From Demequina salsinemoris (lineage in GTDB: Bacteria; Actinomycetota; Actinomycetes; Actinomycetales; Demequinaceae), in the NCBI RefSeq assembly GCF_000974805.1, contig NZ_BBQZ01000001.1:186001-250000 (forward strand): a stretch of DNA of 64,000 bases, in the 5' to 3' direction. The position numbers and the translations under genes were made by a program. Positions 1-64,000 of the stretch are shown here, piece after piece; position 1 is the stretch's first letter; each line of letters begins with the position of its first letter. The notes under the pieces are model-generated. The model had not been told where the DNA came from and searched no databases. It saw nothing but the letters and a program-made list of their open reading frames with translations.

Positions 1-825
1 ATCGAGAACTCGATCGACGCGCGCCCGCAGGAGAACCTCGAGTACGCCGACGTCGTCTACGAGGAGTACGTCGAGGCCGGCATCTCGCGCCTGGTCGCGA
101 TCTTCCACTCGCAGATGCCCGAATCCGTCGGCCCGATCCGATCGATGCGCCCCATGGACAAGAACATCATGGGCTCCTACCTCGGCCCGCTCGTGTTCTC
201 CGGCGCACAGAACGGGTTCATCAACCAGAACGCCGCCGCCGGCATCGTCCAGATCACGCAGGACCGCGGCGACTACGGCTTCTACCGCACCTCCGACAAG
301 GTCGCCCCGCACAACCTCCACGGCTACCTGTCGAAGTTCCTCGAGCAGGCGGGCGACACGACCACGCCGCCGCAGCAGTGGGACTGGGCCGTCGACGTCG
401 ACGAGTCCACCGCGCAGACCGAGGGCACGAAGATCTCGAACATCGCGATCATCATGTCCGGCTGGGCGCACCCGAGCTGGGACTACGACAAGTCCACCGG
501 GCTGTGGATGCGCTCGGAGTTCGGCGTCAAGCACGTCACCACCGACGGCACCCAGATCTCGGCGACCAACGTCGTCGTGCTGCGCGTCAAGATCGTCACG
601 AACCACGACGGCGGCGGGTCGGGCGTGCCCGAGACGCTGCTCGCGGGCTACTCCGGCGAGGGGCAGCTCATCTCGGGCGACAAGGTCGTGGACATCGAAT
701 GGTCCAAGGACGAGATGACCGACCCGATCGAGATGACGACCACCGACGGCGAGGCCGTCGAGCTCGCGCCCGGTCAGACGTGGTTCGAGCTCATCCCCGT
801 GTCCGGGTCGGTCACGGTCTCCTAG
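1..825 (+). CDS. DUF3048 domain protein, 5' truncated
   Basis: The open frame runs in from the window edge and ends at TAG 823-825, giving 274 visible residues; the start lies outside. The visible part contains the DUF3048 signature: an ARPQENLEYADVVYEE stretch, then GPIRSMRP, and FSGAQNGFI. DUF3048 proteins (YerB group) are normally exported lipoproteins of unknown biochemical role, so this is probably the secreted part of one. The signal peptide cannot be seen. A strong hairpin follows 17 bases after the stop, so this is the last gene of its transcript. Family assignment is firm, function unknown. Confidence 0.85.
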   Translation: MENSIDARPQENLEYADVVYEEYVEAGISRLVAIFHSQMPESVGPIRSMRPMDKNIMGSYLGPLVFSGAQNGFINQNAAAGIVQITQDRGDYGFYRTSDKVAPHNLHGYLSKFLEQAGDTTTPPQQWDWAVDVDESTAQTEGTKISNIAIIMSGWAHPSWDYDKSTGLWMRSEFGVKHVTTDGTQISATNVVVLRVKIVTNHDGGGSGVPETLLAGYSGEGQLISGDKVVDIEWSKDEMTDPIEMTTTDGEAVELAPGQTWFELIPVSGSVTVS

Positions 826-841
826 CACTCAAGGCTCGCGC

Positions 842-879
842 GAAGCGGGTGCGCGGGCGTCGGCCCGGGCGCCCGCTTC
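842..879 (+). terminator. Hairpin terminator after DUF3048 gene
   Basis: GAAGCGGG (842-849) pairs perfectly with CCCGCTTC (872-879), and the stem continues inward with one mismatch. The run TTCTTC follows. It sits just downstream of the DUF3048 stop codon. Confidence 0.75.
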
Positions 880-935
880 TTCATGTCGGGCGCGGTCCGA
901 TGGGTCGGATCGGGGCGTCGCTGTACACGCGCGGA

Positions 936-1019
936 CACTTTCTGACACATCGCGCCGGGACGCTGCGGCGTGTCGCGCGAGACACGCCGTGCGGGGCGTC
1001 CGCCGCGTGTCAGGAAGTG
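936..1019. repeat. 84-bp nested palindromic intergenic element
   Basis: The outer arms CACTTTCTGACAC (936-948) and GTGTCAGGAAGTG (1007-1019) are inverted with one mismatch. GGACGC (958-963) pairs with GCGTCC (996-1001). The core GGCGTGTC (967-974) pairs perfectly with GACACGCC (981-988). It has no coding potential. It resembles REP or MITE-like palindromes; the same plan recurs at 32398, 34771 and 48308. The rest of the 826-1164 gap holds a terminator and two direct repeats, and I see no gene there. Confidence 0.6.
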
Positions 1020-1071
1020 CTCACCGTGCGCGCGGGACGCCGCCGACGTGCCGAGAGCTGACTCACGGAGC

Positions 1072-1142
1072 GGTCGCTGCAAGCGGGTGAGTGAGTGTCG
1101 GTTCTGAGAGGTCGCTGCATCTGGCGGGTGAGCCAGTGTCGG
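1072..1142. repeat. Two imperfect direct repeats of about 30 bp
   Basis: GGTCGCTGCA, then GGGTGAG, then AGTGTCGG occur in the same order at 1072-1101 and at 1110-1142. The second copy has a 3-base insertion. They lie downstream of menB, between it and the palindrome at 936. Role unknown. Confidence 0.5.
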
Positions 1143-1164
1143 CCAGCGTCAGGACGCGTACGGG

Positions 1165-2094
1165 TCAGTACGCATAGGGGAAGCGCGTCCAGTCGGGCGC
1201 GCGGTGCTCGAGGAACGCGTCGCGGCCTTCCTGAGCCTCGTCGGTCATGTAGGCCATGCGGGTCGCCTCGCCCGCGAAGACCTGCTGGCCCGCGAGGCCG
1301 TCGTCCGCGAGGTTGAACGCGAACTTGAGCATGCGGATCGCCTGCGGGGACTTCGTGGCGATCTGCGCGGCGTACTCGAGGGCCTTGCTTTCGAGCGACT
1401 CGTGCGGCACGGCCTCGTTGACCGCGCCCCAGGCCTCCGCGTCCGTGGCCGAGTACTCGCGCGCGAGGAAGAAGATCTCCCGCGCGCGCTTGTCTCCGAC
1501 CTGACGCGCCAGCAGGGCTGAGCCGTAGCCCGCGTCGAAGGAGCCCACGTTCGCATCGGTCTGCTTGAAGCGCGCGTGCTCCTTGGACGCGATCGACAGG
1601 TCGGCCACGACGTGCAGGCTGTGACCGCCGCCGGCCGCCCAGCCGTTGACCGCCGCGATCGTCACCTTGGGGGAGTTACGCATGAGGCGCTGAACCTCGA
1701 GGATGTGCAGGCGGCCGCCGTAGGCCGGAGCGTCCTGAGCCGTGCCCTCGTACAGGTAGCCGTCCTTGCCGCGGATCCGCTGATCGCCGCCCGAGCAGAA
1801 CGCGTGCACGCCGTCATCCGCGGGCCCGTTGCCCGTGAGGATGATCGCCGCGACGTCCACGGTCTGGCGCGCGTGGTCGATCGCGTGGTAGAGCTCGTCG
1901 ACGGTCTGCGGGCGGAACGCGTTGCGCACCTCGGGGCGGTTGAACGCGATGCGGACGGCCGGCAGGTCCTTCTCTCCGTCCTCGGTCCGCGATACCCACC
2001 GGTGGTACGTGATGTCCGAGTCCGGGAAGCCGTCGATCGCGCGCCACTGACTCGGGTCCATCAGGTCCGACACCTGGGTGGGGATCTCGCTCAT
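1165..2094 (-). CDS. menB: 1,4-dihydroxy-2-naphthoyl-CoA synthase (MenB)
   Basis: A 309-residue crotonase-fold enzyme that closes the second ring of menaquinone: O-succinylbenzoyl-CoA to 1,4-dihydroxy-2-naphthoyl-CoA, in the cytoplasm. The family signatures are visible: FCSGGDQRIRG (CoA/oxyanion region), AVNGWAAGGGHSLHVVADLS, and TDANVGSFDAGYGSALLARQVG, which is specific to MenB rather than general enoyl-CoA hydratases. Length fits the actinobacterial family. The ATG at 2094 has no Shine-Dalgarno sequence but has TACCCT six bases upstream, so the transcript is probably leaderless. The frame stays open far upstream of this ATG, but that part overlaps the divergent sigma gene and is spurious. 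menC, menD and menF lie within 12 kb. Confidence 0.95.
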   Translation of the reverse strand: MSEIPTQVSDLMDPSQWRAIDGFPDSDITYHRWVSRTEDGEKDLPAVRIAFNRPEVRNAFRPQTVDELYHAIDHARQTVDVAAIILTGNGPADDGVHAFCSGGDQRIRGKDGYLYEGTAQDAPAYGGRLHILEVQRLMRNSPKVTIAAVNGWAAGGGHSLHVVADLSIASKEHARFKQTDANVGSFDAGYGSALLARQVGDKRAREIFFLAREYSATDAEAWGAVNEAVPHESLESKALEYAAQIATKSPQAIRMLKFAFNLADDGLAGQQVFAGEATRMAYMTDEAQEGRDAFLEHRAPDWTRFPYAY

Positions 2095-2100
2095 GTCGCC

Positions 2101-2106
2101 AGGGTA
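2101..2106 (-). promoter_or_regulatory. -10 box of leaderless menB
   Basis: TACCCT on the minus strand ends six bases before the menB ATG, the spacing of leaderless actinobacterial genes. Confidence 0.55.
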
Positions 2107-2119
2107 GTCGCGAGCCCAC

Positions 2120-2159
2120 CCCAACCGATATGGCACCCGGTGGCGTGGATGGGGTACAA
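2120..2159 (+). promoter_or_regulatory. Sigma-operon promoter, copy 1
   Basis: CCCAAC (2120-2125) and GTACAA (2154-2159) are separated by exactly 28 bases, with CGTG at 2144-2147. The same layout precedes the sigma genes at 4381 and 32571. CCCAAC with CGTG 18 bases later resembles an ECF -35 (AAC) and -10 (CGT) pair, so autoregulation is likely. This is an inference from three aligned copies. Confidence 0.6.
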
Positions 2160-2178
2160 ACGCACCCGAGGGGGATGG

Positions 2179-2727
2179 ATGAAGGACGACCCAGTGCTCG
2201 CGCAGCTGCTCGAGCATCGTTACGCGTCGCTCGTGGGCTACGCGAGGCTCGTCGGGGGAACGCGCGACGATGCCGAGGATCTCGCGCACGACGCGATCGT
2301 CGCCGTCTTCTCCAAGCGACGCCGGTTCGACTCGCTCGAGCATGCGCATGCCTACGTCCTGCGTGCGATCGCCTCGCGGCACGTCGATGCGGTGCGGAGG
2401 CGGAGCCGCCGGATCGGGCGCGAGGCGGCGACCGCGTTCCGGGATGCTGCGGTGGTCCAGGGGCCCGAGACGGCTGTCGCTGACAATGACGCGATCATGG
2501 CCGCGCTCGCGGCCCTTGGCCCGCGGGAGCGCGCATGCGTGGTGCTGCGTCACCTCGCGGATCAGTCGGTCGCCGACACCGCGCGGGCGCTCGGCATCAG
2601 CGACGGCGCCGTCAAGCGGTACACGTCCGACGGCCTCGCGGCGCTCGCCGCCACGGGACTGGTGGGAGACGACGCGGCGGGCGTCGAACGAGAGACGAGC
2701 AGCGTGCGGACGGGAGGACGACGATGA
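2179..2727 (+). CDS. SigE-family RNA polymerase sigma factor, paralog 1
   Basis: A 182-residue sigma-70-like factor with only regions 2 and 4. Region 2 holds DAEDLAHDAIVAVFSKRRRF; region 4 is a helix-turn-helix around PRERACVVLRHLADQSVADTARALGIS and SDGAVKRYTSDGL. The layout is that of the actinobacterial SigE family (ECF-like). I chose ATG 2179 because a GAGGGGG ribosome site precedes it and the neighbouring paralog begins with the same MKDDP. The stop overlaps the next start as ATGA, so the membrane partner at 2724 is translationally coupled and is the obvious candidate regulator. No soluble anti-sigma gene is adjacent. The paralog at 4381 is very similar throughout regions 2 and 4, so this is a tandem duplication. 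Confidence 0.85.
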   Translation: MKDDPVLAQLLEHRYASLVGYARLVGGTRDDAEDLAHDAIVAVFSKRRRFDSLEHAHAYVLRAIASRHVDAVRRRSRRIGREAATAFRDAAVVQGPETAVADNDAIMAALAALGPRERACVVLRHLADQSVADTARALGISDGAVKRYTSDGLAALAATGLVGDDAAGVERETSSVRTGGRR

Positions 2728-4268
2728 GCGAGATCCATGAGGCCTTGGGTAAGGTCCACGCGGCGGAGTCGGCGGGGATCCTTCTCGATGATGAGGCCCG
2801 CGAGGGCCTCCAGCAGCGCGTCGGGCGTGGGCGCCGGAAGAGGGCCGTCGGGACGGCGCTCGCCTCGGTCGCAGCGGTCGGACTCCTCGGTGTCGCGACG
2901 GTCGCCGTGGCGCAAGGAGTGTCTGATGTGGCCGAGCCAGCGGTGTCGGAGTCGTCGCTCGCATCCGCGTCGGCCGAGGCGTCCGCTTCCGCGAGCCCGA
3001 GCCCCGCCGAGGTCGTCTACGACGACTACGACGGTCCGGTCGAGGTGCCGCTCGTGGCGGGCGGCACCGTGGAGTTCTCGGCGAGCTCGGAAGCCGATGC
3101 GGGCTCCATGATGAGCGTCGCCCCCGTCGCTGGGCCGAGCCTCGATCCGATCGACGCCGAGACGCTTGACGCGCTTGCGGACAGCGGTGCACTGGTGCGT
3201 GCCAGCAAGGACGAGGAGGGCGACCTCTTCGAGAAGGAGTGGTCCCGTCTCTATGTGGTCCTCCCCGACGGGACCTCGCAGGAGGTGGTGGACATGCAGG
3301 CGCTCAGTGATGAGCTCGGGCTCGGCGTCGGCGGCCCCAGCGCGACCATCTCGGTGGATCCGGAGGATGGACGGGCCCTGCTCGGGTTCGACGACCTCGA
3401 TGGCAACTATGCCCTGCTGCTGTGGGACATGGAGTCGGGTGACACGACGATCCTCGCTCAGTACACGGACGCACCCGTGCTCTACACGGGCCCGGACTCC
3501 GAGATGTGGATGGGTGCCAAGTGGGACACGATCGCGTGGGATGGCGAGCGGTGGCTCGTGTGGGAGACCAACGCTCCTAGCGATGAGGAGCTCGACGCAG
3601 GCGAGATCGCCAGCAACGTGATGCTCGCGATCGCTCCCGACGGCTCCTGGAGCACCGATGGCATGTGGGTGGACCAGATCGAGAACTCGGAGGACCAGCT
3701 CGCCGGCAACGACGATGCCGAGCTGCCGGGCAGCTCCTACTCTGTTCCCGGTGTAGCGCTCTGGCTCGGCGGAGCGGACGCCATCGGCTGGTTCGCCGTG
3801 AACGATGACGGTTCCCTCACCGAGGTGTGCCCCGCCGAGGACACGGGCGTGCAGTGCAGGGTGATCGGGACAACCGCGGACGGCGACGTCGTGGTGATGG
3901 AGGGCAAGCAGCCCTACGCCGTGGACCCGGCAACGGGGGAGCGCGCCGAGATGACGGGGGTCAGCAAGCGCGCGGCGCTCGGAGGCGAGTCGGCGCCGCT
4001 CGGCGACGGCTACGTCGAGCTGCCGTACGTCTACGACGGCACGACCACCGCCATCTGGCATCGTCCCGACGGGGACGTCGAGATCGACGTACCCGATTCC
4101 GGCGACTACACCTGGGCCGACAGCACCGGCACCACCGCATGGATCGGCACCCTCGACTTCGGCCCGTACGTCGCGGTGATCGGCGAGGACGGCGTGTGGC
4201 ACGAGATCGATCTCGGTCTCGACCCCGACGATGAGTCGATCAGCACCTCGATCATCGTGGTCGGCTGA
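2724..4268 (+). CDS. Single-pass membrane partner of sigma factor, paralog 1
   Basis: 514 residues. A 40-residue cytoplasmic segment ends in the basic cluster RRKR (37-40). One transmembrane helix follows at about 41-63, then a Ser/Ala-rich linker (about 70-95) and a roughly 420-residue acidic extracytoplasmic domain. I recognise no named family in the outer domain. It has repeated TRP/ASP-rich beta-strand-like stretches and a motif WHRPDGDVEI near residue 450 that the neighbouring paralog also carries. Overlap with the sigma gene (ATGA 2724-2727) and the topology suggest an anti-sigma or signal-sensing partner, although the short inner segment lacks the zinc-binding HxxxCxxC of ZAS anti-sigma factors. 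A strong hairpin ends the operon. Confidence 0.75.
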   Translation: MSEIHEALGKVHAAESAGILLDDEAREGLQQRVGRGRRKRAVGTALASVAAVGLLGVATVAVAQGVSDVAEPAVSESSLASASAEASASASPSPAEVVYDDYDGPVEVPLVAGGTVEFSASSEADAGSMMSVAPVAGPSLDPIDAETLDALADSGALVRASKDEEGDLFEKEWSRLYVVLPDGTSQEVVDMQALSDELGLGVGGPSATISVDPEDGRALLGFDDLDGNYALLLWDMESGDTTILAQYTDAPVLYTGPDSEMWMGAKWDTIAWDGERWLVWETNAPSDEELDAGEIASNVMLAIAPDGSWSTDGMWVDQIENSEDQLAGNDDAELPGSSYSVPGVALWLGGADAIGWFAVNDDGSLTEVCPAEDTGVQCRVIGTTADGDVVVMEGKQPYAVDPATGERAEMTGVSKRAALGGESAPLGDGYVELPYVYDGTTTAIWHRPDGDVEIDVPDSGDYTWADSTGTTAWIGTLDFGPYVAVIGEDGVWHEIDLGLDPDDESISTSIIVVG

Positions 4269-4269
4269 G

Positions 4270-4319
4270 GCGCGCGGGCCCCGTCGGCGAAAAGGGGGTC
4301 GACGGGGCCCTCGCGCGGC
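4270..4319 (+). terminator. Hairpin between the two sigma operons
   Basis: GGGCCCCGTCG (4276-4286) pairs perfectly with CGACGGGGCCC (4300-4310), extended by GCGCG-type outer pairs. No T run follows. It separates the first operon from the promoter at 4322. Confidence 0.65.
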
Positions 4320-4321
4320 AC

Positions 4322-4361
4322 CCCAACCGTCCCGGCCCCCTGTGCCGTGAATCAGGTAGAA
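4322..4361 (+). promoter_or_regulatory. Sigma-operon promoter, copy 2
   Basis: CCCAAC (4322-4327), CGTG (4346-4349) and GTAGAA (4356-4361) have the same 28-base spacing as in front of the other two sigma genes. Confidence 0.6.
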
Positions 4362-4380
4362 AGGCTGCCAAGGGGGATTG

Positions 4381-4932
4381 ATGAAGGACGACCCAGCGCT
4401 CGAGCACCTGCTCGAGCATCGCTATGAGTCGCTCGTGGGCTACGCGACGCTCGTGTCCGGCTCGCGCCAGGACGCGGAGGACCTGGTGCACGACGCGATC
4501 GTGTCCGTGTTCTCCAAGAAGCGCCGCTTCGACTCGTTCGACCACGCGTACTCCTACGTCCTGCGCGCGATCGCGTCCAGGCATGTGGACGCGCGCCGCA
4601 GCTGGCTCAGGCGCGTGGGCCGTGAGGACCGGGCGGCGGCGCTCGCGCCGCGCTTCGCGCCCGGGCCCGAGGAGTCGGTCGGTATGGACGATGCGGTGGT
4701 CGCCGCGCTCGCGACGCTCAGTCCGCGGGAGCGGGCGTGCGTGGTGATGCGGCACCTCGCCGATCAGTCCGTCGCCGACACGGCGCACGCGCTCGGCATC
4801 AGCGACGGCGCGGTCAAGCGGTACACGTCCGACGGACTCGCGGCGCTGGTCGCCTCGGGGCTCGTCACGCGGGAGGTCGCCGACGCGGCGGCCGTCGAGA
4901 AGGTCGACGTCAAGATCGGAGGCGCGCGATGA
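4381..4932 (+). CDS. SigE-family RNA polymerase sigma factor, paralog 2
   Basis: 183 residues, regions 2 and 4 only, very close to the factor at 2179: it shares MKDDP at the start, DAEDL and HDAIV, FSKKRRFDS, VLRAIASRHVDA, and nearly all of region 4 (PRERACVVMRHLADQSVADT). The middle part (about residues 80-105) differs most, as expected for the linker between regions. An upstream in-frame TTG at 4378 is possible, but ATG 4381 matches the paralog start and has AGGGGG five bases upstream. The stop overlaps the partner start as ATGA. It probably recognises a similar promoter to its own. Confidence 0.85.
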   Translation: MKDDPALEHLLEHRYESLVGYATLVSGSRQDAEDLVHDAIVSVFSKKRRFDSFDHAYSYVLRAIASRHVDARRSWLRRVGREDRAAALAPRFAPGPEESVGMDDAVVAALATLSPRERACVVMRHLADQSVADTAHALGISDGAVKRYTSDGLAALVASGLVTREVADAAAVEKVDVKIGGAR

Positions 4933-6365
4933 ACGAGTTCCACGACATGCTGCGAGGCGCGAGCGACGCCGCCGGGCACGGTTCCTCGGCGGACGGCGCC
5001 GAACGTGCCGAGATCCGCAGTCGGATCGGTGCCGGGCGCCGGCGTCGCACGATGGGCACGGCGGCCGCGGCGCTCGCGGGCGTGCTGGTGATCGGCGCGA
5101 CCGGTGTCGCGCTTGCCTCGGGCGGGTCGCGCGACGCCGGGCCCGCGGGGGTCGCCGAGTCGACCTCGCCGACGCCCACCGTCTCTGCGTCCGCCGACGG
5201 TGACGTGCTCAGCCTGGGCGACCCCTCGCTCGAGGGGGAACCCGTGGTCATGGACGTCGTTGGAGGCGGGACTGTCGAGTTCGCCACCTGGAGCAACGAG
5301 CAGGTCGACGAGCTCGGACTCGAAGGCTTCGACCAGGGACCCGAGCTCGAGCCCGTCGCCGCCGAGGACCTCGACGGCTACGGCGAAGGCTGGGCCTTCA
5401 TCGAGGACAAGATCATCACCGATGAGACCTCCTCGGTGCTGCTGCTGGCCGCGCCCGACGGGAGTGCGGTCGAGGTGGCCGACCTCGGTGCGCTGGCCGA
5501 CGAGGTGGGTCTCGGCGGCGGCCTGTACGTGGGCGAGGTCGCATCGTCGTCCGAGGCTCCTCAGGTGATGGTGCCCCTCTCTGGCGACACGGGAAGCGCC
5601 CTGCTCTGGCTCGACTTTGAATCGGGGGAGACGTGGGTGTTCCCGCTCGATGACAAGGTGGACGTCAGCGCGATCCTCTGGACGTCCTCGGAGACATGGA
5701 TGGTCTGGGGGTCTGCCGACGGGACTCCGATCGCGATCTCCCTCACGGTGGGGGACGGAGCGGCGGGCTGGGGCGTCGACGATGCGTGGGTGCCGTGGTC
5801 CGCCGACGACTCCGCACTCGGCGGGAACGTCGGCACGGTCAACGGTGGCGTTACCGTCTGGCTCGGCGATGCCTCCCTGCTGGTGACGCGTGGACAGGTG
5901 GTGTACACGCTCGAGGACGTGTCGATGGTGCTCGGCGAGTCCGAGTATCAGCGGGTGGCGGCGGGCGGTGTCCACGACTGCTTCCTCGTGGTGCTGTCGC
6001 AGGCGATCGGATGCCTCGATGCGGCGACGGGGGAGGTGTCCGAGGTGGAGGACCTTCCGGCACCCTCGGGGATCACGGCGACGGCGGCGCTCGGGGACGG
6101 CTATGTGGAGAGCCCGGCCTTCGAGTCCGACGACACCGTCGCCACGTGGCACCGTCCAAGCGGGGACGTGGAGATCTCCGTGGCTCCCGGCGCTCAGTCG
6201 AGCGGTGGTGGCGGCGGCGTCGTGTGGTTCAGCACGACGACAGGCGGGGAGCCCGCGGTGGCGAACGTCGGCGCGGTCGGCACGGACGGCGTCTACCGCG
6301 CTGTCGACCTGCCGTTCGCGGAGGCCGGGGTCGACGAGGAGGCGTACGTCTACCCCGTCGGTTGA
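4929..6365 (+). CDS. Single-pass membrane partner of sigma factor, paralog 2
   Basis: 478 residues with the same plan as the protein at 2724: inner segment of 36 residues, RRRR at 37-40, one transmembrane helix at about 42-63, Ser/Thr/Pro-rich linker, then an acidic outer domain. The outer domains have diverged much more than the sigma factors, but both keep GGGTVEF after the linker and WHRPxGDVEI near the C terminus. That pattern suggests two pathways with similar sigma output and different signals. No catalytic motif was recognised. The start overlaps the sigma stop (ATGA 4929-4932). Role as anti-sigma or sensor is inferred from topology and coupling only. Confidence 0.75.
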   Translation: MNEFHDMLRGASDAAGHGSSADGAERAEIRSRIGAGRRRRTMGTAAAALAGVLVIGATGVALASGGSRDAGPAGVAESTSPTPTVSASADGDVLSLGDPSLEGEPVVMDVVGGGTVEFATWSNEQVDELGLEGFDQGPELEPVAAEDLDGYGEGWAFIEDKIITDETSSVLLLAAPDGSAVEVADLGALADEVGLGGGLYVGEVASSSEAPQVMVPLSGDTGSALLWLDFESGETWVFPLDDKVDVSAILWTSSETWMVWGSADGTPIAISLTVGDGAAGWGVDDAWVPWSADDSALGGNVGTVNGGVTVWLGDASLLVTRGQVVYTLEDVSMVLGESEYQRVAAGGVHDCFLVVLSQAIGCLDAATGEVSEVEDLPAPSGITATAALGDGYVESPAFESDDTVATWHRPSGDVEISVAPGAQSSGGGGGVVWFSTTTGGEPAVANVGAVGTDGVYRAVDLPFAEAGVDEEAYVYPVG

Positions 6366-6400
6366 GCCGCGCGGACATCTTCCGGACACGCGCTCACCCC

Positions 6401-6406
6401 TAGAGT
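6401..6406 (+). promoter_or_regulatory. -10 box of leaderless menC
   Basis: TAGAGT ends six bases before ATG 6413. There is no Shine-Dalgarno sequence. Confidence 0.6.
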
Positions 6407-6412
6407 GTGCGC

Positions 6413-7300
6413 ATGGAGTTCCGCCCGTTCCGCGTGCCGCTGTCCACCCGCTTTCGAGGGGTGACGGAGCGCTCGGGGGTGCTGATCCGTGGCACGGCGC
6501 CCGACGGAACGGACGCATGGGGCGAGTACTCGCCGTTCCCCGACTACACGCCCGACAGGGCGAACCGCTGGTGGGAGGCCGCGATGGAGGCGGCCCACGG
6601 CCTGTGGCCGGAACCGGTGCGCGACAGCGTGCCGGTCAACAGCATCGTCCCTGAGCTGCCAGCCGGCCGCGCCGCCCAGCTCGCGGTCGCGAACGGCTGC
6701 ACCACGGCCAAGGTGAAGGTCGCGGGCACGGGCGGGCTCAAGGACGACGTGCGGCGCGTCGAGGCGGTGGCCCGCGCGCTCGGGCCCGAGGGCAGGGTGC
6801 GGGTCGACGCGAACGGCGCGTGGGATGTCGACACCGCGGTGAGGTCCCTGATTGAGCTCCACGCCGCCGCGAAGGCCGGCGGGGGCGAGGGGCTCGAGTA
6901 CGTCGAGCAGCCGTGCCGCACCGCAGCGGAGCTCGCCGAGGTGCGGCGGCGCACGAGTGTCCTGGTCGCCGCCGACGAGTCCGTCCGCATCCCCGGCGAC
7001 GCCGACGAGGTGATGCGCCTTGGCGCCGCCGACATCCTCATCCTGAAGGCGGCCCCCATGGGCGGCGTGCGAGCTTGCCTCGACGTCGTGGACCGCTGGG
7101 ACGTGCCGATCGTCGTCTCGAGCGCGATGGAGTCCTCGGTCGGCCTCGCCGCGGGGCTCGCGCTCGCGCTCGCGGTCCCCGACCTGCCGTACGCATGCGG
7201 GCTCGGGACCAGCGCGCTGCTCGCGAGGGACACCGTCGCCGTGCCTCTCGTTCCCGAGAGTGGGACAATGCGCATGCGTCACATGGAGGTGATCGCGTGA
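6413..7300 (+). CDS. menC: o-succinylbenzoate synthase (MenC)
   Basis: 295 residues, enolase superfamily. It dehydrates SHCHC to o-succinylbenzoate in menaquinone synthesis. Visible active-site strands: TAKVKVAG (the KxK motif), RVDANGAWD (metal Asp), EYVEQPC (metal Glu), VAADESVR (metal Asp) and ADILILKAAPMGG (second catalytic Lys). Length suits the short actinobacterial form. GTG 6407 would add two residues, but TAGAGT six bases before ATG 6413 favours a leaderless ATG. The stop overlaps the menD start as GTGA, so the two are coupled. Confidence 0.93.
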   Translation: MEFRPFRVPLSTRFRGVTERSGVLIRGTAPDGTDAWGEYSPFPDYTPDRANRWWEAAMEAAHGLWPEPVRDSVPVNSIVPELPAGRAAQLAVANGCTTAKVKVAGTGGLKDDVRRVEAVARALGPEGRVRVDANGAWDVDTAVRSLIELHAAAKAGGGEGLEYVEQPCRTAAELAEVRRRTSVLVAADESVRIPGDADEVMRLGAADILILKAAPMGGVRACLDVVDRWDVPIVVSSAMESSVGLAAGLALALAVPDLPYACGLGTSALLARDTVAVPLVPESGTMRMRHMEVIA

Positions 7301-9060
7301 GCACGACGCAGCCGTCAGCGGCCTTCGCCCGCGAGCTCATCGCCTCGCTCGCCGTGCACGGCGTCCGCGATTACGTGCTGTGCCCGGGCTCGCGTTCGGG
7401 CCCCATCGCGCACGCGCTCGCGGCCGCGGCCGGCCCTGATCGCCCGACGCTCGCGCCCAAGATCGAGCTTCACGTCCGCATCGACGAGCGCGCCGCGGCC
7501 TTCCTTGCCCTCGGCATCGCGCGCGCCCACATTGCCGCGGGCGATCCCCGCCCTGTCGCGATCGTCACGACGTCGGGCACCGCGGTCGGCAACCTGCTGC
7601 CCGCCGTGATGGAGGCCCACCACTCGGGCGTCCCGCTGCTGCTGCTCACGGCCGACCGGCCCGGCGAGCTCAAGGGCGTGGGAGCCAACCAGACGACGGA
7701 TCAGACGGGGCTGTTCGCCTCGTTCGTGCGCTGGTCCGCGGAGTCCGCCGCGCCGACCCCGCACGAGGGCGAGGGGAGGGCCGCCCGCCTCGCCGCGCGG
7801 GCGGTCGACGCCGCGATCGGCGCCGACGACGAGCATGACAGCGTGCCCTGCATGGGGCCCGTGCACCTCAACCTCGAGTTCCGCGCGCCGCTCCAGGACG
7901 ACGGGGGAGCGTGGCCGATCGTCAAGCGCGAGCCCGTGGTGCGGATGCGTCGCAGGTCGATGGGCCTCATGGAGGCGCTCAAGGGGTCCGGGCCCGCCCA
8001 CCTTCCCGACAGGAAGCGCGGGGTCGTGATCGCGGGCGACGGCGCCGGCGACGACGCGAGGAGGCTCGCCGAGACCCACCGTTGGCCGCTGCTCGCGGAG
8101 CCCACCTCGGGCGCGCGCACGGGAGAGTGCGCGATCCCCGGCTACGTCGACTTCCTGCGCTCCGAGCGGGGCCGGACGGTGTCGGGGGAGGCCTCGATCG
8201 TGATCGTGGTCGGGCGTCCGACGCTCACCCGCGAGGTGCAGAGGATCATCGGCACCGCGAAGGATCTGCGCGTCGCGGGGCACGGCGCGCGCTGGCGCGA
8301 GGCGCCGCGGCACGCGAAGAAGGTCGTCGGCAAGGTCCCCGACGAGTGGTTCGAGCGCGCCGCCGACGCCGGCGAGCCGGACGACGCGTGGCTCGACTAC
8401 TGGAGGGCCGCCCCCGCGCCCACGGTCTCCGGATGGGGCGCCGACAGGGTCGCCGCCGAGGTCGTCGCCTCGCTCGGGCCTGACGCTGTGTGCGTCGTCG
8501 GCTCGTCGGGGCCGATCCGTGCGCTCGACCGCGTCGCCCCCGCGTGGGAGGCGGGCTCCGCGCCCGCCCTGATCGCGAACCGCGGCCTCGCGGGCATCGA
8601 CGGCACGGTGTCGACCGCGGTCGGTGTCGCGCTCGCGGCACGCGGCCCTGCGACCGCGTACATGGGCGACGTGACGTTCCTGCACGACGTCGGCGGGCTG
8701 CTCGTCGGCCCGCGCGAGCGCCGCCCCGACCTGCGCATCGTCGTCGCGAACGACGGCGGTGGCACGATCTTCGGTCGCCTCGAGCACGCCGGGGCCGACC
8801 CGGACGTGGTCGAGCGCGTCTTCACGACGCCGCATGGAGTCCAGATCGGTCCGCTCGCGGCCGCCTACGGGGCGCGGCATGTGGTCGTGGACGATGCCTC
8901 CGGATTGGCGCGCGCGCTCGCGTCGCCCCCGTCGGGGATCGAGATCGTCGAGGCGCGGCTCGCGCCCGCGCCGGTCGACCCGACGGCCGAGTCGACGGGG
9001 CACGACGCCGAGGCGACGGGCGAGATCCCGCAGGTCCCGTCACCGGGCGAGGCCCGGTGA
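7297..9060 (+). CDS. menD: SEPHCHC synthase (MenD)
   Basis: 587 residues, thiamine-diphosphate enzyme. It joins isochorismate and 2-oxoglutarate, the first committed step of menaquinone synthesis. Signatures: CPGSRSGPIAHAL near residue 28 (substrate Ser-Arg-Ser), RIDERAAAFLALGIAR, TTSGTAVGNLLPAVMEA, LTADRPGELKGVGANQTTDQ, and NDGGGTIFGRLEH near residue 485 (ThDP/Mg site). GTG 7297 overlaps the menC stop. The C terminus has about 30 extra acidic residues. The gene at 9057 overlaps its stop. Confidence 0.95.
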   Translation: MSTTQPSAAFARELIASLAVHGVRDYVLCPGSRSGPIAHALAAAAGPDRPTLAPKIELHVRIDERAAAFLALGIARAHIAAGDPRPVAIVTTSGTAVGNLLPAVMEAHHSGVPLLLLTADRPGELKGVGANQTTDQTGLFASFVRWSAESAAPTPHEGEGRAARLAARAVDAAIGADDEHDSVPCMGPVHLNLEFRAPLQDDGGAWPIVKREPVVRMRRRSMGLMEALKGSGPAHLPDRKRGVVIAGDGAGDDARRLAETHRWPLLAEPTSGARTGECAIPGYVDFLRSERGRTVSGEASIVIVVGRPTLTREVQRIIGTAKDLRVAGHGARWREAPRHAKKVVGKVPDEWFERAADAGEPDDAWLDYWRAAPAPTVSGWGADRVAAEVVASLGPDAVCVVGSSGPIRALDRVAPAWEAGSAPALIANRGLAGIDGTVSTAVGVALAARGPATAYMGDVTFLHDVGGLLVGPRERRPDLRIVVANDGGGTIFGRLEHAGADPDVVERVFTTPHGVQIGPLAAAYGARHVVVDDASGLARALASPPSGIEIVEARLAPAPVDPTAESTGHDAEATGEIPQVPSPGEAR

Positions 9061-10235
9061 GGCCGATCCGCGGACCCCGCTTCTGGGGCGGGCTGACGGC
9101 CGTGCTGAGCGTCGCGATCGTCGCGGCGCTGCTCGCGCTCACGCTGCCCTACCTCAACGAGGGCGCGGACGATGCGGGAGTCAAGGACGATGCCGCGGTT
9201 ACCTCGGCGTCGGCGACCGCCTCGGACGACGCGTCGGCGAGCGCATCGTCTCCCGCGTCCTCCGATCCGTCCGCTACCGAGGACGTCGGGATGGACACGG
9301 ACCAACTCGACTACCAGGCGCTCGAGGCCGTCGGCGAGGGCTGGGCCCTCGCGACCGCCGTCGACGACGCGGACGCGGTCACGCTCATGGCGATCGACCC
9401 CGCGGGCGGTATCTACCAGGCGGCGTCGCTGCCGGAGGGATCGGAGCTCCTCGGCTGGCTCGCGACTGCCCAGGCCGTGGTCTACGACCCGGCGACCACG
9501 GAGCTGTACGAGGTGATCATCGTCGACGGCACGAAGACCTCGTTCGGGACCGGGTGGGAGGACCCCGAGATCGCGATCCCCGCCGACGGCTCGGTCGAGC
9601 AGGTCTTCGTGCTGTCCGGACCCGAGGGCGAGCGCACCATCAGAGCCGTCGACACCTTGACCGGGGACGTGGACGACGTCGCGGACGCCGCGGACCGCCG
9701 CAGCCCGGTCTCGAGCGCCGACGGCGCGACCGTGCTCACCGCCGTCGGCGAGTCCCCCGTCGACGTGGTCGCCTCCGCGGCCGGCGCCGCGGACTCGTCG
9801 CTCGGCGCCCCCCTCGGCGGGACCGACTGCGAGCCGTCCGCGTGGGAGGACGGCCGCCAGGCGATCGTCGTGTGCGCCGACTCCGACACGACCGTCTGGG
9901 CGCTCGAGGCGACCACCGGAACCTACGCGCAGGCGGCGACCCTCGCATCGTCCGGGCACCTCGCGCTCGCCGCGTCCGGGACGCGCGTGCTGGTCGCCGG
10001 CAGCGTCTACGGGGTCGACGGGACGCTCAAGTGGGAGCTTCCCGCCGAGGCCGCCGACGCGACCGCCGGAGCCTTCAGCGGTACGACGCTCGTGCTGTGG
10101 TCGCCCGACAAGGACGGGCTCACCGGCTCGGTCTCACTCGTGCGGTCCACGGGGGAGTTGTCCGGCGTGGCCTCGGTACCGGACGGGTACCAGGGCTTCG
10201 CCCAGGTGGTTCCCGCCGCGGCGTACTTCGAGTAG
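9057..10235 (+). CDS. Membrane-anchored extracytoplasmic protein, unknown
   Basis: 392 residues starting at GTG 9057, which overlaps the menD stop as GTGA, so it is co-translated with menD. A short basic N terminus is followed by a transmembrane helix at about residues 13-33, then a Ser/Ala/Asp-rich linker (about 40-85) and an extracytoplasmic domain with regularly spaced WALA, AVVYD and VWALEA strands suggestive of a beta-propeller. No catalytic motif and no family recognised. Two copies of GGACGATGCG (one inverted) lie inside it, one of them in the linker. Coupling to menD may be only a genomic habit of this organism. Confidence 0.7.
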   Translation: MRPIRGPRFWGGLTAVLSVAIVAALLALTLPYLNEGADDAGVKDDAAVTSASATASDDASASASSPASSDPSATEDVGMDTDQLDYQALEAVGEGWALATAVDDADAVTLMAIDPAGGIYQAASLPEGSELLGWLATAQAVVYDPATTELYEVIIVDGTKTSFGTGWEDPEIAIPADGSVEQVFVLSGPEGERTIRAVDTLTGDVDDVADAADRRSPVSSADGATVLTAVGESPVDVVASAAGAADSSLGAPLGGTDCEPSAWEDGRQAIVVCADSDTTVWALEATTGTYAQAATLASSGHLALAASGTRVLVAGSVYGVDGTLKWELPAEAADATAGAFSGTTLVLWSPDKDGLTGSVSLVRSTGELSGVASVPDGYQGFAQVVPAAAYFE

Positions 10236-10238
10236 GAG

Positions 10239-10244
10239 TACGTT
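10239..10244 (+). promoter_or_regulatory. -10 box of leaderless GH13 gene
   Basis: TACGTT ends six bases before GTG 10251. No ribosome site is visible. Confidence 0.5.
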
Positions 10245-10250
10245 GGCGGT

Positions 10251-11612
10251 GTGTCCACCGCCCGCCCCGAGCCCGAGTGGGTGCGGCACGCCCTGTGGTG
10301 GCACGTCTACCCGCTGGGCTTCACCGGCGCGCCGATCCGGCCCTTCGCGCGGCCAGGGCTCGAGCATCGTCTGGGGCATCTCGAGAGGTGGCTGGACCAC
10401 CTGATCGAGCTCGGACTGTCGGGCCTCGCGCTCGGCCCAGTGTTCGCGTCCGAGAGTCACGGCTACGACACGACGGACCACTATGCGATCGACCCGCGGC
10501 TAGGGGATCTGGCCGACTTCGACGCGCTCGTGGCAGCCGCGCATGAGCGCGGGATCCGGGTGATGCTCGACGGCGTCTTCAACCACGTCGGCCGCGCTCA
10601 CCCTGCGTTCCAGGACGTGCTCGCGCACGGTCCGTCGTCCGCGTACGCCGACTGGTTCCGGCTCGAATGGCCGGGCGGGCCCTCCGCGTGGGCGCCGGGC
10701 GTCGAGCCGGGCTACGCCGACTTCGAAGGGCATGGCGCTCTCGTCGCGCTCAACCACGCGGCGCCCGCCGTCGTGGACCTCGTGGCCGACGTGATGAGCT
10801 TCTGGCTCGATCGCGGGGCCGACGCGTGGCGGCTCGACGCCGCCTATGCCGTGCCCCTCGACTTCTGGGCGGCCGTGGCGGCGCGGGTGCGTTCCGCTCA
10901 CCCCGAGGCGTACCTCATGGGCGAGGTGATCCACGGCGACTACGCGTCGTTCGTGCGTGACGGTGGGCTCGACTCGGTGACGCAGTACGAGCTGTGGAAG
11001 GCGACCTGGTCGAGCCTCAACGACCGCAACCTGCACGAGCTCGCGCACTGTCTCGGCCGGCACGCCGCCTTCCTGGACGAGTTCGTGCCGTTCACGTTCA
11101 TCGGCAACCACGACGTGACCCGCATCGCGTCGCGGCTGACCGACGCGCGTCACCTCGAGCACGCTGTTGTCCTGCTCGCGACGCTGCCCGGCACCCCGGC
11201 CGTCTACTACGGAGACGAGCACGCCTTCCCGGGCATCAAGGAGGATCGCGCGGGCGGGGACGATGCGGTGCGCCAGGCCTTCCCCGCGTCGCCTTCCGAC
11301 CTTGCCGGGGTGGGCGCGCACGCGGTCGCCGTGCATCGTGAGCTGCTCGCGCTTCGGCGAAGACTGCCGTGGTTGCATGACGCGGCGGTCGCGGTGCTCT
11401 CCGTGACGGATTCCGAGATCGTCTACGCGTGCTCGGGCGACGGCGAGGCTGAGCGCGCCCTGGTCGCCCTGTCCGTGGGTGACGGTGAGGTGACGCTGGC
11501 GGTGCCCGGCGCGACGCACGTACTGGCCGGGTCCTGCGCGTTGGAGGGGACGGGGCCGGATGATGCTGTCGTGCGGCTGGGGTCGCACGGCTGGTGCGTG
11601 CTCGCGGGGTGA
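10251..11612 (+). CDS. GH13 alpha-amylase family glycosidase
   Basis: 453 residues, predicted cytoplasmic because no signal peptide is present. All four GH13 regions are visible: VMLDGVFNHVG (region I, about 103-113), AWRLDAAYAV with nucleophile Asp196, YLMGEVIHGD with acid/base Glu225, and FIGNHDVTRI with Asp288. A short C-terminal beta domain follows the barrel. Substrate cannot be fixed; an intracellular alpha-glucosidase or maltodextrin/trehalose-type activity is plausible. Start GTG 10251 is supported by TACGTT six bases upstream. No partner genes for glycogen or maltose metabolism lie nearby. Confidence 0.88.
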   Translation: MSTARPEPEWVRHALWWHVYPLGFTGAPIRPFARPGLEHRLGHLERWLDHLIELGLSGLALGPVFASESHGYDTTDHYAIDPRLGDLADFDALVAAAHERGIRVMLDGVFNHVGRAHPAFQDVLAHGPSSAYADWFRLEWPGGPSAWAPGVEPGYADFEGHGALVALNHAAPAVVDLVADVMSFWLDRGADAWRLDAAYAVPLDFWAAVAARVRSAHPEAYLMGEVIHGDYASFVRDGGLDSVTQYELWKATWSSLNDRNLHELAHCLGRHAAFLDEFVPFTFIGNHDVTRIASRLTDARHLEHAVVLLATLPGTPAVYYGDEHAFPGIKEDRAGGDDAVRQAFPASPSDLAGVGAHAVAVHRELLALRRRLPWLHDAAVAVLSVTDSEIVYACSGDGEAERALVALSVGDGEVTLAVPGATHVLAGSCALEGTGPDDAVVRLGSHGWCVLAG

Positions 11613-11614
11613 CC

Positions 11615-11644
11615 GCCAGGCCCTGTCGGCGCCACATGCCTGGC
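11615..11644 (+). terminator. Possible terminator after GH13 gene
   Basis: GCCAGGC (11615-11621) pairs perfectly with GCCTGGC (11638-11644), starting three bases after the stop codon. No T run. Confidence 0.35.
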
Positions 11645-11748
11645 CGATGCTGCTCGCCGCGCGCGTCGACGCGGTGACTTCTCCACAGGCGCTCACCGAA
11701 CGGCCTCCCGACTGGCTACCTTGGACCGGCTGAGGGGCGAGCAGAAGG

Positions 11749-12120
11749 GTGAAGCATGAGGCGCAGCGTGCGCAAGATGGCGGCAGGAGCTTCACCGACC
11801 AGAACAACACCTTGAGCATCCAGAACAACTGTCGGTACGGCAACGTGGTCTGGAGTATTCGCCTGAGCGCCGCGATGAAGTCGATGATCGTCTCGACCGT
11901 TGACGAGCTGGGGGCAGTCGGCTACCGCGATGGCACGCGCATCGGGAGGAACGCGCAACACCTCAGCAAGGCGGACTCCTACTGGTTCCACGGAAGCTTT
12001 CCGATCGGACAGACTGGGGTCAAGTTCAGGATCACGGACACGTTCCAGTTCACCGTGAAGGTTGGCGGGAAGAACCTCCCGGGGGCGCTGTTCGTCGACA
12101 AGACGGTGAGGCTGGCATGA
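11749..12120 (+). CDS. Hypothetical protein of accessory pair
   Basis: 123 residues if it starts at GTG 11749; no family recognised. It is less GC-rich than its neighbours and rich in Asn, Gln, Ser and Thr, with a C-terminal half of alternating beta-like strands (GVKFRITDTFQFTVKVGG). The start is uncertain: the best ribosome site (AGAAGG) is placed for ATG 11756 in another frame, which reads MRRSVRKMAAGAS and stops after 19 codons at 11815, overlapping an in-frame TTG at 11812. Either a short upstream ORF couples to TTG 11812, or a frameshift separates a signal-like N terminus from the body. The stop overlaps the next gene (ATGA), which supports the frame being real. Confidence 0.5.
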   Translation: MKHEAQRAQDGGRSFTDQNNTLSIQNNCRYGNVVWSIRLSAAMKSMIVSTVDELGAVGYRDGTRIGRNAQHLSKADSYWFHGSFPIGQTGVKFRITDTFQFTVKVGGKNLPGALFVDKTVRLA

Positions 12121-12377
12121 AGGCGGATGAGCGGGTCGACGACGCGTGTGAGGACGCGGCGACGATCATCGACTGGGACGGTGCCCACGGCACGGGAGTC
12201 GCGCGCACGGACTTCGAAGGGTGCGAGGTGTGGCTCCACAGCTCGATGCACGCGCCGGGTTCTCCTCCCTCCATGTTCGCCCTGGGTGCGCGTATCCGGC
12301 TCCGGTTCTGCAGCACTCCTGATCAGGACGGCTACAGGTGGATCGGTGAGGTGGCCTGGCCACTCGAGGTCGAATGA
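12117..12377 (+). CDS. Divergent cold-shock/OB-fold-like protein
   Basis: 86 residues, ATG 12117 overlapping the preceding stop. The order of elements matches a cold-shock domain: IDWDGAHGTGVARTDFEG for the first strands, VWLHSSM in place of VFVHFS, ALGARIRLRF for the G-V-F strand, and DQDGYRWIGEVA, which resembles the QDGYRWRA ending of small actinobacterial CSD-like proteins. The aromatic RNP residues are mostly lost, so nucleic-acid binding is doubtful. Assignment rests on pattern only. Confidence 0.55.
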   Translation: MKADERVDDACEDAATIIDWDGAHGTGVARTDFEGCEVWLHSSMHAPGSPPSMFALGARIRLRFCSTPDQDGYRWIGEVAWPLEVE

Positions 12378-12560
12378 CGCGCACTGTGCTCTGCCGCCGT
12401 TCGGGTCCGCAGGTGGGTCGCTGACGGTGGGCACAGTCGCGGTCGGTGATTGCTGAGGCTACGGGCATTCCCGGCTTGGCGGAGCACGCTGCTTGCGAGC
12501 CCCGGCGTCGCCTCGCGGAACCGACGCTGGTCGACCCGAAAGGGTGGGAAGGGGACTTCG

Positions 12561-13826
12561 TCAAACGAGGCCGAGGGCCTGGCGCATCGGCTCGAGCTTG
12601 GCCTCCGACTCCGCCCACTCCGACTCCGGCTCGGACGCCGCGACGATGCCGCAGCCCGCGAACATCCTGACCTTGCGCGGGTCAGTCGCGTCGATCTCGG
12701 CCGACCTCAGCCCGATGCAGAACTCGCCGTCGCCCGCCGCGTCGATCCAGCCGACCGGGCCCGCGTAGCGGCCCCGGTCCAGGCCCTCGAGCTCGTCGAT
12801 CATGCGTGCGGCGGCGAGGGTCGGGGTCCCGCAGACGGCCGCGGACGGGTGGAGCTCGCGGACCATCTCGAGCACGGATGCAGCATGGTCGAGCGATCCC
12901 GTGATGTCCGTCGCGAGATGCATCACGTTCGGCAGGTGCAGCACGAAGGGCTCGTCAGGCACGTTCACCGATGCGCAGTGCGACGCGAGCACCTGCGTCA
13001 CCGAGCGCACCGCATAGCCGTGCTCCTCGCGGTCCTTCGAGGAATGGGCGAGCGAAGCGGCCCGCGCAAGGTCGGCGGTCTCGTCTCCCGTGCGGCGGAT
13101 CGTGCCCGCCAGCACGCGCGAGGTCACGAGCCCGTGGTCGACTCGCGCGAGCAGCTCGGGCGTCGCGCCCACGAGCCCGTCCACATGGAAGGTCCAACAG
13201 CCGTCGTAGTCGCGCGCGAGCGTCGGCATGACGGAACGAGGGTCGACCGGCGCCTCGGCCGTGGCGCTCACCGCGCGGGCCAGCACGACCTTGTCGACCT
13301 CGCCCCGGCCGATGCGGCCCACCGCCGCGGACACGGAAGCGTCCCAGGCCTCGCGGTCCCCCGGCGCCTGGGCGAGCCGAGGCAGAGCCGGGGCGGGGGA
13401 GGAGGTGCCGAGGGCATCGGCCAGGTCCGGCGACGCGCCGTGCTTCCCGTCCGTCGTGATCTCCGTCAGGAAGCCGCGCCCGTCGCGGACACCGAGCACG
13501 TAGCGGGGCACGATGAGCGCGCCGCCGTGCGCCGAGCCGTCCGCGAACGAGAACGAGCCGAAGGCGACCAGTCCCGACCCGCGCACGTGCGCATCGTCTC
13601 TGACCACGGCGTGGCGCGTGATGCGTCGCCACCAGGTGGCCGCATCGTCGATGCGCGACGACCCGCGGGACTCGAAGCGCGCGACCTCGCCCCACGCGAT
13701 CATCCCCTCGCCGCGACGCACCCACGCCATCCCGCCCGGAGGAACCAGGGCGAGCAGATCGTCGGGGGCGTCGACCGCGACGGTGCGGGCGGCCAGCGTC
13801 GGCATCGAGGGGAGCTGGAGGGTCAC
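12561..13826 (-). CDS. menF: Isochorismate synthase (MenF/EntC type)
   Basis: 421 residues, chorismate-binding family. It converts chorismate to isochorismate, the entry to menaquinone synthesis and possibly to siderophores. Signatures: GEVDKVVLARA, ATPELLARV, LAGTIRRTGDE, HLATDITGSL, HPSAAVCGTPTLAA, and YAGPVGWIDAAGDGEFCIGLRSA (Mg and substrate site). The start is GTG 13826, with TAGGCT six bases upstream and no ribosome site. It is divergent from the small gene at 13921. With menB, menC and menD nearby a menaquinone role is most likely; no siderophore genes are in view. Confidence 0.92.
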   Translation of the reverse strand: MTLQLPSMPTLAARTVAVDAPDDLLALVPPGGMAWVRRGEGMIAWGEVARFESRGSSRIDDAATWWRRITRHAVVRDDAHVRGSGLVAFGSFSFADGSAHGGALIVPRYVLGVRDGRGFLTEITTDGKHGASPDLADALGTSSPAPALPRLAQAPGDREAWDASVSAAVGRIGRGEVDKVVLARAVSATAEAPVDPRSVMPTLARDYDGCWTFHVDGLVGATPELLARVDHGLVTSRVLAGTIRRTGDETADLARAASLAHSSKDREEHGYAVRSVTQVLASHCASVNVPDEPFVLHLPNVMHLATDITGSLDHAASVLEMVRELHPSAAVCGTPTLAAARMIDELEGLDRGRYAGPVGWIDAAGDGEFCIGLRSAEIDATDPRKVRMFAGCGIVAASEPESEWAESEAKLEPMRQALGLV

Positions 13827-13832
13827 ACGGTC

Positions 13833-13838
13833 AGCCTA
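13833..13838 (-). promoter_or_regulatory. -10 box of leaderless menF
   Basis: TAGGCT on the minus strand, six bases before GTG 13826. Confidence 0.6.
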
Positions 13839-13907
13839 GGACCGTGGCGGGACAGCGGGGTTCGCGCCGGGACGATGCTGGGGCTGGGGGCCACGCCGCC
13901 GCGCGGC

Positions 13908-13913
13908 TAGGGT
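13908..13913 (+). promoter_or_regulatory. -10 box of small membrane protein gene
   Basis: TAGGGT ends seven bases before ATG 13921. Confidence 0.55.
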
Positions 13914-13920
13914 GGCGAGC

Positions 13921-14181
13921 ATGGTTCTTGCGATGGCCGGTGGATTCGCCGTGACGGCGGGGGCGGGCGCGCTCATGCTCGTGCAGAAGCATCGCGTGGG
14001 CGCGGGCGTGCTCATCGCTGCCGGCTTCCTCGCCGCGATCGCGCTCTCGGTCACGCGTGGCGCCGCGGTGCGCGGCGACTACGTGGAGGGACTGCTCGTC
14101 GGGCTTCCGGTGATGCTCGGCGCCGGGTTCTGGCTCGATCGCCGTCAGCGGGCGGGAGCGTCCGGACAGTCTCGCGGTTGA
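13921..14181 (+). CDS. Small membrane protein, unknown
   Basis: 86 residues with three hydrophobic stretches at about 1-21, 27-43 and 57-74, and a basic tail (DRRQRAG), so a three-helix membrane protein with the C terminus probably inside. No family recognised. ATG 13921 is preferred over GTG 13912 because TAGGGT lies seven bases before it (leaderless) and GTG 13912 would overlap that box. It sits between menF (divergent) and the prenyl reductase gene; a link to quinone metabolism is only positional. Confidence 0.7.
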   Translation: MVLAMAGGFAVTAGAGALMLVQKHRVGAGVLIAAGFLAAIALSVTRGAAVRGDYVEGLLVGLPVMLGAGFWLDRRQRAGASGQSRG

Positions 14182-14217
14182 GCGGACAGGGCGTTCAGAG
14201 CACCCCTGTAGGACGTT

Positions 14218-14223
14218 TAACCT
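14218..14223 (+). promoter_or_regulatory. -10 box of leaderless prenyl reductase gene
   Basis: TAACCT ends six bases before GTG 14230. Confidence 0.55.
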
Positions 14224-14229
14224 AGGACG

Positions 14230-15573
14230 GTGAAGACAGAGGCGGACGTCATCGTCGTGGGCGCAGGCCCCGGTGGTGCCGCTGCCGCCCGGTACCTCGC
14301 CACCGAGGGCTTCGACGTCATCGGCCTCGAGAAGTCCCGCTTCCCACGCGAGAAGGTGTGCGGCGACGGCCTCACCCCCCGCGCGGTCAAGGAGCTCCAG
14401 CTCATCGGGCTCGAGACCCCCCGCGAGGAGGGGTGGATCCCCAACTACGGTCTGCGCATGGTCGGCGGCGGTCACCGCCTCGAGTTCCCGTGGCACGAGC
14501 TCGAGTCCTTCCCGAACTACGGGCTCAGCCTTCCCCGTGCGCAGTTCGACCACCGCCTCGCGCAGCACGCGCGCGCAGCGGGCGCCGACGTCCGCGAGGG
14601 CTGGCACGTCGACTCCCTCATCGTCCGCGACGCCGACGGCGAGTTCGTCGTCACCCTCGATCTCGCCGATCGCGCCGCCGCCGTCCGCCCGGGAGGCGAG
14701 GCCCGCGTCGTCGGCGTGGTCGCCCGCGAGACCGACGAGAACGGCCGCAAGGTCGGCGAGCGCACCGAGTTCAGGGCACCGCTGATCATCTCCGCCGACG
14801 GCGTGAGCGCCCGCCTGGCCCTGGGGCTGGGGATCGAGCGCAAGATGAACCGCCCGATGGGCGTCGCGGTGCGCACCTACATGGAGACCCCCCGCCACGC
14901 CGAGGAGTGGATGGAGGGGCACGTCGAGATCTGGTCCGGCGAGCGCGGCGCCTCCGACATGCTCCCCGGCTACGGCTGGATCTTCCCCCTCGGCGACGGC
15001 ACCGCCAACGTCGGGCTCGGCACTCTTAGCGCGAAGGGCACCCCGTCGGGGCTCGACCACCGCGCGCTGATGCAGGGCTGGCTCGAGCACTCCGCCAAGG
15101 ACTGGGAGTTCGGCGACCAGATCGGCAAGATCAAGGGCGCCGCCATCCCCATGGCATTCAATCGTCAGCCGCACTACGTCCCGGGCATGATGCTCGTCGG
15201 CGACTCGGGCGGCATGGTCAACCCGTTCAACGGGGAGGGCATCGCCTACGCGATGCAGGCCGCGCGTCGCGCCACCGAGGCGGCAGTGGCCGCCCGCGAG
15301 GCAGGGGCGGACGACAGGGCACGCGAGCAGGCGCTCGCGGCATATGCCCGAATGATGAAGGACGACCTCGGCGGGTACTACTCGCTGGGCAGGGTGTTCG
15401 CTTCGTTGATCGAGCATCCGACGGTGATGAGCATCTGCGTCAAGTACGGGTTGCCTCGTCCACTGATCATGGAATTTGTCTCTAGACTGCTGGCAGACGT
15501 CTATGAACCCCGGGGCGGAAGCTGGTCCGACAAGCTGTTGTCGGCACTGGTGAAAGCGGCTCCGGCGGCCTGA
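14230..15573 (+). CDS. Geranylgeranyl-reductase family flavoprotein (MenJ-like)
   Basis: 447 residues. N-terminal FAD dinucleotide fold (VIVVGAGPGGAAAARYLA), then FPREKVCGDGLTPRAV typical of geranylgeranyl reductases, and the second FAD motif MLVGDSGGMVNPFNGEGI. Homologs reduce isoprenoid double bonds; in mycobacteria MenJ saturates one isoprene unit of menaquinone. Being only 39 bases upstream of nuoA, and close to men genes and a prenyl synthase, it most likely acts on the menaquinone tail; archaeal-type lipid substrates are unlikely here. An insertion of about 30 residues around position 160 breaks up the central sheet. GTG start fits the leaderless spacing. Confidence 0.88.
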   Translation: MKTEADVIVVGAGPGGAAAARYLATEGFDVIGLEKSRFPREKVCGDGLTPRAVKELQLIGLETPREEGWIPNYGLRMVGGGHRLEFPWHELESFPNYGLSLPRAQFDHRLAQHARAAGADVREGWHVDSLIVRDADGEFVVTLDLADRAAAVRPGGEARVVGVVARETDENGRKVGERTEFRAPLIISADGVSARLALGLGIERKMNRPMGVAVRTYMETPRHAEEWMEGHVEIWSGERGASDMLPGYGWIFPLGDGTANVGLGTLSAKGTPSGLDHRALMQGWLEHSAKDWEFGDQIGKIKGAAIPMAFNRQPHYVPGMMLVGDSGGMVNPFNGEGIAYAMQAARRATEAAVAAREAGADDRAREQALAAYARMMKDDLGGYYSLGRVFASLIEHPTVMSICVKYGLPRPLIMEFVSRLLADVYEPRGGSWSDKLLSALVKAAPAA

Positions 15574-15612
15574 CGCGACAAAGACTGTCGGACCCCGGGA
15601 GGGATAGCGCAA

Positions 15613-15972
15613 GTGAACCCCTATGTACCGATCCTCGTGATGGTGGGCATCGCCGCCGTCATGGCGGTGGCTGGCCTCGCGGCCAGCCGTGTCCTGGGAC
15701 CGCACCGCGACAATGCCGCGAAGCTCGACCGCTACGAGTCCGGTCTCGAGCCGACGCCGCTCGCGAAGGGCGGCGGTCGCATCCCCGTGAAGTACTACCT
15801 CACGGCCATGACGTTCATCATCTTCGACATCGAGGTCGTCTTCCTCTACCCGTGGGCCGTCGCGCACGACGCGCTCGGCTGGTTCGGGCTGATCGCGATC
15901 ATGACCTTCCTCGCCCTCATCACGATCCCCTTCGTGTACGAGTGGCGCCGCGGCGGATTCGACTGGGAGTGA
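15613..15972 (+). CDS. nuoA: NADH-quinone oxidoreductase subunit A
   Basis: 119 residues, three transmembrane helices at about 5-27, 62-82 and 86-107. It carries the conserved YESGLEP loop and FIIFDIEVVFLYPWA of subunit A, part of the membrane arm of complex I next to the quinone channel. GTG 15613 follows the ribosome site GGGAGG. It is the first gene of the 14-gene operon; the prenyl reductase gene ends 39 bases upstream, so shared transcription is possible. Confidence 0.96.
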   Translation: MNPYVPILVMVGIAAVMAVAGLAASRVLGPHRDNAAKLDRYESGLEPTPLAKGGGRIPVKYYLTAMTFIIFDIEVVFLYPWAVAHDALGWFGLIAIMTFLALITIPFVYEWRRGGFDWE

Positions 15973-15977
15973 TCTGA

Positions 15978-16529
15978 ATGGGTATCGAAGAGAGCGCACC
16001 TCCGTTCATGCTCGGCACGGTCGAGTCCTTCGTGGGCTGGGCCCGCGCGGGCTCGATGTGGCCCGCGACGTTCGGCCTCGCGTGCTGCGCGATCGAGATG
16101 ATGGGCACCGGCACGTCGCGCTTCGACATCTCGCGCATCGGCTCCGAGGTCTTCCGCGGCTCGCCGCGCCAGGCCGACGTGATGATCGTCGCCGGCCGCG
16201 TGTCCAACAAGATGGCCCCGATCGTGCGCCAGGTCTACGACCAGATGGCCGACCCCAAGTGGGTGCTGTCGATGGGCGTGTGCGCCTCGTCCGGCGGCAT
16301 GTTCAACAACTACGCGATCGTCCAGGGCGTCGACCACGTCGTCCCCGTCGACATCTACCTCCCCGGCTGCCCGCCGCGCCCCGAGATGCTCATCAACGCC
16401 CTGCTTGAGCTCCAGGAGCAGGTCAAGAGCACGCCGATGGGTCGCAACCGCCGCGAGATCGCCGCCGCCGCCGAGGCCGCCGCGCTCACCGCCACGCCGA
16501 CCTCCGACATGAAGGGACTGCTCCGTTGA
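15978..16529 (+). CDS. nuoB: NADH-quinone oxidoreductase subunit B
   Basis: 183 residues. It holds the terminal N2 [4Fe-4S] cluster that passes electrons to the quinone: [11 protein letters not shown] supplies the tandem Cys pair, [11 protein letters not shown] and LPGCPPRPE the other two ligands. A C-terminal Ala-rich tail follows. ATG 15978 lies five bases after the nuoA stop. The stop overlaps the TTG start of nuoC. Confidence 0.97.
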
Positions 16530-17224
16530 GCGAGACCCAGGACCTGTCCGGCGCCGCCCCCGTGGCGCCCGAGGGTCGCACCCTCATCAACGTCCGTCAG
16601 GGCATGTTCGGCGGGCCCGGCGGTGACACGTCGGGCTACGGCGGCCTCAAGCGCGTCATCGAGATGCCTGGAGCCACCGAGCGCCCGTACGGCGAGTGGT
16701 TCGACGGCGTCGTCGACGTCCTCGAGGAGCTGCTGGGCGAGCGTGCGGGAGAGGCGATCCAGTACGTCGTCGTCGACCGCGGCGAGCTCACGCTCCACGT
16801 CGCGCGCGAGCACCTGCTCGAGGTCGCGACGCACCTGCGCGACGACCAGGACCTGCGCTTCGAGATGTGCCTCGGCGTGTCCGGCGTTCACTACCCTGCC
16901 GACGAGGGCCGCGAGCTTCACGCCTGCTACCCGATGCAGTCGATCACCCACAACCGTCGGTTGCGCGTGGAGGTCGCCGTGTCGGAGGACGACGCGCGCA
17001 TCCCGTCGATCACGTCCGTCTACCCGATGAACAACTGGCACGAGCGCGAGACGTACGACTTCTTCGGCATCGTCTTCGACGGCCACCCCGCCCTCGCGCG
17101 CATCGCGATGCCGGACGACTGGGTAGGCCACCCGCAGCGCAAGGACTACCCGCTGGGTGGCATCCCGATCGAGTACAAGGGCGCCGAGGTTCCGTCGCCC
17201 GACACGCGGAGGCAGTACCGATGA
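16526..17224 (+). CDS. nuoC: NADH-quinone oxidoreductase subunit C
   Basis: 232 residues, 30-kDa subunit of the peripheral arm. The conserved C-terminal block is present: [19 protein letters not shown], then [13 protein letters not shown] and [11 protein letters not shown]. It uses a rare TTG start that overlaps the nuoB stop (TTGA 16526-16529), consistent with coupling rather than independent initiation. The stop overlaps nuoD. Confidence 0.96.
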
Positions 17225-18570
17225 CACCTGAGCAGACCATGCCGCAGGCCACGGGGCCCGACTTCGACGACCCGAACGCCCCCGAGTTCACCGCGTACGG
17301 CGGCGACTGGAGCGAGATCGCCGACGAGGCCGCCCGCCTCGGCCAGCAGCGCGTCGTCATCAACATGGGTCCCCAGCACCCGTCCACGCACGGCGTGCTG
17401 CGCGTGATGCTCGAGATCGAGGGCGAGACCGTCACCGAGGCCCGCGCGGGAATCGGCTACCTCCACACGGGCATCGAGAAGAACATGGAGTTCCGGACGT
17501 GGACGCAGGGCGTCACGTTCGCGACCCGCATGGACTACGTCGCCTCGATGTTCAACGAGGCCGTGTTCTGCCTCGGCACCGAGAAGCTCCTCGGCATCAC
17601 GGACGACGTGCCCGAGAAGGCCAACGTGCTGCGCGTGCTCATGATGGAGCTCACGCGCATCGGCTCGCACCTGGTCGCGATCGGCACCGGCGGCAACGAG
17701 ATGGGCGCCACGACCGTCATGACGACGGCGTTCATCGGCCGCGAGGACACGTTCCGCGTCATCGAGATGCTCTCGGGACTGCGCACCAACAACGCGTACA
17801 TCCGTCCCGGTGGCGTCGCGCAGGACACGCCCGAGGGCTTCGTCGACTACGTGCGCGACATGATCCCGCTGGTCAAGCAGCGCCTCGATGAGCTGGCCGA
17901 CATCCAGCTCAAGAACCCGATCTTCATCGGGCGCCTCAAGGACGTCGCCGTCCTGGACCTCGCGCCCGCGATGTCGCTCGGCGTCACCGGCCCGATGCTG
18001 CGCTCGGCAGGCGTGCCTTACGACGTCCGCAAGGCGGACCCGTACTGCGGCTATGAGGACTACGACTTCCAGGTCCCGACCTCGACGGACGCCGACGCCT
18101 ACTCGCGCGTGATCCTCCGCCTCGAGGAGTGCTACGAGTCGCTCAAGATCGTCGAGCAGTGCGCGGCCCGCCTCGAGGAGCTCGAGGGCGCGCCCGTCAT
18201 GGTCGCCGACAAGAAGATCGCGTGGCCGGCCCAGCTGTCGCTCGGCACCGACGGCCAGGGCAACTCGCCCGAGCACATCAAGCACATCATGGGCGACTCC
18301 ATGGAGGCGCTCATCCACCACTTCAAGCTGGTGACCGAGGGCTTCAAGGTCCCCGCCGGCCAGGCCTACGTGGCGGTGGAGAACCCGAAGGGCCTGCTCG
18401 GCTGCCATGTCGTCTCCGACGGCGGCACCAAGCCGTGGCGCGCCCACTTCCGGGACCCCGGCTTCAACAACCTGCAGGCGCTCTCGATCCTCACGCAAGG
18501 CGGCCAGGTCGCCGACGTCGTGGTCGCGATCGCCACGATCGACATGGTCCTGGGAGGCGTCGACCGATGA
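17221..18570 (+). CDS. nuoD: NADH-quinone oxidoreductase subunit D
   Basis: 449 residues, 49-kDa subunit that forms the quinone pocket with NuoB. Signatures: [14 protein letters not shown] near residue 45 (quinone-contacting His), [30 protein letters not shown], and DIVLGGVDR-type ending ([10 protein letters not shown]). Start ATG 17221 overlaps the nuoC stop. An acidic N-terminal extension of about 25 residues precedes the conserved core. Confidence 0.97.
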
Positions 18571-19229
18571 CCTACGACGAGTCCACGCTCGAGAAGCTCA
18601 AGGCCGACGCGGCCGAGGTTCGCGGCCGCTACCCGGTCGAGCGCTCCGCGCTGCTGCCGCTCCTGCACCTGGTCCAGTCCGTCGACGGCTACGTGTCGCC
18701 CGACGGCATCCAGTTCTGCGCCGAGCAGCTGGACCTGACCGCGGCCGAGGTCAGCGCGGTCGCCACGTTCTACACGCAGTACAAGCGCCGTCCGAGCGGC
18801 GAGTACCAGGTGGGAGTGTGCACCAACACCCTGTGCGCCGTCATGGGTGGCGACGAGATCTGGAAGCGCGTATCCGAGCGCTGCGGTGTCGGCCACGATG
18901 AGACCACCGAGGACGGCAAGATCTCGCTCGAGCGTCTCGAGTGCAACGCGGCGTGCGACTTCGCGCCCGTGGTGATGGTCAACTGGGAGTTCTTCGACAA
19001 CATGACGCCCGAGACGGCGCTCCAGCTGGTCGACGACATCCTCGACGGCAAGGCGGTCAAGCCGAGCCGTGGGCCCGACGAGGTGCCGACGTTCAAGGAG
19101 GTCTCGCGCGTGCTCGCGGGCTTCGAGGACGGGCGCGCCGATCAGGGCGTCGGGGCGGGGGAGCCGACGCTCGCCGGCCTCAAGACCGCCAAGGAGCAGG
19201 GCTGGACCCTCGAGGGAGGCGCCAAGTGA
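18567..19229 (+). CDS. nuoE: NADH-quinone oxidoreductase subunit E
   Basis: 220 residues, 24-kDa thioredoxin-fold subunit with the N1a [2Fe-2S] cluster: [12 protein letters not shown] provides two Cys and [12 protein letters not shown] the other two. The core ends near residue 165; about 55 extra C-terminal residues are charged and Gly-rich, as in other actinobacteria. ATG 18567 overlaps nuoD. Confidence 0.96.
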
Positions 19230-20566
19230 CCGAGCTCGTCCCCGTACTGTCCGACATCTGGGACCAGGAGCAGTCCTGGAAGCGCGACACCTATGCGGCC
19301 AACGGCGGCTACACCGCGCTCAAGAAGGCGCTCGGCCTGGACAAGGCCGACCTCGTCCAGATGGTCAAGGACTCGGGCCTGCGCGGCCGCGGCGGCGCTG
19401 GCTTCCCGACCGGCATGAAGTGGGGCTTCCTGCCCCCGGACGACGGCAAGCCGCGCTACCTCGTCGTCAACGCGGATGAGTCCGAGCCGGGCACCTGCAA
19501 GGACATCCCGCTGATGATGGCGAACCCGCACGTCCTCATCGAGGGCGTCGCGATCACGTCGTACGCGATCCGCTGCAACCACGCGTTCATCTACCTGCGC
19601 GGCGAGGTGGTCCACGTGTACCGCCGCCTGCTGCAGGCGGTCCGCGAGGCCTACGAGGCCGGCGACCTGGGCAAGAACATCCACGGCTCCGGGTTCGACC
19701 TGGACGTCACCGTCCACGCCGGCGCGGGCGCCTACATCTGCGGTGAGGAGACGGCGCTGCTCGACTCCCTCGAGGGACGACGCGGCCAGCCTCGCCTGAA
19801 GCCGCCGTTCCCCGCCGTGGCGGGCCTGTACGCGCGCCCGACCGTGGTCAACAACGTCGAGTCCGTCGCCTCGGTCCCCGCGATCGTCAACAACGGCGTC
19901 GAGTGGTTCACCGCGATGGGCACCGAGCGCTCCAAGGGTCACGGCATCTTCTCGCTGTCGGGACACGTGAAGCGCCCCGGCCAGTACGAGGCGCCGCTCG
20001 GCATCACGCTGCGCGAGCTGCTCGAGATGGCCGGCGGCATGCGCGAGGGCCACGAGCTCAAGTTCTGGACGCCGGGCGGCTCGTCGACGCCGATCTTCAC
20101 CGAGGAGCAGCTCGACACCCCGCTCGACTACGAGTCCGTCGGCGCCGCCGGGTCGATGCTCGGCACGCGCGCGCTCCAGATCTTCGACGAGACCACATGC
20201 GTCGTGCGCGCGGTCACCCGCTGGACCGAGTTCTACAAGCACGAGTCGTGCGGCAAGTGCACGCCCTGCCGCGAGGGCACGTTCTGGCTCACGCAGATCC
20301 TCAAGCGCCTCGAGGCAGGCAAGGGCACCGAGGCCGACATCCAGCAGCTGCTCGACACGTGCGACTCGATCGCCGGCCGCTCGTTCTGCGCGCTCGGCGA
20401 CGGCGCCACGTCGTCCATCATCAGCTCCGTCAAGAAGTTCCGCGAGGAGTACGAGCGGCACGTGACCGAGGGGAAGTGCCCCTTCGACCACGCCGCCTCG
20501 GCCCTGTTCACGTATTCGTCGGACACTGCCTCCGACGAGGCCACCACCGAGGAGGCGCACGCATGA
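19226..20566 (+). CDS. nuoF: NADH-quinone oxidoreductase subunit F
   Basis: 446 residues, the NADH-oxidising 51-kDa subunit. [14 protein letters not shown] (about 53-66) and [19 protein letters not shown] bind NADH and [15 protein letters not shown] plus a downstream Cys hold the N3 [4Fe-4S] cluster. The GTG start overlaps the nuoE stop, and the stop overlaps nuoG. Confidence 0.97.
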
Positions 20567-23019
20567 CAGCGACCGACCCCAAGGCCGCAGTCGACACCGT
20601 CACGCTCACGATCGACGGCAAGGAGGTGACGGTTCCGAAGGGCACCCTCATCATCCGCGCCGCGGAGCAGATCGGCATCGACATCCCCCGCTTCTGCGAC
20701 CACCCCGCGCTCGAGCCGGCCGGCGCATGCCGCCAGTGCCTCGTCGACGTGGCCGCCCCGGATCGCGAGGGCAACGTCCGCCCGTTCCCGAAGCCGCAGG
20801 CCTCGTGCACCATGACGGTGATGGACGGCATGGTCGTCAACACGCAGCACACCTCGGAGGAGGCGGACCGCGCGCAGAAGGGTGTGATGGAGCTCCTGCT
20901 CATCAACCACCCGCTCGACTGCCCGGTGTGCGACAAGGGCGGCGAGTGCCCGCTCCAGAACCAGGCCATGAACATGGGCCGCCCGGAGAGCCGCTTCGTG
21001 GACGTCAAGCGCGTCTTCGAGAAGCCGCTCGCGCTGAGCTCGGAGATCCTGCTGGACCGCGAGCGGTGCGTGCTGTGCCAGCGCTGCACCCGTTTCTCCA
21101 AGCAGATCGCCGGCGACGCGTTCATCGACCTGCAGAACCGTGGCGCGATGCAGCAGATCGGCACGTTCGACGAGAACGTCCTCGACTTCGACGGGTACAG
21201 CCCCGCGGGCCCCGCCGCCGAGGACGAGTCGGGTCGTGCGTTCAGCTCGTACTACTCGGGCAACACCGTCCAGATCTGCCCGGTGGGCGCGCTCACGAGC
21301 TCGGCCTACCGCTTCCGCTCGCGCCCGTTCGACCTCGTCAGCTCGCCCGGAATCTCCGAGCACGACTCGTCGGGCTCCGCGATCCGCACCGACCACCGCC
21401 GCGGCAAGATCCTGCGCCGCATGGCCCACAAGGACCCGGTCGTCAACGAGGACTGGATCACCGACAAGGACCGCTTCGCGTTCTCGTGGCAGAACCAGGC
21501 CGACCGCCTGACCCGCCCGCTCGTGCGCAAGGACGGCGAGCTCGTCGAGGTGTCGTGGCCCGAGGCGATCGCCGCCGCGGCCGCCGGCCTCAAGGCGGCC
21601 CGTGACGGCAAGGGCGTCGGCGTCCTGCCTGGCGGCCGCCTCACGCTCGAGGACGCGTACGCGTACGCGAAGCTCGCGCGCCTCGCGCTCGGCACGAACG
21701 ACATCGACGCCCGCGCCCGCGCGGCCTCGGCGGAGGAGCAGGCGTTCCTCGGCTCGACCGTGGCAGGCGCCGGCCTCGGCGTCACCTTCGCGGACCTCGA
21801 GAAGGCCCCCGCGGTCCTCATGGTCGGCTTCGAGCCCGAGGACGAGGGCGGCGTGGTGTTCCTGCGCATGCGCAAGTCGCTCGGCAAGCAGCAGGTCTTC
21901 ACCGCGGCGCCGTTCCTGAGCCGCGGCGCGGAGAAGCTCGCCGCGACCCTCCTGCCTGTGGCCCCGGGCCGCGAGGCGGGCCTGCTCGACGGACTGGTCG
22001 GCGACGCCTTCGAGGCGCTCGAGGCCGACGGAGCCGTCATCATCGTCGGCGAGCGCCTGGCAGCCACGCCGGGCGCTCTCACCGCGGCCCTCAAGCTGTC
22101 GCAGAAGACCGGCGCCCGCCTGGTCTGGATCCCGCGTCGCGCGGGTGAGCGTGGAGCCGTCGAGGCCGGCGCGCTGCCCGGGCTGCTTCCTGGCGGCCGT
22201 GCCGCCTCCGTGGCCGCCGCCCGCAAGGCCGTCGCCGCGGCGTGGGGCGTCGAGTCCGTGCCGTCCGCGGCGGGACGCGACGTCGACGCGATCGTGGCCG
22301 CCGCATCGTCCGGGGACCTGGAAGCCCTGCTCGTCGGCGGCGTCAGCCCGTCCGACGTGACGGGGCTGACCGACGCGATCGACAAGGCCGGCTTCGTCGT
22401 GAGCCTCGAGGTGCGCCGCTCCGCGGTCGCCGAGGCCGCAGACGTCGTCCTCCCGGTCGCCCCGCCGTCGGAGAAGGCCGGCACGTTCGTCAACTGGGAG
22501 GGCCGCCTGCGTTCGTTCGCGACGGCCATCGCGACCGACGCGCTATCCGACCACCGCGTGCTCGACCTCCTCGCGCGCGAGCTGGGCGTCGAGCTCGGCA
22601 CGGGCAGCATCGGCGCCGTGAACGCGGAGATCGCCGCGCTCGGCGCCGCCGCGGACAGCCACCGCCCCAAGGCGCCGACCGCCAAGGCGGGCCGCGCGCC
22701 GAAGAAGGGCGACGTGGTCCTCGCCTCGTGGCACCAGCTGATCGACGAGGGCGCCCTCCAGGACGGCGAGCCGTACCTCGCCGGCACCGGCCGCGCGACC
22801 GTCGCCCGCCTGTCGCCCGCCACGGCGGACCGACTCGGCTTCGCCGAGGGCGCGCTCACCGTCACGGGTGAGGGCGGCGAGGGCGTCACGGTGCCCGCGG
22901 TCGTCACCGATATGGTCGACGACGTGGTGTGGCTCCCGACCAAGTCGCCTGGCAGCTGGGTGGCCCAGGAGCTCCGGACCGTCCCCGGCAACGTCGTCAC
23001 CGTGAAGGTGGGTGCCTGA
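20563..23019 (+). CDS. nuoG: NADH-quinone oxidoreductase subunit G
   Basis: 818 residues, 75-kDa subunit. The N-terminal ferredoxin domain has [17 protein letters not shown] (N1b); [17 protein letters not shown] gives the His-ligated N5 site and [12 protein letters not shown] plus ICPVGAL the N4 site. The molybdopterin-oxidoreductase-like middle and C-terminal domains follow and are less conserved and Ala-rich. One inverted copy of GGACGATGCG lies in the variable part (22312-22321). Start overlaps nuoF. Confidence 0.96.
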
Positions 23020-24563
23020 TGTCCGTCCTCACTGGAATCTCCGGGCTCGCGGCGTACAACGCCGACGACCTCAGGAACGCCTACTGCGGCGTGACGGACG
23101 CCGCGGACGTCACCGACGCGCAGCAGGTGTGCCTCGACAACTGGGGGACCCTCGCGGGCGACCCGGTGTGGCTCGTCATCGTCAAGGCCGTCCTGATCCT
23201 GGTCTTCCTGCTCACGTCCGTGCTGTTCGCGGTGTGGTTCGAGCGCCGCGTGATCGGTCGCCTCCAGCAGCGCCCCGGACCCAACATGCACGGACCGTTC
23301 GGCCTGCTCCAGTCCGTGATGGACGCGATGAAGCTCCTGTTCAAGGAGGACATCACCGTCCGCGCCTCGGAGAAGGTGCTGTACATCCTGGCGCCGATGA
23401 TCTCGGTGTTCTCCGCGCTCCTGATCTTCGCGGTGATCCCGTTCGGCCCGGCCACGCACATCCCCGGCACGAACATCGTCACGCCCGTCCAGCTCACCGA
23501 CTTCCCCGTCGCGGTGCTGTACATCCTCGCGTGCGCCGCGCTCGGCGTGTACGGCATCGTGCTCGGCGGCTGGGCCTCGGGCTCGATCTACCCGCTGATG
23601 GGCGCCGTCCGCTCGACCGCGCAGATCATCTCCTACGAGCTCGCGATGGGCCTGTCGCTCGTCACGGTCTTCATGCTGTCGGGCTCGATGAGCACGTCGC
23701 AGATCGTCGACGCGCAGACCGACCGCTGGTGGATCTGGCCGCTGCTGCCCGCGTTCATCCTGTACGTGATCTCGATGATCGGTGAGACGAACCGTCTGCC
23801 GTTCGACCTCCCCGAGGCCGAGGGCGAGCTGGTCGCGGGCTTCATGACCGAGTACTCGTCCATGAAGTTCGCCTGGTACTTCCTCGCGGAGTACATGAAC
23901 ATGATCAACGTCTCGGCCGTCGCCTCGGTGCTGTTCCTTGGCGGTTGGCGCGCTCCGTGGCCCGCCTCGTGGGCCGGCGCGGACATGCTGAACTCCGGGA
24001 TCTTCCCGCCCATCTGGCTGATCATCAAGATTTGGCTGCTCATGTTCGTCTTCGTGTGGGTGCGCGGCACGCTGCTGCGCTTCCGCTACGACCAGTTCAT
24101 GAAGTTCGGCTGGAAGGTCCTCATCCCCGTGGGCCTCGGCTGGCTGGTGTTCTTCGCCGTCGGCCGCCAGTTCATGTCGTACTACAACCGCGACCTGAAC
24201 CTGTACGACGCGGTGGCCTGGCTGGTCGCGATCCTCCTGGTCTACGCGACCTGGGGCTTCATCAAGGACTCGCGCACCGAGAAGGAGCGCAAGGAGCTCG
24301 AGGCGGCCGAGGCCGCCGCGGTCGACGAGCCCGAGGAGCCGTTCGACGCGTTCGCCGGCGGCTACCCCGTGCCCCCGATGCCCGGCCAGTCCTTGCCGCC
24401 GTCGCCGCGCTCGGGACGGACCGTGGAGGCCGCGATCAAGCTCGCGACGCCGCCCGAGGGCGTCGCCGTCGCCGACATGGACGATGCGGACCAGGACGAT
24501 GCGGTGGCCGAGGACGACGCCTCCGATTCAGACGCGAAGACCGAGAAGGGAGGCGACGCATGA
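23019..24563 (+). CDS. nuoH: NADH-quinone oxidoreductase subunit H
   Basis: 514 residues, eight-helix membrane subunit at the quinone entrance. Conserved: [17 protein letters not shown] near residue 75, [16 protein letters not shown], and [21 protein letters not shown]. Beyond the core (about residue 420) runs a roughly 90-residue cytoplasmic Pro- and Asp-rich tail, common in actinobacteria; here it contains two tandem GGACGATGCG copies. The start shares one base with the nuoG stop (TGATG). Confidence 0.96.
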
Positions 24564-25249
24564 CCGACGCCGACGAGACCTGGGAGGTCAACCGGGCCAA
24601 GGACGGCCAGGAGAAGCCCTTCGAGTCGAACCTGCCCAAGAAGGGCGCGCTCGGACAGGCGCTCGCGCCGGTCGCGGGCTTCGGCATCACGCTGCGGAAC
24701 TTCTTCAAGCCGACCGTGACCGAGCAGTACCCGCGCGTGAAGACGCCGCCGATGCCGCGCTATCACGGCCGTCACCAGCTCAACCGGTACCCCGATGGGC
24801 TCGAGAAGTGCATCGGCTGCGAGCTGTGCGCGTGGGCGTGCCCCGCTGACGCGATCTACGTCGAGGCCGACTCGAACACCCCGGACGCGCAGTTCAGCCC
24901 CGGTGAGCGCTACGGCCGCGTCTACCAGATCAACTACCTGCGCTGCATCTTCTGCGGCCTGTGCATCGAGGCGTGCCCGACTCGCGCGCTCACGATGACG
25001 AACGACTACGAGCTCGCGGGACCCACCCGTGAGGGCCTCATCTACGAGAAGCAGGATCTGCTCGCGCCGCTCGAGGACGGGATGCTCCAGGCGCCGCACC
25101 CGATGGTGCCCGGCACCACCGACGGCGACTACTACCGCGGCGACGTGACCAAGGTCGCCAAGGAGCAGACGGCATGGGTGCGCGAGCACCGCCCCGACGA
25201 CCCGACGCTTCCGGAGAATGCGGTCATGGCCGCCGAGGAGACGCGATGA
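24560..25249 (+). CDS. nuoI: NADH-quinone oxidoreductase subunit I
   Basis: 229 residues, the 2x[4Fe-4S] ferredoxin-like subunit. Two clusters are clear: [17 protein letters not shown] and [17 protein letters not shown], carrying electrons from NuoG to NuoB. Both N- and C-terminal ends are longer than in E. coli. Start overlaps nuoH, stop overlaps nuoJ. Confidence 0.97.
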
Positions 25250-26034
25250 TCAGCCCGATCCTGTTCTGGTGCGTCGCCTTCCTCACGGTCGTGCCCGCGC
25301 TGTCCCTGCTGTTCGCCAAGAAGGCCGTCCACATCGCGATGGCCATCGTCGCGGTCATGGTCGGCCTTGCGGTCGCGTACGTCGCGCTCGACGCGCCGTT
25401 CCTCGGCGTCGTCCAGATCGTCGTCTACACGGGCGCGGTCATGATGCTGTTCCTCTTCGTCCTCATGCTGGTCGGCGTCGACCAGCGCGAGGAGATGAAG
25501 GAGACGCTCGTCGGCCAGCGCTGGATCGCGCTGTTCGGCGCGGGCGGCCTCGTGGCCCTGCTCATCTCCGTGATCGCGGACGTCACGATGGAGCCCGCCG
25601 AGGACATGACCTCGGGTGAGCCCGACGCCGTCGCCGGTCTCCTGTTCACCGACTACGTCGTGATCATGGAGATCCTGGGCGCGCTGCTCATCACGGCAGC
25701 GGTCGGGGCGCTCGTGCTCACGCACATGCCGCGCCTCGCGCCTCGCCGCACGCAGAAGGAGCAGCAGCGCGACCGCGTGCTCGCCGGCGCGAACCCGGTC
25801 AACAAGCCGATGCCGGGCGTCTACGCCCGCCACAACGCGCTCGACGTCCCCGCGCTCGACCCCGAGGGCAAGCCCATCGAGGACTCGGTCTCCCGCGTGC
25901 TCGAGATCCGCCACCAGATGGATACGGCCACGAGCTACCGCGCGGACCTCAACGATCCGTCGAAGCGCGTCAGCGACAAGCCGGAGCACGAGGCGACAGC
26001 CGAGACCGACTCTGAGAAGGGGGAGGACAAGTGA
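25246..26034 (+). CDS. nuoJ: NADH-quinone oxidoreductase subunit J
   Basis: 262 residues, five-helix membrane subunit. The diagnostic [20 protein letters not shown] segment (helix 3) is at about residue 55. About 85 residues after the last helix form a charged cytoplasmic tail, longer than in proteobacteria. Start ATG 25246 overlaps nuoI. Confidence 0.95.
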
Positions 26035-26330
26035 GCCCGATCGCCTTCGTCTACCTCGCCACGGTGCTGTTCGGCATCGGGGCGGCGGCGGTGCTGACCC
26101 GGCGCAACGCGATCATCGCGTTCATGGGCGTCGAGCTCATGCTCAACGCCGCCAACCTCGCGCTCGTCGCGTTCTCCCGCATCCACGGTGAGATCGACGG
26201 CCAGGTGATGGCCTTCTTCGTCATGGTGGTCGCCGCCGCCGAGGTCGTGGTCGGACTCGCGATCATCATCGCGGTGTTCCGTGCCCGCCAGTCCATCTCG
26301 CTCGACGAGCCTGCCGAGCTGAAGGGTTGA
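26031..26330 (+). CDS. nuoK: NADH-quinone oxidoreductase subunit K
   Basis: 99 residues, three transmembrane helices, MrpC-like proton-channel subunit. The conserved [16 protein letters not shown] carries the Glu in helix 2, and a second Glu lies in the [11 protein letters not shown] helix. GTG 26031 overlaps the nuoJ stop; nuoL follows three bases after its stop. Confidence 0.96.
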
Positions 26331-26333
26331 TCG

Positions 26334-28214
26334 ATGCTTGACCTGACATGGCTCCTCATCGCCGTGCCGCTGGCCAGCGCCTTCGTGCTGATCCTCGCGG
26401 GCAAGCGCGCGGACGCATGGGGACACTGGATGGGCGTGGCCGCGTCCGCGACGGCCTTCGTCGTCGGATTCGGAGCCTTCCTCCAGATGCTCGGCCTCGA
26501 CGCCGAGTCCCGCGAGCACGCCGTTCATCTCTTCACGTGGATCTCGGGCGGTGAGCTGACCGTCGACGCCGGGCTGCTCGTGGACCCGCTGTCGATCTCG
26601 TTCGTCCTCCTCGTGACGTTCGTCGGCACGCTCATCCACATCTACTCCGTGGCGTACATGGAGCATGACCCGCGCCGCCGCATCTTCTTCGCGTACCTCA
26701 ACCTGTTCGTCGCGTCGATGCTGCTGCTCGTCCTCGCGGACTCGTACCTCCTGCTGTTCGTCGGCTGGGAGGGCGTGGGTCTCGCGTCGTACCTGCTCAT
26801 CGGCTTCTGGAACCACAAGCCCGAGTACGCGACCGCCGCGAACAAGGCGTTCATCGTCAACCGCATCGGCGACATCGGCCTGATCATCGCGATGGGACTG
26901 CTGTTCGCCAACTTCGGCACGCTGAGCTTCGACGAGATCTTCGCGGAGGTCGGCTCGGTCGACACCGCGCAGCTCACCGCGATCGGCCTCGCGCTGCTCG
27001 TGGCCGCGACCGGAAAGTCGGCGCAGTTCCCGCTGCAGTCCTGGCTGGGTGACGCGATGGCGGGCCCGACCCCCGTGTCGGCGCTCATCCACGCGGCGAC
27101 CATGGTCACCGCCGGTGTCTACCTCATCGTCCGCTCTGGCGACATCTTCGCGCTCACCGAGACGGCCCGCGTCGTCGTCGCGGCCGTCGGCGCGATCACG
27201 CTCATCATGGGCGCGATCATCGGTATGGCGAAGGACGACATCAAGAAGGCGCTCGCCGCCTCGACCATGTCGCAGATCGGCTACATGATGCTCGCCGCGG
27301 GCCTCGGCCCGATCGGCTACGCGTTCGCGATCTTCCACCTCGTCACGCACGGCTTCTTCAAGGCCGGCATGTTCCTCGGCGCCGGCTCGGTGATGCACGC
27401 GATGAACGACAGCGTCGACATGCGTCGCTACGGAGCCCTCCGCACCGCGATGGTCGTCACGTGGGTCACGTTCGGCCTCGGCTGGCTCGCGATCCTCGGC
27501 GTCCCGCCGTTCTCGGGCTTCTGGTCGAAGGACAAGATCATCGAGGCCGCGTTCGTCGGCGAGGGATGGCAGCCGTGGGTCTTCGGCCTCGCCGCGCTCA
27601 TCGGCGCCGGGCTGACCGCGTTCTACATGTCGCGCCTGTTCTTCATGACGTTCCACGGCAAGGCCCGCTGGACCGACGACGCGCACCCGCACGAGTCGCC
27701 GTGGCTCATGACCGGACCCATGATCGTCCTGTCCGTCGGCTCCGCGCTGCTGGGCTGGTTCCTCGCGAGCGGCGACCGCTTCACGACGTGGCTCGAGCCC
27801 GTGACCGGTCACGCCGAGGAGCACGACCCCGTGCTCGCGGTGCCCGTGATCATGACGCTCACGCTCCTGCTCGTCGCGGTCGGCGTCGTCGTCGCGTGGC
27901 TCAAGTACGGACGAGCCGACGTCCCCGAGGAGGCGCCCGCGCCGTCGCTCGGTGTGCTCGTCGCGAGCAACGACTTCTATCAGGACTCCTTCAACCGCGC
28001 CGTCCTCCAGCGCCCGGGCACGCACCTCACGCGCACGCTCGTGTACGCGGACGCCGCGGTCGTCGACGGCGCCGTCAACGGCACCGGGGTCGGGCTGCTC
28101 AAGCTCGGCGAGTTCCTGCGCAAGTTCCAGTCCGGGCAGGTGCGCCGCTACTCCGCACTGATCCTGATCGCTGTCGCCGCGCTCATCGCCGGCGTCGTCC
28201 TGGGGGTGCTGTAG
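26334..28214 (+). CDS. nuoL: NADH-quinone oxidoreductase subunit L
   Basis: 626 residues, antiporter-like proton-pumping subunit with the long lateral helix. Conserved: [16 protein letters not shown] (Glu), [39 protein letters not shown] split around Lys, and [22 protein letters not shown] 26334 lies three bases after the nuoK stop. Confidence 0.96.
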
Positions 28215-29705
28215 ATGTTCCCGTTCCTGACCGTCCTGGTGCTGCTGCCCGTGGTGGGCGCCGTCGTGGTGCGCGCGCTCCCCGAGGGCGCGCGGGGCCG
28301 CGTGCGCGAGATCGCGCTCGGCTTCACCGTCGCGGAGGCGCTGCTCGGCGTCGTGATGCTCACCCAGTTCGACCTGGGTGACGCGGCCACGCAGCAGTTC
28401 ACCGAGGTCTACTCGTGGATCCCGCAGATCGGCACGAGCTGGGCGCTCGGCGTCAACGGCTTCGGCCTGTCGATGATCGCGCTGTCGCTCATCCTCACGC
28501 CGCTCGTGATCCTCGCGGAGTGGCGCAAGGACAAGGACGATGCGACCGCCGCCCGGTACCTCGCGCTCATCCTCGTGCTCCAGGCCTTCATGGTTGGCAT
28601 CTTCGCCGCGCGTGACGTCTTCCTGTTCTACGTGATGTTCGAGGCGATGCTCATCCCGCTGTACTTCCTCATCGGAGGCTTCGGGGGAGAGCAGCGCCGC
28701 TATGCCGCGGTGAAGTTCCTGCTGTACTCGCTGGTCGGCGGGCTCATCATGCTCGTCGGCGTCGTCGCCCTGTACTTCGTGGGCCCCGGAGGCGAGCAGG
28801 CGTACCTGATCGACAACCTCACGGGCTACGCGTTCGGCACCACCGCCGAGCGGCTCATGTTCCTCGCGTTCTTCATCGCCTTCGCGATCAAGGCGCCGAT
28901 GGTGCCCGTCCACACGTGGCTGCCGACCGTGGCCGAGACCGCGCGCCCCGGCACGACGGCCCTGCTCGTCGCGGTGCTCGACAAGATCGGCACCTTCGGC
29001 ATGATCACGCTCGGGCTCGCCCTTTTCCCCGAGGCGTCGAAGTGGGCCGCGCCGGTCATCATCGTCTTCGCGGTGATCTCCGTGATCTATGGCGCGATCG
29101 CGGCGATCGGCCAGACCGACATGCTGCGCCTCGTGTCGTTCACCTCGGTGAGCCACTTCGGCATCATGGTGCTCGGCATCTACGCGTTCCAGCAGACGTC
29201 CGTCGAGGGCGCCGCGCTGTACATGTTCAACCACGGCCTCTCGACCGGGGCGCTGTTCCTCGTCGTCGGCTTCCTGATCGAGCGCAAGGGCACACCCTAC
29301 GTGGGCGAGTACGGCGGCCTCCAGAAGACCGTTCCGGTCTTCGCCGGCACGTTCCTCATCATCGGCCTGAGCGCGCTCGCCCTGCCCGGCCTGTCGCCGT
29401 TCGTGTCGGAGATCATGGTGCTCGTCGGCGCGTTCGGCGTCGCGAAGATCGCCGTGATCATCTCGGCGCTCGGCGTCGTCCTCGCCGCGCTGTACGTCCT
29501 GCTGACCTATCAGAAGGTCTTCACCGGACCGCCGAACGAGAAGCTCGGGAAGACCCGGGAGCTCGGCCTGCGCGAGCGCCTGGTCCTGTGGCCCCTGATC
29601 GCCCTGATGCTGGTGCTCGGCTTCGTGCCCAGCCTGGCCATCGACTACCTGCGTGAGCCCACCGCTGCGGTGCTCACGACCGTCAACGCGGAGGTTTCCG
29701 AGTGA
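28215..29705 (+). CDS. nuoM: NADH-quinone oxidoreductase subunit M
   Basis: 496 residues, antiporter-like membrane subunit. Conserved: YVMFEAMLIPLYFLIG (Glu in helix 5), AIKAPMVPVHTWLPTVAETARPGTTALL, and FNHGLSTGALFLVVG. ATG 28215 directly abuts the nuoL stop. One GGACGATGCG copy (28535) falls in a loop. Confidence 0.96.
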   Translation: MFPFLTVLVLLPVVGAVVVRALPEGARGRVREIALGFTVAEALLGVVMLTQFDLGDAATQQFTEVYSWIPQIGTSWALGVNGFGLSMIALSLILTPLVILAEWRKDKDDATAARYLALILVLQAFMVGIFAARDVFLFYVMFEAMLIPLYFLIGGFGGEQRRYAAVKFLLYSLVGGLIMLVGVVALYFVGPGGEQAYLIDNLTGYAFGTTAERLMFLAFFIAFAIKAPMVPVHTWLPTVAETARPGTTALLVAVLDKIGTFGMITLGLALFPEASKWAAPVIIVFAVISVIYGAIAAIGQTDMLRLVSFTSVSHFGIMVLGIYAFQQTSVEGAALYMFNHGLSTGALFLVVGFLIERKGTPYVGEYGGLQKTVPVFAGTFLIIGLSALALPGLSPFVSEIMVLVGAFGVAKIAVIISALGVVLAALYVLLTYQKVFTGPPNEKLGKTRELGLRERLVLWPLIALMLVLGFVPSLAIDYLREPTAAVLTTVNAEVSE

Positions 29706-31282
29706 TGTTCACCGCGCCCGAGATCTCCTACATGGCGTTCGCGCCGATGATCGTCGTGCTGCTCGGCGGCGCGGCCGGCGTGCTCGTCGAGGCGTTCATC
29801 CGCACCCCCGCGACGCGGCGGAGCGTGCAGCTCGCGCTCACCCTCGTCGCGACCGTCGGCGCGCTCGGCGTCGCCGTCGTCCAGTGGGCGACGTACTCGC
29901 CCGACTCCGCCGGCGTCATCGGCCAGACCGGCTACTTCGTCATGGACCGCCAGGCCCTCGCCTGGCAGAGCATGATCCTCATCTTCGGCGCGCTGTCGGC
30001 GCTGCTGTTCGCGGCGCGCACGCGTGCGGGGGAGTCGGCCTTCACGCCGCTCGGATCCGCCGCCCCCGGCTCTCCCGAGGAGGCCGAGGCGCACCGCCGC
30101 GGTCTCGAGGTGACCGAGGTCTTCCCGCTCATGCTCTTCGCCGTGGGCGGCATGATGGCGTTCGTCTCGGCAACCGACCTCATCGCGCTGTTCGTCGCGC
30201 TCGAGGTGTTCTCGCTGCCGCTGTACCTCATGGCCGCTCTCGCGCGCCGCAAGCGTCTCCTGTCCGAGGAAGGCGCCCTGAAGTACTTCCTGCTCGGCGC
30301 GTTCTCCTCGGCGGTGTTCCTCTTCGGCGCGGCGCTGCTCTACGGCGCGACCGCATCGACCGGGTACGGCGACATCCTCGCCTACGTGCTCGCGAGCCCC
30401 GGCGACCTCACGCTCATCATCCCCGGCGCGGTGCTCGTGCTCGTCGGCCTGCTGTTCAAGCTGGGCGCCGTGCCGTTCCACACGTGGTCGCCGGACGCCT
30501 ACCAGGGCGCCCCGACCCCGGTGACGGCGTTCATGGCCGCCGCGACCAAGGCGGCCGCCGCTGCCGCCCTGCTGCGCATCGTCTATGTCGCGCTGTACCC
30601 GCTCGAGTGGGAGCTCAGCTGGATGATCTGGACGATCGCCATCCTCACGATGGCGGTCGGCACGATCGTCGCGCTCGTCCAGACCGACATCAAGCGCATG
30701 CTCGCCTACTCGTCCGTCGCGCACGCCGGCTTCATCCTCGTGGCCTTCGCGGGCTTCTCCGCCGAGGCGCTGTCGGCCGTGCCGTTCTACCTGCTGACCT
30801 ACGGCATCGCCACCATCGGCGCCTTCGCGATCATCACGCAGGTGCGCGAGAAGGCCGCCGACGGCACCGTGGGCGGCGAGGCCACGCGCCTCGGCCAGTG
30901 GGCCGGGCTCGGCCGCCGCGACCCGCTGCTCGCGGGCGCCATGGGGCTGTTCCTGCTGTCCTTCGCGGGCATCCCGCTCACCGCGGGCTTCATCGGGAAG
31001 TTCCAGGTCTTCGCCGCGGCGGTGGACCAGGGCGGCTGGCCGATCGTGCTCGTCGCGGTGCTCGCCTCCGCGGCGGCGGCGTTCTTCTACGTGCGGCTCA
31101 TCGTGCTCATGTTCCTCACCGACGTTCCCGAGGACCAGCAGGAGTCTGTCGAGGTCGACTACCACCCGTACACGCGGGTGGTCGTGTGGATCACGGCGGC
31201 CGCGACGCTGCTCCTCGGCGTGCTCCCGGCGGGCGCCCTCGCGCTCGCCTCGGACGCCGGGACGCTCCTGACCGGCCTGTAG
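29702..31282 (+). CDS. nuoN: NADH-quinone oxidoreductase subunit N
   Basis: 526 residues, antiporter-like membrane subunit. Conserved: FVALEVFSLPLYLMAA, LFKLGAVPFHTWSPDAYQGAPTPVTAFM and MLAYSSVAHAGF. GTG 29702 (overlapping the nuoM stop, seven bases after GGAGG) is slightly better placed than ATG 29705. The TAG stop (31280-31282) also forms the first half of the -10 box of the next gene. Confidence 0.95.
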   Translation: MMFTAPEISYMAFAPMIVVLLGGAAGVLVEAFIRTPATRRSVQLALTLVATVGALGVAVVQWATYSPDSAGVIGQTGYFVMDRQALAWQSMILIFGALSALLFAARTRAGESAFTPLGSAAPGSPEEAEAHRRGLEVTEVFPLMLFAVGGMMAFVSATDLIALFVALEVFSLPLYLMAALARRKRLLSEEGALKYFLLGAFSSAVFLFGAALLYGATASTGYGDILAYVLASPGDLTLIIPGAVLVLVGLLFKLGAVPFHTWSPDAYQGAPTPVTAFMAAATKAAAAAALLRIVYVALYPLEWELSWMIWTIAILTMAVGTIVALVQTDIKRMLAYSSVAHAGFILVAFAGFSAEALSAVPFYLLTYGIATIGAFAIITQVREKAADGTVGGEATRLGQWAGLGRRDPLLAGAMGLFLLSFAGIPLTAGFIGKFQVFAAAVDQGGWPIVLVAVLASAAAAFFYVRLIVLMFLTDVPEDQQESVEVDYHPYTRVVVWITAAATLLLGVLPAGALALASDAGTLLTGL

Positions 31283-31285
31283 GCT
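31280..31285 (+). promoter_or_regulatory. -10 box of leaderless prenyl synthase, inside the nuoN stop
   Basis: TAGGCT begins with the nuoN stop codon and ends seven bases before ATG 31293. The next gene can therefore be transcribed independently of the long operon. Confidence 0.55.
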
Positions 31286-31292
31286 CGAACGC

Positions 31293-32309
31293 ATGCCAGT
31301 CCCACTTCAGACCTCCGCCCTTCAGGAGTCTCTGACGCCACGGCTCGAGCTCATCGAGGAGCGGCTGCGCGACGCGGTCGCGCAGTCCGACCGCCTCGCG
31401 GACGCGACCTCGCGCCACCTCGTCGACGCGGGGGGCAAGCGGCTGCGGCCGATGCTCGTGCTGCTCGCGGCTCAGCTCGGCGACGGCTCGCGTCCGGAGG
31501 TGCTCGACGCCGCCGTGGTGTGCGAGCTCACGCACCTCGCGACGCTCTATCACGACGACGTCATGGACTCGGCGCCCACCCGGCGCGGGGTGACGTCGGC
31601 GCATGAGGTGTGGGGCAACTCGGTCGCGATCCTCACGGGCGATCTGCTCTTCGCGCGCGCGTCGATCGTCGTCGCGGGACTCGGCCCCGAGGCGGTGCGG
31701 CTCCAGGCCGCGACGTTCGAGCGGCTGTGCCTCGGCCAGCTGCACGAGACCGTCGGCCCCGATGAGGGCGAGGACCCCGTCGAGCACTACATCCAGGTGC
31801 TCGCCGACAAGACCGGATCGCTCGTCGCGATGTCCGCGCGGTTCGGGGCTCGGTTCGCCGGGTGCGCGCCCGCGATCGTCACGCAGGTCACGGAGTATGG
31901 CGAGCTCGCGGGCGTCGCCTTCCAGCTCGCCGACGACGTGCTCGACATCCGCTCCGACACCGAGGTGTCCGGGAAGACTCCCGGCACCGACCTGCGCGAG
32001 GGCGTCGACACGATGCCGACGCTGCTGCTCAGGCGCCGCGTCGCCGCGGGGGTCGTGGAGGGCGTCACCGCTGAGGACCTCGCCGCCGACGTGGCGCTGC
32101 TCGCGGACATCGACGGGGATCTCACCTCCGATGAGGCGCTCGCCTCGGTGGTCGCGCGCCTGCGCGTGCACCCCGTGGTCGACGAGACCGCGCGGCTCGC
32201 GCACGAGTGGGCCTCGCGCGCCAAGGCCGCGATCGACGGCCTGCCCGAGGGCGAGGTCAAGGACGCGCTGATCGCGTTCGCCGACGCTCTGGTCGCCCGC
32301 GCGGCCTGA
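31293..32309 (+). CDS. Long-chain polyprenyl diphosphate synthase
   Basis: 338 residues, trans-prenyltransferase. The first Asp-rich motif is LYHDDVMD (about residue 89) with the following TRRG; the second is FQLADDVLD (about 210); GGKRLRP near residue 48 binds isopentenyl diphosphate. It makes the menaquinone side chain, chain length not predictable from this view (heptaprenyl to nonaprenyl). Position next to nuoN and the men genes supports that role. Start ATG 31293 is probably leaderless. Confidence 0.92.
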   Translation: MPVPLQTSALQESLTPRLELIEERLRDAVAQSDRLADATSRHLVDAGGKRLRPMLVLLAAQLGDGSRPEVLDAAVVCELTHLATLYHDDVMDSAPTRRGVTSAHEVWGNSVAILTGDLLFARASIVVAGLGPEAVRLQAATFERLCLGQLHETVGPDEGEDPVEHYIQVLADKTGSLVAMSARFGARFAGCAPAIVTQVTEYGELAGVAFQLADDVLDIRSDTEVSGKTPGTDLREGVDTMPTLLLRRRVAAGVVEGVTAEDLAADVALLADIDGDLTSDEALASVVARLRVHPVVDETARLAHEWASRAKAAIDGLPEGEVKDALIAFADALVARAA

Positions 32310-32397
32310 CGTCCCGCTCCCGGCCGTCCGCACCCGGGCAACTGGCGCATCGTCCCCGCCCCATGTGCTTCGCATCTTCCTCGCACCGCTCCGTCCG

Positions 32398-32495
32398 GTC
32401 AGTGTGAACCAATCTGAGTTCCGACACCCCGGCGACGCGCCTCGCCGGGGTGTCGACACACTGGGGTGTCGCCGCCGAGATTGGTTCAAACTGTC
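32398..32495. repeat. 98-bp palindromic element, copy 1
   Basis: The 18-bp ends 32398-32415 and 32478-32495 are inverted repeats with two mismatches (core GTGAACCAATCT). Inside, GACACCCCGGCGA pairs perfectly with TCGCCGGGGTGTC to give a 13-bp hairpin. A homologous element in the same orientation lies at 34771-34867, so the two flank the sigma/membrane-protein operon. It has no ORF and no transposase is near: MITE-like or a structured intergenic repeat. Confidence 0.75.
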
Positions 32496-32511
32496 CGGCC
32501 GTGAAGGAGGA

Positions 32512-32551
32512 CCCAACGTTTTCGCCCCCGGCACCGTGTGACAGGGTAAGA
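32512..32551 (+). promoter_or_regulatory. Sigma-operon promoter, copy 3
   Basis: CCCAAC (32512-32517), CGTG (32535-32538) and GTAAGA (32546-32551) repeat the 28-base spacing seen at 2120 and 4322. It begins 17 bases after the palindromic element ends. Confidence 0.6.
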
Positions 32552-32570
32552 ACCGCACGAAGGGGACAAC

Positions 32571-33104
32571 ATGGGGGACTGGCAGGCGCTCGTCGAGCGA
32601 CTGATGCGCGAACGCGGGCCACGGCTCACCGCGTACGCCGCGATGCTCGTGGGCCGCGACGGCGACGCCGAGGACCTGGTGCACGACGCGATCGTCAAGG
32701 TGTTCTCACGCGGGCGCTCGCTCAGCGACATCGATCACGCCGAGGCCTACGTCCGCAGGACGATGCCGACGCTCGCGATCGACAGGGCCCGCCACCGCAC
32801 GGCCGGAGGCCGCGCGACGGTGCGTTCGTTCCAAAGGGACGATGCGCCGGCCGACCTGGACGCCGGGCTCGACGTCCGCCGCGCGCTGAGGACGTTGTCC
32901 CCCCGTGAGCAGGCGTGCGTGGCCATGCGCTACTACGACGATCTGACCGTTCCGCAGATCGCCGACGCCCTGCATCTCGCGCAGGGCTCGGTCAAGCGGT
33001 ACCTGCATGACGCGACGGCCCGGCTGGCAACGCAGCTGGGCGTCGACGACCCGGGCCCTGAGTCCGAAGTGGTGGAGCTGACGACGGCAAGGAGGCGGCG
33101 ATGA
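32571..33104 (+). CDS. SigE-family RNA polymerase sigma factor, third locus
   Basis: 177 residues, regions 2 and 4 only. Region 2: DAEDLVHDAIVKVFSRGRSL; region 4: LSPREQACVAMRYYDDLTVPQIADAL and QGSVKRYLHDATARL. It is more distant from the two factors at 2179 and 4381 than those are from each other, especially in region 4, yet keeps the same promoter and the same ATGA coupling to a membrane partner. ATG 32571 follows GAAGGGGAC. One GGACGATGCG copy is in the linker between regions. Confidence 0.85.
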   Translation: MGDWQALVERLMRERGPRLTAYAAMLVGRDGDAEDLVHDAIVKVFSRGRSLSDIDHAEAYVRRTMPTLAIDRARHRTAGGRATVRSFQRDDAPADLDAGLDVRRALRTLSPREQACVAMRYYDDLTVPQIADALHLAQGSVKRYLHDATARLATQLGVDDPGPESEVVELTTARRRR

Positions 33105-34600
33105 GCGACCTCGGAGACATGATCAAGGGCGCGGGAGATGCGCACGCCGCGGCGCTGGGCGCCCGCGGTGACGAGGCAGCGACGACGCGCATGGTGTCAT
33201 CCATCCGGCGTCGCCGGGTGGTCCGGGCGAGCGCCACAGGGCTGGTCGCGGCAGCGGCCGTCGGCGCTGTCGGGATGACCGCGATGGCGGCGCTCGGGCC
33301 GGACACCTCGGGCCTCGCCCCGGCGGGGGACGGCGTCAATGCGTGGTGCGACCTGGACTCGTACCCGTTGCCGAACGTGGACGCGATTCCCGACGCCGGG
33401 TTCCAGGGGCGGCTGTATGCGGACTTCGCCTCGGATACCTACATGTACAGGACCGTCGACGGTGAGCTGCGCCAGCTCGAGCAGGACGACGACGGAGTGT
33501 GGCGAGACCCGGAGACGGGGAATGCCTTCGATGAGCTGCAGATGTACGAGGACGGTCCGTTCGCCGCCTGGGGCCTTGAGCGGGCCGTGTTCGACGTCAC
33601 CGACAGCAACGGATTCACCTGGGTGGAGGACCCCGCGGACCTCTACTACGAGTGGACCACGACCGTCCCGGCCACTGCACCTGACGAGGTGAGCATCGGC
33701 CAGCTGACTGCAGCGCACGAGACGGTGATCTTCCACGGCGGGACCGGCATCTCCGAGAGCCTCGGCGGTGAGGGGGCGGTCATCGAGCAGCTCGTGACAA
33801 GGACGGATGGGTCTGAGGAGGTCGCCAGGGTCTTGATCGGCGAGATCCCGCAGGACGTGGAGGACCTGACCGACCTTGCGAGCGTGACCACGCGGGTTAC
33901 CACCGCCGAGGGGGAGACCGCGGAGGTGGTGAGCACCTACGACGCCTCCCAGACCTACGAGGCGAAGTGCGGCGAGAACACGTCGGAGTGGCAGGACGAG
34001 ATGGCGGCTCAGGACGCGGAGGCGTCCGCCTCTGCCGAGGCCGATCGCGAGCAGCTGTACCTCGACGGTCCCGAGGTCGAGGTCTTCGCGTGCGAGGAGC
34101 CTCTCGACCCGGAGCTGGAGGCCGAGCCGGTGTGGGAGGAGCGCCGCAGCGGCATCTACGACGACGAGGAGGAGGGCATGCAGATCGACTACGGCGACGG
34201 CGCTACCGTGCTCGCGCTCCCCAACTACGGCGAGACGTTCGACGATTACGAGCAGTACGACGGCTACACGAGCAAGGGGTGGGGCGGCGCGTACGGGTAT
34301 GACCAGGAGACCGGTGAACCGACGACCGGCTACTTGGACTACCTGCTCGAGGTCTTCGTCGACCAGGACGGCGTGATCGTCGGCTACTCCGACCCGTCGT
34401 CGGACGACGACACGTTCAACGTGTGGGGCGGCTCGGGCACCACGCCGCAGCAGGTGCACGTCTTCGACTCGGCCGAGCGCATCGCATGCGGCGACGCGAC
34501 CGACGAGGAGCTCGCCGCGGCGACCCCGGTGCTGCTCACCGGCTACGGCGCTAGCGTCGACACCATGGAATGGGCCTGGTACGAGGTGATCCAGGACTGA
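33101..34600 (+). CDS. Single-pass membrane partner of sigma factor, third locus
   Basis: 499 residues. The inner segment (1-35) ends in RRRR at 36-39, one helix follows at about 44-66, and the large acidic outer domain is rich in Tyr, Asp and Glu with two Cys (VNAWCDLD, YEAKCGEN) plus ACGD near the end that could form disulfides. The plan matches the proteins at 2724 and 4929, but the outer domain shows no recognisable similarity to them and lacks their WHRPxGDVEI motif. ATGA overlap with the sigma gene. Role as membrane regulator of the sigma factor is inferred. Confidence 0.72.
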   Translation: MSDLGDMIKGAGDAHAAALGARGDEAATTRMVSSIRRRRVVRASATGLVAAAAVGAVGMTAMAALGPDTSGLAPAGDGVNAWCDLDSYPLPNVDAIPDAGFQGRLYADFASDTYMYRTVDGELRQLEQDDDGVWRDPETGNAFDELQMYEDGPFAAWGLERAVFDVTDSNGFTWVEDPADLYYEWTTTVPATAPDEVSIGQLTAAHETVIFHGGTGISESLGGEGAVIEQLVTRTDGSEEVARVLIGEIPQDVEDLTDLASVTTRVTTAEGETAEVVSTYDASQTYEAKCGENTSEWQDEMAAQDAEASASAEADREQLYLDGPEVEVFACEEPLDPELEAEPVWEERRSGIYDDEEEGMQIDYGDGATVLALPNYGETFDDYEQYDGYTSKGWGGAYGYDQETGEPTTGYLDYLLEVFVDQDGVIVGYSDPSSDDDTFNVWGGSGTTPQQVHVFDSAERIACGDATDEELAAATPVLLTGYGASVDTMEWAWYEVIQD

Positions 34601-34653
34601 CCTGGCTCAGGACCGATCGGCCCGAGAACCAGCCGGCGGGGGCACGGCTGACA

Positions 34654-34704
34654 CGGCCCGGACGATGCGGCACCGTTGAGGTGACGGCCGCATCGTCCGG
34701 GCCG
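34654..34704 (+). terminator. Terminator built from two inverted GGACGATGCG copies
   Basis: The 18-base arms 34654-34671 and 34687-34704 are perfect reverse complements and each contains one copy of the 10-mer (34660 on +, 34689 on -). The hairpin starts 54 bases after the sigma-partner stop. A further inverted copy lies at 34725. The arrangement is like the uptake-sequence terminators of Neisseria. Confidence 0.7.
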
Positions 34705-34770
34705 CGCGGCGTGAAGGCACGTGGCGCATCGTCCCGACCCCGTCCCGTCGCCCCGCCCCCGCCTGCGGCC

Positions 34771-34867
34771 GACACTTTGAACCAATCTGAGTTCCGCCAC
34801 CCCGGTGACCCGCCGAGGTGGACTGCGACACGCTGGGGTGTCGAGGCCGAGATTGGTTCACACTGTC
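34771..34867. repeat. 97-bp palindromic element, copy 2
   Basis: The ends 34771-34788 and 34850-34867 are 18-bp inverted repeats with two mismatches. The sequence aligns with the copy at 32398 along most of its length, but the inner hairpin is degraded here (CACCCCGGTGA against GAGGTGG). Confidence 0.75.
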
Positions 34868-34906
34868 AGCGCGGGCGGGTGCGCTGCGGTGGCAGCAGGG
34901 CGAGCG

Positions 34907-35944
34907 CTACACCGGTTCGCCCGCCTCGACCTCGACCTCGCGCGGGTCGCGCCGAGATGAGCGCGAGGCTCGCACGCTGTCCACCGTCAGCACCACGAGC
35001 GCGATCCACACGAGCACGAACCCGACCCAGCGCCCGGCCGACATCTCCTCGCCGAACACCCACACGGCGAGCATGAACATGATGGTCGGCGCGATGTATT
35101 GGAGCAGGCCGACGACGTTCAGGGGGAGCCGTTGCGCGGCGCCCGAGAACAGCAGCAGCGCGCCCACGGTGAACACGCCCGTCGAGGCGAGCAGCAGATC
35201 ATGCGAGAGCCCGAGCCCGGAGGACCCGCGCACACCGAACGTCGCCTCGCCGTGCGCCGACATCCACCACACGGCGGCCGCTGCGAACGGGGCGAGCACG
35301 AGCGTCTCGACCGTGAGCCCGGTGATCGGATCGACCGAGACGCGCTTCTTGATGAGCCCGTACAGCCCGAACGAGAACGCGAGCACGAGCGAGATCCACG
35401 GCAGGCCGCCGAGCTCGACCCCGATGACGACGACGGCCACGGTCGCGATGAGCACCGCCACGATCTGGAGCCGCCGCAGCCGCTCGCCGAGCACGAGCAC
35501 CCCGAGCGCGACGAGCACGAGCGGGTTGATGTAGTACCCGAGCGACGCGTGCGCCACGCGGTCGGTCACGACCGAGAAGACGTAGGTGAGCCAGTTCGTC
35601 ACGATCAGTGCGGCGGCGAGCGCGAGCGTCCCGAGCGTGCGCAGGTCGGTCAGCGCGGCGCGCAGGCGCCCCCACCCACGCACGGCGGTCACGAGCACGA
35701 GGCACACCGCGACCGACCACAGCACGCGCTGCGCGGTGATCTCGACGGCCGAGGCTGGCTCGAGCGCGTGCATGAGGATCGGGAACAGCCCCCACACGAG
35801 GTAGGCGCCGAGCCCGAGGCCGAGTCCCATGCGGTCGAGCGCGCCTGAACGCGAGGACGACGCCAGGCCGGGGGACGATGCGCGAGCCACGGACGATGCG
35901 GCGGTCACCGGCGACGACGAGGGTGGTGGGGCGGGTTCGGTCAC
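34907..35944 (-). CDS. rarD: RarD/EamA family transporter
   Basis: 345 residues, ten transmembrane helices, DMT superfamily. RarD hallmarks: YLVWGLFPILMHAL, ITAQRVLWS, VTNWLTYVFSVVTDRVAHASLGYYINPL and LQYIAPTIMFMLAV. Substrate of these permeases is unknown. I take GTG 35944 because CACACT lies six bases before it (leaderless spacing); ATG 35830 would give a 307-residue protein and removes a 38-residue Ala/Ser/Pro-rich N terminus that carries two inverted GGACGATGCG copies (35873, 35891), so that alternative remains open. Confidence 0.85.
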   Translation of the reverse strand: MTEPAPPPSSSPVTAASSVARASSPGLASSSRSGALDRMGLGLGLGAYLVWGLFPILMHALEPASAVEITAQRVLWSVAVCLVLVTAVRGWGRLRAALTDLRTLGTLALAAALIVTNWLTYVFSVVTDRVAHASLGYYINPLVLVALGVLVLGERLRRLQIVAVLIATVAVVVIGVELGGLPWISLVLAFSFGLYGLIKKRVSVDPITGLTVETLVLAPFAAAAVWWMSAHGEATFGVRGSSGLGLSHDLLLASTGVFTVGALLLFSGAAQRLPLNVVGLLQYIAPTIMFMLAVWVFGEEMSAGRWVGFVLVWIALVVLTVDSVRASRSSRRDPREVEVEAGEPV

Positions 35945-35950
35945 CCGGCC

Positions 35951-35956
35951 AGTGTG
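35951..35956 (-). promoter_or_regulatory. -10 box of rarD
   Basis: CACACT on the minus strand, six bases before GTG 35944. Moderate match to nAnnnT only. Confidence 0.35.
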
Positions 35957-35993
35957 AGCCAGGCGCACGGTGCCACGCCAGCCGCTGGTGGCG

Positions 35994-36524
35994 TCAGCCG
36001 CGCACGGCGAGCGCGCGCAGGAACCCCGCGTGGAAGCGGTCCTCCTCATTCGCGCCGTACGCCTCGGTCACGACCTCGAGCAGTGTCGAGAACGCCTCCT
36101 CGACCTCGCCCGAGGTGTGCAGTGAGATCGCGTCGAAGACCTTCTGGGACGGCGCTCCGGGGAAGCGGCGACGCACCTCGGCGATGATCTGCGCGGCCTC
36201 ATCCGCCTCGCCGAGAGCGTGGAGCACCGACGAGTAGCGCAGCAGGCATCGGCGCAGTAGCTCTCCGACGGGCCCCGCCGCCAAAGCGTCCTGGTAGCGG
36301 AGTCGCGCGGTGGGCAGGTCGCCGTTCAACGCGTGCGCGCACGCGAGCTCGTAGAGCACCTCGGGGACGCCGGGATGCTGAGAGTCGAGCTCCTCGAGGG
36401 CGCGCAGCGTCGGGCCGAGATCGTCGAGGTCGCGGCCCGCGAGGAGGGCGTCGAGGCGCTCGTCGATCGGGGAGGTGCCGGGGCGTCGTCGGATGGGGCG
36501 GCGGCGGGGCAGAGCGTTCGTCAC
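35994..36524 (-). CDS. TPR_5-type tetratricopeptide protein
   Basis: 176 residues, soluble. It contains repeated helical pairs such as PEVLYELACAHALNGDLPTARLRYQDAL and LLRYSSVLHALGEADEAAQII, matching the TPR_5 tetratricopeptide family. GTG 36524 overlaps the stop of the HlyD-like gene (GTGA), so it is the last gene of the polysaccharide operon. Homologs of similar size occur as accessory proteins; a scaffolding role for the synthase complex is possible but unproven. Confidence 0.72.
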   Translation of the reverse strand: MTNALPRRRPIRRRPGTSPIDERLDALLAGRDLDDLGPTLRALEELDSQHPGVPEVLYELACAHALNGDLPTARLRYQDALAAGPVGELLRRCLLRYSSVLHALGEADEAAQIIAEVRRRFPGAPSQKVFDAISLHTSGEVEEAFSTLLEVVTEAYGANEEDRFHAGFLRALAVRG

Positions 36525-37246
36525 AGGCCGATGCGGTGGACGAACTGCTGGAGCATGTCCCCGACGCCCGCGAGGATGGAGGAGTCCTCGAGATTGAGGG
36601 TCGACAGCACGGGCGTGCCGGGAGCGACCAGGCCGTTGACGGAGCCCCAGTCGAGATCGTTCGAGGAGATGATGCCCGTGACGGTCGAGTAGTCGCCGGC
36701 CTGCTCCACGGTGAAGTCCTCGAGGGTGCCGGTGATGATCGTGTCGTCGGGAAGGGTGATGTCGACGGACTCGACGGCGGGGATCCTGTCGAAGTCGAGG
36801 CGGTTCACCTGGAAGTCCGACGTGACGTAGAGGGTGTCCTCCTCCGAGATGGTGGCCACGGGGGAGCCCTGCCACGCGTAGCTTCCGGCGTTCACCGCGA
36901 TGTCCGTGACGATCCCGTCGACGGACGCGACGATGGTCAGGTCGCCCTCGGCGCTCACCAGGCCGTCCTCGACATCCACGAGGCCCTCGGCGACGTCGCG
37001 CTCGAGGGTGGTCGACGAGATCTGCATCAACGGGTCGCCGACGCTGACCTCGTCGCCCTGCGCGACGTACGTTGTGGTGACGATGCCCGCATAGTCGGTG
37101 CCGACGGGGTGCTCCACCGCCTGGATGGAGCCGGTGACCGAGTCGAGGCGATGCTCGCGCTGGTTGAAGACGACGGTCGAGAGTGCTCCGATGAGCAGCA
37201 CGACCGCGAGCCCGAGCGCAAAACGCACCTGGTTGGTCAGAAGCAT
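36521..37246 (-). CDS. HlyD-like membrane-anchored adaptor
   Basis: 241 residues. One N-terminal transmembrane helix (about 8-27), then a biotinyl-lipoyl-like hairpin (YAGIVTTTYVAQGDEVSVGDPLMQI, and later VDGIVTDIAVNAGSYAWQGSPVATI) and beta-barrel region, the layout of HlyD/Alg44-type periplasmic adaptors though short and with little coiled coil. It starts 86 bases after the GT2 gene and is coupled to the TPR gene. In monoderms such proteins probably act in the wall space, perhaps guiding the polysaccharide made by the synthase. Confidence 0.72.
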   Translation of the reverse strand: MLLTNQVRFALGLAVVLLIGALSTVVFNQREHRLDSVTGSIQAVEHPVGTDYAGIVTTTYVAQGDEVSVGDPLMQISSTTLERDVAEGLVDVEDGLVSAEGDLTIVASVDGIVTDIAVNAGSYAWQGSPVATISEEDTLYVTSDFQVNRLDFDRIPAVESVDITLPDDTIITGTLEDFTVEQAGDYSTVTGIISSNDLDWGSVNGLVAPGTPVLSTLNLEDSSILAGVGDMLQQFVHRIGL

Positions 37247-37332
37247 GGGGGAGGTCCTTCAGGAGGTCGGGGCCGAGGGGTCCGGCGACGATGCGGAGGA
37301 GGTGGGGGTGGGGACAGGCGCGCCCGGAGGCG

Positions 37333-40300
37333 TCAGCGACGGGGCCCGCGGTCGCCTGTCGGCCCCGGACGGCGACCATCGTCGGGCGGATAGGGCCCGG
37401 GCCGGTTCTGAGTCCAGGCCTGCGGCGGACCTTGGCGCTGCCCTGCCTGCCGATATCCGTATCCGTCCCACCCCTGGCTCGCTCCGGGCCAGGCGGGTGA
37501 CTGCGGCGACGGCGCCCAACCCTGGCCGTAGCCCACTGCCTCGGGATAGGGGTAGGCAGGTGCGGGCGCTCCCGCGTACGGCTGCGCGCCGTAGGGCTGT
37601 CCGGTGTACGGGTCGTAGCCCGCGGGTGCTCCGTACGGCGGATAGGCCGGGTTGGCGGCGGGCTGACCGCCGTACTGGGGGGTGTACGGCCGGACGCCGG
37701 GACGCTGATCGGTCTCGGGAGAGTATCCGGGGTAGGCCTCGTAGCCGGCCTGCGGGTCGTACCCGCCGGGTCCGTAGGCGGGGTACGGCGCGTACCCGGG
37801 GTGGGCCCACCCGCCCTGCGCGGGGCCGTAGCCGTCAGCCTCGGGAGCGTAGGCGCCCAGACCGTACGGCGGCTGCCCGTAGGCGCCCTGATCGTATGCA
37901 CCCTGCCCGTACGCGGCCTGCTCGTAGCCCTGCTGAGGGGACGGCTGCCCGTAGGCGGCGCGCTCGTGCGCCGGCGGAACGGCGGGCGGGAAGTGTCCGG
38001 GGAGCGGATAGTCGCCGGCCTGGTAGGCCTGTCCCCACGGTGCGGAGGGGGAAGGTGCGGAAGGCGCGTGGCCCTGGGCCGCCGGGGCGAGGGGCGGCTG
38101 TGCGGGGCTGTCGTGCTCGGCCGGGCCGGCCTGCTGCGGCTGGGACGGGAGCGATGCCGGCGTGCCGTCCTCCTCGTGGGAAGCGGTCGCATTATCGCTG
38201 GTGCCAGGGGCGATGCCGGCGGTGGCGCCCGCGGACGCATCGTCCGGGGCGTGGCTCGCGGGTGCGAGGCCGGGCCCTCCCTGCGGCGGGGTCGCATCGG
38301 AGGCCGCCGGGGCGTCGCCGGCCTCGACGTCCACGCCTGCGCCATCGACCGCGGCGGTTGCGGTGTCGGAGTCGAGTGTGGCGTCGGAGTCGAGCTGGGC
38401 CTCGGGGTCGGCGAGGCCGACCGAGCCGGCGTGGTCCTCCGGCGCCTCCCGGTCGGGCACGGCGACGAGCGGCGGGTGGGCCGTGTCGGCGGCGGCCGCT
38501 CGGGTCTCGTTCGCCGCGCGGGCGGCCATGCTGGCGGCGCGCGCGGCGGCCGCGGTCGCCGTCTGCGCCGCCCACGCCGGCCCTGCCCAACCCGGCCCGG
38601 AGGGATCCTGGAACACGACGCTCGCCGGTGGGACCGCATCGTCCTGGTGACTCTGCGCGTAGAACGCCTGCGTCGCGAGACGCGCGCCCACGCCGACGGG
38701 CATCGCACCCGGGGCGATCTCGCCGTGCTCCTCGAGCAGCGCGGCGATCTCGAGGTCGAGCTCGTCGACGTGCGCGGGCGCTTCCGCGGGTGTGGACCTC
38801 GTGGCTCCGGCGCGCACGCGCGGCTTGAGGTTGAGGCCCGCGGTCACGATGAACACGCCCAGGATCGCCGTGTTGACGAGGTTCCAGACGGTGGCGAGAG
38901 TGAGGATGCCGTTGCCCATGTCGCGCCAGATCGCGACGAACGATGCGATGAGCAGGAACGCGAAGAACAGCATCTGCGGCACCATGTAGTTGAAGGCGGA
39001 GCTCTGCTTCACGGAGCCCGTCGCCTGCCAGCCGACGTCCTTGCCCCGCAGCACGTTGAACAGCGCCTTCGTGTACACGGGGAACGAGACGGTGGCGAGC
39101 GTCAGCGTCTGCCATTTGTACGTGCCGAGCGCGTACCAGGCGAGGATGATCTGCATGACGTAGAAGCCCGCGTAGAACAGCGCCCATTCGAGCACGGTGA
39201 TTGACAGCGACACGGGCCTCAGGTCGAAGAAGATCTCGAGCGGCGGCACGAGCAGCAGCGGCAGGGGCGCGATGCCGGTGAGGTAGAACGATGCGGTCGT
39301 CAGGTACTGCAGTCGCTGATCGAGCGTGAGGTTCGACTTCTTGCGGCTCAGCAGCGGATGGGTGAAGAGGATCTCGAAGCCTCCGGTGGCCCAGCGCAGC
39401 TGCTGCTTGGAGAACGCCTCGACGGAGTCCGGGGCGTCGCCGATCGCGAGGACCTCGGGGATGAAGATCGTGCGCCAGCCGCGTTCGTGCAGCATGAGCG
39501 ACGTCCACACGTCCTCGGACTTCGAGTCCGTGTAGATGCCGCCGATGTCCAGCACGGCCTCGCGCCTGAACATCACGTTCGTGCCCACGCAGAACGCGGC
39601 GTTGAACTTGTTCTTGCCCGGCTGCACGAAGCGGTAGAACACCGTCTGCATGTACGCGGCGCCCTTCGAGATGACGCTGTCGTTCTCGTTGCCGTACGCC
39701 TGCGGTGTCTGGACGAAGGCGACCTTGCGGTCCACGAAGAACGGCAGGGTCTGCTCGATGAACTCGGGGCGCGGCACGAAGTCCGCGTCGAAGATCGCGA
39801 AGAACTCGCCCTTGGCGAGCGTCAGGGCGTGGTTGACGTTGCCCGCCTTCGCGCCGTTGGAGCTGAGGCGGCGCACGTACCGCACGCCGATCTCGGCGGC
39901 GAGCTCCTTGACCGCGTCGCTGCGGCCGTCGTCCAGGATCCACGTGCGATGCTGCCCTCGCATCGCCTGTGCGGCGCGAGCGGTGCGCTCGATCACGTCG
40001 AGCGGCTCGCCGTACACCGTGATGAGGATGTCGACCGTGACCGGGCGTCCGGCCATGAGGATCGGCCACCGCGTGGGGTCGCCGTGGTGGTGGGCGTACA
40101 GCGCGCTGCGCGCATGGTGCACGGCGTAGGTGCGGGGGTTCTGCCCGCCCGCGAGGATCGTCCAGCTCGTCATGAGCGCGTGCAGCACGAGCACGAGCTC
40201 GGCGGACACGACCATGACGTACGGCACCAGATCTCCGCGGTTCGCGGGATTGAGGAGGAACCCCGTGTACGCGAGGACGCCGAGCGTCGCGATCATCACG

Positions 40301-40386
40301 AGCGTGATGAGGACAGGGGACTGCTCCGAGCCCATGAAATGGTGCTGCTCAGGGCGCCCAGGGTGGGCAGACTGCATCGTGCTCAT
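37333..40386 (-). CDS. BcsA-like GT2 polysaccharide synthase with long disordered tail
   Basis: 1017 residues. Two N-terminal helices, a cytoplasmic GT2 domain and four or more C-terminal helices. All processive beta-glycosyltransferase motifs are present: WILDDG (about 150), IFDADFVPR (DxD, about 200), a SEDVW variant of TED (about 290) and QQLRWATGG (about 330). The PilZ c-di-GMP domain of bacterial cellulose synthases is absent. From about residue 525 a 490-residue tail is Ala/Pro-rich, then a Tyr-Gly-Pro-Gln repeat region (AYGQ, PPYG units). Start ATG 40386; longer upstream frame lacks support. The flanking GH81 beta-1,3-glucanase suggests a beta-1,3-glucan or mixed-linkage product rather than cellulose. 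A Crp-type site lies 142 bases upstream. Confidence 0.87.
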   Translation of the reverse strand: MSTMQSAHPGRPEQHHFMGSEQSPVLITLVMIATLGVLAYTGFLLNPANRGDLVPYVMVVSAELVLVLHALMTSWTILAGGQNPRTYAVHHARSALYAHHHGDPTRWPILMAGRPVTVDILITVYGEPLDVIERTARAAQAMRGQHRTWILDDGRSDAVKELAAEIGVRYVRRLSSNGAKAGNVNHALTLAKGEFFAIFDADFVPRPEFIEQTLPFFVDRKVAFVQTPQAYGNENDSVISKGAAYMQTVFYRFVQPGKNKFNAAFCVGTNVMFRREAVLDIGGIYTDSKSEDVWTSLMLHERGWRTIFIPEVLAIGDAPDSVEAFSKQQLRWATGGFEILFTHPLLSRKKSNLTLDQRLQYLTTASFYLTGIAPLPLLLVPPLEIFFDLRPVSLSITVLEWALFYAGFYVMQIILAWYALGTYKWQTLTLATVSFPVYTKALFNVLRGKDVGWQATGSVKQSSAFNYMVPQMLFFAFLLIASFVAIWRDMGNGILTLATVWNLVNTAILGVFIVTAGLNLKPRVRAGATRSTPAEAPAHVDELDLEIAALLEEHGEIAPGAMPVGVGARLATQAFYAQSHQDDAVPPASVVFQDPSGPGWAGPAWAAQTATAAAARAASMAARAANETRAAAADTAHPPLVAVPDREAPEDHAGSVGLADPEAQLDSDATLDSDTATAAVDGAGVDVEAGDAPAASDATPPQGGPGLAPASHAPDDASAGATAGIAPGTSDNATASHEEDGTPASLPSQPQQAGPAEHDSPAQPPLAPAAQGHAPSAPSPSAPWGQAYQAGDYPLPGHFPPAVPPAHERAAYGQPSPQQGYEQAAYGQGAYDQGAYGQPPYGLGAYAPEADGYGPAQGGWAHPGYAPYPAYGPGGYDPQAGYEAYPGYSPETDQRPGVRPYTPQYGGQPAANPAYPPYGAPAGYDPYTGQPYGAQPYAGAPAPAYPYPEAVGYGQGWAPSPQSPAWPGASQGWDGYGYRQAGQRQGPPQAWTQNRPGPYPPDDGRRPGPTGDRGPRR

Positions 40387-40527
40387 CGGTGACTCCGGGG
40401 GAAGGGCGTCGGATGGGGGGACCCGCTCGGGGAGAGCGGAGGCGGCGCTGCCTTCGGGGCGACACCGGCTGAGCCGAGCTGCCGAGCGCGACCGGGGGTG
40501 CCATCCTCCCGGTGAAGCGCTCGCCGA

Positions 40528-40543
40528 TGTGACCTCGGTCACA
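40528..40543. promoter_or_regulatory. Crp/GlxR-type binding site
   Basis: TGTGACCTCGGTCACA matches the TGTGA-N6-TCACA consensus of the Crp family exactly. It lies upstream of the GT2 synthase gene and overlaps a possible -10 (CATAGT on the minus strand, 40543-40548), which would suit repression. Confidence 0.6.
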
Positions 40544-40671
40544 CTATGCAGGTCGAGTCATCTGGTGTCGTGCAAGTGTGAAAAATAGCACACCGAGTGC
40601 CGCCAAGCACGTGTCTGCGCGGGATCATGCCTGGTCTCTGCTAGGAGGGCTCAAGCGGCTGGACCTGGGCG

Positions 40672-40719
40672 CGGCGCTGACCGCGGCGCTGACCGCGGCG
40701 CGGACCGCGGCGTGGACCG
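40672..40719. repeat. Four tandem 12-bp repeats
   Basis: CGGCGCTGACCG twice exactly, then CGGCGCGGACCG and CGGCGTGGACCG, ending four bases before the GH81 stop codon region. The 40387-40723 gap otherwise holds the Crp site and an A-rich GTGTGAAAAATAGCACAC patch; I see no gene. Confidence 0.7.
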
Positions 40720-40723
40720 CGGC

Positions 40724-42784
40724 TCAGCCCGCGTCGGCGATGAACGTGAGCATGTACGCGCGCGACATCGCGTCGTCGATCGCGCTCTCGGGGAGCGTGA
40801 GAGCGATGTCCCACGCGGTCGCCTGCTCGGTCGAGTCGGCGAGGGCCGCGTACATCGTGATGAGGTCGGTGAACTGGGGGGCCGTGCCCGACGGCATGGC
40901 CTCGGCGATCGACGCGAGGATCTTGGTGTGATCCGCGTCGTCGTCGGTCGAGAGGAGCGCGAGCTGCGTGGGGTTCAGCGGCAGCAGCTGGATGCCGAGC
41001 ATCGCGGCCGGGTCGGTCGAGAACCACGTGGCCCAGTCGCGCTTGCCGCCCCACTCGATGCCGACCACCTGATGCAGGTACTCGGGCGCGAACGAGGTGT
41101 CGGGGCGCAGGTACAGCGACAGCGCGGAGTGGGCCTCGGCCGACAGCATCCACACGGCCCGGTCGTATGCCGCGTCGTCGCCTCGCAGCTGCGACCAGGC
41201 GGCGACGGCGGTCCACGCGTTGACGGCCTCGGAGCTCGACTCCTGGTTGTTGCCGTCGGCGAACTCCGCGGTGCCGGACGCCCACGAGTGCCCCGCGTAC
41301 GGATCGAAGACGCGGGTCGTCGGAACCTCGTCGGAGCCCTCGGACGCGATGTCCGCCACGAGTGCGTCGATCACGGGGGCCACGTCGGCGAGCTGGACGA
41401 CGCCCTCCTCGACGGCGATGGTCGCGGCGTAGATCAGGTACCCGTAGTGGAAGTGGTGGTCGTTGAACTCCTCCGACCCGTACGCGGTGTCGTAGCCGAC
41501 GACGCCGCTCCAGTTCGGGTCGTAGACGAAGCAGCGTGACGTCGCGGTCTCGCAGCGCGAGGCGTCGGTCCACTCGCCCAGCGCGGTCGCGAGCCTGTCG
41601 CCGATGAGCGTCGCCGAGTCCTCGTCCCCGAGATCGTTCGCGAGCGCGAGCAGCTGCGCGTCGCGGTACAGCTCCTTGGCGCCGAAGTACGTGTCGGACG
41701 GGTAGTCGCTCGCGCTCGTCGCATCGTCCGCGATGGCGGACAGGACCGACTCCTTCTGGACGGCGTCGAGGCTGCCCGTGTCGAGCGTGAGGGTGGGCTC
41801 GATCGTGTCCACCGTCCACGACAGGGTCGTGCCCTGGCAGGCGGTGGTGGGGCCGTCGATCGTGAGGAACGACCCGGCGGCGCACTCGCCCGCGTCGTCG
41901 TCGGCGATGCTCGCGGTCGCGTCGACGGTCGCGGGGGGCACGAGCACGGTCGAGCCCCCGTTGAGGGTCGCGTACTCGAGGCTCGTGTCGCCCTCGGAGC
42001 CGGTCGTCGTCACGGAGGTCAGCGGTGAGCCCATCGCCTCGATGTACGAGGAGGCGTCAGCGTCGGAGGGGATCGGGAAGGCCATGAGCCAGCCGCCCTC
42101 TGCGAGCGTCACCTTCCGCTCGCTCACGGTCGCGCTCGACGTCTTCACGGCGTAGGTGGTGCCTTCGATGTCGACCGTCCCTGTCGCGCCGGACCAGGTC
42201 GGCTCCTCGGAGAGCTTGAGCGTCACCTCCGAGTCCGCGACGACGCCGATCGCCGGCCACCCCTCGGCGATCGTCGCGGTCGCGAGCGGCCCGTCCTCGC
42301 CGGGGAACTCGAGCGACGTGTAGACGGGGTCGTTGACGCTCACCTGGGGTCGCGAGGTCGACTGTGGAACCGACACGGTGAGGACCGTCCCGGTCTGCGC
42401 CGCGATCAGGGCGTCGGACGCGGCCACGGTCGGCAGCGCGACGCCGATGGACCGCCTGCCCACCTCCACCGTGACGGGCGACGGGAACGCGCGCGCGGGC
42501 AGCGTGGCGTACGCGAGAGAGGAGTACCAGCGGTTCGTCGGCGCGAGCACGCCGTCCGCGACGCCGTTCGTCGCGGGCGCGTCCCCGACCGCCTCGACGG
42601 GGAGGGTCTCGGTGAGAGCCGAGGCCGCATCGTCCACCGTCCCGAGGTCCTCCGTCGAGGTCGTCCCCGACGAGGACGTCGTCCCGCCGTCGGCCGAGTC
42701 AGAGTGCGTGCACCCCGCGAGCACGAGCAGGCTCGCCGCGGCGCACATCGCGGTCACGAGGCGGGGCGCGCGTCCGGGGGTCAC
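40724..42784 (-). CDS. GH81 endo-beta-1,3-glucanase lipoprotein
   Basis: 686 residues. N-terminal lipoprotein signal ending in LLVLAGC (Cys near residue 25), then a Ser/Thr-rich linker. GH81 signatures: APTNRWYSSLAY near the start, YDTAYGSEEFNDHHFHYGYLIYAA, and FDPYAGHSWASGTAEFADGNNQESSSEAVNAW with the catalytic acidic residues around position 515. It hydrolyses beta-1,3-glucan outside the membrane. Lying next to a GT2 synthase operon on the same strand, it may trim the product of that synthase, or it may serve nutrient acquisition. GTG 42784 has TAGGAT six bases upstream. Confidence 0.87.
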   Translation of the reverse strand: MTPGRAPRLVTAMCAAASLLVLAGCTHSDSADGGTTSSSGTTSTEDLGTVDDAASALTETLPVEAVGDAPATNGVADGVLAPTNRWYSSLAYATLPARAFPSPVTVEVGRRSIGVALPTVAASDALIAAQTGTVLTVSVPQSTSRPQVSVNDPVYTSLEFPGEDGPLATATIAEGWPAIGVVADSEVTLKLSEEPTWSGATGTVDIEGTTYAVKTSSATVSERKVTLAEGGWLMAFPIPSDADASSYIEAMGSPLTSVTTTGSEGDTSLEYATLNGGSTVLVPPATVDATASIADDDAGECAAGSFLTIDGPTTACQGTTLSWTVDTIEPTLTLDTGSLDAVQKESVLSAIADDATSASDYPSDTYFGAKELYRDAQLLALANDLGDEDSATLIGDRLATALGEWTDASRCETATSRCFVYDPNWSGVVGYDTAYGSEEFNDHHFHYGYLIYAATIAVEEGVVQLADVAPVIDALVADIASEGSDEVPTTRVFDPYAGHSWASGTAEFADGNNQESSSEAVNAWTAVAAWSQLRGDDAAYDRAVWMLSAEAHSALSLYLRPDTSFAPEYLHQVVGIEWGGKRDWATWFSTDPAAMLGIQLLPLNPTQLALLSTDDDADHTKILASIAEAMPSGTAPQFTDLITMYAALADSTEQATAWDIALTLPESAIDDAMSRAYMLTFIADAG

Positions 42785-42790
42785 ATCACG

Positions 42791-42796
42791 ATCCTA
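42791..42796 (-). promoter_or_regulatory. -10 box of leaderless GH81 gene
   Basis: TAGGAT on the minus strand, six bases before GTG 42784. Confidence 0.55.
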
Positions 42797-42813
42797 GGTG
42801 CGCGTCCGACGAT

Positions 42814-43545
42814 TCAGATGTGCATCCCGCATTCCATCTTGTCGGTGCCTGCCCAGCGTCCCGCGCGCCGGTCCTCGCCCGCCTCGACCCGCCTCGTGCA
42901 CGGCGCGCAGCCGATGCTCGGGTAGCCCTGGTCGACGAGCGGATTGCGCGGCAGGTCATGCTCGACCTGGTAGCGCTCGAACGTGTCGTCGTCCCAGGCG
43001 GCGAGCGGGTTGACCTTGACCATGCCGCGCGTCGCGTCCCAGTCCACGACGGGCAGGGTCGCGCGGGTCTCGGCGTCGATGCGCCGCGCGCCCGTCGCCC
43101 ACGCGCGGTAGCCCGCGAGGGTGACGCGCAGCGGCTCGACCTTGCGGCGGGCGCAGCACAGGTTGGGGTCGCGGTCGTGCAGTCGCGGCCCGGCCTCGGC
43201 GTCCTGCTCCGCGACGGTCTGCCGCGGGGTCGCGTTGACCACGGTGATCGGCAGTCGGCGCGCGGCCTCGTCCCTCGTCGCGAGCGTCTCGGGGAAGTGG
43301 TAGCCGGTGTCGAGGAAGACGATGTCGATGCCGGGCAGCCGTGTGCCGAACAGGTGGGCGAGCACGGTGTTCTGCATGGACGATGCGACGGCCAGGTCTC
43401 GCCCGAAGGTCGCCACCGCCCAGTCGGCGATGTGGCCCGCGGACGCGGTCTCGAGCCTCGCGTTCACCTCGGCGCACGTCTCGGCGTTCCACTCGCTCGG
43501 GTTGAGCAGGGTGAGCGAGGCGGCGGCGGGCAGGATCGATGTCAT
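42814..43545 (-). CDS. cysH: Adenylyl-sulfate (APS) reductase
   Basis: 243 residues, assimilatory sulfate reduction in the cytoplasm. The fold is an adenine-alpha-hydrolase (DTGYHFPET substrate loop). The pairs NLCCARRKVEPL and GYPSIGCAPCTRRV supply the four Cys of a [4Fe-4S] cluster, which marks it as the APS-reducing, not PAPS-reducing, type; the C-terminal KMECGMHI holds the redox Cys. ATG 43545 overlaps the sulfite reductase stop, so both are one operon and yield sulfide together. Confidence 0.93.
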   Translation of the reverse strand: MTSILPAAASLTLLNPSEWNAETCAEVNARLETASAGHIADWAVATFGRDLAVASSMQNTVLAHLFGTRLPGIDIVFLDTGYHFPETLATRDEAARRLPITVVNATPRQTVAEQDAEAGPRLHDRDPNLCCARRKVEPLRVTLAGYRAWATGARRIDAETRATLPVVDWDATRGMVKVNPLAAWDDDTFERYQVEHDLPRNPLVDQGYPSIGCAPCTRRVEAGEDRRAGRWAGTDKMECGMHI

Positions 43546-45371
43546 CGGATCAGCTCCTCGTCCACCCTGAACGCCCAGTCGGCGAACGCCTCGTCCTGCT
43601 CCCGGGTCTCGAGGTAGTGGCGGGTGACGCGGTCCACGTAGGCGGGCATGCCGTCGGCGGTGACCTTGTGGCCGCGGATCTTGCGGCCGAACTCGTCGTC
43701 CTCGCCCCTGCCCAGGCGTCCGCCGAGGTGGACCTGGAAGCCGGGCACCTGCTCGCCCGATGCCTCGTCCAGGACCAGCTGGCCCTTGAAGCCGATGTCG
43801 GCCACCTGGATGCGGGCGCACGAGTTCGGGCAGCCGTTGACGTGCACCGAGATAGGGGAGTCGAGGTCGGGGAACCGCTCGTCGAGGATCTTCACGACCT
43901 CACGCGCGGTGGCCTTGGTCTCGACGATCGCGAGCTTGCAGTACTCGATGCCCGTGCAGGCCATGACGTTGCGGTGGAACTCGCCGGGCTCGGCCTCGAG
44001 CTCGAGCTCGCGCAGGCCGTTGACGACGTCGTTGACCTTGTCCGTCGGCACGTCGAGGACGAGCAGCTTCTGGAGGGGGGTCAGGCGGATGCGGTCGGAG
44101 CCCGCAGCCTCGGCGAGCTCCGCGATGCGCTCGAGCTTGGCGCCCGAGATGCGGCCAGCGATCGGCGCGGCGCCGATGTACCAGCGGCCGTCCTTCTGCT
44201 CGTGGATGCCGACGTGGTCGCCGCGGTCGCCCGGCTTGGAGACCGCGGGCGCGGGGCCGTCGGGCAGCTCCCAGCCGAGGTAGTCGTCCTGGAGGACCTG
44301 GCGGAACTTCTCCGCGCCCCAGGCCTTGACGAGGAACTTGAGGCGCGCGCGGGTGCGCAGGCGGCGGTAGCCGTGGTCGCGGAAGATGCCGATGACGCCG
44401 GCCCACACCTCGGGAACCTTGGCGGGCTCCACGAAGGCGCCGAGGCGCTGGCCCAGGTGCGGGTTGATGGACAGGCCGCCGCCGACCCACAGGTCGTAGC
44501 CGAGCCCGAGCTCGGGGTGCTCGACCGCGACGAACGCGATGTCCTGCACCTCGTGGACGATGTCGGGGATGCGGGTGCCGGAGATCGCGGTCTTGAACTT
44601 GCGGGGCAGGTTGGAGAACTCGGGGCTGCCGATGCCGCGCTCGATGATCGCCTGGATCTGCGGCGTGGGGTCGAGCAGCTCGTCCTTCGCGACGCCCGCG
44701 ACGGGGGAGCCGAGGATGACGCGCGGGCTGTCGCCGCACGCCTCGGTCGTGAACAGGCCGACCGCCTCGATGCGTCGGAAGATCTCCGGCACGTCCTCGA
44801 TGCGGATCCAGTGCAGCTGGATGTTCTGGCGGTCGGAGATGTCGGCGGAGTCGCGGCCGAACTCCTGCGAGATGCGGGCGATCTCGCGGGCCTGCGCGAC
44901 GGTGAGCTGGCCGCCGTCGGAGCGGACGCGGAGCATGAAGTACTCGTCGTCGAGCTGGTGCGGCTCGAGGATCGCGGTCTTGCCGCCGTCGATCCCGGGG
45001 CGGCGCTGCGTGTACAGGCCCCACCAGCGGAAGCGGCCGCGCAGGTCGCTCGGCGGGATCGACCAGAAGCCCCATCGCGCGTACATCGTCTCGATGCGGT
45101 GTCGCACCTCGAGCGGGTCGGAGGTCGCCTTGAACTCCTCGTTGGGGTTGAGCGGCGTGCGGTCGCCGGCGGCCCACTGGCCGTCCTTGGAGGCGGTGTT
45201 CTTGCGCGCGGCGGCCTCGCGGGTGCGGATGAGGCGTGCCTCCTCGCGCTGACGCTGGCGTGCCTCGGCCTCGCGCGCGGCGGGGTCGAGGGTTGCGGGC
45301 GCGGCCGACGTGGGCGCGACGACACCCGCGTCGGGCGACGCGGTCGTGGAGGGGGTGGTGTCCGGGTTCAC
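43542..45371 (-). CDS. Ferredoxin-dependent nitrite/sulfite reductase
   Basis: 609 residues, siroheme [4Fe-4S] hemoprotein. Two NIR/SIR half-domains are visible; the cluster ligands are in CTGIEYCKLA and NGCPNSCARIQ. Operon partner cysH makes sulfite, so sulfite reductase is the likely role over nitrite reductase. The N-terminal 60 residues are Ala/Arg-rich and poorly conserved. Start GTG 45371 lies five bases after AGGAG. A 104-base leader with a cysteine-rich ORF precedes it, so expression is probably cysteine-controlled. Confidence 0.9.
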   Translation of the reverse strand: MNPDTTPSTTASPDAGVVAPTSAAPATLDPAAREAEARQRQREEARLIRTREAAARKNTASKDGQWAAGDRTPLNPNEEFKATSDPLEVRHRIETMYARWGFWSIPPSDLRGRFRWWGLYTQRRPGIDGGKTAILEPHQLDDEYFMLRVRSDGGQLTVAQAREIARISQEFGRDSADISDRQNIQLHWIRIEDVPEIFRRIEAVGLFTTEACGDSPRVILGSPVAGVAKDELLDPTPQIQAIIERGIGSPEFSNLPRKFKTAISGTRIPDIVHEVQDIAFVAVEHPELGLGYDLWVGGGLSINPHLGQRLGAFVEPAKVPEVWAGVIGIFRDHGYRRLRTRARLKFLVKAWGAEKFRQVLQDDYLGWELPDGPAPAVSKPGDRGDHVGIHEQKDGRWYIGAAPIAGRISGAKLERIAELAEAAGSDRIRLTPLQKLLVLDVPTDKVNDVVNGLRELELEAEPGEFHRNVMACTGIEYCKLAIVETKATAREVVKILDERFPDLDSPISVHVNGCPNSCARIQVADIGFKGQLVLDEASGEQVPGFQVHLGGRLGRGEDDEFGRKIRGHKVTADGMPAYVDRVTRHYLETREQDEAFADWAFRVDEELIR

Positions 45372-45474
45372 CGTGGCTCCTGGGTGGTGATGGGAGCTCG
45401 GCCTGCGCGGGCGTACGAGGAGTGCGCCCGGTTCAGCCGAGCGCCCTGGGTACGGGTGGGTATCCGAGGGCGAC
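45372..45474 (-). promoter_or_regulatory. Probable attenuator/leader between peptide and sulfite reductase
   Basis: The 103-base spacer between the leader ORF and the sulfite reductase start contains CGCCCT paired with AGGGCG and other GC-rich alternatives, then the AGGAG ribosome site. Folding was not computed. The position fits translation-dependent attenuation. Confidence 0.4.
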
Positions 45475-45543
45475 TCAGGCCGAGGGACACATGACGCAGC
45501 ACATCGAGCGCATGGAGCGCATCGCCTGTGCCGAGTTCGTCAT
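45475..45543 (-). CDS. Cysteine-rich leader peptide
   Basis: A 22-codon ORF ATG 45543 to TGA 45475. Near its end it has three Cys codons, at positions 15, 16 and 19 (CCVMC), preceded by Met/Arg/Ser repeats. CACACT six bases before the ATG suggests leaderless translation. In mycobacteria cysteine-rich leaderless short ORFs upstream of sulfur genes mediate cysteine-responsive attenuation; the same layout here, directly before sulfite reductase and cysH, supports that role. No homology search was possible. Confidence 0.65.
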   Translation of the reverse strand: MTNSAQAMRSMRSMCCVMCPSA

Positions 45544-45549
45544 GGTGAG

Positions 45550-45555
45550 AGTGTG
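45550..45555 (-). promoter_or_regulatory. -10 box of leader peptide and sulfur operon
   Basis: CACACT on the minus strand ends six bases before the leader ATG 45543. Confidence 0.4.
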
Positions 45556-45669
45556 ACACATCAACTACGCACTGGCTAGGCCGATACCAGGGGCGATGCC
45601 TGCGGGGGTATCGCTACCAGGCGCATCGTCTGGCGCGCGTGACCAAGTCGACGTACCAAGGTGGCCAAT

Positions 45670-45724
45670 TCGATGCGCCGGGGTGAGCGGCTCGATGCGC
45701 CGGGTTGGGCGGGTCGATGCGCCG
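45670..45724. repeat. Three direct repeats with 22-bp period
   Basis: TCGATGCGCCG occurs at 45670, 45692 and 45714, exactly 22 bases (two helical turns) apart. A further inverted pair CGATACC (45582) / GGTATCG (45607) lies between them and the leader peptide promoter. The repeats could be operators upstream of the sulfur operon or part of the 3' region of the HNH gene. The 45544-45824 gap shows no gene. Confidence 0.55.
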
Positions 45725-45824
45725 AGGCGTCGGCCTACCTGCGCTCGCGCGACGTTCCGCATCCGCCTTCGCCTGAGGTTGCCGCGCAGGCCAGCCTTTG
45801 CCCAGACGTCCGCGTCCCTGCGGT

Positions 45825-47267
45825 TCATGCTGCGAGGTCGAGGGCTGCTCGGCCGCCGAGGCGGGGTGTCTGGGTGGGGTCGATGTGTCGGGGTGGCACG
45901 ATCCATACCCGGTGACCCTGTACCTGGATGTCCCAGCCGTCGCGGTGCAGGTCGTGGTGACATGACGTGCACAGGAGAACGCCGTTGTCGACGTTGGTCG
46001 GGCCGGAGTCTCGGTCCCACCAGCGGATGTGGTGGGTCTCGCACCAGTCGGGCGGGGCGTGGCATTTCGCGCAGCCGCCGTCGCGTTCTGCCAGGTACAG
46101 GGCCTGGGCCCGCGTGAAGAGCCGTCGTTTGCGCCCCCAGTCGAGGACCTCGCCCTTGCTGCCGAGCACGGCGGGGATGATCTCGGCGTCGGCGGCCAGC
46201 TGCCGTGCGGTGGTTACGGATACGGGGGTGTCGAGGCCGTCGACCTCCGCGACACCCTCGCCGGCCTGCAAGTCGGCGAGGGTCATGCGCACCACGACGG
46301 TGGTCTTCACGCCCGCGTGCCCCGCCTCGCAGCCTGCGCCGTGGCGTGCCAGAGCGACGAGCGCGTCGGCACGCATCTGCGCCGCGCTGCGACGATCCTC
46401 ACCGCTCTTGCCTTGGCGATCGCTGTCGCCCCGCTGGTCGTGGAAGCCTGCGCGCACGTAGGCGTCCATGAATGCCTTGATGGGTGCGGCCGACGCGGCA
46501 TCGAGTACGGCGGTCAGCCTCCACGATCCGTCGGGCTTGGCCGTCAGCGTCGCGGAGCGCTGCTGACGGTGTCGGTCTTCACGCTTCTTGAGCTCATCGG
46601 GGTTCACGCGCGCCTCGGCGGCCGCGATCATCCGCCTCACCTGCGCCAATGGCAACCCCATGGCCTTCGCCACCGCGTCACGCTCGAAGACCGCCAGCGC
46701 CTCGCCCGAGAGGACGTCGGCGACCCGCAGCAGCGCCTGGCCGATCACATCACCGGCCTCGACGGACAGCTCCATCCGACGCAAAGCCTCAGCAAGGACC
46801 GGGAACACCGGCCCCTGAGGTGCACCGTCGCCCGCCTCGGCCTCGCCATCAGCGCCAAGGTCGAACAGGTCCTCGCCCAGCTCCTCGGCCAGCGCCTGCG
46901 CCCGAGCGGCCGCCTCCTCGGCGCGCCGAGCCTTCTCCGCATCGTCCAGCACCTTGCCCACCCGAGCCTGACGGCCCGCCTCGGCCGTCGACCCGCCTGA
47001 TATCGACGCGACGAACCCCTCCGCGGTGCGGAACCCCTGCCCGCGAGCCAGCCCGACGCCCTCGTCGTCATCCGAGCGGCGGAACGTCTCCGCGACCATC
47101 CGCGCGGACTCGACGTCGAGCTCTCGCCGCACCGCGAACAGCTCCTTCTGTCGCTCCAGCAGCAGCCGCTGCGGCCACGCCTGCGCGCCGTCGACGAGCG
47201 CACGCAAGGCAGCCAACCCCGCTCGCACCTGGGCGAACGCCGCGCCCATCTCGTCGTCTGAAGTCAT
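45825..47267 (-). CDS. DUF222 / HNH endonuclease domain protein
   Basis: 480 residues. The N-terminal two thirds is DUF222 (13E12-repeat family of actinobacteria), the C-terminal part an HNH nuclease: CAKCHAPPDWCETHHIRWW, NVDNGVLLCTSCHHDLHRDGW with the zinc Cys pairs and the His-Asn-His residues. These proteins occur in many copies in actinobacterial genomes with unknown biological role; some authors link them to mobile elements. ATG 47267 chosen because the longer frame upstream is not protein-like. One GGACGATGCG copy (46938, minus orientation on +) lies in DUF222. Confidence 0.88.
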   Translation of the reverse strand: MTSDDEMGAAFAQVRAGLAALRALVDGAQAWPQRLLLERQKELFAVRRELDVESARMVAETFRRSDDDEGVGLARGQGFRTAEGFVASISGGSTAEAGRQARVGKVLDDAEKARRAEEAAARAQALAEELGEDLFDLGADGEAEAGDGAPQGPVFPVLAEALRRMELSVEAGDVIGQALLRVADVLSGEALAVFERDAVAKAMGLPLAQVRRMIAAAEARVNPDELKKREDRHRQQRSATLTAKPDGSWRLTAVLDAASAAPIKAFMDAYVRAGFHDQRGDSDRQGKSGEDRRSAAQMRADALVALARHGAGCEAGHAGVKTTVVVRMTLADLQAGEGVAEVDGLDTPVSVTTARQLAADAEIIPAVLGSKGEVLDWGRKRRLFTRAQALYLAERDGGCAKCHAPPDWCETHHIRWWDRDSGPTNVDNGVLLCTSCHHDLHRDGWDIQVQGHRVWIVPPRHIDPTQTPRLGGRAALDLAA

Positions 47268-47431
47268 GAGTACAGTCAAGCACCGGGGTCTGACAAAACG
47301 GACAAACAGGATGTGCGGGCGTTCGCGGCCGACCTGGAATGCGGCGCGACGGAGCCGGGCCTGGCGGGGCGACTTCGCGCCCCTGGATGCCACATGTGGG
47401 AGAGTGGGAGGTACACGGAGCCAAGGGGGCC

Positions 47432-47731
47432 ATGAGGATGTTCGCACTGAAGTCGCTGGCTGAGCGGTGGCCAGAACTCACCAAGGAGTTCGACCTGGAG
47501 CGCAACGCGCCTCTCACGCCCGACAAGCTGCGCGCGAGGTCGTTCAAGAATGTCTGGTGGACGTCTCCCCTCTGCGGACACTCCTGGAGGGACTCGCCTC
47601 ATGGGCGGACGCTGCGCACGCCGCGCGACTGCCCGTTCTGCGACGCGGGCGGCGGCTTCGTGGCACGTGAGATCGCAGCCGAGGCGAACCTGAGGAACAC
47701 CGCGCTGCGCGGTGGCCCCATCGTCCCCTGA
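47432..47731 (+). CDS. Zinc-ribbon domain protein (DUF4379-like)
   Basis: 99 residues. SLAERWPELTKEFDLERN, then WWTSPLCGHSWRDSPHGRT and CPFCDAG match the probable zinc-ribbon domain (DUF4379) in which W..C..GHxW and CPxC bind zinc; in this copy the first ligand pair is reduced to a single Cys plus His. Such domains usually repeat and are often joined to nucleases; here there is one and the tail after residue 75 is unrelated. ATG 47432 follows AAGGGGG. It may be a remnant of a longer gene or a small accessory protein. Confidence 0.6.
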   Translation: MRMFALKSLAERWPELTKEFDLERNAPLTPDKLRARSFKNVWWTSPLCGHSWRDSPHGRTLRTPRDCPFCDAGGGFVAREIAAEANLRNTALRGGPIVP

Positions 47732-47828
47732 CGCGGACCTGATCACTCGCCGACGCCAAGGGCCACGTGCGCGCATCTGGGGGTCGTCCAAATGGAGCGC
47801 CGAGATGTCCTTGGCGGAGGGGGTATTG

Positions 47829-48284
47829 ATGTCTGTCCGCAAGATGGCCGTGACCACGGTCGTCGCGGCGCTGGCGGTTGCCTTGCTTGCCGGGTGCACC
47901 GGCGCGTCCGAGTTGCGGGTGCCCGAGGTGGCGGAGGTCGAGTCGCTTGTCGAGCACGCATACGATTCGCGCGGTGACGAGACAGCGCTGTGCGATCTCG
48001 CGTCGTCGCAAGGCAACTGCGAGATCCTCCTCCAAGACGCGGGAACGGCGCCCACCGCCCAGCCCGAGATCGTCTGTACGCAGCCGTACGAAGGCCACGA
48101 CAGCTACAAGGCGGGCCTCCTGGTGAGAACCGTCACCGCCGACGGCTCAGGAGACGCCATCACCCACGACACGATCGCGATCGACACCCCCGAGGGCGCG
48201 AAGCTCATGAACGTCGTCTACTGGAGGCCATCCACGGTCTCCGCCGGAGACGCGACGGACGACGCGATCGACTTCACCTGTTGA
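47829..48284 (+). CDS. Small lipoprotein, unknown
   Basis: 151 residues. The signal MSVRKMAVTTVVAALAVALLAGC ends in a lipobox (LLAGC, Cys 23 modified). The mature part has four Cys (ALCDLAS, GNCEILL, EIVCTQP and the C-terminal residue FTC), possibly two disulfides. No family recognised. ATG 47829 follows GGAGGGGG. The frame is open further upstream but without signal-like sequence. Confidence 0.75.
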   Translation: MSVRKMAVTTVVAALAVALLAGCTGASELRVPEVAEVESLVEHAYDSRGDETALCDLASSQGNCEILLQDAGTAPTAQPEIVCTQPYEGHDSYKAGLLVRTVTADGSGDAITHDTIAIDTPEGAKLMNVVYWRPSTVSAGDATDDAIDFTC

Positions 48285-48307
48285 CCGCGGCGGCCGAGGC
48301 CCCGGCG

Positions 48308-48409
48308 GCCGCACGTCTTGCACACGTTTCGTCCTGCACCCCGCGTGTCGCGTGCTTCGCAGCCTCCGACACGCCGTCCGCCGAGCCAACTGTGTGCAGG
48401 ACGTGCGGC
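48308..48409. repeat. 102-bp nested palindrome between convergent genes
   Basis: The 18-bp ends 48308-48325 and 48392-48409 are inverted with one mismatch; inside, GCGTGTCG (48343-48350) pairs with CGACACGC (48367-48374). It lies between the lipoprotein and the convergent phospholipase gene, so it may also terminate transcription both ways. Plan and central GTGTCG/CGACAC resemble the elements at 936 and 32398. Confidence 0.6.
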
Positions 48410-48459
48410 GGGGCGAGGGGTGCGGAGGTGCGTGGGGTGTGGCGGGGCGCGCGCGGGGG

Positions 48460-49515
48460 TCAGTCGGTGAGCGTCCTCGCGACCTCGCGCGCGTGGAACT
48501 CGAGCACCTGGTCCACGGTGGCGGGGTCGCGGGTCTCCAGCGCGATCTCGCGCGTGCCGAGCTTCACGCCGCCGACGACCCAGTTGTGGGAGCCGGTCAT
48601 CGAGATGCGCGTGCCGTTCGAGCGGAAGAACACGATCGCCTTCGCGTGGAGGTAGCGCGGGTCGGCGTACTGCGTGCGGTAGCCGGTCCACATCATCGAC
48701 GACGCGATGAGCGCGCGGTTCGCGGGCGCGGCGTTGCGCGGCGGGTTGAACCACAGCTCGTGGTCGCGCTCGCGGATGACCTTCCCGAGCTCGCCCGTGG
48801 GGCAGTACTGCGACATCAGGAGGATCCGGTCGGCCTTGCGCGCGTGGTGCAGCGCGCGCCGGTAGATGATCGAGTCGCCGGGGATGCCGCCGTCGACGAG
48901 CACGCGGTCGGTGCCGTACCTCAGCTCGAGCGACCGATGGCCGCGCTCGTGCAGGTTCATGCGCTGGATCCGGCCGTAGACGCCCTCGATGTCGTCGGCG
49001 AGCCGCGCGTCGTCGATGCGCAGCATGAAGTCGGCGTTCTCGACTCCCTTGCGGTCCAGGTTGACCCCGCCGAACGCGTAGACGACGTCGTCGACGACGC
49101 AGAACTTGGTGTGCGTGCGGCCGCGCCAGGGGAGGCCCTGCTCGCGTCCGAGCCACGAGAACGCGACCCCCTCGCGTGCGAGCTTCGAGGCGAGCCGGTT
49201 GGAGGTGCGCCATGCGGTGGTGCGGTAGCCGGTGGGGAGGAACGTTCCCGCCAGGTCGGCATACGTGAACGTGTCGGCCGCGACGCCGACCTTGACCCCG
49301 CGGCGCGCTGCCCAGACGAGCGCGTCGATGAGCGTGTCGGTGCGGTGGTCGTCCGCGATGGTCAGCGTGGTGATGAGCACGCGGTGCTTGGCGGCGTGGA
49401 TGCGGTGCGTCGCGTCCGCGATGTACTCGTGCGGCGTGAGCAGCTTGGGACGCGCGAGGGCGCCGCGGCGGCCGTCCGGGGAGGCGCCGCGTGCGTGGGT
49501 CGGTGCACTGGCCAC
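48460..49515 (-). CDS. Phospholipase D superfamily protein
   Basis: 351 residues with two HKD motifs: HTKFCVVDDVVYAFGGVN (about residues 137-155) and LHAKAIVFFRSNGTRISMTGSHN (about 290-312), the latter with the terminal Asp missing from HxKxxxxxxD, as in some family members. No signal peptide or transmembrane helix, so not a typical cardiolipin synthase; a cytoplasmic phosphodiesterase or transphosphatidylase of unknown substrate. The start is GTG 49515. Divergent from the TPR-DUF4037 gene across a 134-base gap. Confidence 0.82.
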   Translation of the reverse strand: MASAPTHARGASPDGRRGALARPKLLTPHEYIADATHRIHAAKHRVLITTLTIADDHRTDTLIDALVWAARRGVKVGVAADTFTYADLAGTFLPTGYRTTAWRTSNRLASKLAREGVAFSWLGREQGLPWRGRTHTKFCVVDDVVYAFGGVNLDRKGVENADFMLRIDDARLADDIEGVYGRIQRMNLHERGHRSLELRYGTDRVLVDGGIPGDSIIYRRALHHARKADRILLMSQYCPTGELGKVIRERDHELWFNPPRNAAPANRALIASSMMWTGYRTQYADPRYLHAKAIVFFRSNGTRISMTGSHNWVVGGVKLGTREIALETRDPATVDQVLEFHAREVARTLTD

Positions 49516-49535
49516 GTCTCTACGCTCTCACGCTG

Positions 49536-49560
49536 CTCGCCTTGTTCACCACAAGGCGAG
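49536..49560. promoter_or_regulatory. Palindrome in divergent promoter region
   Basis: CTCGCCTTG (49536-49544) and CAAGGCGAG (49552-49560) are perfect inverted repeats with a 7-base spacer, between the phospholipase D and TPR-DUF4037 genes. It may be an operator for either gene. Confidence 0.5.
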
Positions 49561-49649
49561 ATGACCTTCACTCAAGGTTTACCACCTATGGTGGACGGAG
49601 CGGCATCGTCCCCGCCCAGACGCCGCGTCAACGGTGAAGGTGGACCTCC

Positions 49650-51611
49650 ATGGAGGAAGCGCGCCCCGATTCGGGTGCCTACGACGTCGAAGCGATGCTC
49701 CGCGGGCTGGACCGCATCCTCGCGGATCAGGACGGTCCCTCGGCGGTCCCGTACCTGGACGATGCGCTGGCCGGGGCCCGCGCGGCGGGGGACGGGGGCG
49801 CTGTCCTCACGGTGCTCAACGAGATGATGGGGCTGCACCGCTCGCTCGGCGCGCATGATCGGTCGCGGCAGGCGGCCGACGACGCGCTCGCGCTCGTCGA
49901 CCGGCTCGGCCTGAAGGGCTCCGAGGCCCACGCCACGACGCTCATCAACGTCGCGACCGCGCGTCGCGCGGCGGGGGACCTGGACGATGCTCGGGTCGCC
50001 TACGCCGAGGCGCTCACGGTCGCCGAGCGGACGATGCCCGCGGGGGACCGCCGCCTCGCCGCCCTCCACAACAACCTGTCGATGCTGCACAGCGAGGCCG
50101 GCGACGCCCAGGGGGCGTACGACGAGCTGACCGCCGCCCTGAGCATCGTCGAGGGCGCCTCGACCGACCCAGGCCGCGACCTCGACGTCGCCGGTACGCT
50201 CACCAACCTCTCGCTCGTGTGCCATGACCTGGGCCGCGGCGAGGAGGCCGAGGCGCTCGCTCGGCGCTCGCTCGCGATCTTCCGTGCGGGAGGGCATGAC
50301 GCGAACCCGCACCTCGCGGCCGCGCTCGCGGGCCTTGCCGAGGTGTGCTTCCGCTCGGGGCGCGCGGCCGACGCCGCAGACCTCTACCGCGAAGCGCTCG
50401 TGATCGTCGACGCCAACTACGGCCCGCAGAGCGACCAGCACGCGGTCACCGCGGAGAACCTCGCGCAGGCGGAGGAGGTCGCGGCCGCGTCCCCCGGCCC
50501 GAGGCTGCTCGGCGACGCGGGCGCCGAGTCCGTTCCCGCATCGTCCGTTCCCGCATCGTCCACACCCGACGAGCCCGAGCCTGGTCCGCCCGCGCTGACC
50601 GTGCCGCGCATGACGGGTCTCGCGCTGTCGCGCGCGTTCTGGGAGGAGCACGGCCGGCCGATGCTCGAGCGCTACCCCGAGCACCGCGGGCGCATCGCGG
50701 CGGGTCTCGTGGGTCACGGCTCCGAGTGCTACGGCTTCGACGACGACCTGTCGCGCGACCACGACTTCGGCCCCGGCTTCTGCCTGTGGCTCACCGAGGC
50801 AGACCATGCGGAGATCGGGTCCCGACTGCAGGCCGACTACGAGGCGCTGCCTTCGACGTTCCTTGGCTTCGGGCCGCGCGTCGAGACGACGCGCGCGCAG
50901 GGCGAGGGGCGGCGCGTGGGCGTGTTCGAGATCGCCGACTTCTTCCAGGGGATCACCGGGCTGCCGTCCGCGCCGCCCGCCGATCAGCCGCACCTGTGGG
51001 TCACGCTCGAGGAGGCGACGCTCGCCGCCGCGACCAACGGTGAGGTCTTCGCCGACCCGTACGGAGCCTTCAGCTCCGTCCGCGGCGCCTTCACGCGGAT
51101 GCCGGACGATGCGCGCCTGGCCAGGATCGGTCAGCGCCTGGGGATGATGGCGCAGGCTGGGCAGTACAACGTGCCGCGCATGCTCGCGCGCGGCGACGGC
51201 GAGGCCGCGTGGCTGTCGGTCGCGGAGTTCGTCAAGGCCGCGGCGTCGCTCGTGTTCCTGCTCAATCGGCCCACCGCTGTCGGGTACCTGCCGTACTACA
51301 AGTGGCAGGGCGCGGCTATGCGCGCGCTTGCGGCCCGGCCCGTCTCGCGGCTCCCTCGAGTGCATGCGCGGCTGACCGACGCGCAGCGGCTTGCCTCCGC
51401 GGCGTGCTTCGGGGGCGCCGGCTTCGGCGAGGGCGGCGCCGGCGCCGGGCCCGCGCGCGAGGCGCTCGCCGAGGCGATCGAGGACGTGTGCGCGCAGGTC
51501 GTGACCGAGCTGCGGATGCAGCGGCTGAGCGTCGCGGACTCGACGTTCCTCGAGGCGCATCGGGACCAGGTTCGCGCCCGCATCGGAGACCCGTGGCTGA
51601 GGGCGCTGTGA
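49650..51611 (+). CDS. Tetratricopeptide / DUF4037 fusion protein
   Basis: 653 residues. The N-terminal part (about 1-280) consists of TPR helix pairs (HNNLSMLHSEAGDAQGAYDEL, TLTNLSLVCHDLGRGEEAEAL). A Pro/Ser linker holds two tandem ASS-coding copies of CGCATCGTCC (50537, 50552). From about 315 the DUF4037 domain begins; GSECYGFDDDLSRDHDFGPGF looks like a nucleotidyltransferase metal site. ATG 49650 is chosen. Function unknown; possible toxin- or sensor-type NTase. The DUF4125 gene follows, and the two families are often adjacent. Confidence 0.78.
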   Translation: MEEARPDSGAYDVEAMLRGLDRILADQDGPSAVPYLDDALAGARAAGDGGAVLTVLNEMMGLHRSLGAHDRSRQAADDALALVDRLGLKGSEAHATTLINVATARRAAGDLDDARVAYAEALTVAERTMPAGDRRLAALHNNLSMLHSEAGDAQGAYDELTAALSIVEGASTDPGRDLDVAGTLTNLSLVCHDLGRGEEAEALARRSLAIFRAGGHDANPHLAAALAGLAEVCFRSGRAADAADLYREALVIVDANYGPQSDQHAVTAENLAQAEEVAAASPGPRLLGDAGAESVPASSVPASSTPDEPEPGPPALTVPRMTGLALSRAFWEEHGRPMLERYPEHRGRIAAGLVGHGSECYGFDDDLSRDHDFGPGFCLWLTEADHAEIGSRLQADYEALPSTFLGFGPRVETTRAQGEGRRVGVFEIADFFQGITGLPSAPPADQPHLWVTLEEATLAAATNGEVFADPYGAFSSVRGAFTRMPDDARLARIGQRLGMMAQAGQYNVPRMLARGDGEAAWLSVAEFVKAAASLVFLLNRPTAVGYLPYYKWQGAAMRALAARPVSRLPRVHARLTDAQRLASAACFGGAGFGEGGAGAGPAREALAEAIEDVCAQVVTELRMQRLSVADSTFLEAHRDQVRARIGDPWLRAL

Positions 51612-51655
51612 TGTTGATGGGCGCTGTGATGTTGATGGGCGCTGTGACGTTGACG
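51602..51655. repeat. Three 18-bp tandem repeats across a stop codon
   Basis: GGCGCTGTGATGTTGATG occurs at 51602 and 51620 exactly and at 51638 with two changes; a partial fourth unit follows. The first repeat contains the DUF4037 stop. Slippage could change the gap (70 bases) to the DUF4125 gene or add start-like codons. Confidence 0.7.
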
Positions 51656-51681
51656 AACGCTGTGATGAGGAAGGCCGACGT

Positions 51682-52323
51682 ATGACCGAGACGATGGAGG
51701 AGCGCGCCGCCCGGCTCGAGCGCGCGCGGCAGATCGTCGCCCACGAGTGGAACCAGTTCCAGCTCGTGCGAGGCGAGGACGGGCGCGCGTCGTGCCAGGA
51801 CAACCCGGCCGAGTTCGAGGTGCAGCGGCTCGGGCAGTTCATGACGTGGCCCATGGCGCTGCTGGACTCGTACGCGGCGGATCTCGACGCCGCCGACGCC
51901 GCCGGCCGCAACCTGCTCACCGAGAAGTACGCGCGCATGATGGAGCCCACCGAGCCCGAGCGGTACGCCGCCGAGCTGGCGCCGCACCTGCCGGCCTTGT
52001 CTCCCGAGCGCGTCGCCGCGCAGGAGGAGATCGTCCGCGTCCAGGTCGCGTGGGCCCGGGACTTCCACGAGCGCTACCCGGCGCTCGGCGCAGCGATGCG
52101 CGTCCTCACCACCGCTGAGGACACCCTCGAGGCGACGTCGTTCGAGACGTATCTGCGTGGCGAGCTCGGCACCTACTCCGATGCGACGCTCGCGCGGTAC
52201 CGCGAACTGATCGACGACCTCGTCGAGTCCGACCAGAACCTCACGTGGCGCACCCTCGCGTACACGTCGATCCTGGCCGGGTACGAGGACCTCGACGCGG
52301 CCGAGGCGGCGTCCGCGTCGTGA
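51682..52323 (+). CDS. DUF4125 family protein
   Basis: 213 residues, soluble, largely helical. It matches DUF4125: VAHEWNQFQLVRG, then CQDNPAEFEVQRLGQFMTWP and the RYAAELAP / ERVAAQEEIV helices. Function unknown. It follows the TPR-DUF4037 gene in the same direction, and the pairing suggests a shared pathway. ATG 51682 is preceded by GGAAGG. Confidence 0.75.
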   Translation: MTETMEERAARLERARQIVAHEWNQFQLVRGEDGRASCQDNPAEFEVQRLGQFMTWPMALLDSYAADLDAADAAGRNLLTEKYARMMEPTEPERYAAELAPHLPALSPERVAAQEEIVRVQVAWARDFHERYPALGAAMRVLTTAEDTLEATSFETYLRGELGTYSDATLARYRELIDDLVESDQNLTWRTLAYTSILAGYEDLDAAEAASAS

Positions 52324-52390
52324 CCGCGGCGCCGTCCCGAATCCGTGGCGCGCGGGACCTTTCAACTCCCGGTGACCACCGCATCGTCCC

Positions 52391-52408
52391 TATCCCCCCA
52401 GGGGGATA
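52391..52408. promoter_or_regulatory. 18-bp perfect palindrome upstream of fprA
   Basis: TATCCCCC and GGGGGATA with a 2-base centre, 40 bases before a TATACT -10 box. The C-rich/G-rich form recalls CsoR-type metal repressor operators, though the outer bases differ from the usual ATACCCCC. A copy of the 10-mer (52380-52389) abuts it. Confidence 0.5.
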
Positions 52409-52447
52409 CGGCCTCTCAACGAGGCATTTTGAGCACGCGGACGTGCC

Positions 52448-52453
52448 TATACT
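52448..52453 (+). promoter_or_regulatory. -10 box of fprA
   Basis: TATACT lies 64 bases upstream of GTG 52517, so this transcript has a leader. The -35 is unclear. Confidence 0.45.
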
Positions 52454-52516
52454 CTGGACTCATTGCGCCGGTGTGAGGCCCCGGCGCGGACCTTCCCCGA
52501 ACGAATCGAGCACATC

Positions 52517-53890
52517 GTGACCGCCAACCGCCCGCTGCGCGTGGCCATCATCGGCGCCGGCCCCGCCGGCACCTACGCCGCCGACATCCTCAGCAAGACC
52601 GACCTCAACGTGTCGATCGACATCCTGGAGCGGCTGCCCGCGCCGTTCGGCCTGGTCCGCTACGGGGTCGCACCCGACCACCCGCGCATCAAGCAGATCA
52701 TCGTCGCGCTCGCGAACGTGCTCGGCCGCGGCGACATCCGGTTCCTCGGCAACGTGAACATCGGCACCGACCTCACGCTCCAGGACCTGCGCGAGCACTA
52801 CGACGCCGTGATCTTCGCGACCGGCTCGTTCAAGGACGCCGATCTCGACATCCCGGGCATCGACCTGGACGGCTCGTACGGCGCCGCCGACTTCGTGTCG
52901 TGGTTCGACGGCCACCCCGATGTGCCCCGCACCTGGCCGCTCGAGGCCAAGGAGGTCGCGGTGCTCGGCGTCGGCAACGTCGCGCTCGACGTCGCGCGCA
53001 TCCTCGCGAAGCACCCCGCGGACCTCATGTCCACCGAGATCCCCGCGAACGTTGAGGAGGGGCTCAAGGCCTCGCCGTGCACCGACGTCCACGTCTTCGG
53101 CCGCCGAGGCCCCGCCCAGGTGAAGTTCACGCCGCTCGAGCTGCGTGAGCTCGGCCAGGTGCCCGACGTCGACGTGGTCGTGTACCCCGAGGACTACGAC
53201 TTCGACGACGCGTCGATCGAGGCCGCCGAGACCAACAAGCAGACCAAGCAGGTCGTCAAGACGCTGACCGACTGGACCCTCAGGGAGCCCGGCACCGCGT
53301 CGCACCGCATCCACCTTCACCTGCTGCAGCAGCCCGTCGAGATCCTCGGCGAGGACGGCAAGGTCGCGGGCATCCGCATGGAGCGCACGGCGCTGCAGGG
53401 CGACGCGTCGGTCAAGGGCACCGGTGAGTTCATCGACTACCCCGTGCAGGCCGTGTACCGCGCGGTCGGCTACTGGGGCACGGAGATCGAGGGCATCCCG
53501 TTCGACGACCGCAAGGGTGTGATCCGCAACGAGGGCGGCCGCGTGGTCGACGCCAGCGGCGAGCAGGTCCCCGGCTACTACGCGACCGGCTGGATCAAGC
53601 GCGGCCCGGTGGGGCTCATCGGCCACACCAAGTCCGACGCGCAGGAGACCATCGCGAACCTCGTGGCCGACGCCGACGACCTCTACGCCAACACCCAGGC
53701 GCACGCCGAGCAGCTCAGCCCCGATAACCTGCTGCGCCTGCTCAAGTCGCGCGACGTGCCCGTCGTGGAGTGGTCCGGCTGGGAGGCGCTCGACGCCTAC
53801 GAGCGGGCGCTCGGCGAGGGCGAGGACCGCGAGCGCATCAAGGTCGTGCCGCGCGAGGAGATGACCGACATCGCGCTCGGTCGCGACTGA
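52517..53890 (+). CDS. fprA: Ferredoxin/adrenodoxin-NADP reductase (FprA type)
   Basis: 457 residues. An N-terminal FAD fold (VAIIGAGPAGTYAADILSK), PAPFGLVRYGVAPDHPRIK typical of the adrenodoxin-reductase-like actinobacterial FprA, and an NADP fold VAVLGVGNVALDVARIL with VFGRRGPAQVKFTPLELREL. It moves electrons between NADPH and ferredoxin. This could supply the ferredoxin-dependent sulfite reductase at 43542, but the genes are not linked. GTG 52517 is chosen; a longer frame upstream lacks family similarity. Confidence 0.9.
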   Translation: MTANRPLRVAIIGAGPAGTYAADILSKTDLNVSIDILERLPAPFGLVRYGVAPDHPRIKQIIVALANVLGRGDIRFLGNVNIGTDLTLQDLREHYDAVIFATGSFKDADLDIPGIDLDGSYGAADFVSWFDGHPDVPRTWPLEAKEVAVLGVGNVALDVARILAKHPADLMSTEIPANVEEGLKASPCTDVHVFGRRGPAQVKFTPLELRELGQVPDVDVVVYPEDYDFDDASIEAAETNKQTKQVVKTLTDWTLREPGTASHRIHLHLLQQPVEILGEDGKVAGIRMERTALQGDASVKGTGEFIDYPVQAVYRAVGYWGTEIEGIPFDDRKGVIRNEGGRVVDASGEQVPGYYATGWIKRGPVGLIGHTKSDAQETIANLVADADDLYANTQAHAEQLSPDNLLRLLKSRDVPVVEWSGWEALDAYERALGEGEDRERIKVVPREEMTDIALGRD

Positions 53891-53953
53891 CGGGGTCGAT
53901 CCCAGTCAGCTCGGCTCGGAATCTGCGGATCCGCTGCGGCGGAGGGTGAGAGA

Positions 53954-53987
53954 ATCGGCGCGTCACGGGGAACCGGGGCGCGCCGAT
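53954..53987 (+). other. Hairpin in fprA-htpX gap
   Basis: ATCGGCGCG (53954-53962) pairs perfectly with CGCGCCGAT (53979-53987). It may end fprA transcription or form a structured 5' leader of htpX; GAGAAT just upstream could be a -10. Confidence 0.4.
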
Positions 53988-54030
53988 GCCCGTTCTCCTG
54001 GTGGATTCATCTTTCGGAGGCTGAGGGACA

Positions 54031-54978
54031 GTGGGCGGTAGCAAGCATTTCAACGGGCTGAAGACCTTCGGGCTGTTCGTGGCCATGTGGATGGTCATGC
54101 TTGCGTTGGGCACCTACATCGCCGACGGTCAGTACCTGTGGATGTTCGCCGCGTTCTCCGTGATCGGCACCTTCGTGGGCTACTGGAACTCCGACAAGCT
54201 CGCGATCAAGGCGATGCACGCCCGCCCGGTCACCGAGGTGGAGCAGCCTGCGATGTACCGCATCGTCAGCGAGCTCAGCCGCGAGGCCAACCAGCCGATG
54301 CCGCGCCTCTACGTCTCGCCTACCGATGCGCCCAACGCCTTCGCGACGGGGCGCAACCCCAAGAACGCGGCCGTGTGCTGCACCACGGGCATCCTCGGGC
54401 TGCTCGACGAGCGCGAGCTGCGCGGCGTGCTCGGCCACGAGCTCATGCACGTGTACAACCGCGACATCCTCATCGGCTCCGTCGCCGCGGCGTTCGCGGG
54501 CATCATCACCGCGATCGCCCAGTGGCTGCTGTTCTTCAGCGGCGGCCGCGACTCGCGCGACAACCCGCTGGGCATCTTCGGCGTGCTTGCGATGATGGTG
54601 CTCGCTCCGATCGCCGCGACCCTGATCCGCATGGCGATCTCCCGCACCAGGGAGTACGACGCCGACGAGGACGGCGCGAAGCTCACGGGCGACCCGCTCG
54701 CGCTCGCCTCGGCGCTCAAGAAGCTCGAGGGCGGCGTGCAGCGTCGTCCCCTCCCGCAGGAGACGCAGTTCGAGAACGTGAGCCACCTCTTCATCGCGAA
54801 CCCGTTCTCGGGCGCGGGCATGGCGAAGCTGTTCTCCACGCACCCGCCCATGGACCAGCGGATCGAACGCCTTGAGAACATGGCGCGCGAGAACGGCCAG
54901 GGCGGCTTCGGGTACGGCGGCCCTGGACGCGGTGGCCCCACACGCGGTGACGACCTGGGCGGATTCACGCTCAACTGA
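54031..54978 (+). CDS. htpX: M48 membrane protease HtpX
   Basis: 315 residues, zinc metalloprotease of membrane quality control. Helices at about 14-30 and 33-52, then the zinc motif GHELMHVYN near residue 133, a helix pair at about 150-200, and the third zinc ligand in REYDADEDGAK. Usual length; a Gly-rich tail follows. Start GTG 54031 lies 10 bases after GGAGG. Confidence 0.92.
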   Translation: MGGSKHFNGLKTFGLFVAMWMVMLALGTYIADGQYLWMFAAFSVIGTFVGYWNSDKLAIKAMHARPVTEVEQPAMYRIVSELSREANQPMPRLYVSPTDAPNAFATGRNPKNAAVCCTTGILGLLDERELRGVLGHELMHVYNRDILIGSVAAAFAGIITAIAQWLLFFSGGRDSRDNPLGIFGVLAMMVLAPIAATLIRMAISRTREYDADEDGAKLTGDPLALASALKKLEGGVQRRPLPQETQFENVSHLFIANPFSGAGMAKLFSTHPPMDQRIERLENMARENGQGGFGYGGPGRGGPTRGDDLGGFTLN

Positions 54979-55062
54979 CGCGGCGGCTTCACGCTCTCCT
55001 CGGCCGATGTCCTGACCGAGGACGATGCGGCGGGCGCCCGACGTCTTCGGAATACCTTTTCC

Positions 55063-55099
55063 TTGACACGTGTTGATCTATGCGTACGCAATCAACACG
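55063..55099 (+). promoter_or_regulatory. Promoter and operator of SDR gene
   Basis: TTGACA (55063-55068) and TACGCA (55085-55090) are 16 bases apart. CGTGTTGAT (55069-55077) and ATCAACACG (55091-55099) are perfect inverted repeats spanning that spacer, with an inner palindrome TGCGTACGCA (55081-55090). This is a likely site for a TetR-type or similar repressor, whose gene is not in the window. Confidence 0.6.
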
Positions 55100-55136
55100 C
55101 CGCGTCGACGCGGCACAGCAGAAGGAAGTGGTCCCC

Positions 55137-55889
55137 ATGGCCAGGTTCGACGGAAAGGTCGCCATCGTCACCGGCGGCGGCAGCGGCATCGGCGCGGAGA
55201 TCTCGCGCGAGCTCGCGGCGGAGGGCGCGAGCGTCGTCGTCACCGACATCAAGCTCGAGGCGGCCCAGGCGGTCGTCGACCAGATCGAGGCCGCGGGCGG
55301 CAAGGCCTCGGCCTTCGCGCAGAACACCGCGAAGTGGGAGGACTCCGAGGCCGCCGTCGAGTTCGCCAAGAAGACCTACGGCGCCCTGCACCTCGCCGTG
55401 AACAACGCCGGCATCGGCGCCGCACCGATGAACATCGGCGACTACGACATCGCCGCGTGGGACCGCGTCCGCGCGGTCGACCTCGACGGCGTCTTCTACG
55501 GCCTGCGCTTCCAGCTGCCCGCGATGGTCGAGGCCGGCGGCGGCGCGATCGTGAACATGGCGTCTGTGCTCGGCTCGGTCGGCATCGCCCAGAACGCGGC
55601 CTACGTGACCTCCAAGCACGCGCTGACCGGCCTCACGAAGGTCGCCGCGCTCGAGTACACCGCGCAGGGCGTGCGCACCAACGCGGTCGGCCCCGGCTTC
55701 ATCGACACCCCGCTCGTGCGCGCGACCCTCTCGCCCGAGGCGCTCAGCGCCCTCGAGCAGCAGCACGCCGCGCGCCGCCTCGGCACCGACAAGGAGGTCG
55801 CGGCGCTCGCCCTGTTCCTCCTGAGCGACGACGCCTCCTTCATCTCCGGCAGCTACCACCTCGTGGACGGCGGCTACTCGGCGCAGTGA
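55137..55889 (+). CDS. Short-chain dehydrogenase/reductase
   Basis: 250 residues, classical SDR: nucleotide motif VTGGGSGIG (about 12-20), NNAG (about 89-92), catalytic Ser in NMASVLG, YVTSK (Tyr154/Lys158 region) and the C-terminal SGSYHLVDGGY. Substrate unknown. ATG 55137 is chosen over an upstream ATG at 55080 because the latter lies inside the operator and the extra 19 residues are not SDR-like. A strong inducible promoter precedes it. Confidence 0.88.
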   Translation: MARFDGKVAIVTGGGSGIGAEISRELAAEGASVVVTDIKLEAAQAVVDQIEAAGGKASAFAQNTAKWEDSEAAVEFAKKTYGALHLAVNNAGIGAAPMNIGDYDIAAWDRVRAVDLDGVFYGLRFQLPAMVEAGGGAIVNMASVLGSVGIAQNAAYVTSKHALTGLTKVAALEYTAQGVRTNAVGPGFIDTPLVRATLSPEALSALEQQHAARRLGTDKEVAALALFLLSDDASFISGSYHLVDGGYSAQ

Positions 55890-56011
55890 CATTCACGGCC
55901 CAGTGATGCCGTTGGCATAGGGACGATGCGGGGCGGCCCCGGGGAGCGATCCCCGGGGCCGTTCCTCGTCGGGGCCGATGGCGCCGCCGGGCGCGAGCGC
56001 CAGGCCTCACG

Positions 56012-56017
56012 TACCTT
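56012..56017 (+). promoter_or_regulatory. -10 box of leaderless MpaB-type gene
   Basis: TACCTT ends seven bases before GTG 56025. Confidence 0.5.
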
Positions 56018-56024
56018 GGGCAGG

Positions 56025-56924
56025 GTGAAGCGCGATCACTGGAGACGTGTCAACGAATCCCTGGACCCCGAGCGGGACTTCGTCGAGATCTACCGCAACC
56101 TGGTCATGCACGAGTTCCCGTGGGACATGAACCAGGCGCTCAGCTTCGCCCTGTTCAGGACGTACGCGGTGCCGGGCATCGGGGCTCTGCTGTGCCGCAC
56201 GGGCGAGTTCACCGAGCGCACCCAGAAGCGCTACGACGACACGGCCCTGCTGCTCGAGGTGCCGACCCGCAAGGGCTTCGAGGACGCCGAGTCGCGCAGC
56301 GCGATCCGCCGCATCAACCAGATGCACCGCGCCTACGACATCCCCGATCACGAGTTCCGCTACGTCCTGTCGACCTTCGTCGTCGTCCCTCAGCGCTGGC
56401 TCGAGTCCTACGGGAAGCGGCCCCTGAGCGCCGCCGAGTCGCGCGCCTCCGTCGTGTACTACCGGACGCTCGGCAGGCACATGGGCATCTCGGACATCCC
56501 CGAGGACTACGAGGGCTTCGCCGCGCTCATGGATGGCTACGAGGCTCAGCATTTCGCGTACGACGAGGGCGCGCGCCGCGTGGCCGACTCCACCATGGCG
56601 CTGCTCGGCACGTTCCGGCCGGCCGTGCCGGCGCGGGCCATGGAGCTCCTGAGCCGGTGCCTCATGGACGATGCGCTCCTCGCCGCCTTCCGCTACGAGG
56701 TGCCTTCACCCGCGGTCAGGTCCGTCGCCCGCGCCTCGGTGCGGCTGAGAGGCAAGGTCGCGGGCCTGCTGCCCGCGAGCGCGAAGCCGACGCGGGTCGC
56801 GGACCTGCCCTGGATCCGCTCGTACCCGGACGGGTTCAGGGTCGAGGATCTGGGCACCTTCCCGCACGGCTGTCCTGTGCCCCATGAAGCCGCCCCCGCA
56901 TCGTCCCTGAACAAGGAGCCCTGA
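56025..56924 (+). CDS. Oxygenase MpaB family protein (DUF2236)
   Basis: 299 residues. The MpaB/DUF2236 pattern of conserved helices and His residues is visible: FALFRTYAVPGIGALLCRTGEF, RYDDTALLLEV, RRINQMHRAYDIPDHEFRYVLSTFVVVPQRWLE and YYRTLGRHMGI. The fold was defined in latex-clearing proteins and MpaB, which use b-type heme; substrate here unknown. GTG 56025 fits leaderless spacing. Terminator follows. Confidence 0.8.
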   Translation: MKRDHWRRVNESLDPERDFVEIYRNLVMHEFPWDMNQALSFALFRTYAVPGIGALLCRTGEFTERTQKRYDDTALLLEVPTRKGFEDAESRSAIRRINQMHRAYDIPDHEFRYVLSTFVVVPQRWLESYGKRPLSAAESRASVVYYRTLGRHMGISDIPEDYEGFAALMDGYEAQHFAYDEGARRVADSTMALLGTFRPAVPARAMELLSRCLMDDALLAAFRYEVPSPAVRSVARASVRLRGKVAGLLPASAKPTRVADLPWIRSYPDGFRVEDLGTFPHGCPVPHEAAPASSLNKEP

Positions 56925-56938
56925 AGAAGGAGCCCTGA

Positions 56939-56990
56939 CGCGACAGGAGGCAGTGACGAGCCCTCGGGCCCGTCACCGCCTCCTGTCGCG
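56939..56990. terminator. Bidirectional terminator
   Basis: CGCGACAGGAGGC (56939-56951) pairs perfectly with GCCTCCTGTCGCG, and GTGACG with CGTCAC after one mismatch. It lies between the convergent MpaB and yajQ genes. Confidence 0.8.
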
Positions 56991-56992
56991 TG

Positions 56993-57481
56993 TCAGCGGA
57001 AGTTGACGAACTGCAGCGCCGCGTCCACGTCGGCGCCCTTGAGCAGCGCGATGGTCGCCTGCAGGTCGTCGCGGGACTTCGAGGTCACGCGGAGCTCGTC
57101 GCCCTGGATGAGGGCCTTGACGGACTTGGGGCCCTCGTCGCGCACCATCTTCGTGAGCTTCTTCGCGACGTCCTGCGCGATGCCCTCCTTGACCTTCGCG
57201 ACCAGGCGGAACTCCTTGCCCGAGGGGATGGGCTCGCCCCACTCGAGCGCCTTCATCGCGATCTGCCGCTTGGCGAGCTTCGCGATGAACACGTCGAGGA
57301 TCGCCTTGACCCGCTCGGGGCTGTTGGCCTTCATGAGGATGTCCTCGCCCGAGAACTCGATCGACGCGCCGACGCCCTTGAAGTCGTAACGCTGCGCGAT
57401 CTCCTTGGCGGCCTGGTTGAGCGCGTTGTCCACCTCCTGGCGGTCCACCTTGCTCACCACATCGAAGCTGCTGTCGGCCAT
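56993..57481 (-). CDS. yajQ: YajQ family nucleotide-binding protein
   Basis: 162 residues, nearly full-length match to YajQ (DUF520): [21 protein letters not shown] at the start, RYDFKG, the FEL-like strand and [22 protein letters not shown], and the C-terminal LQFVNFR. YajQ proteins bind nucleotides; some bind c-di-GMP. Cytoplasmic. A good ribosome site (GGAGG) precedes ATG 57481. Confidence 0.95.
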
Positions 57482-57584
57482 GAGTCCTCCTCGTCGTCGG
57501 GCTGGGGGAAGGGGGTGGCGACCGCGGGTTCGCGTGCACCCCTATTTCCTTGCTATCCTTCCATGCGCGCCGCTTGCGGCGCAC

Positions 57585-57666
57585 GGCAGGTTGCCCGAGC
57601 GGCCAAAGGGAGCTGACTGTAAATCAGCCGTCTGTGACTTCGGGGGTTCGAATCCCTCACCTGCCA
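57585..57666 (+). tRNA. tRNA-Tyr (GTA)
   Basis: Acceptor GGCAGGT (57585-57591) pairs with ACCTGCC (57659-57665); anticodon loop CTGTAAA gives GTA; a long variable arm and the TTCGAAT loop are present. 82 bases, CCA not encoded. A GCGCCGC/GCGGCGC hairpin sits just upstream (57567-57582), and TATCCT (57554-57559) may be its -10. Confidence 0.95.
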
Positions 57667-57680
57667 CGTCGAGAGGCATG

Positions 57681-57711
57681 AGCCCTCTCCGGGAGACCGG
57701 AGGGGGCTTTT
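57681..57711 (+). terminator. Terminator after tRNA-Tyr
   Basis: AGCCCTCTCCGG pairs with CCGGAGGGGGCT (one G-T pair) and is followed by TTTT. Confidence 0.85.
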
Positions 57712-57834
57712 GTCATGCCTGTGACGGGTTTCTGTCACCGCTGTGACGGAATTGACACTCGGGTGCGCAACACATGTCGTTTTCTGCGCAAACTCTGTGA
57801 AATCACCCACGGAACTGCGTGACACGACACCCCG

Positions 57835-57840
57835 TAGGGT
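57835..57840 (+). promoter_or_regulatory. -10 box of 6C-like RNA
   Basis: TAGGGT, placing the transcript start near 57847. Confidence 0.45.
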
Positions 57841-57846
57841 GTAGCG

Positions 57847-57992
57847 TTTTGCTCAGCGCGCACCCCCCTCGCGCGCAAGATGGCTCCCGTACGACCCCCC
57901 TTTTTCGTTGCGGGAACCACGATAGAGGCGCATCGCCCCCCTTGATGCGCCGCACGGCCCCACCCGCTGGCCTAGCCGCGGTGGGGCCGTGG
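57847..57992 (+). ncRNA. 6C-type small RNA
   Basis: Three consecutive hairpins each expose six Cs in the loop: GCGCGC(57856-57861)/GCGCGC(57871-57876); TCCCG.ACGA/TCGT..CGGGA around 57885-57915 with CCCCCC at 57895-57900; and GGCGCATC (57927-57934)/GATGCGCC (57944-57951). The actinobacterial 6C RNA is defined by hairpins with at least six Cs in the loop. The 3' end is the terminator stem 57953-57991. In mycobacteria 6C RNA acts on target mRNAs through these C-rich loops. Ends are estimated. Confidence 0.75.
57953..57991. terminator. Terminator shared by 6C-like RNA and MFS gene
   Basis: CACGGCCCCACC pairs perfectly with GGTGGGGCCGTG (12 bp), between the convergent RNA and transporter genes. 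Confidence 0.75.
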
Positions 57993-58036
57993 TTCGTCGT
58001 GGGGGTGTTTCGCCCGGACGCCGAGGCGTCCGGCGC

Positions 58037-59467
58037 TCACATGGACGATGCGCTCTCCATGTCCTCGAGCTCGATCCCCTTGGTCTCGGGCACCCTGGCC
58101 AGCACGAACCACAGCGACAGCCCCGCCATGAGCGCGTAGAACCCGTAGGCGAACTGCAGGCCCCACCCCGCCATCACGGGGAACGTCAGGGTGATCGTGA
58201 AGTTCGCCAGCCACTGCGCTGCGGCGGCGACGGCGAGGGCGGCGGCGCGCAGCCGGTTGGGGAACATCTCGCCGAGCAGCACCCACACCACGGGGCCCCA
58301 GCTCGCGGCGAAGAAGACGACGAAGAGGTTCGCCGCGACGAGCGCGATGATCGACCACGGCTTCTCGAGCTGCGCGTCTCCCGCGGCGTCCACGGCCGCC
58401 TGGTTGAACGCGATCGCCATCGTGAGCAGCGAGATCGTCATGCCGCCCGAGCCCACGAGCAGCAGGGTGCGGCGCCCGACCTTGTCGACGAGCGCGATCG
58501 CGACGAGCGTCATGACGATGTTCGTGATCGACGTGATCGTCGACGTCGTGAAGGCGTCGGACTCGTCGAAGCCGACGGACTTCCACAGGGTGGTCGAGTA
58601 GTAGAAGATCACGTTGATGCCGACGAACTGCTGGAACACCGACAGCAGGATGCCGACCCAGACGATCGGCTGCAGCCCGAACCGCGGCCCGCGCAGGTCG
58701 CTCAGGGTGAGGTGCTCGTCCCCGCCGAGGGAGGCGCGGATGAGCGCGATGCGCCCGTGGGGGTCGGGTTCGCCCGTGTAGTCGGCGAGGATCGCCGCGG
58801 CCTCGTCGTCCCTGTGCCTCTCCACCAGGAAGCGCGGCGACTCGGGCAGCGTGAGCGCGACGCCTCCGTAGATGACCGCAGGGATCACCGCGGTGAGGAA
58901 CATCCAGCGCCACGCCTCGAGCCCCATCCACAGGTCGGACGATGCGCCGCCCGCGGAGCCGGCGAGCACCTCGTCGGACAGCAGGGATGCGAAGATGCCG
59001 AGCACGATCGCCATCTGCTGGAGCGAGCCGAGGCGGCCGCGGAACGCGGCAGGCGCGACCTCCGCGATGTACGCGGGCGCGATCACCGATGCTGCTCCGA
59101 TCGCGAGGCCTCCGACGATGCGCCACCCGATGAGATCGCCGATGCCGAACGCGAGGCCCGAGCCGATCGACGAGACCAGGAACACGACGGCCGAGATCAC
59201 CATGACGCGCACGCGTCCGAAGCGGTCCGCGAGGCTGCCCGCGAACCATGCGCCGACCGCGCAGCCGAGCAGCGCGGACGCGACGGCGAAGCCGGTGAAG
59301 GTGTCGGTCAGCTCGAACTCGCTCGAGATGGAGTCGACCGCGCCGTTGATGACCGACGAGTCGAAGCCGAACAGGAATCCGCCGAGAGCGGCGCCGATGC
59401 TGATGGCGACCACCTTCGCGTGCAGGCCACGCGAGGGGCCGTCCGTGGAGGAGTTCTCCGGGGTCAT
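58037..59467 (-). CDS. MFS sugar porter
   Basis: 476 residues, 12 transmembrane helices, sugar-porter family: GGFLFGFDSSVINGA in helix 1, DRFGRVRVM, PESPRFLVER after helix 6, QQFVGINVIFYYS in helix 7, VDKVGRRTLL, and PETKGIELEDM at the end. It likely imports a hexose, pentose or polyol with protons. ATG 59467 follows AGGAGG by five bases. A 6-bp inverted repeat CGACTA/TAGTCG (59523-59544) lies in its promoter region. Confidence 0.92.
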   Translation of the reverse strand: MTPENSSTDGPSRGLHAKVVAISIGAALGGFLFGFDSSVINGAVDSISSEFELTDTFTGFAVASALLGCAVGAWFAGSLADRFGRVRVMVISAVVFLVSSIGSGLAFGIGDLIGWRIVGGLAIGAASVIAPAYIAEVAPAAFRGRLGSLQQMAIVLGIFASLLSDEVLAGSAGGASSDLWMGLEAWRWMFLTAVIPAVIYGGVALTLPESPRFLVERHRDDEAAAILADYTGEPDPHGRIALIRASLGGDEHLTLSDLRGPRFGLQPIVWVGILLSVFQQFVGINVIFYYSTTLWKSVGFDESDAFTTSTITSITNIVMTLVAIALVDKVGRRTLLLVGSGGMTISLLTMAIAFNQAAVDAAGDAQLEKPWSIIALVAANLFVVFFAASWGPVVWVLLGEMFPNRLRAAALAVAAAAQWLANFTITLTFPVMAGWGLQFAYGFYALMAGLSLWFVLARVPETKGIELEDMESASSM

Positions 59468-59580
59468 GGTGCCTCCTGGGCGTGCGAGCCAGCCCTGCCG
59501 AGGCGGCACCCCGGTGTACCGGCGACTATTGCCGACGTTAGTCGGATTCGCCCCGTTTCGCGCGGCGGCGGGATCCTTCC

Positions 59581-60957
59581 TCAGTGCCCGCCGATGAGCG
59601 GCGCCATGGCGCGCGCGACGACGCTCGGGCGCCCGGTGATGCGCTCCTCGACGTCGGCCGCGGTCATCGCCCGCAGCCCTGCGTTCACGCCGAGCCAGCG
59701 CAGCGGTTCCGGCTCCCACCGGCGCGAGCGATGGCCGACCCACGGGAGCGCCGTCAGGGCGGTCTCCTCGCCGAGGATGAGGTCGCGCAGGGTGCGTCCA
59801 GCCAGGTTCGTGGTGGTCACCCCGTCGCCCACGTAGCCGCCTGCCCATGCGAGCCCGCTGTCGCGATCGAGGCCGACGGACGCATGCCAGTCGCGGGCCA
59901 CGCCGAGCGCTCCGCCCCAGGCGTGCGTGAACCGCACGCCCGTGAGCTGGGGGAGCATGGCGACGATCTCGGTGCGGAGGGCCTCGTGGACCTTGGGGTG
60001 GCTGTCGTGCTCGGGCGCGACCTTCGATCCCAGGTGGTAGGGGGCCCCGCGGCCGCCGAAGACGAGGCGATCGTCCGCGGTGCGCTGCCCGTAGACCACG
60101 AGGTGGCGGTGATCGCTGAACGTCTCGCGCTGCGCGAGCCCGATCTCGTCCCACTGCGAGGCGGGAAGCGGCTCGGTCGCGACGATGAGCGAGTGGATGG
60201 GCACGACGGCGCGCTTGAGCTCGGCGATCGTCGGCGTGTAGCCCTCGGTCGCGCGCACCACGACGTCGGCGCTCACGGTCCCGTTCGCAGTCTCCACGCG
60301 ATGGGGGGCGATGCGCGTGACGGGGGTCTGCTCGTACAGGGCGACTCCGAGCCCCTGGACGATGCGGGCGAGGCCCCTGACCAGGCGGCCGGGGTGGATG
60401 GCCGCGCAGTCGGGCGTGTAGGTGGCGCCGCGCACGTCGGTGGCCGCGAGGCGCTGTCGGGCCTGGTCCGCGTCGAGCCACGCGAGCTCGTCGGGGCCGC
60501 GGCCCCAGGACCGCGCATCGTCCACCTCGGCGCGGGCGCGACGCTCCTGAGCCGCGGTGCGGGCGAGCACCAGGGTGCCGCCCTTCGCGATCCCTGCGTC
60601 GATGCCCTCAGCCTCGGTGACGCGGATGATCTCGTCGACCGAGGCGCGCATCGCCGCGTGCAGCGCGAGCGCGCCCTCGCGTCCGCCCTCGTGCGCGAGC
60701 GTCGCGAGGGACGAGGGGAGCAGTGCGGAGGCCCACCCGCCGTTGCGGCCCGAGGCGCCGAAGCCCGCGAGCTCCTTCTCCAGCACGACGATGCGGAGGT
60801 CGGGGCGCGCCTTGGCCAGGTAGTACGCGGTCCACAGGCCGGTGAAGCCCGCGCCGACGATCGCGACGTCGACCGTGAGGTCCTCGGTCAGCGGGGCGGT
60901 GGGCGTGACGGGCTCTGCGAGGGTGTCCCACCACAGCGAGTCGGGCAGGCGGGTCAT
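59581..60957 (-). CDS. FAD-dependent amine oxidase (PuuB-like, DAO family)
   Basis: 458 residues. FAD fold VAIVGAGFTGLWTAYYLAK, then GFGASGRNGGWASALL, as in gamma-glutamylputrescine oxidoreductase PuuB, and the C-terminal GYVGDGVTTTNLAGRTLRDLI flavin motif. It probably oxidises a polyamine or modified amine; substrate inferred from the divergent polyamine ABC genes. It lies 31 bases after the Lrp regulator in the same operon. Confidence 0.82.
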   Translation of the reverse strand: MTRLPDSLWWDTLAEPVTPTAPLTEDLTVDVAIVGAGFTGLWTAYYLAKARPDLRIVVLEKELAGFGASGRNGGWASALLPSSLATLAHEGGREGALALHAAMRASVDEIIRVTEAEGIDAGIAKGGTLVLARTAAQERRARAEVDDARSWGRGPDELAWLDADQARQRLAATDVRGATYTPDCAAIHPGRLVRGLARIVQGLGVALYEQTPVTRIAPHRVETANGTVSADVVVRATEGYTPTIAELKRAVVPIHSLIVATEPLPASQWDEIGLAQRETFSDHRHLVVYGQRTADDRLVFGGRGAPYHLGSKVAPEHDSHPKVHEALRTEIVAMLPQLTGVRFTHAWGGALGVARDWHASVGLDRDSGLAWAGGYVGDGVTTTNLAGRTLRDLILGEETALTALPWVGHRSRRWEPEPLRWLGVNAGLRAMTAADVEERITGRPSVVARAMAPLIGGH

Positions 60958-60988
60958 CGTGCGCTCCTCGGGTGCGTCGTCGAGAGGC

Positions 60989-61465
60989 TCACCGCACGCC
61001 CCACGAGTAGGTCTGCTTGCGAAGCTCGAGGTACATGAAGATCTCGGTGGCGATCACGCCGGGGACCGTCCGGATCGACGAGCTCACGAGCTCGAGCAGG
61101 TGGTGGTCGGACTCGCATACGACCTCGACGAGGATGTCGAAGCTTCCCGCCGTGACGACGACGTAGTCGACGGCCTCGAGAGCCTCGAGCGTCGCGGCCA
61201 CCGGCTCGATCGGGCCGGAGACCTTGATTCCGACCATCGCCTGCCGCGCGAAGCCGAGCTCCATCGGGTTGGTGACGCCGATGATCTGCAGCACCCCGGC
61301 GTCCAGCAGGCGCTGCACGCGGGCGCGCACGGCCGCCTCGGACAGGCCGACGACCTTGCCGATCGCGGCGTACGAGATGCGGCCGTCCTGCTGGAGCTGC
61401 TCGATGATCACCTTGTTGATCGGGTCGAGCGCGGCTGGGGTCTTCGGGGACTCGGCTGAGGTCAT
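60989..61465 (-). CDS. Lrp/AsnC family transcriptional regulator
   Basis: 158 residues. N-terminal helix-turn-helix (ISYAAIGKVVGLSEAAVRARVQRLLDAGVLQ) and C-terminal RAM ligand domain (GSFDILVEVVCESDHHLLELV). It probably controls its own operon and the divergent ABC genes in response to an amine or amino acid. AACACT (61473-61478) lies seven bases before ATG 61465, with TTGACC 18 bases further up. Confidence 0.9.
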   Translation of the reverse strand: MTSAESPKTPAALDPINKVIIEQLQQDGRISYAAIGKVVGLSEAAVRARVQRLLDAGVLQIIGVTNPMELGFARQAMVGIKVSGPIEPVAATLEALEAVDYVVVTAGSFDILVEVVCESDHHLLELVSSSIRTVPGVIATEIFMYLELRKQTYSWGVR

Positions 61466-61472
61466 GTGACGA

Positions 61473-61478
61473 AGTGTT
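61473..61478 (-). promoter_or_regulatory. -10 box of lrp-type gene
   Basis: AACACT on the minus strand, with TTGACC 18 bases upstream as a -35; ATG follows seven bases after the box. Confidence 0.45.
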
Positions 61479-61722
61479 CTCTCCCGACGTTTCAGCGGTC
61501 AAGCCGAAAACGGCACCCAACGCTACGGTTTCGTTACGTAGGTGTTAAATCTTCTGCGAGATCCGTTGCGATTGGGCCACTTTGCTTCGAAAAGGGTCGC
61601 CCTGGGGCGAGATCCGTGTCAGTATCGCCACCAACGTCCTGCCGGCGCAGGATGCCCCACCGCAGAGGTGACACTGGCTGCGAGGTTCGGTGCCACCACC
61701 CCCGAGAAGTGAGGATGGCGAC

Positions 61723-62904
61723 ATGTCCGAGGAAACGACCCCCGAAGAGACCGCGAAGAAGGGCGTCTCGCGCCGCGGTCTGATCATCGGAGGAGGCGTC
61801 GCCGCAGCGGGTATCGCGGGCTTCTCCCTCATGAACCGCGGTGGCAGCGGCAGCTCGAGCGGCGACTGCGTCACCACCGACCTGTCCGACACCGAGGCCA
61901 CGCTGAACGTCTCCAACTGGCCCGCGTACATCGACGAGGACGACGGCGACTACGTCTCGACGCTCACCCAGTTCCAGAAGGACACCGGCATCGACGTCAC
62001 GTACACCGCGGACGTCAACGACAACGTCGAGTTCTTCGCCAAGGTCCGCAACCAGCTCGGCGCGTGCCAGCCCACGGGCCGCGACCTCTTCGTCATGACC
62101 GACTGGATGGCCGCGCGCATGATCGACGCCGGCTGGATCCAGAAGCTCGACAAGGCGAACGTGCCCAACCTCGACAAGAACCTGCTGTCCTCGCTCCAGG
62201 GCGTCGGCTGGGACCCCAACCGCGACTACTCGGCCCCGTGGCAGACCGGCTTCACCGGCATCGCCTACAACAAGTCGCTCGTCGACGAGGTCGGCAGCAT
62301 CTCGGATCTGCTGACGCGCTCGGACCTCAAGGGCAAGGTGACCATGCTCACCGAGATGCGCGACACCATGGCCCTGATCATGCTGGCCAACGGCGCCGAC
62401 CCGGAGGACTTCAGCGACGACGACTGGGGCAACGCGATCGAGACGCTGACCAAGGCGCGCGACGACGGTCAGATCCGCGCTTTCACCGGCAACGAGTACA
62501 TCAACGACCTTGCGGCGGGCAACATCGCGGCGTGCGTCGCGTGGTCCGGTGACGTCGCCGCGGCCGAGGACGACAACCTCGTCTTCCTCGCGCCGGAGGA
62601 GGGCATGAACATCTGGTCCGACAACATGCTCGTGCCGGTCCAGGGCCAGCACAAGGCGAACGCCGAGAAGTGGATCGACTACTACTACGACCCGGTGGTG
62701 GCCGCGAAGCTCGCCGCCTACGTCTGGTACGTGTGCCCGGTCGAGGGCGCCCAGGCCGAGATGGAGAAGATCGACGCGTCGCTCGTCGACAACCCGCTGA
62801 TCTTCCCGACCGACGACTTCCTGTCCAAGACCCACGGGTTCATGGCACTGTCCGAGGACAAGGCGTCGCAGTACGAGCAGGAGTTCTCCGATGTCATTGG
62901 CTGA
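61723..62904 (+). CDS. Polyamine ABC transporter substrate-binding protein
   Basis: 393 residues, PotD/PotF-type. The N terminus has a twin-arginine-like signal SRRGLIIGGG with a hydrophobic stretch to about residue 45 and no lipobox Cys at the usual place, so Tat export is likely. Mature part: LNVSNWPAYIDED, GRDLFVMTDWMAARMI, APWQTGFTGIAYNK and SDNMLVPVQGQHKANAEKWIDYYYDP, all typical. It binds a polyamine or related amine outside the membrane. ATG 61723 follows GTGAGG; the potA-like gene overlaps its end by 14 bases. Confidence 0.9.
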   Translation: MSEETTPEETAKKGVSRRGLIIGGGVAAAGIAGFSLMNRGGSGSSSGDCVTTDLSDTEATLNVSNWPAYIDEDDGDYVSTLTQFQKDTGIDVTYTADVNDNVEFFAKVRNQLGACQPTGRDLFVMTDWMAARMIDAGWIQKLDKANVPNLDKNLLSSLQGVGWDPNRDYSAPWQTGFTGIAYNKSLVDEVGSISDLLTRSDLKGKVTMLTEMRDTMALIMLANGADPEDFSDDDWGNAIETLTKARDDGQIRAFTGNEYINDLAAGNIAACVAWSGDVAAAEDDNLVFLAPEEGMNIWSDNMLVPVQGQHKANAEKWIDYYYDPVVAAKLAAYVWYVCPVEGAQAEMEKIDASLVDNPLIFPTDDFLSKTHGFMALSEDKASQYEQEFSDVIG

Positions 62905-64000
62905 CGGCGTGCGTGGGGACCTCAAGCTCACGGGTCTTCACAAGCGCTACCCGAACGGCTTCGTCGCCGTTCAGTCGCTCGACCTGGTCATCCCGCAGGG
63001 ATCGTTCTTCGCGCTGCTCGGCCCGTCGGGCTGCGGCAAGACGACGACGCTGCGCATGGTCGCCGGCCTCGAGGACGTCACCAAGGGCTCCATCCACATC
63101 GGGGACCAGGAGATCACCCACGCGAAGCCGTACAAGCGGCCCGTGAACACGGTGTTCCAGAACTACGCGCTCTTCCCGCACCTCACGATCGCGGAGAACG
63201 TCTCGTTCGGTCCGAAGCGCCGCGGGATCAAGGACCCCAAGGACTCCGTGAAGGAGATCCTCGCCCTGACCGAGCTCACCGAGCAGGCCTCCAAGAAGCC
63301 CACCCAGCTTTCTGGTGGACAGCAGCAGCGCGTGGCGCTCGCTCGCGCGCTCATCAACCGCCCCGACGTGCTGCTGCTCGATGAGCCGCTCGGCGCGCTC
63401 GACCTCAAGCTGCGTCGCGCGATGCAGGTCGAGCTCAAGCGCATCCAGGAGGAGGTGGGCCTCACCTTCGTGCACGTGACGCACGACCAGGAGGAGGCCA
63501 TGACCATGGCCGACACGGTCGCGGTCATGAACGAGGGCCGCATCGAGCAGCTCGGAGCCCCGTACGAGCTCTACACCAACCCCCACACGACGTTCGTCGC
63601 GAACTTCCTCGGACGCACGAACCTCATCAAGGGCACGGTCGTGGGGCGTGAGGGCTCCGGTGCCGACGAGGTCGTCAAGGTCGACATGTACGGCACGGTC
63701 GCCTCGATCAAGGCGAGCCGCGTCCACACGGACGCCAAGGAGGGCTGGATCGGCATCCGCCCCGAGAAGGTGCTCATCCAGCCGGAGGGCACGTCGATCG
63801 ATGCCCCCGGCGCGAGCCTTCCCGGCGCGGTCGTCACCGACGTCAGCTACATCGGCGTCTCGACCGACTACACGATCCGCATGCCGTGGGGCCAGGAGAT
63901 CACCTGCTTCGAGCAGAACACCGGGCGTCGCGGCGGGCTGATCCCCGTGGGCACCAAGGTGGACGTCTCCTGGCGTCCCGAGTTCGCATTCCTCCTCGAC
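62891..64000 (+). CDS. potA: Polyamine ABC transporter ATPase, 3' truncated
   Basis: The first 370 codons of the ATPase; the frame is still open at the window end. Walker A GPSGCGKTT (about 42-50), signature LSGGQQQR, Walker B VLLLDEPLGALD, H-loop THD, and a C-terminal TOBE-type domain begun. ATG 62891 overlaps the substrate-binding protein gene by 14 bases. The permease genes are expected just downstream. Confidence 0.92.
   Translation, partial: MSLADGVRGDLKLTGLHKRYPNGFVAVQSLDLVIPQGSFFALLGPSGCGKTTTLRMVAGLEDVTKGSIHIGDQEITHAKPYKRPVNTVFQNYALFPHLTIAENVSFGPKRRGIKDPKDSVKEILALTELTEQASKKPTQLSGGQQQRVALARALINRPDVLLLDEPLGALDLKLRRAMQVELKRIQEEVGLTFVHVTHDQEEAMTMADTVAVMNEGRIEQLGAPYELYTNPHTTFVANFLGRTNLIKGTVVGREGSGADEVVKVDMYGTVASIKASRVHTDAKEGWIGIRPEKVLIQPEGTSIDAPGASLPGAVVTDVSYIGVSTDYTIRMPWGQEITCFEQNTGRRGGLIPVGTKVDVSWRPEFAFLLD

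Follow-up and report, generated by a model that had tools for sequence, protein, structure and literature searches.

Two copies of the 10-mer GGACGATGCG face each other in a strong stem-loop shortly after a stop codon in Demequina salsinemoris, which raises the questions of what this word is and whether its inverted pairs double as transcription terminators, as inverted uptake sequences do in Neisseria and Haemophilus. We examined the locus within a window of 64,000 nucleotides (the whole stretch analysed; contig NZ_BBQZ01000001.1, positions 186,001 to 250,000), in the genome to which it belongs and in other genomes of the genus. G-codes denote the Demequina genomes compared, G000 being the genome of the window. 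Our main reading, to which we assign a probability of about 0.6, is that GGACGATGCG represents, in this genome, one dialect of a DUS-like word of Demequina, and that the hairpin is a 3'-end element carrying two words, which is an exception and not the rule.

The hairpin and its neighbours are arranged as follows.
32571 to 33104, plus strand: ECF-type sigma-70 family factor, 177 aa.
33101 to 34600, plus strand: gene for a 499-aa protein, 5' of the hairpin and directly 3' of the ECF-type sigma factor gene.
34654 to 34671, plus strand: left arm of the stem, CGGCCCGGACGATGCGGC, holding GGACGATGCG at 34660-34669.
34672 to 34686, no strand: hairpin loop of 15 bases, whose sequence has diverged from that of the G004 ortholog of the hairpin.
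34687 to 34704, minus strand: right arm of the stem, with GGACGATGCG on the minus strand at 34689-34698.
34725 to 34734, minus strand: third GGACGATGCG copy, oriented as the right arm, at a spacing of 36 that is also found in G004.
34907 to 35908, minus strand: EamA-family transporter gene converging on the hairpin; its start codon is uncertain and the open frame extends to 36049.
35873 to 35900, plus strand: direct pair of GGACGATGCG at the EamA gene start, 18 bases start to start.

Direct reading of the sequence confirmed that the two arms are exact reverse complements over 18 bp, each with one GGACGATGCG, and that a third copy lies at 34725, as an earlier note on this DNA had stated. The hairpin is located between convergent genes, the 499-aa gene on the plus strand and the EamA gene on the minus strand; the stop codon of the former ends at 34600 and the stem starts 53 bases later. 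The 499-aa protein, which had no Pfam match at E 0.001, is possibly a partner of the adjoining ECF sigma factor. With loops of 3-40 bases allowed, the 18-bp stem is the longest perfect inverted repeat in the window, followed by two of 14 and 14, and in eight first-order Markov simulations of the window the longest arms measured 12-16 in five, while three contained none of at least 12. The RNA fold of 34640-34720 has an energy of -55.6 kcal/mol (z -6.9), a value reached by 0 of 200 shuffles. Thus, a G+C-rich stem-loop soon after a stop codon, one feature of an intrinsic terminator, is present. A U tract was absent, no T-rich tail being found 3' of the stem (CGCGCGGC), and a scan of 34400-35100 for consensus terminators and promoters found none. 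Rfam gave two matches at 32000-36200, both far under the gathering scores, and a known RNA family was therefore dismissed. Another dispersed element, ~80 bp long and bounded by the inverted ends GAACCAATCT...AGATTGGTTC, has copies at 32406-32487 and 34779-34859; five copies lie in G000:C20:186001-470000, all between called genes and three between convergent genes, and a related stretch was found 3' of the EamA gene in G012.

A match to the EamA gene was present in 42 of the 44 genus genomes, and its locus was available for 30. The nearest relative by EamA protein is G004 (88% identity), whose locus holds three GGACGATGCG copies, all exact and in the same order and spacings (29, 36). Its hairpin has a diverged loop and an outer stem that is built differently, with a two-base bulge, and the best 60-nt fold energies in the window's genome and G004 are equal (-46.1 and -46.2). 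A pair 18 apart also stands beside the EamA gene start of G004, where the alignment sets an indel in one copy. In G057, G001, G012 and G009, none of the four word variants described below occurred in the stretch examined at the locus, and the best 60-nt folds were weaker (-24.5 to -36.2). The word-bearing hairpin at this locus is common to one relative only, G004.

The word itself is strongly over-represented. The window contains 34 copies against 0.8 expected, a number reached in 0 of 100 shuffles, and the 3.21-Mb genome contains 1,403 copies (713 and 690 by strand) against 4 of the reversed control, so that the excess is present on both strands, as expected of an uptake sequence. Genes were called with a home-made codon-usage script in 464 kb of the genome, where 146 of 195 copies lie in genes and 49 outside called genes; 25% of the copies thus fall in the 11.4% of DNA outside called genes. 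Between convergent genes there are 21 copies in 12.5 kb (1.68 per kb), between tandem genes 24 in 24.0 kb, 12 of which run with the genes, and between divergent genes 4 in 16.2 kb (0.25 per kb). Among the in-gene copies, 78 of the 145 placed ones read xxG GAC GAT GCG, and the frames used are mostly preferred ones. Neighbouring copies share an orientation in 44 of 75 and 47 of 100 cases in the same 464 kb. Around single copies the sequence is conserved, with a C preceding the word by three bases and G.GG.CG following it. Five species, representing three dialects, show the 3' flank clearly (G000 and G004 with GGACGATGCG, G024 and G051 with GGCCGATGCC, G048 with GGACGATGCC), and a sixth shows it more weakly (G045, with GGCCGATGCG); a synonymous control, GGACGACGCG, has part of the flank, at codon-periodic positions. 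In the five longest word-free stretches of the 464 kb, translations inspected by eye revealed ordinary genes and no mobile elements, and the longest stretch resembled a ribosomal protein operon, which therefore gives no support for depletion of the word in foreign DNA.

Related words are found across the genus. Variants were first spotted by 10-mer enrichment in ~20-kb samples of relatives, and four of them, GG[A/C]CGATGC[G/C], were then counted in the whole genomes of 44 Demequina, where reversed controls gave 0-28 per strand. GGACGATGCG has 711-1,564 copies in 15 of the 44 genomes, GGCCGATGCG 667-1,203 in eight, GGCCGATGCC 651-1,118 in five, and GGACGATGCC 611 in one (G048). At least one variant reaches 600 copies or more in 27 of the 44 genomes, with two variants each above 600 in G015 and G042, and 17 of the 44 are below 600. 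One of the latter, G009, has a clear different variant, GCCCGACGCTGTGG, and weaker enrichments were seen in G003 (GCCGACGC), G057 (GATGCCGA) and G018 (GCCGATGC), all in samples of 44-68 kb; no enriched variant was seen by eye in samples from G001 and G012. On a midpoint-rooted EamA protein tree covering 30 genomes, in which 14 of 27 inner branches are well supported and onto which dialects were placed by eye, the dialects mostly follow clades. A single clade unites six of the eight GGCCGATGCG genomes; of the other two, G042 lies among GGCCGATGCC genomes and G015 is absent from the tree. G048 with its GGACGATGCC is nested among the members of a GGACGATGCG clade, and the tree distributes its seven GGACGATGCG genomes over up to three places, the placement of G022 not being settled by it. 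G057, G001, G012 and G009 group with the window's genome and G004, and they have 33-123 copies of the word. Demequina therefore has dialects among related species, another property of uptake sequences. Outside the genus, 14 other families of the order were sampled with one genome apiece, and these genomes contained 12-37 copies. A scan of a genome collection for close direct pairs of the word returned, among the matches listed, at least 13 Demequina and at least 89 non-Demequina stretches. The matches listed also include five contigs of the Chloroflexi assembly THP_Bin_29 (L081, L095, L102, L110, L127), which may represent a second lineage with a related word.

Alignment to G004 covered 251 of 284 kb at 86.8% identity. 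Of 92 aligned copies, 44 are exact, eight have one change, 25 have more changes and 15 carry indels; 17 others were unaligned. The word flanks are more diverged (~0.77 identity by position) than the aligned region overall, and for this reason we took 2,211 same-frame flanking 10-mers as the control, of which 433 are exact and 475 have one change. The ratio of exact to one-change sites is higher for the word (44:8 versus 433:475, P 1e-7), which indicates that a copy tends either to stay intact or to disappear. The excess of exact copies is modest when random 10-mers from anywhere in the aligned region serve as the comparison, at 34 of 75 versus 35% in coding DNA and 10 of 17 versus 34% between genes. 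The word is thus maintained as a unit in permissive regions, as an uptake sequence would be, although modestly so over random 10-mers. The neisserial DUS likewise sit in more diverged DNA, according to the portion of PMC2397512 consulted.

The genes of a type IV pilus and of ComEA/ComEC, which an uptake sequence calls for, are present. A PilB-like T2SSE ATPase was strongly matched (E 1e-94 or better) in all 44 genus genomes and ComEC in 43, the miss being an 85%-complete genome. ComEC is in two pieces in G009, G042 and G048, which may reflect frameshifts or assembly errors; G009 still has a variant word. The gene row here encodes PilB, PilT and PilC, a prepilin peptidase, three small proteins that resemble pilins and one large PilX-like protein, together with three proteins named PilM-N-O by gene order; Pfam supported the ATPase, two pilins and the peptidase. 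ComEA, a helix-hairpin-helix protein, lies before ComEC in the window's genome, the one genome in which it was examined. Homologues of PilB, PilT, PilC and the first pilin occurred in all 19 operons compared. A ComP-type receptor would be expected to be a basic pilin. The four pilins of the operon here are acidic (predicted pI 4.1-4.3), and therefore no ComP-like receptor was identified among the operon pilins; basic pilins occur in G017 and G009. The pilins of the window's genome are closer to those of G017 and G022 than to those of G004. No pattern linking dialect and pilins was seen by eye in the type IV operons of 19 genomes, in several of which the gene caller missed pilins. Pilus and ComEC genes also occur where no variant is abundant, for example in G001 and G012, and gene content is therefore non-discriminating.

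Close pairs of the word were defined genome-wide by gaps of 2-30 bases, pairs closer than 2 falling outside the pattern. The genome contains 10 convergent, 11 divergent and 111 direct pairs (49 + 62), against ~4.4, 4.4 and 8.9 expected with uniform placing. Gaps of at most 10 bases were counted by hand in 59 of the 100 direct pairs that were listed out of the 111, in 2 of the 10 convergent and in 5 of the 11 divergent pairs. Four of the convergent pairs are found between convergent genes, where one of them overlaps the end of a gene, two between tandem genes, two between divergent genes and two in genes, and 6 of the 10 are within 60 bp after a stop; the stems are 10-13 bp long in nine and reach 18 bp only at 34654-34704. 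Of the divergent pairs, seven are in genes, three between convergent genes near a stop and one between divergent genes. In the unselected 464 kb, direct pairs number 13, with seven inside genes and six in intergenic DNA. Nine of 12 direct clusters that we picked lie in 3' flanks, a biased proportion because most were chosen for three or more copies. Samples of six other genomes gave eight direct, four divergent and one convergent pair, the last from G004, whose sample includes the orthologous hairpin. Two further direct pairs lie in the window.
24479 to 24503, plus strand: direct pair of GGACGATGCG, 15 apart.
50537 to 50561, minus strand: direct pair of GGACGATGCG, 15 apart.
A tandem array of six GGACGATGCG copies with an 18-base period was observed between convergent genes at G000:C19:536734-536833, and arrays of 3-4 copies occur elsewhere in the genome.

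We also examined the relation from the side of the hairpins. In the 464 kb, 50 of 218 3' flanks carry a hairpin with perfect arms of at least 10 bases, against 0 after shuffling. There are 42 distinct strong 3' hairpins, eight with a T-rich tail and 34 without. The whole word lies in an arm of 2 of these 42 (0.36 expected, P about 0.05) and its 9-base core in 3 of 42. A word wholly inside a perfect arm forms an inverted pair by necessity, and therefore pairs alone are no evidence of selection for them. Strong hairpins are no commoner in word-bearing 3' flanks than in those without the word (9 of 34 versus 41 of 184, P 0.66), and intergenic 70-mers fold no better with the word (48; -27.6) than without it (169; -26.6; P 0.47). 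With the word in 2 of 42 hairpins and no excess in its flanks, terminator use of the word is therefore occasional at most. Within 10 nt, N. meningitidis Z2491 has 0 direct, 226 convergent and 5 divergent pairs and H. influenzae 1, 50 and 25, H. ducreyi being less biased (2, 6 and 8), in the counts taken from PMC1852404. The same source, whose definition of terminators differs from ours, places DUS in 54-57% of high-confidence terminators of Neisseria and gives 16-29% for the Pasteurellaceae. Terminator pairing is usual and not functionally required, one DUS sufficing for transformation, as stated in the part of PMC2397512 consulted.

Two alternatives concern the hairpin. That inverted word pairs regularly act as terminators, the situation known from Neisseria, would account for the hairpin at 34654-34704, for the larger share of convergent than divergent pairs within 60 bp of a stop (6/10 versus 3/11) and, as a weak point, for the excess of whole words in hairpin arms. 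The balance of pair types is nevertheless the reverse of that in N. meningitidis Z2491, the other nine convergent-pair stems are short, and neither hairpin frequency nor folding is raised by the word, so that we regard such a class as quite improbable. The earlier note had proposed that the inverted pairs double as terminators as in Neisseria and Haemophilus; with 111 direct pairs against 10 convergent and 11 divergent, inverted pairs as the rule are rejected, and an enrichment of inverted pairs used as terminators, which is a further mark of uptake sequences, was not found. The genome-wide search that it had called for did yield nine more convergent pairs, five of which have a stop codon no more than 60 bp before them, but divergent pairs are equally common (three of 11 within 60 bp of a stop) and direct pairs about ten times commoner. 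Alternatively, the hairpin could be a palindrome without a role, fortuitous or left by an inverted duplication. Its occurrence in a single relative and the missing U tract fit this idea, whereas two observations make it improbable: the hairpin is retained in G004 at equal energy, where the loop has diverged and the outer stem is constructed in another way, and strong 3' hairpins lacking a T-rich tail are common in this genome (34 of the 42 distinct hairpins). On sequence and folding grounds, the 34654-34704 stem is probably a real 3'-end element without a U tract, and it would probably serve as a bidirectional terminator or as an mRNA 3'-end stabiliser. The earlier claim of a terminator is supported in part, by the strong stem, which is kept in G004, and not by a T-rich tail or a consensus terminator.

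Two others concern the word. GGACGATGCG might have no part in uptake and be an abundant chromosomal motif of another kind, such as a HIP1-like word, a nucleoid or chromosome-organising site or a recombination hot spot. Abundance by itself fits HIP1-like motifs, and the pilus and ComEC genes are present in low-copy species too. However, HIP1 of cyanobacteria, a short word that is very frequent both inside and outside coding DNA, is a palindrome, which GGACGATGCG is not, the dialects in related species resemble those of DUS, and there is no strand bias genome-wide (713/690) or among neighbours (44/75, 47/100). Chi, KOPS and AIMS-type sites are strand-biased, and a strand-biased chromosome signal is rejected on these same counts. 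We therefore consider a non-uptake motif possible, though rather unlikely. A spread of the word as a small mobile or tandem repeat would explain the arrays with a 15-18 base period and up to six copies, and in four direct pairs one copy lies at an indel relative to G004. Most copies in the 464 kb are single, the conserved flank is short, and 10-base insertions would break the preferred frames in which most of the 146 genic copies (of 195) stand; this origin thus seems very improbable.

The preferred reading remains a DUS-like word. The suggestion that the 10-mer is uptake-like agrees with its abundance, its presence on both strands, its dialects and the pilus and ComEA/ComEC genes, and from this anatomy and from comparison with known systems we infer that GGACGATGCG has an uptake function and a receptor. 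Word-bearing DNA would be preferred by a DNA receptor that sits on the cell surface and belongs to the type IV pilus/ComEA/ComEC pathway, and repeated uptake and recombination would spread the word and keep it in permissive sites. The probable 3'-end hairpin between convergent genes incorporates two copies, a double use that would be the exception. We are somewhat inclined to view the word as an independently evolved, dialect-bearing uptake sequence of Gram-positive-type cells, with tandem close copies and with recognition by a receptor that is not a ComP-like basic pilin.

To our knowledge, uptake sequences are known only from Neisseriaceae and Pasteurellaceae, and the present word, if the reading is true, would represent an uptake-sequence lineage outside both. 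The matches listed from the open-licence literature (titles and abstract openings; most subscription papers lie outside it) reported no uptake-type word for Demequina or other Actinobacteria, and among those listed for the bare GGACGATGCG the titles dealt with aptamers, small RNAs and further topics unconnected with uptake. Because Demequina includes several dialects as well as sequenced species that lack them, the genus would offer a comparative test of why such words evolve. Moreover, the rare terminator use here separates the uptake role from the terminator role, which are entangled in Neisseria.

Among known systems, HIP1 is like the present word in its abundance in coding and non-coding DNA; HIP1 is a palindrome, whereas the present word is not one and has dialects. 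Intrinsic terminators without a U tract exist in high-G+C actinobacteria, and the hairpin resembles them in its strong G+C stem after a stop and its place between convergent genes, termination at it being putative. The USS of the Pasteurellaceae, as described in the part of Kingsford et al. (2007, PMC1852404) consulted, are similar in number, at ~1,400 copies per genome, and in the one-sided conserved flank of the core; they differ in that 16-29% of the terminators carry USS, against 2 of 42 hairpins under a different hairpin definition here, and the flank here is G+C-rich. Compared with the DUS of the Neisseriaceae, the host here is actinobacterial, the sequence is different, the operon has no basic pilin and the uptake is putative. 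The likeness, as far as the part of Frye et al. (2013, PMC3630211) consulted goes, lies in a short, dense, non-palindromic word on both strands, in dialects that differ at few positions, and in the accompanying type IV pilus and ComEA/ComEC genes.
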